A model generated the notes under the pieces. That model had not been told where the DNA came from. It did no database searches and saw nothing but the letters and a program-made list of their open reading frames with translations. Both the position numbers and the translations under genes were made by a program. From Pseudomonadota bacterium (GTDB lineage: Bacteria > Pseudomonadota > Gammaproteobacteria > Halothiobacillales > Halothiobacillaceae), in the NCBI GenBank assembly GCA_021795795.1, contig JAJYPA010000112.1, forward strand, positions 1 through 18,778: a DNA stretch of 18,778 bases, in the 5' to 3' direction. Positions 1 to 18,778 of the stretch are shown here, piece by piece. Positions within the stretch are counted from its first letter, which is position 1. Each line of letters begins with the position of its first letter.

Positions 1-146
1 GCCGCTCCTTCAGCCCGATAGCGGGCCACCAGGCGTTTGACCTGACGCGCACTCACCCCCAACTGCAGGGCCGCATCCCCCTGGCGCAGCCGCTTGCCCA
101 CCACCTGCTGGATCACCCCCAGCCGGTCGACCTCTTGGTGACTCAT
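1..146 (-). CDS. ISNCY-type transposase, N-terminal part (runs off window)
   Basis: The minus-strand reading starts at the ATG at 144-146 and gives a 48-residue N-terminus beginning MSHQEVDRLGVIQQVVGKRL. It continues into a helix-turn-helix of the form GDAALQLGVSARQVKRLVAR. This is the usual opening of ISNCY-type transposases: an HTH region that precedes an integrase-like catalytic core, which would lie outside the window. A GAGGAG ribosome binding site sits 9 nt upstream of the ATG. The IS end lies just beyond, at about 183-220. Whether the element is intact cannot be judged. The family call rests on recall of the N-terminal pattern and not on a search. Confidence 0.7.
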   Translation of the reverse strand, partial: MSHQEVDRLGVIQQVVGKRLRQGDAALQLGVSARQVKRLVARYRAEGA

Positions 147-182
147 CGTAATATGCTCCTCTACCATCACCCCTCCCGAAAC

Positions 183-220
183 CAAAGGGGGACATTTTAG
201 AATTGGACAAAGGGGACATT
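183..220. repeat. Terminal direct repeats at the end of the ISNCY-type element
   Basis: Two near-identical direct copies, CAAAGGGGGACATT (183-196) and CAAAGGGGACATT (208-220), lie 12 nt apart outside the transposase start. On the minus strand they read AATGTCCCCTTTG. Short subterminal repeats of this kind are typical transposase-binding sites. The IS boundary probably falls near 220-222, because the next bases already read as the 3' part of an IS256-type gene. Confidence 0.6.
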
Positions 221-221
221 A

Positions 222-423
222 CGGCTTTGGGCTAACACCGGCATCGCCCATTCCTTGGTGATGTTTCTTAGCACCAGACAGATCAGCTTAGTTGCCGCCT
301 CATCGTTCGAGAAATGCTCGCGTTTTTAATCACCTTGCGGATGCGCGCGTTAACCGACTCGACGGCATGGGTAGTTTAAATCACCCGCCGAATCTCAGGC
401 GAGAAGGCGAAGAACGGTGTCAT
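222..423 (-). pseudogene. IS256-family transposase, C-terminal remnant
   Basis: The minus strand encodes a piece of a mutator-type (IS256) transposase: MTPFFAFSPEIRRVI, a stop codon (376-378), TTHAVESVNARIRKVIKNA, a frameshift near 305-315, then NDEAATKLICLVLRNITKEW. In intact relatives this stretch reads RKVIYTTNAIESLN and SFPNDEAA, so the stop replaces the conserved Tyr and about one base is missing at the frameshift. The remnant ends where the ISNCY-type element begins, which suggests that element inserted into it. It cannot encode an active transposase. Confidence 0.8.
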
Positions 424-552
424 CGGGGCGTTGACCAGCGCATCAAGCGCCGCTCGCATCTCGCGGGGGCTAAACGCAGGGGCATTGCGTGCCGCTTCTA
501 TGGATTGCTGAGCCATAGAAAGCTTCCCGGGTTTGGTTTGATGTTCGGTCAT
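376..552 (-). pseudogene. Short chimeric ORF: unknown N-terminus fused to IS256 remnant
   Basis: A 58-codon minus-strand ORF has a good start context (GAGGAA 6 nt before the ATG at 550-552). Its first ~43 residues, beginning MTEHQTKPGKLSMAQQSIEA and continuing through APAFSPREMRAALDAL, are not recognised. The last ~15 residues are the IS256 piece TPFFAFSPEIRRVI, and the ORF ends at the stop in that remnant. It looks like the 5' end of an unrelated gene truncated by the transposon fragment, though the unknown part could also be divergent IS DNA. No function is proposed. Confidence 0.45.
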
Positions 553-585
553 ATCGCGTTCCTCATTGGAAGTACTAAATATGCC

Positions 586-771
586 TTACACACAAAAATT
601 CGGATAGGATCCGTGCTTGCCGAGGCCAAGATGCTCAGCCTTCTCAGCTTCAAGCGCACGTTCCACCAATCGCTTGGGAAGTTGCTTGTGTAGCCCGTGC
701 TCGCCAATCAGGTCTTCAGGTTTTTTGTAGTCAGCCAGCAGGCTATCAATCAGTTCGTTGCTTACGGTCAT
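586..771 (-). pseudogene. IS256-family transposase, N-terminal remnant
   Basis: The minus-strand ORF of 61 residues starts MTVSNELIDSLLADYKKPED and continues LVERALEAEKAEHLGLGKH, the typical N-terminus of IS256-family transposases of about 400 residues. After residue ~54 the reading enters a sequence resembling the element's own terminal repeat (590-602) and stops. The catalytic DDE region is therefore gone. Together with the C-terminal piece at 222-423, it shows that the element lost its middle. GAGAGACGTC precedes the ATG. Confidence 0.8.
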
Positions 772-815
772 GACGTCTCTCTCGTGAATTACGGTAGTTT
801 CCTGCCAAATGACCG

Positions 816-838
816 TTTACACAAAAATTCGCACACCC
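816..838. repeat. IS256-type terminal repeat
   Basis: Outside the transposase start the minus strand reads GGGTGTGCGAATTTTTGTGT, a typical IS256-group outer end. The 13-mer ACACAAAAATTCG at 819-831 recurs in the same orientation at 590-602, exactly where the truncated transposase ORF breaks off. The second copy of an intact element would be inverted, so this direct copy is a scar and not the partner end. The following 839-997 stretch holds no gene I can support. Confidence 0.6.
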
Positions 839-997
839 TTTAGCTATGCGGCATGGTGTTCTAGCTTCAATCCAATAACCTTGTTGAACTCACAGACCTT
901 GCAACCACCGATTTTATGTCTCGTGAGGTCACACGAAGACGGGTCAATCTAGTAGGCTTTTTCGGATTGTGTTTCTTTCCGGTAATATGATGCGATA

Positions 998-2926
998 TTG
1001 ACCGCATGTACCCATTTTCCCATTGTGACCTGCCCCATCTTCAAGATATACCCGATCCTCATCTTGTTGTGGCTATTGCTGTCGCCATTGGCAACGGCTG
1101 CAGAGTTGCCTCAAGGAAGCACCAAGGTGGTACACATCGGGGTCCTGGCCTTCAATGGGGAAGCCAGGACACAAGCGCGCTGGCAGGAGCTGGCGGATTA
1201 TCTGGGCTCTGGCATACCGGGCTACCGCTTCGAAATCCAAACGCTGACCCACGATGGATTTAGCAACCGCATACGCAAGGGGCAGTTGGATTTCATTCTG
1301 ACCAATCCTGCGCACTACGTTCGTCTGGAGGTCAACTTTGGTGCCACCCGTCTCGCGACCTTCCGAAGTCGCTATCGGGATCAGGCTCTGACGAGTTTCG
1401 GCTCTGTGATCTTCACCCGCAGTGACAGTGAAATACACAGCTTGCGGGATCTGCGTGGCCAACGCTTCGCAGCGGTCAACCCGGAGGCTTTTGGTGGCTT
1501 TTTGCTGGCACGCAAGCGTTTGCTGGATGTTGACATCAATGCCCTGCGCGACCTGCATCTACTATGGCTGGGCTTCCCCCAGGATGAGATCGTACAGGCT
1601 GTGCTGGAGGGACGAGCTGATGCCGGCACGGTACGTACCGGTGTGCTGGAGGCGATGATCGCGGATGGACGGCTACAACCCGATCAGGTGCGGGTGCTGG
1701 GGGCACGCGAGGAAAAAGACTTCTCCCTGCGTCTGAGTACCCAACTGTATCCCGAGTGGCCTTTTGCACGCCTGCCGCATACCGACCGGGAGTTGGCGCG
1801 TTTGGTGACGCTACGCCTGTTGCAGATACCCAAAGACTCGGCCATAGCGCGTGACACACAGGGGGCCGGCTGGACTATCCCGTTGAGCTACAGCAGGGTA
1901 CACGACACCTTGCGCCAGCTGCAGATCGATCCCTATGAGCCTCATCCACCCAGCCTGTCTGAAATGTGGCGCAGCCACGCAAGCACTATAGTCATGCTGC
2001 TGATCGCAGTGGCCCTAATTATTATGACCAGTGTCTACATCCTGCGTATTAACCACCGGTTGAATGCCTCACAACAGGCCCTGACCCGTAACAAGGAGGT
2101 ACTGGAGACGCTGGTGGAACACAGAACCCGGGCGCTGATCGCAGCCAATGAGGCGCTGCAGCAGGATATTGAATCGCGGATCCGCTACGAGGAGACCCTG
2201 CACGGCGGCTGCGAATGCATGCAGGGGATCCATACCCTGATCATTCGCAACGATCTGTCACGCGAACAGCGCCTGCAGTCCATTCTCGACCAGTTGCAGC
2301 AGTATTTCGGCGCCGATCAGATACTCTTGAGCCGGGTCGACAACCACACCCAGGAGCTCGAGCACTGCACTGCGAGTCCGCCGTTGTCACATTCCGTACC
2401 TGCGTTGCAACCGCATTTGGCTCGCATAGCCATCGACAGCCGGCGTCAGGTCGAGAAAGAACTGGCAGGATCAGACAATCCGTCACGCCACTACCTTGCC
2501 TGGCCGGTGGTGCGCCAGGGCAAAGTGGTCTGCCTGATCGAGTTTCTGGGCAAGCCCGATTGGGCGGAAGAATCCCGCCTCAACGGCAATAACGAACTGG
2601 AGATGCGCATCCTTCAGTTGGTGGCCCACTGGCTGGCTCATGAGAACGATGCGCTGGCCCGCGAGGCGCAAAAGGCAGGGGCAGCACAGCATCTCGCCGG
2701 CCTGACCCCGCGCGAGCGCGAAGTGTTGATTGAGGTGGCAAGGGGCGCGCCTAATAAACTGATTGCAAGGAGCCTCGCAATCAGCATCAAGACCGTGGAA
2801 TTACACCGTTCCAACTTGATGAGGAAGCTAGGAATCAGCAGTGCCGCCGAACTCACCCGGCTCGCCGTGCAGGCTGGCCTGGTCGATATGGAATGGGAAG
2901 TTTTAAAAGCAAAAACAAACAGATAG
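998..2926 (+). CDS. Membrane one-component regulator: PhnD-like sensor, GAF-like domain, LuxR HTH
   Basis: The 642-residue product probably senses a periplasmic ligand and acts directly on DNA. In order: an N-terminal hydrophobic signal/anchor (residues 15-35, ending ATAAELPQ); a PhnD/TtrS-like periplasmic binding domain (~44-310, with HIGVLAFNG, FILTNPAHYVRLE, LRDLRGQRFAAVNPEAFGG); a transmembrane helix (330-349); a coiled-coil linker with LVEHRTRALIAANEALQQDI; a GAF-like region (~410-550); and a FixJ/LuxR HTH (~566-630, LTPREREVL, NKLIARSLAISIKTVELHR). There is no histidine-kinase H-box, ATPase or receiver domain. The start is TTG at 998, the first start codon after the in-frame TAA at 983; a GTG at 1025 is possible, and neither has a clear ribosome site. 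The next gene follows on the same strand after 111 nt and may be its target. Architecture is well supported; ligand and regulon are unknown. Confidence 0.8.
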   Translation: MTACTHFPIVTCPIFKIYPILILLWLLLSPLATAAELPQGSTKVVHIGVLAFNGEARTQARWQELADYLGSGIPGYRFEIQTLTHDGFSNRIRKGQLDFILTNPAHYVRLEVNFGATRLATFRSRYRDQALTSFGSVIFTRSDSEIHSLRDLRGQRFAAVNPEAFGGFLLARKRLLDVDINALRDLHLLWLGFPQDEIVQAVLEGRADAGTVRTGVLEAMIADGRLQPDQVRVLGAREEKDFSLRLSTQLYPEWPFARLPHTDRELARLVTLRLLQIPKDSAIARDTQGAGWTIPLSYSRVHDTLRQLQIDPYEPHPPSLSEMWRSHASTIVMLLIAVALIIMTSVYILRINHRLNASQQALTRNKEVLETLVEHRTRALIAANEALQQDIESRIRYEETLHGGCECMQGIHTLIIRNDLSREQRLQSILDQLQQYFGADQILLSRVDNHTQELEHCTASPPLSHSVPALQPHLARIAIDSRRQVEKELAGSDNPSRHYLAWPVVRQGKVVCLIEFLGKPDWAEESRLNGNNELEMRILQLVAHWLAHENDALAREAQKAGAAQHLAGLTPREREVLIEVARGAPNKLIARSLAISIKTVELHRSNLMRKLGISSAAELTRLAVQAGLVDMEWEVLKAKTNR

Positions 2927-3037
2927 AAGAGAACCTAGGGTTTTCTCTAGGCTCCTGTCCGTAATTGATCGTATTGTCTGTGGGCTGCCCGTAAACCAAG
3001 ATCAAACCTCCACACAACCCCTGAGGAGGGCAGACTA

Positions 3038-4012
3038 ATGCATATCCGTAAAACAGCCATCTCAATTATGGCCGGTGCCGTCCTGGCGTTGGGCTCAACA
3101 TCCCTGTTGGCAGCCGGTCAACAGGCCGACGCAGGCTTAGGCCACGACTATCGCAGTTTCCACACCGGCGGCACCATCGAATACGGCAAGATCGGCGATT
3201 CTTACACCGCCAACCTTGTCGTATATCTGGCCGGCAACCAGTTCATGGTGATGGAGGAGCTGATCCAGGATTTCCAGAAAAAGAACCCTGACATCAAGAC
3301 CATCTACGTGGAGACCATACCGCCGGGTCAGATCCTTAAAGGTCAGATCCTCAAGCAGGGCGAGATCAACGGCCAGAAGACCGCACAGAACCCTGACATA
3401 TTCGCCAGCGTGAACTTAGGTCACCTCAAAAGCCTGGCCAAGAATGGGGTGATGAATGACTACATGATCTACACCCACAACAAGCTGGAGCTGATGGTAG
3501 CCAAGGGCAACCCCAAGGGCGTACAAGGACCTGAAGACTTGGCGCGGGATGACTTGGTCAAGTCGCTCCCCAACCCGCTGACTGAAGGCATCTTCAAGTT
3601 TTACGGCGCGCAGATGCTGAAAGATCTGGGCATATACGATCAGGTAACTGGCGGGAAAATGTGCAAGAGTTGCTGGGCGGTGCCTGATAAGACCTGGTTT
3701 ACGGCGCGCCATCATCGCGAAACTCCCTACCGCATCGAACACGGCGAAGCGGACGTCGGTATCGTATGGACATCCGAGGTGCTGCATGCTCAGGCCGAAG
3801 GTCGGCCAATCGAGGGCGTAGCCATTCCTGCACCCTACAACATGGAGGACAAAGTCGGCTATTCAGCTGGCGTTCTGTCGACCGGACGCAACCCCTATAA
3901 TGCCATGCGTTATCTGGCCTACCTAGGCACCCCGGATGCCCAGGCCATCTACGCCAAGTACGGTTTCTCGAAAGCCAGTGACGCAGACCTCAGACTCAAG
4001 CCCCTGAACTAG
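3038..4012 (+). CDS. Secreted ModA-like solute-binding protein with a CxxC motif
   Basis: This 324-residue protein has a clear Sec signal peptide (residues 1-26, cleavage after SLLAA). A type II periplasmic binding fold follows, starting around ANLVVYLAGNQFMVMEELI and resembling molybdate/sulfate-type binding proteins (LELMVAKGNPKGVQGPEDLA, EADVGIVWTSEVLHAQAEG). The only cysteines are Cys209 and Cys212 (MCKSCW), near a His pair (ARHHRE, ~225), so a disulfide or metal site is possible. The start has a strong GGAGG 8 nt upstream. No permease or ATPase gene adjoins it, so it may serve a distant transporter or act as a ligand-presenting partner of the upstream PhnD-LuxR regulator. The substrate cannot be read from the sequence; molybdate is not implied. 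Confidence 0.75.
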   Translation: MHIRKTAISIMAGAVLALGSTSLLAAGQQADAGLGHDYRSFHTGGTIEYGKIGDSYTANLVVYLAGNQFMVMEELIQDFQKKNPDIKTIYVETIPPGQILKGQILKQGEINGQKTAQNPDIFASVNLGHLKSLAKNGVMNDYMIYTHNKLELMVAKGNPKGVQGPEDLARDDLVKSLPNPLTEGIFKFYGAQMLKDLGIYDQVTGGKMCKSCWAVPDKTWFTARHHRETPYRIEHGEADVGIVWTSEVLHAQAEGRPIEGVAIPAPYNMEDKVGYSAGVLSTGRNPYNAMRYLAYLGTPDAQAIYAKYGFSKASDADLRLKPLN

Positions 4013-4024
4013 GCGTCAGCAACA

Positions 4025-4060
4025 CCCCCTCGTTGTTACGTGGGGGCTTATTGCTTTCTG
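4025..4060 (+). terminator. Probable terminator after the binding-protein gene
   Basis: Thirteen bases after the stop codon, CCCCCTCG (4025-4032) pairs with CGTGGGGG (4039-4046) with one T-T mismatch, leaving a 6-nt loop. The following CTTATTGCTTTCTG is only moderately T-rich, so termination may be imperfect. Confidence 0.55.
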
Positions 4061-4160
4061 CGGTCCCCCATCAAGTCATCCTGTAGTGGCAATCCCCATC
4101 TGTATTCCGCCGCACTAAACATTTCTTTTTTTGATCAAGACCTCAGCCCACAACAAGCGC

Positions 4161-4252
4161 CCTACCCTGTTTTCACGGATGGTTGCAAAAAGGCCAAAAA
4201 ACTTCTGATCATGCCTAGCGAGATTACGTCGCGTCCATGAATTACAGAACCG
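4161..4252. repeat. Left copy of a 92-nt diverged direct repeat flanking the catabolic cluster
   Basis: This stretch aligns without gaps to 13141-13232. Shared blocks include AAAAAACTTCTG, ACGTCGC and GAACCG; in the best part about 43 of 55 bases match by eye. Read on the minus strand, both copies keep one reading frame (here ERFCNSWTRRNLARHDQKFF), and many differences are conservative or at third positions, which suggests decayed coding DNA such as the 3' part of a transposase. The flanking bases do not align. The rest of the 4013-4346 gap shows nothing else I can support. Confidence 0.6.
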
Positions 4253-4346
4253 CTCGATGTAATCGAATTGATCCGACCAAAACCTATCGCGTGTTCGATA
4301 GACAATTTACACTTCAATCCGAAATCTGCTCCAGCGTACGATTTTT

Positions 4347-5642
4347 TCAGTGGTTCCTTAGAATCACATCAGTTAATTGGCTTGCAAGAAATTCACTTTC
4401 TTCCAATGTGTAGATGATTAATGGACGAATTTTTAAAGTATTTCCAGACTTTCCGCTGGTACTGATTAGCACTCCTCGCTTTTTTATCGCTTCAACAATA
4501 CGTAGACTGCTGACAGGGTCTGGTAGCCCTTTTTCAGTAACTATATCCACGGCCACGGACAATCCTTGGATACGAATATCACCTACCGCCGGACATAGTT
4601 CAGGCAAATTCCTTAATCCCTCCTCAATGATATGACTTTGAGTGCGAACATTGCCCATTAGGTCCCGTTCTTCAATTTCATCCAAAACGGCATGCGCTGC
4701 GGCCACTGCTACATTGTTACCTCCGAACGTATTAAAGTAACTGTCCGGAATGAAATCATCCAGATGCGACCGCATCAGAATGGCTGCAATGGGATATCCA
4801 TTGCCCATGGGTTTGCCCATCGTGATGATATCCGGTTCGGCACCATGCACTTGAAATCCCCAGAAATTTGTTCCAGATCGTCCAAATCCTGGCTGAACTT
4901 CATCAGCAATATATATACCGCCGTGCCGATGAATAATCTCTACGGCTTGCCTAAGAAATCCTTCCGGCTTAATAGCCAGACCATCACTGGTGAAAAACGA
5001 ATCAAAAATACCCCCGGCAAAACGCACCCCTTGGATAGCCATGGCGTCTAATGCCCGTTCAATACCCGTTAAAAAATTATTAGTACCGTCTCCACTGAGG
5101 CAAGGGGCAGGGACTGGATATATTTTAATCTGCAAGCGATCAGCCAGAGCTGCATATCCGTCCATGGATGTAGTCAATGTTTGGGTTAATCCAGTCAGAC
5201 CATGATAAGCATGTTCAGACACAATAAAACCATTGCCTCCGGTAACTTCCATGGCAATGCGCATGCCTAGGTCGTTGGCTTCACTACCTGTGCAGGTCAG
5301 AATGCTCCGCCAGGTACCCTGGGGATGTTTGTCCTGAATTCGTTCAGAAAGACGACAAAGCTCATCATTAACATAGCGTGTATGTGTACACAGAGTGGAT
5401 AATTGCTCAGTGATCGCTTGATTCACCCTCTGATTGGAATGTCCTACTGACACTACGTTGTTGTAGGCATCAAGGTATCTCCGCCCGTTCTTATCAATTA
5501 TCCAAGCACCAGTTCCTTTTATTGGTATTAATGGCTCCTGATAGAACAATTCGTATTTCTCGCTTAAAGTATTACGTCGACGCTTGATGTAATCGGGGAT
5601 ATCATTACTGCTGCTGATAGCATAGCTATTAAGCTTAAGCAT
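4347..5642 (-). CDS. Class III PLP enzyme, predicted AGXT2L-type amino-alcohol phosphate phospholyase
   Basis: The 431-residue protein has the fold-type I class III aminotransferase layout: GTGAWIIDKNGRRYLDAYNN (43-62), the PLP-phosphate loop GSEAND (119-124), IADEVQPGFGRSG (245-257) with Asp247 for the pyridine nitrogen, Schiff-base Lys277 in TMGKPMGNGYP, and YFNTFGGN. The DEVQ, GKPMGNG and FNT(Y/F)GGN forms match ethanolamine-phosphate and 5-phosphohydroxylysine phospholyases (human ETNPPL and PHYKPL) better than ordinary omega-aminotransferases. Those enzymes convert an O-phosphorylated amino alcohol to an aldehyde plus ammonia and phosphate. The gene follows the kinase gene by 15 nt, which supports this reading. 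A plain aminotransferase or a PbfA-like hydroxy-aminophosphonate lyase is the alternative. The DNA is AT-rich compared with the transporter genes. AAGGA precedes the ATG. Confidence 0.72.
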   Translation of the reverse strand: MLKLNSYAISSSNDIPDYIKRRRNTLSEKYELFYQEPLIPIKGTGAWIIDKNGRRYLDAYNNVVSVGHSNQRVNQAITEQLSTLCTHTRYVNDELCRLSERIQDKHPQGTWRSILTCTGSEANDLGMRIAMEVTGGNGFIVSEHAYHGLTGLTQTLTTSMDGYAALADRLQIKIYPVPAPCLSGDGTNNFLTGIERALDAMAIQGVRFAGGIFDSFFTSDGLAIKPEGFLRQAVEIIHRHGGIYIADEVQPGFGRSGTNFWGFQVHGAEPDIITMGKPMGNGYPIAAILMRSHLDDFIPDSYFNTFGGNNVAVAAAHAVLDEIEERDLMGNVRTQSHIIEEGLRNLPELCPAVGDIRIQGLSVAVDIVTEKGLPDPVSSLRIVEAIKKRGVLISTSGKSGNTLKIRPLIIYTLEESEFLASQLTDVILRNH

Positions 5643-5657
5643 AGAGAATTTTTCCTT

Positions 5658-6662
5658 TTAATTGAAACTAATTTTATGGCTGATGATATCAGAGACCACA
5701 TCGAACGACTGATATAACCAGGTATCACCAATTGACTGACAATATACGCTCTCACGATGTGAAAAATACCAAGCCATAAGTTGCACTCGGCGTAATCCGA
5801 TAAAGAAAGGTAGAAGATCGACTTCTTGTTTGCTTAATTTAGTTTGGTTTTGATATTGAGAAATAAAATGACCCAACCACTCTGGCATATCAGGCCGATG
5901 CTCAAGAAAACTGACTGTTGCAGCAACGTCGAACAAATACCAGGAGTGACAACAGTCATCAAAATCGATGGTAACAACCCCTCCATCGTGCAAGAGGACA
6001 TTGGTTGGTCGCATATCGGCATGGATCAATCCATATCGTCCCGTAGAATCGTACCGAGCAAGCCGAGAACGCAATTCCGCTATAAAGCCTAAAATTAAAT
6101 TCCGTTGCGGTTGATCTATGTAATCAGGATGATCCCAACTTCCCCAAACAGCGTGTGATCCAATAATTTCATCCAGTGTCCAGCGTGGCCGACTTTTTGT
6201 ATAGTCCTGAGTGATATTGGTAGAAACTTGGTGCATACGCCCCATAATGCTACCCATTTTCCCGTACGTGTCATAAAATTCAACTTCTTCAGGATGATGG
6301 CCTTTTACCCAGTGAAACAAAGTGACAAGCCGATCACCTTCAACGGTGTGCAGTTGTGATACAAAATGACCATCGCTTCGCCTGACCGGTTTGGCAGTTG
6401 CGATGCCATTATTAGAGAGGACCTCAACGAACTGGAGCTCTGCATTTATTTCTTCTAGGCAATGATATCCTGGCCGCTGGACCCGCATTGCAAAGTCTCC
6501 CCGCTCGGAAATAATCCGATAGGTGTGATTCTCAGAGCTGGTTACAAATTGGATTTCGTTTATGGACCCCAATTGGGGATATAGCGCACTGACTTGCCCC
6601 GCCATGTTTATTAATGGATCAGCTTTGCTTTCAATTACACTGTTATAATCGACGAGTACCAT
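5658..6662 (-). CDS. APH/choline-kinase-family small-molecule kinase, predicted amino-alcohol kinase
   Basis: The 334-residue cytoplasmic kinase carries the family's catalytic loop HADMRPTN (His214, Asp216, Asn221) and the metal-binding DFDD (233-236). Its N-lobe has SENHTYRI and FAMRVQRPG, with Arg where many relatives have Lys. The C-terminal pattern DDCCHSWYLFDVAATVSFLEH resembles homoserine kinase II and hydroxylysine kinase-like proteins. It would phosphorylate a hydroxyl on a small, probably amino-bearing, substrate and hand the ester to the PLP lyase encoded immediately downstream. GGAG lies 7-8 nt before the ATG. The 133 nt upstream (6663-6795) are AT-rich and separate this pair from the rest of the operon, so the pair could have its own promoter. 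The substrate is not determined by the sequence. Confidence 0.72.
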   Translation of the reverse strand: MVLVDYNSVIESKADPLINMAGQVSALYPQLGSINEIQFVTSSENHTYRIISERGDFAMRVQRPGYHCLEEINAELQFVEVLSNNGIATAKPVRRSDGHFVSQLHTVEGDRLVTLFHWVKGHHPEEVEFYDTYGKMGSIMGRMHQVSTNITQDYTKSRPRWTLDEIIGSHAVWGSWDHPDYIDQPQRNLILGFIAELRSRLARYDSTGRYGLIHADMRPTNVLLHDGGVVTIDFDDCCHSWYLFDVAATVSFLEHRPDMPEWLGHFISQYQNQTKLSKQEVDLLPFFIGLRRVQLMAWYFSHRESVYCQSIGDTWLYQSFDVVSDIISHKISFN

Positions 6663-6795
6663 TAAACATCTCCAAAGACAACGAATTTAACTTACTCTTC
6701 AGCAGGTTTAATCCCTGTTAGAATATTCTTAAACTGCTTGTTTTATCAGTAGGCTGGAGCAGCTTTCAACACCCTGATAATGCCCGCTTCTAACA

Positions 6796-7503
6796 TCACG
6801 AAACGCCTTTCAGATTTTGAAGAAGATCGTCTGCTGATATGACCTGGCAGTAGATGTTGTTGATGATTTCGAGCTCCTTGTCGTGCAGTTCTTTGGAGCC
6901 TGCGGCGCAACCATCCTCGATCACCACAGTATTGAAACTTTCGTCAGCCAGACTGCGGACTGTCGAGGAGATGCACTGATCGGTGAAGATCCCACAAACC
7001 ACGACATGCCGAATGCCCATATTGCACAGGATCAGCCGTAGATTCGTTCCGGTCAGCGCCGAATCGGTTGTCTTGGTGACCACGATCTCGTGCTCGAGCG
7101 GCCCGACTGGTGCATAAATTTTCGATGGCTGTTCGTCGTGCGGCAACAAGAGGTTGTTGAATCCTGGGCGACGCTGACTGAGCGAGCGATCTACCCCATC
7201 CGGTGTCAGGCAGGCGATCCGGGCGTGGAACACCGGCATGCTCGCCTTGCGGAAATACTCAAGCAGACGCTGTACCGTCGGCACGACAGTCTCGTTCATT
7301 CGCTCGTGAAACGGTGTCCAGGACTCGTACTCGGCCAACTCGGCATCTGACAGCCCCTTCGGTTCCGATCGATCCATGTAGGTGTTCTGGATATCGATCA
7401 CCAGCAGCGCGGTTGCTTCCGGCTCCAGTTCGAGATCCGGGATCTGCGCATGTTGGTAATAGAACGAACGGTAGCGATCCTTCCAGTGCATCTTGGTCGT
7501 CAC
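6796..7503 (-). CDS. Isochorismatase-family cysteine hydrolase (predicted amidase)
   Basis: The 235-residue protein has the complete catalytic triad of the isochorismatase/nicotinamidase superfamily: Asp37 in LLVIDIQNTYMD, Lys144 in VTKTTDSALTGT, and the nucleophile Cys177 in CGIFTDQCISSTVRSLAD. Family members hydrolyse amides, ureides or vinyl ethers, so here it may free an amino alcohol or acid from an amide. No cofactor motif is seen. The start at 7503 is GTG, 3 nt after the SDR stop, without a good ribosome site; an ATG four codons later (MHWKDRY) is an alternative. Tight spacing puts it in the transporter-SDR operon. Confidence 0.8.
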   Translation of the reverse strand: MTTKMHWKDRYRSFYYQHAQIPDLELEPEATALLVIDIQNTYMDRSEPKGLSDAELAEYESWTPFHERMNETVVPTVQRLLEYFRKASMPVFHARIACLTPDGVDRSLSQRRPGFNNLLLPHDEQPSKIYAPVGPLEHEIVVTKTTDSALTGTNLRLILCNMGIRHVVVCGIFTDQCISSTVRSLADESFNTVVIEDGCAAGSKELHDKELEIINNIYCQVISADDLLQNLKGVS

Positions 7504-7506
7504 GGC

Positions 7507-8277
7507 TCAGGCATCCACTGCTTCGAGGGTTTCCGGCAGCACCTGACCACCATCGACCACCAGCGACTGCGAGGTAATATATCCGGCGTTTTCCTGCGCG
7601 AAGAATAAGGCAGCAACGCCGATGTCCTCAACATCGCCGAGTCGCTTCATTGGAATCGAGGACGTCATGGTCTTAAGGTAGGCCTCACCCAGATCGGCAA
7701 GACCTTCGGTGTAGATGTTCCCCGGCAGAACGGCGTTGACCGTGATGCCGAACGGCGCATATTCGATTGCGGCAGTACGCATGAATCCAAGCTGTGCGGA
7801 CTTGGTTGCGCCATAATGCGCCCAACCCGGTAAACCGGTGATCGGTCCTGTGATCGAAGACGTGATCACGATGCGACCGGCTTTACTCTTCTTGAGTTGC
7901 TCACTTGCTGCCTGAATGCTGAACAGCATGCCCTTGACATTAACGTCGAATATGTCATCCCAATCCTGCTCGGTCATATCGTCGAGCTTGGCGGACGGAA
8001 ACATGCCGGCATTGGCGCAGAGCACGTCCAGACCACCGAATTTCTCGACGGTAGCTGCTACTGCTGCCTTCATGGAATCAAGGCTTGTGACGTCACCTGG
8101 AACAAACATGACATCGCCGCGACCAAAGGCCTTCAGTTCCTGCTCGACGACCGCGCCCTTCTCGGCATTACGGGCTGTGATTACGACGTTGTAACCATTT
8201 TTGGCGAACACGCGCGCGATGCCTTTGCCTATGCCCAGCGTTCCGCCGGTAACCAATACGGTGCGTGTATCACTCAT
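7507..8277 (-). CDS. Short-chain dehydrogenase/reductase
   Basis: A 256-residue classical SDR. The nucleotide site is TGGTLGIG (10-17) and Arg36 follows strand 2 (ITARN), favouring NADP(H). NAG is at 89-91, and the catalytic residues are Asn113, Ser141, Tyr155 and Lys159 (HYGATKS). The C-terminal GYITSQSLVVDGGQ is typical of the 3-oxoacyl-ACP reductase/sugar dehydrogenase-like group. Substrate names cannot be assigned within this family; context suggests an alcohol or aldehyde intermediate of the cluster's pathway. Its ATG overlaps the end of the upstream permease gene by 8 nt, with AAGGAG 7 nt before the ATG, so translation is probably coupled. Confidence 0.85.
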   Translation of the reverse strand: MSDTRTVLVTGGTLGIGKGIARVFAKNGYNVVITARNAEKGAVVEQELKAFGRGDVMFVPGDVTSLDSMKAAVAATVEKFGGLDVLCANAGMFPSAKLDDMTEQDWDDIFDVNVKGMLFSIQAASEQLKKSKAGRIVITSSITGPITGLPGWAHYGATKSAQLGFMRTAAIEYAPFGITVNAVLPGNIYTEGLADLGEAYLKTMTSSIPMKRLGDVEDIGVAALFFAQENAGYITSQSLVVDGGQVLPETLEAVDA

Positions 8278-9073
8278 AGATCTTCTCCTTGGGCTTCATG
8301 AATTTGACTGCAAAGAAAAACAGCAGGGTGGTAATGCCGGCTGCGATCACCGAGAAGGTGCCCATCGCCGGAATCAGTGGAGAGTAGCCGCCAACCATCT
8401 TGGCGTAGAGCCATTCGGGCATGGTCACGTCGGCACCATCGGTGTACATCGAAAGGGCAAAGTTACCCCACGACATCAGGAAGGCGAACAGGGCAGCCGA
8501 AATCATTGACGGCAGCATCAACGGCAGTGAAATACGCCACAGGATCATTCGTCGGGAAGCGCCCAAGTCGGACGCCGCCTCTTCAAGGGAGGGATCGAGA
8601 CTGTAGGCCTGAATCGCCATGATTAACGTAGTGATCGGCGTGATCCAGATCGCATGCGCGACCACAGCCGTCTTCCAACTCGGAGTTATGCCCAGGAAGG
8701 TGAACCAGATCAATAGTGCCAGCCCTAAAACCGTCTGCGGGAAGAAGATAGGCAGGATGATGATTTTCTGGAACAGCTTGCGGCCCTTCCAGTCGTAGCG
8801 CGCGAAAGCCAGTGCCGCGAAGAACCCCACAACCACGGTAATGATCGTTACCATCGCTGCCACGGTCAGTGACGTCTTGATGAGCTCCGCCACCGTTAGC
8901 GAATCCACCATCTTCTCGTACCAACGGGTACTGAATGCACTGAATGGGAAGCTGAAGTAGCGATGTTCGGATATCGAAGCCAGCGTAGTAGCGAACAGCG
9001 GCATGTACAGCACCAGCAACACGCCGATGGCGTAGATGGCCAGGAGATTCCGCGTGATTTTTGAACGTTGCAT
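8270..9073 (-). CDS. ABC transporter permease, PotC-like
   Basis: The 267-residue inner-membrane protein has about six hydrophobic segments and a cytoplasmic EAA loop, EEAASDLGASRRMILWRISL, that docks on the ATPase. It resembles the second permease of spermidine/putrescine and 2-aminoethylphosphonate-type importers (LYMPLFATTLASIS near the N-terminus). A GAGGAG site lies 6 nt before the ATG, and the gene starts 12 nt after the first permease. Together with the neighbouring permease, ATPase and binding-protein genes it makes a complete importer. Confidence 0.88.
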   Translation of the reverse strand: MQRSKITRNLLAIYAIGVLLVLYMPLFATTLASISEHRYFSFPFSAFSTRWYEKMVDSLTVAELIKTSLTVAAMVTIITVVVGFFAALAFARYDWKGRKLFQKIIILPIFFPQTVLGLALLIWFTFLGITPSWKTAVVAHAIWITPITTLIMAIQAYSLDPSLEEAASDLGASRRMILWRISLPLMLPSMISAALFAFLMSWGNFALSMYTDGADVTMPEWLYAKMVGGYSPLIPAMGTFSVIAAGITTLLFFFAVKFMKPKEKIYE

Positions 9074-9085
9074 GCGTCTCTCCTC

Positions 9086-9955
9086 TTACTTTCGAAACAG
9101 CCGGTCGAGTTCGACCTTGGAAAGTACGTAGGTCAGCATCCCACCGATGATCAGCAGCAGGGCTGTCGAGAGCGCGGAGCCCAATGGCCAGTTCTGTGCG
9201 TAGGAAAAGATGCTCTCAATGTTCTGTGTGATCGGAATGACCTTGCCACCACCAAGGATCTTCGCTTCGGAAACGGCACCGACAGACAGGACAAAAGTCA
9301 GTAGCGAGCCGATCAGAATGCCCGGAGAAGACAATGGCAGATCGATACTGCGGAAAATCAACCACCAGTTAGCTCCGAGATCATTTGCAGCTTCGCGGAC
9401 CTGATCCGGGATCATCGAAATCCCCAACACCAGCGGAAATAGCATGAATGGCAGGTAGACGTAGCTCATGCCGAAGACGATCACCGGAACGTTGTACAGT
9501 GCGTTATCTAGTCCCAACCCGAACTGCTTGAGCGTGCCGTCAAAGACCCCTCCCTTCATCAGGGTCAGCGACCAACCGAACAGACGGATGTTCTCGGACA
9601 CGAACAGGAGCAGCACAACGGCTAGCGTGATCAGCGTCGCCCCACGGTTGAAGATCTTGGCCATGGCAAAAGCCAAGGGGTAGCAGACCACAAGCAGGAT
9701 CGCCGTGGTTAGTCCCGCCAGAAACAGCGACCAGAGCAGCGATGTGATGTAGGTGTCACTGCCAAGGATTTCATTGTAGTTCTGTAGCGTCGGCATATGC
9801 CCCAGGCCAAAGGTTTTCGCCGGCATGAAGCTGAAAACCACAATCAGCAGCAACGGGACAATAAAGCCGAATAACAGCAGGGCAATCCCAGGTATGGAGA
9901 ACAGAACGCCGGGACTGGGCGCGACGCGCTTGGGCTTTTGATTGTTCGACAACAT
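9086..9955 (-). CDS. ABC transporter permease, PotB-like
   Basis: A 289-residue polytopic membrane protein with a short basic N-terminus, a first membrane helix at about 20-42 (GIALLLFGFIVPLLLIVVFS), further hydrophobic segments, and the EAA loop EAANDLGANWWLIFRSIDLP. Family and size fit the first permease of polyamine-type (PotB/PhnU-like) importers. Its ATG follows the ATPase stop codon by 1 nt, and a GGAG within the end of the ATPase gene serves as ribosome site, so the two are translationally linked. Confidence 0.88.
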   Translation of the reverse strand: MLSNNQKPKRVAPSPGVLFSIPGIALLLFGFIVPLLLIVVFSFMPAKTFGLGHMPTLQNYNEILGSDTYITSLLWSLFLAGLTTAILLVVCYPLAFAMAKIFNRGATLITLAVVLLLFVSENIRLFGWSLTLMKGGVFDGTLKQFGLGLDNALYNVPVIVFGMSYVYLPFMLFPLVLGISMIPDQVREAANDLGANWWLIFRSIDLPLSSPGILIGSLLTFVLSVGAVSEAKILGGGKVIPITQNIESIFSYAQNWPLGSALSTALLLIIGGMLTYVLSKVELDRLFRK

Positions 9956-9956
9956 C

Positions 9957-11030
9957 TCAGGACTCCAGGAGCATGCTGTCTTTGATTAACCAGCCGACAA
10001 AGACCTCGGCATTATCGCTATCGAACTTGGTCTTGCGCTCGACGGTCAGCAGGTGCCCATCGACGTCGACGTGATACTGGTACCGCGAACCCAGCATGTA
10101 TTCGTTCACGAGCTTCCCGGATACCTGGTTGTCGTAAGGACCGGGCTCTTCGGTCAGGTGCAGGGTTTCAGGGCGTACCAGCAGCGTTCTGGTTTCACCA
10201 CTGGCCAGTTTCTTGGGCAACGTCAATGGGTAGTGGCGCCAACGCGGGGTGGTCCACTTTCCGGTTGGACTATTGTCTCCTGCTACGTTGAGCAGGTTCA
10301 CCTCGCCGATAAATTCGGCAACGAAGGCATTTCGTGGCTTTTCATAAATGTGAGTCGGTGTGCCAATCTGTTCAATGTTGCCATCACGCAGGATCGCCAG
10401 CCGATCGCTCATGATCATCGCCTCTTCGAGGGAGTGCGTGACATAAACAAACGTCTTGCGCGTCTTGCGTTGAATATCCTTCAGCTCCTTCTGCAGGATC
10501 TTGCGCAGACGGGCATCAATCGCTGAAAGCGGTTCGTCGAAGAAAAGTATTTCCGGTTCATAGGCTAACGCTCGAGCCAGCGCCACCCGCTGACGCTCAC
10601 CGCCGGACAATGCGGTCACTTTCTTGCTGTAATAGCTTTCGGGCAAATGCAACATGTCCATGAGCATGCAGGTCTGGGTACGCCACTCGGTAGGTGAAAT
10701 CCCCCGGGTACGCATCGGAAACTGAATGTTCTGCGCCACCGTCATGTGGGGAAACAAGGCCAGAGACTGGAACACCATGCACGTAGGGCGCATGTTTGCG
10801 GGCACGTCATTGATGACCTCCCCATTCAGCAAAATTTCACCCGACGTCGGGCGCTCCATCCCGACCAGCATGCGCAGCAGGGTCGTCTTGCCGCTGCCAG
10901 AGGGACCAACCAGTGTAAAAAATTCCCCCCTTTGCACCTCCAGGCTGACATCCTTAACAGCTTGAAAGTCACCGAAACGCTTGCCGATGTGCTTCAGTTC
11001 CAGAATCGCGTTGTTTTCAGATAAGAACAC
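9957..11030 (-). CDS. ABC transporter ATPase, PotA-like
   Basis: The 357-residue ATPase shows all the expected motifs: Walker A GPSGSGKTT (42-50), Q-loop Gln88, signature LSGGERQ (141-147), Walker B with Asp165-Glu166 (ILFFDEP), and switch His199. A ~115-residue C-terminal TOBE/regulatory domain follows, as in polyamine and iron importers (LLVRPETLHL). It powers uptake by the adjacent permease pair. The start is GTG at 11028-11030, with only GAAAAGAAA before it, so translation may be modest. It lies 31 nt after the binding-protein gene. Confidence 0.88.
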   Translation of the reverse strand: MFLSENNAILELKHIGKRFGDFQAVKDVSLEVQRGEFFTLVGPSGSGKTTLLRMLVGMERPTSGEILLNGEVINDVPANMRPTCMVFQSLALFPHMTVAQNIQFPMRTRGISPTEWRTQTCMLMDMLHLPESYYSKKVTALSGGERQRVALARALAYEPEILFFDEPLSAIDARLRKILQKELKDIQRKTRKTFVYVTHSLEEAMIMSDRLAILRDGNIEQIGTPTHIYEKPRNAFVAEFIGEVNLLNVAGDNSPTGKWTTPRWRHYPLTLPKKLASGETRTLLVRPETLHLTEEPGPYDNQVSGKLVNEYMLGSRYQYHVDVDGHLLTVERKTKFDSDNAEVFVGWLIKDSMLLES

Positions 11031-11061
11031 TTTCTTTTCAACCTCGTTACATCAAAACCGA

Positions 11062-12213
11062 TCAAACCTTGCGCCTAGCGTCGAGATATATTTTGTACAT
11101 CTCGTCGTAATCAGGGTTGACGTCGAAATCGATGGACCCATCCATTTCTTCTTCGAGGGTGTCCCACTGGATGGCATCTAGCTCGTCCTTGTCGAACAGG
11201 GCCATCGTATCCTTGCTACCCATCTGTGCGACCGGGTTGTAAGTCCCCTCGGCAAACGCGACGCGTTTGGCAACCTTCGGCTGCTGTACATACTCGAGGA
11301 ACTGCGGCGCCAGCGTGGAAGGGTTCGGGTTGTTGACCAGTGAGGTCACTTCTATCCATACCACACCACCCTTACCATTGACCGGGCCAGAGTTTGGGGT
11401 AATACCGCGGACTTCGCTCCGGCCGTCATAACGGGCCGGTGACGCTGTGTAGGTGCCGCCGGTGAAGTAGGCGTCAATTTCGCCGTTGATCAGCGCAGTG
11501 TTCATGGCAACTAGATCACCGCTCAGGAGCTTCGCACCAGAGAAGATCTGTTCGGCAACGGTTTTGAACTTGGCGAGCTCTTCGGGGGTATGTTTGCGGA
11601 ACGGATCGAAGTCAGCTGTCAAGCACAAGTGGATGACATTCCAGTTGTCGTAGGTCAGAACGCCGTAACGCCCCTTCATCTTCGGATCGAGGAACAGCTT
11701 ATAGCCTTGATCCTCGGCCATCTTCTTGGAAATTTTCTTGGTATTCACCACGAAGCTGAACGGCCCGAAACGCTGGGTCATGCCGATCAGGTCCTTGCCG
11801 CTCGGGTCGAGGGCCCACTTGATCGGCGTACCGTCCTTCTCGCGGAAGTACGGCATCATTTTTTCAAAATATGGCTCAAAGCGGTTGCGATCCAGCGGCT
11901 TGATCAGATTGGCGGGATAAAGCTGTTCTCGTGCCCAGGGCTGGTTAACGTTGATCAGATCCCAGATATTGCGCTCACCGGCACGCAACTTGTTGATCAT
12001 GTCCGGATCGTCCGTGCTGGACTCTGCACGGATCTTGGCATCGGGGTGCAGTCGACGGAATGGATCGAGCACATCACCGGTGTTGTATCCCTCCCAGCAG
12101 AGAATGTTGAGGGAGTCCGAACGTGCCGCCAGCGCACGGTTGGGCAATATCGGACCGGCGAGGCCAGCTAGTGCCAAGCCAGCGGGAATCTTCAGGAAGT
12201 CACGACGATTCAT
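11062..12213 (-). CDS. Tat-exported PotD-like substrate-binding protein
   Basis: A 383-residue binding protein of the spermidine/putrescine (PotD)-like class: LNILCWEGYNTGDVLDPF after the signal, then the DLINVNQPW and FVVNTKKISKKM regions. The N-terminus MNRRDFLKIPAGLALAGLAG is a twin-arginine signal, with export probably ending near ALAARS. An ATG two codons upstream (12219) also opens the frame, but AAGGAG lies only 2 nt before it and 8 nt before the ATG at 12213, so 12213 is preferred. It should bind the cluster's substrate, probably a cationic amine, amide or aminophosphonate-like molecule. It heads the operon and is preceded by the probable operator. Confidence 0.88.
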   Translation of the reverse strand: MNRRDFLKIPAGLALAGLAGPILPNRALAARSDSLNILCWEGYNTGDVLDPFRRLHPDAKIRAESSTDDPDMINKLRAGERNIWDLINVNQPWAREQLYPANLIKPLDRNRFEPYFEKMMPYFREKDGTPIKWALDPSGKDLIGMTQRFGPFSFVVNTKKISKKMAEDQGYKLFLDPKMKGRYGVLTYDNWNVIHLCLTADFDPFRKHTPEELAKFKTVAEQIFSGAKLLSGDLVAMNTALINGEIDAYFTGGTYTASPARYDGRSEVRGITPNSGPVNGKGGVVWIEVTSLVNNPNPSTLAPQFLEYVQQPKVAKRVAFAEGTYNPVAQMGSKDTMALFDKDELDAIQWDTLEEEMDGSIDFDVNPDYDEMYKIYLDARRKV

Positions 12214-12248
12214 TGGCATATCTCCTTGTATCTCGTTAAATGGCGAGT

Positions 12249-12262
12249 CTGGTATATACCAG
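12249..12262. promoter_or_regulatory. Probable operator for the GntR/UTRA regulator
   Basis: CTGGTATATACCAG is a perfect 14-bp palindrome in the leader of the binding-protein gene. Its core TGGTATATACCA differs at one position from the TGGTATAGACCA sites known for the HutC-subfamily repressor PhnF, and the neighbouring gene encodes a regulator of that subfamily. It lies ~20-35 nt downstream of the best -10 candidate, a position suited to repression. No second copy was seen upstream of the regulator gene. Confidence 0.6.
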
Positions 12263-12282
12263 TCTTAGGAAGATCTATGCCA

Positions 12283-12288
12283 ATTATA
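12283..12288 (-). promoter_or_regulatory. Candidate -10 element of the transporter operon
   Basis: The minus strand reads TATAAT here, within a strongly AT-rich 12280-12330 stretch. No good -35 hexamer sits at 16-18 nt; a TTGATA lies closer, at about 13 nt. This is therefore a weak prediction resting mainly on the hexamer and on the operator just downstream. The whole 12214-12416 interval is otherwise without a gene. Confidence 0.3.
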
Positions 12289-12416
12289 ATATTATGTTAT
12301 TTATCAATTTGTTATAATATTTTTTGACTAAGCGGGCGTGACAATATTGCACTTGGTACGTGCAGCCAAGCCTCCTCATGCGCAAATATGTTGCAATGGA
12401 ATGGGAAGAACGTGAA

Positions 12417-13112
12417 TCAGACAGGTGTCGCAATGTGAAGCTCAATTGCGCCGGGTAACCAGTGCTCGGCATCAAACTCGATCAGTTTGCCTTTGGCGAA
12501 ACGCAAGCGCTCAATCATGAGACTGTGCGTTCCCGGCGCGACCCCCATGGCAGCCGCCTGAACCGCATCAAGCAGAGCGGAGCGGACATTCGTTTCTTCC
12601 CGATCGATCTCAATCCCGTAATCTCTGACAAGCAGATTAGTGATCGAATCGCAAAGATTGTGTCCGAGCACGTCCGGCACCGCATCAGATACCAGAAAAA
12701 TGGATTCAAACATCACCGGGCGGTCATCAAGATAACGAACACGCTGCAGACACGAGGCTTCGCCACCACTTTTGGATCGAAGCGGCTCTGGTAAATTTGT
12801 GCTCGTAAACGTACCACTTCCAAGCAGCTCGATCCGAGCAGCCCGGCCCTGAGCGCTAGCCATGCTGTTGTAATTCGCCTTCTGCCCCAAGTTATAGATG
12901 AAACGAGAGGGGCTCACAAACCAGCCACGACGGCTCTTTCCATATACCAAGCCGTCTGCTTCAAGCTTGATCAGAGCTGCTCGCAGTGTCAGGCGAGAAA
13001 TCTTCAACTGTTTGCTGAACTGGCGCTCAGGAGGTAGTCGAGTCCCGGATTGGAGATTTCCGTTAGCAATCTGCTCCGCAATATAGTCGGCGACGTCCTG
13101 GTATCCATTCAT
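12417..13112 (-). CDS. GntR-family (HutC/UTRA) transcriptional regulator
   Basis: The 231-residue regulator has an N-terminal GntR winged helix (~1-70: LPPERQFSKQLKISRLTLRAALIKLEADGLV) and a UTRA effector domain (~85-230: VRYLDDRPVMFESIFLV through IEFDAEHWLPG). Such proteins usually repress a nearby uptake or catabolic operon and release DNA when a small ligand binds UTRA. The likely operator is the palindrome at 12249-12262, before the transporter operon. The gene lies upstream of that operon on the same strand, 197 nt from the binding-protein gene. The 13113-13374 region before it contains one flanking repeat and no gene. Confidence 0.85.
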   Translation of the reverse strand: MNGYQDVADYIAEQIANGNLQSGTRLPPERQFSKQLKISRLTLRAALIKLEADGLVYGKSRRGWFVSPSRFIYNLGQKANYNSMASAQGRAARIELLGSGTFTSTNLPEPLRSKSGGEASCLQRVRYLDDRPVMFESIFLVSDAVPDVLGHNLCDSITNLLVRDYGIEIDREETNVRSALLDAVQAAAMGVAPGTHSLMIERLRFAKGKLIEFDAEHWLPGAIELHIATPV

Positions 13113-13140
13113 GATTGCAGTGCTCGATAAAGTAATGGGT

Positions 13141-13232
13141 TCTATCCCGTTTTGACGAACAGTTGTTAAAAAGGCAAAAAACTTCTGCTCCTGCCTGCCG
13201 AGTCTACGTCGCTTCCGTGGATTGTGGAACCG
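13141..13232. repeat. Right copy of the 92-nt direct repeat flanking the catabolic cluster
   Basis: Partner of 4161-4252, same orientation and same length, just upstream of the regulator gene. On the minus strand the shared frame reads FHNPRKRRRLGRQEQKFF here. Basic residues and the QKFF motif are kept between the copies. The pair brackets the nine-gene cluster and ends ~140 nt short of the tRNA-Ile terminator. Confidence 0.6.
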
Positions 13233-13374
13233 ACCGAAGGCGGAAAAAGATAAGGGGTGTGGCGATCAACGGGGCGGACGCGGTTCATAATGGACATCGC
13301 GGCGAGAGGAGTGGGTGCTATTTACACCACATTTTGAAAATGTCCGACAGGCTCCTCTAGTAAGTTCCAAAAGA

Positions 13375-13404
13375 AAAGGCTTGGACTGTTACGCCTAAGC
13401 CTTT
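13375..13404 (-). terminator. Rho-independent terminator of the tRNA gene
   Basis: AAAGGCTTGG (13375-13384) pairs with CCTAAGCCTTT (13394-13404) with one bulged T, loop 9 nt. On the minus strand the hairpin is followed by TTCTTTTGG, a T-rich tail, about 9 nt after the tRNA 3' end. Confidence 0.7.
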
Positions 13405-13412
13405 GATTTATA

Positions 13413-13489
13413 TGGTGGGCCCAGCAGGACTTGAACCTGCGACCAATCGATTATGAGTCGACTGCTCTAACCAACTGAGCTATAGGCCC
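13413..13489 (-). tRNA. tRNA-Ile2 (anticodon CAT, lysidine-type)
   Basis: A 77-nt cloverleaf with encoded CCA. The acceptor pairs GGGCCTA with TGGGCCC (one G-T), then come the D-arm GCTC...GAGC, anticodon stem GTCGA/TCGAT with loop CTCATAA, and T-arm GCAGG-TTCAAGT-CCTGC. Anticodon CAT (plus-strand ATG at 13453-13455) could be Met or Ile2. The anticodon arm, GGTCGC and GGGCCCACCA tail closely follow E. coli ileX, which decodes AUA after TilS converts C34 to lysidine. Its place downstream of rpoD agrees with ileX in E. coli. Confidence 0.92.
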
Positions 13490-13499
13490 TGATAGGGGC

Positions 13500-13514
13500 G
13501 CGGCAGAGTGCCGC
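13500..13514. repeat. Small perfect hairpin beside the tRNA 5' end
   Basis: GCGGCA-GAG-TGCCGC is a perfect 6-bp stem with a 3-nt loop, between the tRNA 5' end and the hairpin array. Its form resembles hairpin 2 of the first array unit (GGGGCA-GGA-TGCCCC), so it may be a leftover of the same family. Confidence 0.5.
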
Positions 13515-13528
13515 CTGACTTTCCGTTA

Positions 13529-13683
13529 GGGAAGCGCTGATTTATTCAGTGCTTCCCGCTTGGGGCAGGATGCCCCAACACGAACAAAGGCGTAAGTCTT
13601 TGATTCGTTTGAGCCATCGCGGGCGTGTACCGCGATGAGCGAGCTGATTTATTCCAAGGATGGAATAAATCAGCATTTACTTA
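13529..13683. repeat. Hairpin array, unit 1 (five consecutive stem-loops)
   Basis: Five stem-loops follow with only 1-7 nt between them. H1 13529-13557: GGGAAGCGCTGA/TCAGTGCTTCCC. H2 13560-13578: TTGGGGCA/TGCCCCAA. H3 13580-13608: ACGAACAAAG/CTTTGATTCGT, one bulge, loop GCGTAAGT. H4 13615-13637: CATCGCGG/CCGCGATG, loop GCGTGTA. H5 13643-13674: GCTGATTTATTCC/GGAATAAATCAGC. The unit is bounded by TTAGGGAAG on both sides. It sits between rpoD and tRNA-Ile, whose minus-strand transcripts would include it. Structured RNA or a hairpin-type DNA element are both possible; I do not recognise the family. Confidence 0.8.
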
Positions 13684-13840
13684 GGGAAGTCTGCACAAAT
13701 GCAGACCTTCCCGTGCAGGGTATGGAAGCCCTGCCGCTCAATGACGTAAGTCATTGAAATGCGTAGCACAAGACGGGCGTGTACCGGCTTGTGCGTTTCT
13801 GCACGCATCCATGGATGGATTCGTGCAGAGATACCTTAGA
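13684..13840. repeat. Hairpin array, unit 2 (tandem diverged copy)
   Basis: Same order as unit 1 at a period of ~155 nt. H1' 13684-13712: GGGAAGTCTGCA/TGCAGACCTTCCC. H2' 13715-13734: GCAGGG/CCCTGC. H3' 13738-13757: TCAATGAC/GTCATTGA around GTAA, keeping CGTAAGTC. H4' 13766-13794: GCACAAG.CGG/CCG.CTTGTGC with the identical loop GCGTGTA. H5' 13798-13829: TCTGCACG/CGTGCAGA enclosing ATCCA/TGGAT. Stems mostly differ from unit 1 on both arms while pairing is kept. The unit ends 2 nt before the rpoD stop codon. No T-run follows, so it is not an ordinary terminator. Confidence 0.8.
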
Positions 13841-13842
13841 GG

Positions 13843-15684
13843 TCAGTCGATGTTCATTTCGATGAAGCTGCGCAGCCGCTCGGAACGAGACGGGTGGCGC
13901 AATTTACGCAATGCCTTAGCCTCGATTTGCCGTATGCGCTCGCGCGTGACATCGAACTGCTTGCCGACCTCTTCCAGCGTGTGGTCGGTATTCATACCAA
14001 TACCAAAGCGCATCATTAATACCTTGGCCTCACGCGGGGTGAGTGAGGCGAGAATCTCGCGCACGATCTCAGACAGGCTGGCGTTTGTAGCCGAGTCCAT
14101 TGGCGAAATAGCGCTCTGATCTTCGATGAAATCCCCCAGATTGGAGTCGTCATCCTCGCCGATCGGGGTTTCCATGGAAATCGGTTCCTTGGCGATTTTG
14201 AGCACCTTGCGAATCTTGTCTTCCGGCAGATCCATACGCTCGGCCAGTTCTTCCGGCGTGGCTTCCCGTCCCATTTCCTGCAACATCTGACGGCTGATAC
14301 GGTTCAGCTTGTTAATGGTTTCGATCATGTGCACCGGAATACGGATGGTGCGCGCCTGGTCGGCGATCGAACGGGTAATGGCTTGGCGAATCCACCACGT
14401 GGCGTAGGTCGAAAATTTGTAGCCACGGCGGTATTCGAATTTGTCGACCGCTTTCATGAGGCCGATGTTGCCTTCCTGAATCAAATCCAGGAATTGCAGG
14501 CCACGGTTGGTGTATTTTTTGGCGATGGAGATCACGAGCCGCAGGTTGGCTTCGATCATTTCCTTTTTCGCGCGCCGCGCCTTGGCTTCACCCAAGGTGA
14601 TGAGGCGATGCACTTCACGGGTTTGTGCCACGGTCAGCTTGCTGTCGCGCGCGACGGTATTGAGCCTTTTTTGCAGGCGTTCGATCTCCGACCGTACTTG
14701 AATGAACTTTGCTGTCGGCTTGCCTTTGGTGGCGATATCGATCCAGCCGATGTCCGACTCGTTGCTGCGGAAAGCCTCAATGAACGTTTCGCGCTTGAGA
14801 CCGCCTTTTTCTACGGCTTGATGCATGATTTGCTTTTCAAGCAGGCGAATCCGGGCAATGGCCTGACGAATTTGATTGAGCAGTTTTTCATTGAACGCCG
14901 GGTTGAGCTTGAGCTGGACCAACTGGTCGGCAAGACTGGCGAGGTATTCCGGTGAGCGCTCGTCAAGGTTCTCGGCCAGGCGCTTGATTTCCATCAGGTG
15001 GATCCGCACGAGTTCAGGGTCGAGCGTGTTGTCGACTACCGCTTCTTCTTCGGTATCGTCGTCTTCGTCCTCGTCTTCATCCTTGTCGTTTGTTTTGTCC
15101 GATTTTCCTTCTGCGACGTCCAGAGGTTTTTCTTCAGCATCTTCGGGAATTTCGACTTCCGGTTCAATAATACCGACGATGACATCCTGCATACGCAATT
15201 CCCCCGCTTCGATCCGGGCGTAGTGTTCGAGCAGGGTTTCTATGGTCGGTGGGTAGAAGGCCAACGCACGGGTGACGTCGATCAGGCCTTCTTCGATGCG
15301 TTTGGCGATTTCAATTTCGCCTTGACGATTGAGCAGATCGACCGTACCCATTTCGCGCATGTACATACGCACGGGGTCAGTGGTGCGACCGAATTCAGCA
15401 TCGACTTGAGATGCGAGCACGGCGACGGCTTCTTCAGTGGCATCTTCGTCGCTGGCAGCGCGGGATTCGTCGGTCAGCCCAAGGTCATCGCCATCGGGGG
15501 CGACATCGGAAACGGAAATGCCCATTTCCTGAATCATGCCGATGATGTCCTCGATCTGGTCGGCATCGACTAGGGCTTCGGGTAAATGGTCACTTATTTC
15601 CGCGTAGGTCAGGTAACCCTGTTCCCGGCCGCGAGCGATGAGTGATTTGATGCTGGCCTGCTGGTCTTCGTACATGTGCGGCAT
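13843..15684 (-). CDS. rpoD: Primary sigma factor RpoD (sigma-70)
   Basis: The 613-residue housekeeping sigma factor of RNA polymerase. Region 1.1 is at the N-terminus ([21 protein letters not shown]) and region 1.2 has [17 protein letters not shown] highly acidic non-conserved insert (~190-225, Asp/Glu run) is typical of proteobacterial RpoD. Region 2 contains the core-binding and -10 recognition helix ([20 protein letters not shown]), region 3 follows, and the region 4 HTH ([20 protein letters not shown]) recognises -35. Length equals that of the E. coli protein. It lies downstream of dnaG by 122 nt in the conserved macromolecular-synthesis order. An ATG three codons into the frame (MYEDQ) is an alternative start. 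Confidence 0.97.
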
Positions 15685-15806
15685 TCACCTAGTTGGCGTA
15701 AATTTTCGAACCGAGGATTATAGCGGCTCAAAAAAAAATTGCCGCAATTTCTATTAATTCAGTAAGTAGACGGGTTCGTATGGCCATTGTTCGGTAATTC
15801 AATCCT

Positions 15807-17477
15807 TTAGTACTTCTGATTTTTTTCTCGCTCTGCCATGAAGTGCGCCAACGCCTGCCGTGACGCCTGTTTGCTTGCGGAATCCGACTCGCTACGATGC
15901 AGTTGGATCAGGGTGTCGTGGAGAATGTCCTGTGCGGTATCGGAAGTTTCTATGCCCTGAAATTCGATGGCGAGCGCGGTCTTCGTTTCTTCCGCTCCCC
16001 AGAACTCGGTGGCCGATTGAACCCACTGCGCACGCGGTTGTGATGCCAGCAGCCGGAACCCTTCGGGAATCCTGGCGTTGAACCAGACTTCCGGTGCCAG
16101 AACCCGCGGCAATAGATCGGGGTGTTTGAGCACGATCGAGAGAATCAGTGTCTGTTTGGCGTAACTTTGCGGTTTGCTGCGCGGTAAGGTGGGCTCGTTA
16201 GGCGCTGAGTTTTTTTTGTAAGCCGCACGCCAAACCCCGGTGTGTTCGTTGATGCGACGTTGTGTGATGCGCTTGAGCGCACCGTCTGGCAGGGTGCGAA
16301 TCCAGTCGTTGCCCTGTTTGGATTTTTTCGCCATGGCCGCCGTGTCCTGCCCCGGTTCCATTTGATCGAGCAGTTGCAGGATGAAATTGTCGAACGACAG
16401 ACTGTGGTGCTCGATCAGCTCGATAAAAGATGATTTTCCCTTGGCTTGAATGAAACTATCCGGGTCCTCGCCATCGGGCAGAAATAAAAAGCGCAGGTCT
16501 CGTCCATCAGTGAGATGGGGCAGAGCCACGTGCAGTGCCTTTGTCGCAGCCCGGCGCCCGGCAGCATCGCCATCGAAACAAAACACCAGGCTGGGGCTGA
16601 AACGATACAGGCTTTGTATCTGTTCGTCGGTCGTCGCCGTGCCCATGGTCGCGACTACGTTGCGCACGCCGTGTTGCGCCAGCATCACCACGTCCATGTA
16701 GCCTTCCACGATGATGACGCGAGCGGGTCGGGCGTCATCGAGCCTCGCTTCATACAGACCGTAAAGGTTTTGGCCTTTGTGGAACAGTCTCGATTCGGGT
16801 GAGTTGAGGTACTTGGGTTCGCCCGCACCTAAAATACGACCACCGAAGCCGATGATCTGACCGCGTTTTTCCCGGATCGGAAACATGATGCGCCGTCGGA
16901 AGCGATCGTACTGTTCCCCATCGTCTTTCTGCACGATCAGACCGAGTTCAAGTAGCTCATCACGCATTTTCGGCTTTGATTCGCAGTGGGCCAGCAAAAG
17001 GTTGCCATTAGGGGCGAAGCCTAATTGGAACAAGGCCGCCGTCATGCCATTAACGCCGCGTTGCTTGAGGTAGTCGATCGCTTCCTGATGCGCGCGAAGT
17101 TGGCGCTTGAAGTGGCTGTTGGCGAAGCTCATGCTGTCGAGCATGGCGGCCTGTTCTTCCAGTGCCTTATGATCCACTTCGCTGACAGGCAGCGTCATGC
17201 CTGCACGTGTCGCCAGTTCCTCGATCGCGCCGCGAAAATCTCGATGCTCATAATCGATCAGAAAACTGACGGCATTGCCATGTGCCCCGCAACCGAAGCA
17301 GTGATAGAACTGCTTATCCGGGTTTACGTAAAAAGAAGGCGTTTTTTCCTGATGGAACGGGCAGCAGGCCGCATATTCCTTGCCTTTTTTCTTGAGCGGC
17401 ACCTGGGCGTGGATCAACTCGACCAGATCTGTGCGGGCCAGTACATCGTCAATAAAGGATTCGGGGATGAAACTCAT
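15807..17477 (-). CDS. dnaG: DNA primase DnaG
   Basis: Synthesises RNA primers at the replication fork. Numbered from the ATG at 17477 (556 residues): CHC2 zinc ribbon with Cys39, His42, Cys60, Cys63 (CPFHQEKTPS, YHCFGCG), then the RNA-polymerase core, then the Toprim centre with Glu258 (IIVEGYMDVV) and Asp302/Asp304 (FCFDGDAAGR), positions close to E. coli Glu265, Asp309, Asp311. A diverged C-terminal helicase-binding domain follows. The frame is open to 17513, but MSFIPESFIDDVLARTD is the canonical family start, so 17477 is chosen; no strong ribosome site is visible. The rpsU gene that precedes dnaG in E. coli is absent here. Confidence 0.96.
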   Translation of the reverse strand: MSFIPESFIDDVLARTDLVELIHAQVPLKKKGKEYAACCPFHQEKTPSFYVNPDKQFYHCFGCGAHGNAVSFLIDYEHRDFRGAIEELATRAGMTLPVSEVDHKALEEQAAMLDSMSFANSHFKRQLRAHQEAIDYLKQRGVNGMTAALFQLGFAPNGNLLLAHCESKPKMRDELLELGLIVQKDDGEQYDRFRRRIMFPIREKRGQIIGFGGRILGAGEPKYLNSPESRLFHKGQNLYGLYEARLDDARPARVIIVEGYMDVVMLAQHGVRNVVATMGTATTDEQIQSLYRFSPSLVFCFDGDAAGRRAATKALHVALPHLTDGRDLRFLFLPDGEDPDSFIQAKGKSSFIELIEHHSLSFDNFILQLLDQMEPGQDTAAMAKKSKQGNDWIRTLPDGALKRITQRRINEHTGVWRAAYKKNSAPNEPTLPRSKPQSYAKQTLILSIVLKHPDLLPRVLAPEVWFNARIPEGFRLLASQPRAQWVQSATEFWGAEETKTALAIEFQGIETSDTAQDILHDTLIQLHRSESDSASKQASRQALAHFMAEREKNQKY

Positions 17478-17841
17478 GACGCACATTGTAGAGTAACCGT
17501 CAAATCTCGCCACCGGGCTGGTGAGCTCGGCTGAGGTCGGTCGAAAAGTCTTGTCGTCCGGTTTGTCAATCAGGCGCTGTGATTGGCGGTGGTAAATCGA
17601 ATGATGTTTGATTTTGTGTTGCGGCTTGCGCCATTGCTTGCCTATTTTCCAGATTATTCTTGTGTTTATCCAGTGACAAATATCATAATTATCATTTTGT
17701 TATTGGCTTTACTTAAAGATGATGATCTTTTTGTATTTGTTACTTGAGTGTTGTTGAATTTGCGGTCAAACTATCAACAAAAAATAATTGATCAATCGTT
17801 TTTGATTGGTCGCAAACGGCAGGATTGAAAGGGGTATTCCA
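17478..17841. other. AT-rich divergent intergenic region
   Basis: No gene is supported in these 364 nt between the divergent dnaG and Sel1 genes. Two small stems are visible: AAAGAT-GATG-ATCTTT (17715-17730, followed by TTG), and GATCAATC/GATTGGTC (17789-17811, one G-T pair, loop GTTTTT) just ahead of the Sel1 ribosome site. Promoters for both flanking genes probably lie here, but no convincing -35/-10 pair can be picked by eye. Confidence 0.4.
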
Positions 17842-18609
17842 ATGCGATGGTCAAAATGGGTTATGTGGGGTATAGCGGGCACGATGCTCGCCGGCTCTTT
17901 ATCGGTACAGGCTTCCGAGAAACATACAGCCAAGCATTCGGCGGTGCCTGTGCCAGAAGCGAAGACAGAGGATTTGTACGCAGGTAACAGCCTCAAGCGC
18001 TGGATGCCTAAAGCCGAGCACGGAGATATTTTCGCTCAATATGTTCTGGGCCATATGTATTGTGTGGGCCAGGGCGTACCGAAAGATATGGCGAAGGGTT
18101 TGTCCTGGTATCAGCGCGCGGCTGATCAGGGATTCGCCCCAGGGCAATTGGCATTAGGCACCATGTATTACAACGGCGAGGGTGTAAAGCAGGATTATAC
18201 CCTAGCGGCCAAGTGGTTCCGACTCGCCGCCGAGCGTGGCTATGACCGGGCACAAAGCAATCTGGCGGCGATGTACATGAATGGCACCGGGGTGCCGCAA
18301 GACTACACGCAAGCCGTCAAATGGTTCCGTGCTGCGGCCAATCAGGGTTATGCCACTGCCCAATATTCGTTGGGCAGGATGTATTCGGACGGCACGGGCA
18401 TGAGCAAGCCGGATGTGGTGGCTGCCTATGGGTTGCTGCGTCCACTGGTGGAAAAGGGCAATAGCGCCGCCGTCGCTGCCATGAAGGAGCTGCTGCCGAA
18501 GATGAACCCGGATCAGATCAAGAAGGGACAGGAGCTCGCCGAGCAGATTCGCGGCAAGAATCGTCTGGACAAGGCGCTGGGCGATTATGAGAAGGTCGCA
18601 TTGCGTTAA
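17842..18609 (+). CDS. Secreted Sel1-repeat protein
   Basis: The 255-residue protein has a Sec signal peptide (MRWSKWVMWGIAGTMLAGSL..., cleavage after VQA) followed by about four Sel1-like TPR repeats. Examples are AQYVLGHMYCVGQGVPKD, GQLALGTMYYNGEGVKQD, AQSNLAAMYMNGTGVPQD and AQYSLGRMYSDGTGM. Each has the A.x.LG.MY...G.GV pattern of helical hairpins used as protein-protein scaffolds. A mixed helical tail follows. The ATG at 17842 has AGGGG 7 nt upstream and starts the signal peptide; the upstream TTG at 17806 is rejected. Such proteins act in the periplasm in many roles, and none can be assigned here. Confidence 0.85.
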   Translation: MRWSKWVMWGIAGTMLAGSLSVQASEKHTAKHSAVPVPEAKTEDLYAGNSLKRWMPKAEHGDIFAQYVLGHMYCVGQGVPKDMAKGLSWYQRAADQGFAPGQLALGTMYYNGEGVKQDYTLAAKWFRLAAERGYDRAQSNLAAMYMNGTGVPQDYTQAVKWFRAAANQGYATAQYSLGRMYSDGTGMSKPDVVAAYGLLRPLVEKGNSAAVAAMKELLPKMNPDQIKKGQELAEQIRGKNRLDKALGDYEKVALR

Positions 18610-18651
18610 TAGTTTGCGTTCAGAATGAGCGTAGTAGGGTCTTCGGCCACC

Positions 18652-18778
18652 TGACCTTGCCCCTGAAAAACGTATCCCTTGCAGTGTGATTTAATTTACG
18701 CAAGGAGAACGACATGACAAAGACAACACGGGCGCGTTACACGCTCGAATTCAAACAAGAGGCGGTGCGGCTGGTTGA
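18652..18778 (+). mobile_element. Left end of an IS3-family insertion sequence (runs off window)
   Basis: The element probably begins at TGACCTTGCCCCTGAAAAAC (18652 onward), which has the TGA start and character of IS3-family terminal repeats. It continues through the orfA ribosome site (CAAGGAG) into orfA. The right end and target duplication lie outside the window, so the exact boundary is inferred. Confidence 0.6.
18714..18778 (+). CDS. IS3-family transposase OrfA, N-terminal part
   Basis: Twenty-one codons are present: MTKTTRARYTLEFKQEAVRL and one more. RYTLEFKQEAVRLV is the standard opening of the IS3/IS911-type OrfA helix-turn-helix, which binds the element's ends and is usually joined to OrfB by a -1 frameshift. 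CAAGGAG lies 6 nt before the ATG. The gene is cut by the window edge. Confidence 0.8.
   Translation, partial: MTKTTRARYTLEFKQEAVRLV

Follow-up and report, generated by a model that had tools for sequence, protein, structure and literature searches.

Five-hairpin repeats beside rpoD: a dispersed family with IS5-type ends and GGA-bearing loops that may bind CsrA

Two tandem units of 155 bp, each folding into five hairpins (H1 to H5), occupy positions 13526-13839 of the window (the whole stretch of 18,778 nt that was analysed), with TTAG words as their borders. They belong to a dispersed family in which changes in the stems compensate each other, so that the hairpins persist, and in which GGA is retained, on one strand, in the H2 and H5 loops of distant genomes. 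We are highly confident that the units represent a mobile MITE of IS5 type. Concerning the interior of the element, we lean slightly towards IS5-mobilised MITEs that are possibly CsrA decoys when they are transcribed.

The minus strand of the window carries dnaG (15807-17513, named by eye) and rpoD (13843-15684, a name backed by a homology search); 353 bp beyond rpoD follows a tRNA gene with anticodon CAT (13413-13489), which is Met(CAT) according to ARAGORN and which an earlier note on this DNA had called tRNA-Ile2. Read from H1 to H5, the feature lies on the plus strand and is antisense to both rpoD and the tRNA. The TTAG words start at 13526, 13681 and 13836, which corresponds to a period of exactly 155 bp (Table 1). 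Elsewhere in the window, a gene cluster on the minus strand (4347-13112) codes for a class-III aminotransferase, an APH-type kinase, an isochorismatase-like protein and a GntR/UTRA regulator (by Pfam) and, as judged by eye, also for an SDR-like protein and an ABC transporter, while the region 998-2926 codes for a single protein in which a phosphonate-type periplasmic binding domain is fused to a LuxR-type DNA-binding domain.

Table 1. Coordinates of the two five-hairpin units in the window and of their parts.
Feature	Position	Strand	Basis
TTAG word (YTAR type of target duplication) at the left border of unit 1	13526..13529		sequence; 4-nt duplications in relatives
Unit 1, five-hairpin element (155 bp if one TTAG is counted)	13530..13680	+	R2 match, fold
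Unit 1 H1, formed by the left inverted end folding back	13529..13557	+	fold, Aromatoleum plasmid match
Unit 1 H2, loop AGGAT, putative CsrA-type GGA loop	13560..13578	+	fold, loop count
Unit 1 H3, loop CGTAAG	13580..13608	+	fold
Unit 1 H4, loop GCGTGTA closed by CGG/CCG	13615..13637	+	fold
Unit 1 H5, AGGA loop closed by CCA/TGG, putative CsrA-type GGA loop	13643..13674	+	
Unit 1 H5, 3' arm, right inverted end			
TTAG word common to both units	13681..13684		
Unit 2, five-hairpin element	13685..13835	+	R2 match, fold
Unit 2 H1, formed by the left inverted end folding back	13684..13712	+	fold
Unit 2 H2, loop ATGGAA	13715..13734	+	fold, loop count
Unit 2 H3, loop CGTAAG	13735..13763	+	fold
Unit 2 H4, loop GCGTGTA closed by CGG/CCG	13766..13794	+	fold
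Unit 2 H5, TGGA loop closed by CCA/TGG, putative CsrA-type GGA loop	13798..13829	+	
TTAG word, right end of unit 2 (rpoD end, 13843, 3 bp away)	13836..13839		

The ten hairpins follow one another in a row (13529-13829), as the earlier note had described when it recognized ten stem-loops in two units of ~155 nt. The minimum free energy of 13524-13839 is -173.0 kcal/mol, compared to -97.8 +/- 5.1 kcal/mol for 200 dinucleotide shuffles, the lowest of which reached -112.0. Also in agreement with that description, the fold shows that the arms of H1 (GGGAAG/CTTCCC), the core of H3 (CGTAAGTC) and a block of H4 (CGGGCGTGTACCG) are identical in both units, while the remaining stems differ in sequence between the units and yet pair. 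Because H1 and H5 contain the two inverted ends, their arms have sequence in common within a unit, namely GCTGATTTATTC in unit 1 and TCTGCAC in unit 2; this common sequence differs between the units. The pair carries four GGA loops, in H2 and H5 of each unit. No strong terminator was found, the scan giving two T-tail matches where 0.9 +/- 0.9 are expected. A simple scan of 13250-13900 gave no sigma-70-like promoter match. In the Rfam search of the window only tRNA reached its gathering score, and nothing over the units was better than E 0.31.

The earlier note had suggested turning the two units into a covariance model for searches of other genomes, and this search uncovered the dispersed family. 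The model from the two window units (R1) matched in 7 of 369 genomes sampled from a single class, and a model from 18 copies (R2) matched in 52 of the same 369 and in 46 of 398 genomes of a phylum sample. The two samples overlap in some genomes (e.g. G372), and the R2 copy numbers in both are lower limits because at most nine candidates were scored per genome. R2 assigns 91.5 bits to unit 1 (13558-13674) and 90.0 bits to unit 2 (13714-13829), scores that are not independent since both units are R2 training sequences. Copies from 26 and from 19 genomes have most of the five hairpins, with a few lacking a clear H1, H2 or H5. Left out of alignment A6 were L102, which has no H5, and the degenerate copies L090 and L094.

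In one order of eight genomes, the element is found in three, with at least 150 matches in G375 (150 of 2198 candidates scored), 29 in G269 and 10 in G157, and none in the other five. Sixty stretches of G375 (689 kb, picked for holding matches) gave 71 and 84 R2 matches at E <= 1e-8. One of these 155 matches was dropped for overlap, and 55 of the 154 copies, being without a clear end class, were excluded from the gene-orientation, mismatch and flank tests. G375 has at least 10 tandem pairs, 152-155 bp apart and on one strand, which are joined at one target word where inspected. Some G375 copies abut fragments of other subfamilies or seem to be nested in them.

In an rpoD tree of seven element-bearing genomes, the hosts fall on several separate branches, with G269 and G157 close together; the place of the window is unsure because of its long branch, and rpoD homologues of the window gene are distant kin only (at best 62% in the best segment). 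R1 has no match in 80 rpoD loci of other genomes. The idea of an RNA gene with a conserved place beside rpoD was discarded. A pattern scan of viral sequences returned three loci, two of identical sequence, none of which is element-like, and these were taken as chance. When the region was compared to phages and plasmids by BLASTN, only short matches were obtained, but the end matches among them pointed to IS5 ends.

The end TAGGGAAGCGCTGATTTATTC (13527-13547) is identical over 21 of 21 nt on an Aromatoleum plasmid, ~75 nt upstream of an annotated IS5 family transposase gene. In G269, one 330-codon DDE_Tnp_1 frame gave 12 matches; its transposase (327 aa) scores 325.7 bits with NCBIfam transpos_IS5_4 (cut-off 140) and matches Pfam DDE_Tnp_1. 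The seven examined IS copies of G269 have the ends GGAAACGCTGATTTATTC and GATCAGCGTTTCC, and each is flanked by identical four-base words (CTAG, CTAA, TTAG or ATAA). One end class of the element is called class A. In G375 its copies carry either the same 18-nt end as the G269 IS (L161) or the variant GGAACCGCTGATTTATTC (L143, L224), and this variant is also present on the G375 transposase locus L166, where TTAA precedes it; TTAAGGAACCGCTGATTTATTC occurs both on a transposase locus of G375 and on L143 and L224. The class A copies of G269 itself have CGCTGATTTAT in common and differ at their tips. The inverted ends of class A in G375 match those of IS5-type elements in G375 and G269, and the left end of unit 1 equals the sequence preceding an IS5-family gene.

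In G375, 13 of the 21 class A copies have identical 4-nt words on both sides (CTAG, TTAA, ATAG and others), while over 2,000 shuffles the mean was 2.0 and the highest value 7. One insertion also has an empty site: a copy in G269 has no counterpart at the orthologous position in G157, with flanks of 1,472 and 1,435 bp that are 94-95% identical. The word CCTGAG occurs once at this locus in G157 and twice in G269, and it shares bases with the TGA stop codon that closes a 283-codon frame at 1471 of L107. Together with the three TTAG words of the window, these cases show target duplication, and the element is short (155 bp), occurs in multiple copies and has no transposase gene of its own. Two further end classes, B (AGAGCTTGTGAA) and C (CAGGCCGTTGAAAA), have the same interior as class A, and no autonomous partner was found for them. 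The class B end pattern occurred at 5 and 2 sites; two of these seven loci have no R2 match, and there only a left-end remnant was present, while neither a second end word nor an IS was seen. A short element on plasmid pWW53 (L104, 3015-3121) has the same IS5-type ends (TTAGGGAAGCGCTGATATATTC ... GAATACTTCAGCGTTTTCCTAG) without the five-hairpin interior, and thus another MITE appears to have these ends in common.

The leading ideas of the earlier note were a new structured RNA and a hairpin-based mobile repeat. Support was obtained for both the structured RNA and the mobile repeat; as to how the repeat moves, the findings favour IS5-type ends and target duplication over a hairpin-specific mechanism. 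A mechanism with a hairpin transposase (IS200/REP-type) was dropped because the ends and duplications fit IS5. As judged from the matching ends, an IS5 transposase would act in trans on the inverted ends to move the 155-bp unit, and would duplicate a YTAR-like word. The target word at each border would again be a target, and tandem pairs such as that of the window would therefore arise. Target words with TAA or TGA in them may allow the element to insert at stop codons, where it would do little harm.

When 18 copies were aligned with MAFFT and folded with RNAalifold, 25 pairs were obtained in H2 to H4, of which 23 have changes on both sides. Counted over this structure, 96.4% of the cells pair, and none of 500 shuffles reached any of the measures; slid controls reached 29-37%, a comparison in which the consensus structure is favoured as it was derived from the same sequences. 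H5 folds in most single copies; its loop lengths are misregistered by MAFFT, which is why the consensus lacks it. The stems keep pairing in relatives, as expected from the claim that selection or a copying mechanism maintains the structure, and so the loss of pairing in homologues, which had been named as evidence against that claim, did not occur.

In the 18-copy alignment, most stem changes affect both partners of a pair (99 cells), changes on one side that leave a standard pair are few, and there are 41 distinct double changes among the G375 copies. This is what one would expect if the hairpins of an IS5-mobilised MITE matter only at the DNA level or for its own spread, with template switching or arm-to-arm correction keeping the palindromes perfect, or with a role in replication or transposition, and with loops that are inherited without an RNA function. 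We consider this possible, if on the doubtful side; arm correction alone would not preserve loops.

The loops were compared in 52 units from 51 genomes, with the window contributing two units and with G254, which has weak copies, excluded. On the plus (H1 to H5) strand, GGA is in the loop of H2 in 49 of 52 units and of H5 in 43 of 52 (of nine flagged units, G120, G176 and G401 do show a GGA loop in H5 by eye), compared to 1 of 51 for H1 and 0 of 52 for both H3 and H4. A stricter rule leaves 46 of 52 (H2) and 43 of 52 (H5). On the opposite strand, GGA is in one loop overall, an H3. The five arm bases beside the loop have a mean identity of only 50% in H2 and 41% in H5, and the persistence of GGA next to such variable arms, in two different hairpins and on one strand, argues against a role at the DNA level only. 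In the class A copies of G375 (23 copies), two positions beside GGA in H5 vary in 43% and 48% while the three GGA sites are invariant, and in H2 the GGA varies in up to 4%. This contrast may be due in part to subfamilies, and in class B of G375 GGA is kept no better than other loop sites. The loop of H3 is of GNRA type in 18 of 52 units. The H4 loop also recurs, as GCGTGTA, ATCGCAT and ATCACAT types, and some genomes have a different type of H4 stem-loop.

Loops with GGA bring CsrA to mind, and the pattern leads us to give it somewhat less than an even chance of being the partner that binds H2 and H5. The sections of PMC7652899 that deal with CsrA SELEX report the consensus, a preference for six-base loops and the ANGGAN loop of RsmE. 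RUACARGGAUGU occurs with all 12 positions in 2 of 52 units and its 10-nt core ACARGGAUGU in 6 of 52, with none on the opposite strand. According to the same sections, SELEX ligands mostly have four or fewer contiguous pairs, and the stems of the element, with ~6-14 pairs, are longer than those of typical CsrA ligands.

As in Csr/Rsm RNAs, there are several GGA motifs in hairpin loops, and no Csr/Rsm model of Rfam reached its gathering score in the window or at the loci of 13 relatives. The best match over an element at these 13 loci (E up to 5) was RsmW over L263, with 35.5 bits (gathering score 52; E 0.019), all others over the elements having E 0.11 or worse. The GGA loops and this weak similarity of one relative would fit a dedicated gene for a trans-acting Csr-type sRNA at the rpoD-tRNA locus. 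We regard such a gene as very improbable, because copies are dispersed and an empty site exists: there are many copies per genome at other loci, the 80 rpoD loci compared from other genomes have none detectable with R1, and there is no promoter match in the window.

The prediction that hosts of the element have CsrA was not refuted. The csrA gene is present in all of the first eight host genomes, and also in 4 of 5 element-free genomes from the order of G269. In the class sample it is found in 49 of 52 element-bearing and 264 of 317 other genomes (p 0.04, which is weak). The phylum sample shows it in 44 of 46 compared to 176 of 352 (p 2e-10), an association that is confounded by ancestry and assembly completeness, as genomes are not independent events. 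Many element-bearing genomes of 1.6-2.9 Mb in the phylum sample have two or three weaker csrA-like matches, and these genomes may be one clade.

Mismatches in the stems provide a view on the strand that matters. With G-T and A-C scored in the same way, 33 units read on the H1 to H5 strand have 25 G-T, 7 A-C and 14 other mismatches (G-T versus A-C, p 0.002), some of which are shared by descent. Within G375 (64 class B, 23 class A and 8 class C copies), distinct mismatches are near parity, with 48 G-T and 37 A-C (p 0.28). A first count over all copies, 63 G-T and 24 A-C in 466 distinct hairpins, was set aside because copies share changes by descent. Selection at the RNA level is therefore supported across genomes and not within one, and we consider it fairly probable for the H1 to H5 strand; the excess across genomes speaks against a role restricted to DNA, while the near parity inside G375 is in accord with it, as is the absence of a sense bias there. 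The earlier note had taken minus-strand read-through from rpoD to the tRNA as the relevant RNA. This proposal is not supported, since the GGA loops and the cross-genome excess of G-T (G-U in RNA) are on the plus strand. As H1 to H5 is antisense to rpoD and the tRNA, the window copies would act only if the plus strand is transcribed.

Orientation relative to genes was determined in G375 with home-made codon-model gene calls for 89 of the 99 classed copies, 10 that overlap a gene call having been set aside. The nearest called gene on the relevant side, at any distance, reads into the element in sense for 21 and in antisense for 30 class B copies, and for 36 and 43 copies of classes A, B and C together. 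Orientation is therefore neutral, and the sense bias that would have spoken for an RNA function was not found. Outside gene calls, 9 of 60 class B copies start at the stop codon of a called gene in sense orientation. Such positions, the demonstrated insertion that overlaps a TGA stop, and the very stable folds are what one would expect if the hairpins mainly protect or process mRNA 3' ends or limit read-through, with incidental GGA loops. We think this unlikely, as antisense placements are at least as common, there is no T-run, and the confinement of GGA to H2 and H5 would be left unexplained.

Under our favoured reading as IS5-mobilised MITEs and possible CsrA decoys, a transcript running from H1 to H5 would display two hairpins of CsrA/RsmA type per unit, and four for the pair in the window. 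Copies would then act as scattered CsrA binding sites, either as decoys or as local anchors in 3' UTRs. The two GGA loops of unit 1 are ~90 nt apart (13568 and 13658), which exceeds the CsrA bridging range of 10-63 nt given in the relevant section of PMC7652899, but H3 and H4 may shorten the path between the two loops. A further-reaching version, to which we give only tentative credence, is a transposable family with two conserved putative CsrA hairpins per copy, in which every insertion would bring in further decoys or place a 3' UTR under CsrA-dependent control.

Should CsrA bind the GGA loops, the movement of a 155-bp element would spread sites for a global regulator through genomes. This would explain why RNA loops are kept while stems and ends change, and it would allow a direct test of how mobile DNA contributes to post-transcriptional networks. 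The Csr network would have a mobile layer tuned by copy number, comprising as many as hundreds of sites in a genome, and such an element family would span a sizeable share of Gammaproteobacteria. Even without CsrA, a dispersed family with separate hairpins, position-specific loops and interchangeable ends is an unusual architecture, and the family is common (52 of 369 genomes in the class sample).

The earlier note knew of no named family with this layout, and we also encountered neither an Rfam match at gathering score nor a described repeat in what was searched. No description of such an element was found among the open-access papers listed as matches; subscription papers, ISfinder and preprints were outside this scope, so an earlier name is possible. 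CsrA and 'miniature inverted-repeat' were found together in PMC4383904 only, where, in the portion considered, the topics are in separate passages, and PMC10969869 is, from the portion considered, a further paper related to the topic.

Among known systems, IS5-family elements (transpos_IS5_4) have the same end core and type of target word as class A and occur together with it in G269 and G375; the element differs from them in having a five-hairpin interior and no transposase gene. REP/BIME elements are likewise palindromic, intergenic and present in high copy number, and are set apart, by description only, from five-hairpin units of 155 bp with IS5-type ends. NEMIS/Correia, ERIC, RUP and QMITE1/2 resemble the element, according to the portions of PMC2229807 and PMC5896051 that describe them, in their size of ~100-400 bp, inverted ends, target duplication and stable folds. 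In those portions, elements other than CIR are reported to have a stem formed by pairing of the 5' and 3' ends (PMC2229807), QMITE2 to have variable duplications of 7-11 nt and a GTAG REP, and functional genes affected by QMITEs to have the QMITE at their 3' end (PMC5896051). By these descriptions only, the element is set apart by its five separate hairpins and loop-specific conservation. CsrB, RsmY, RsmZ and RsmW also have several GGA hairpin loops per RNA; these, however, are sRNA genes, whereas the element is a dispersed transposable repeat that stays below the Rfam threshold and whose CsrA-type loops are putative.
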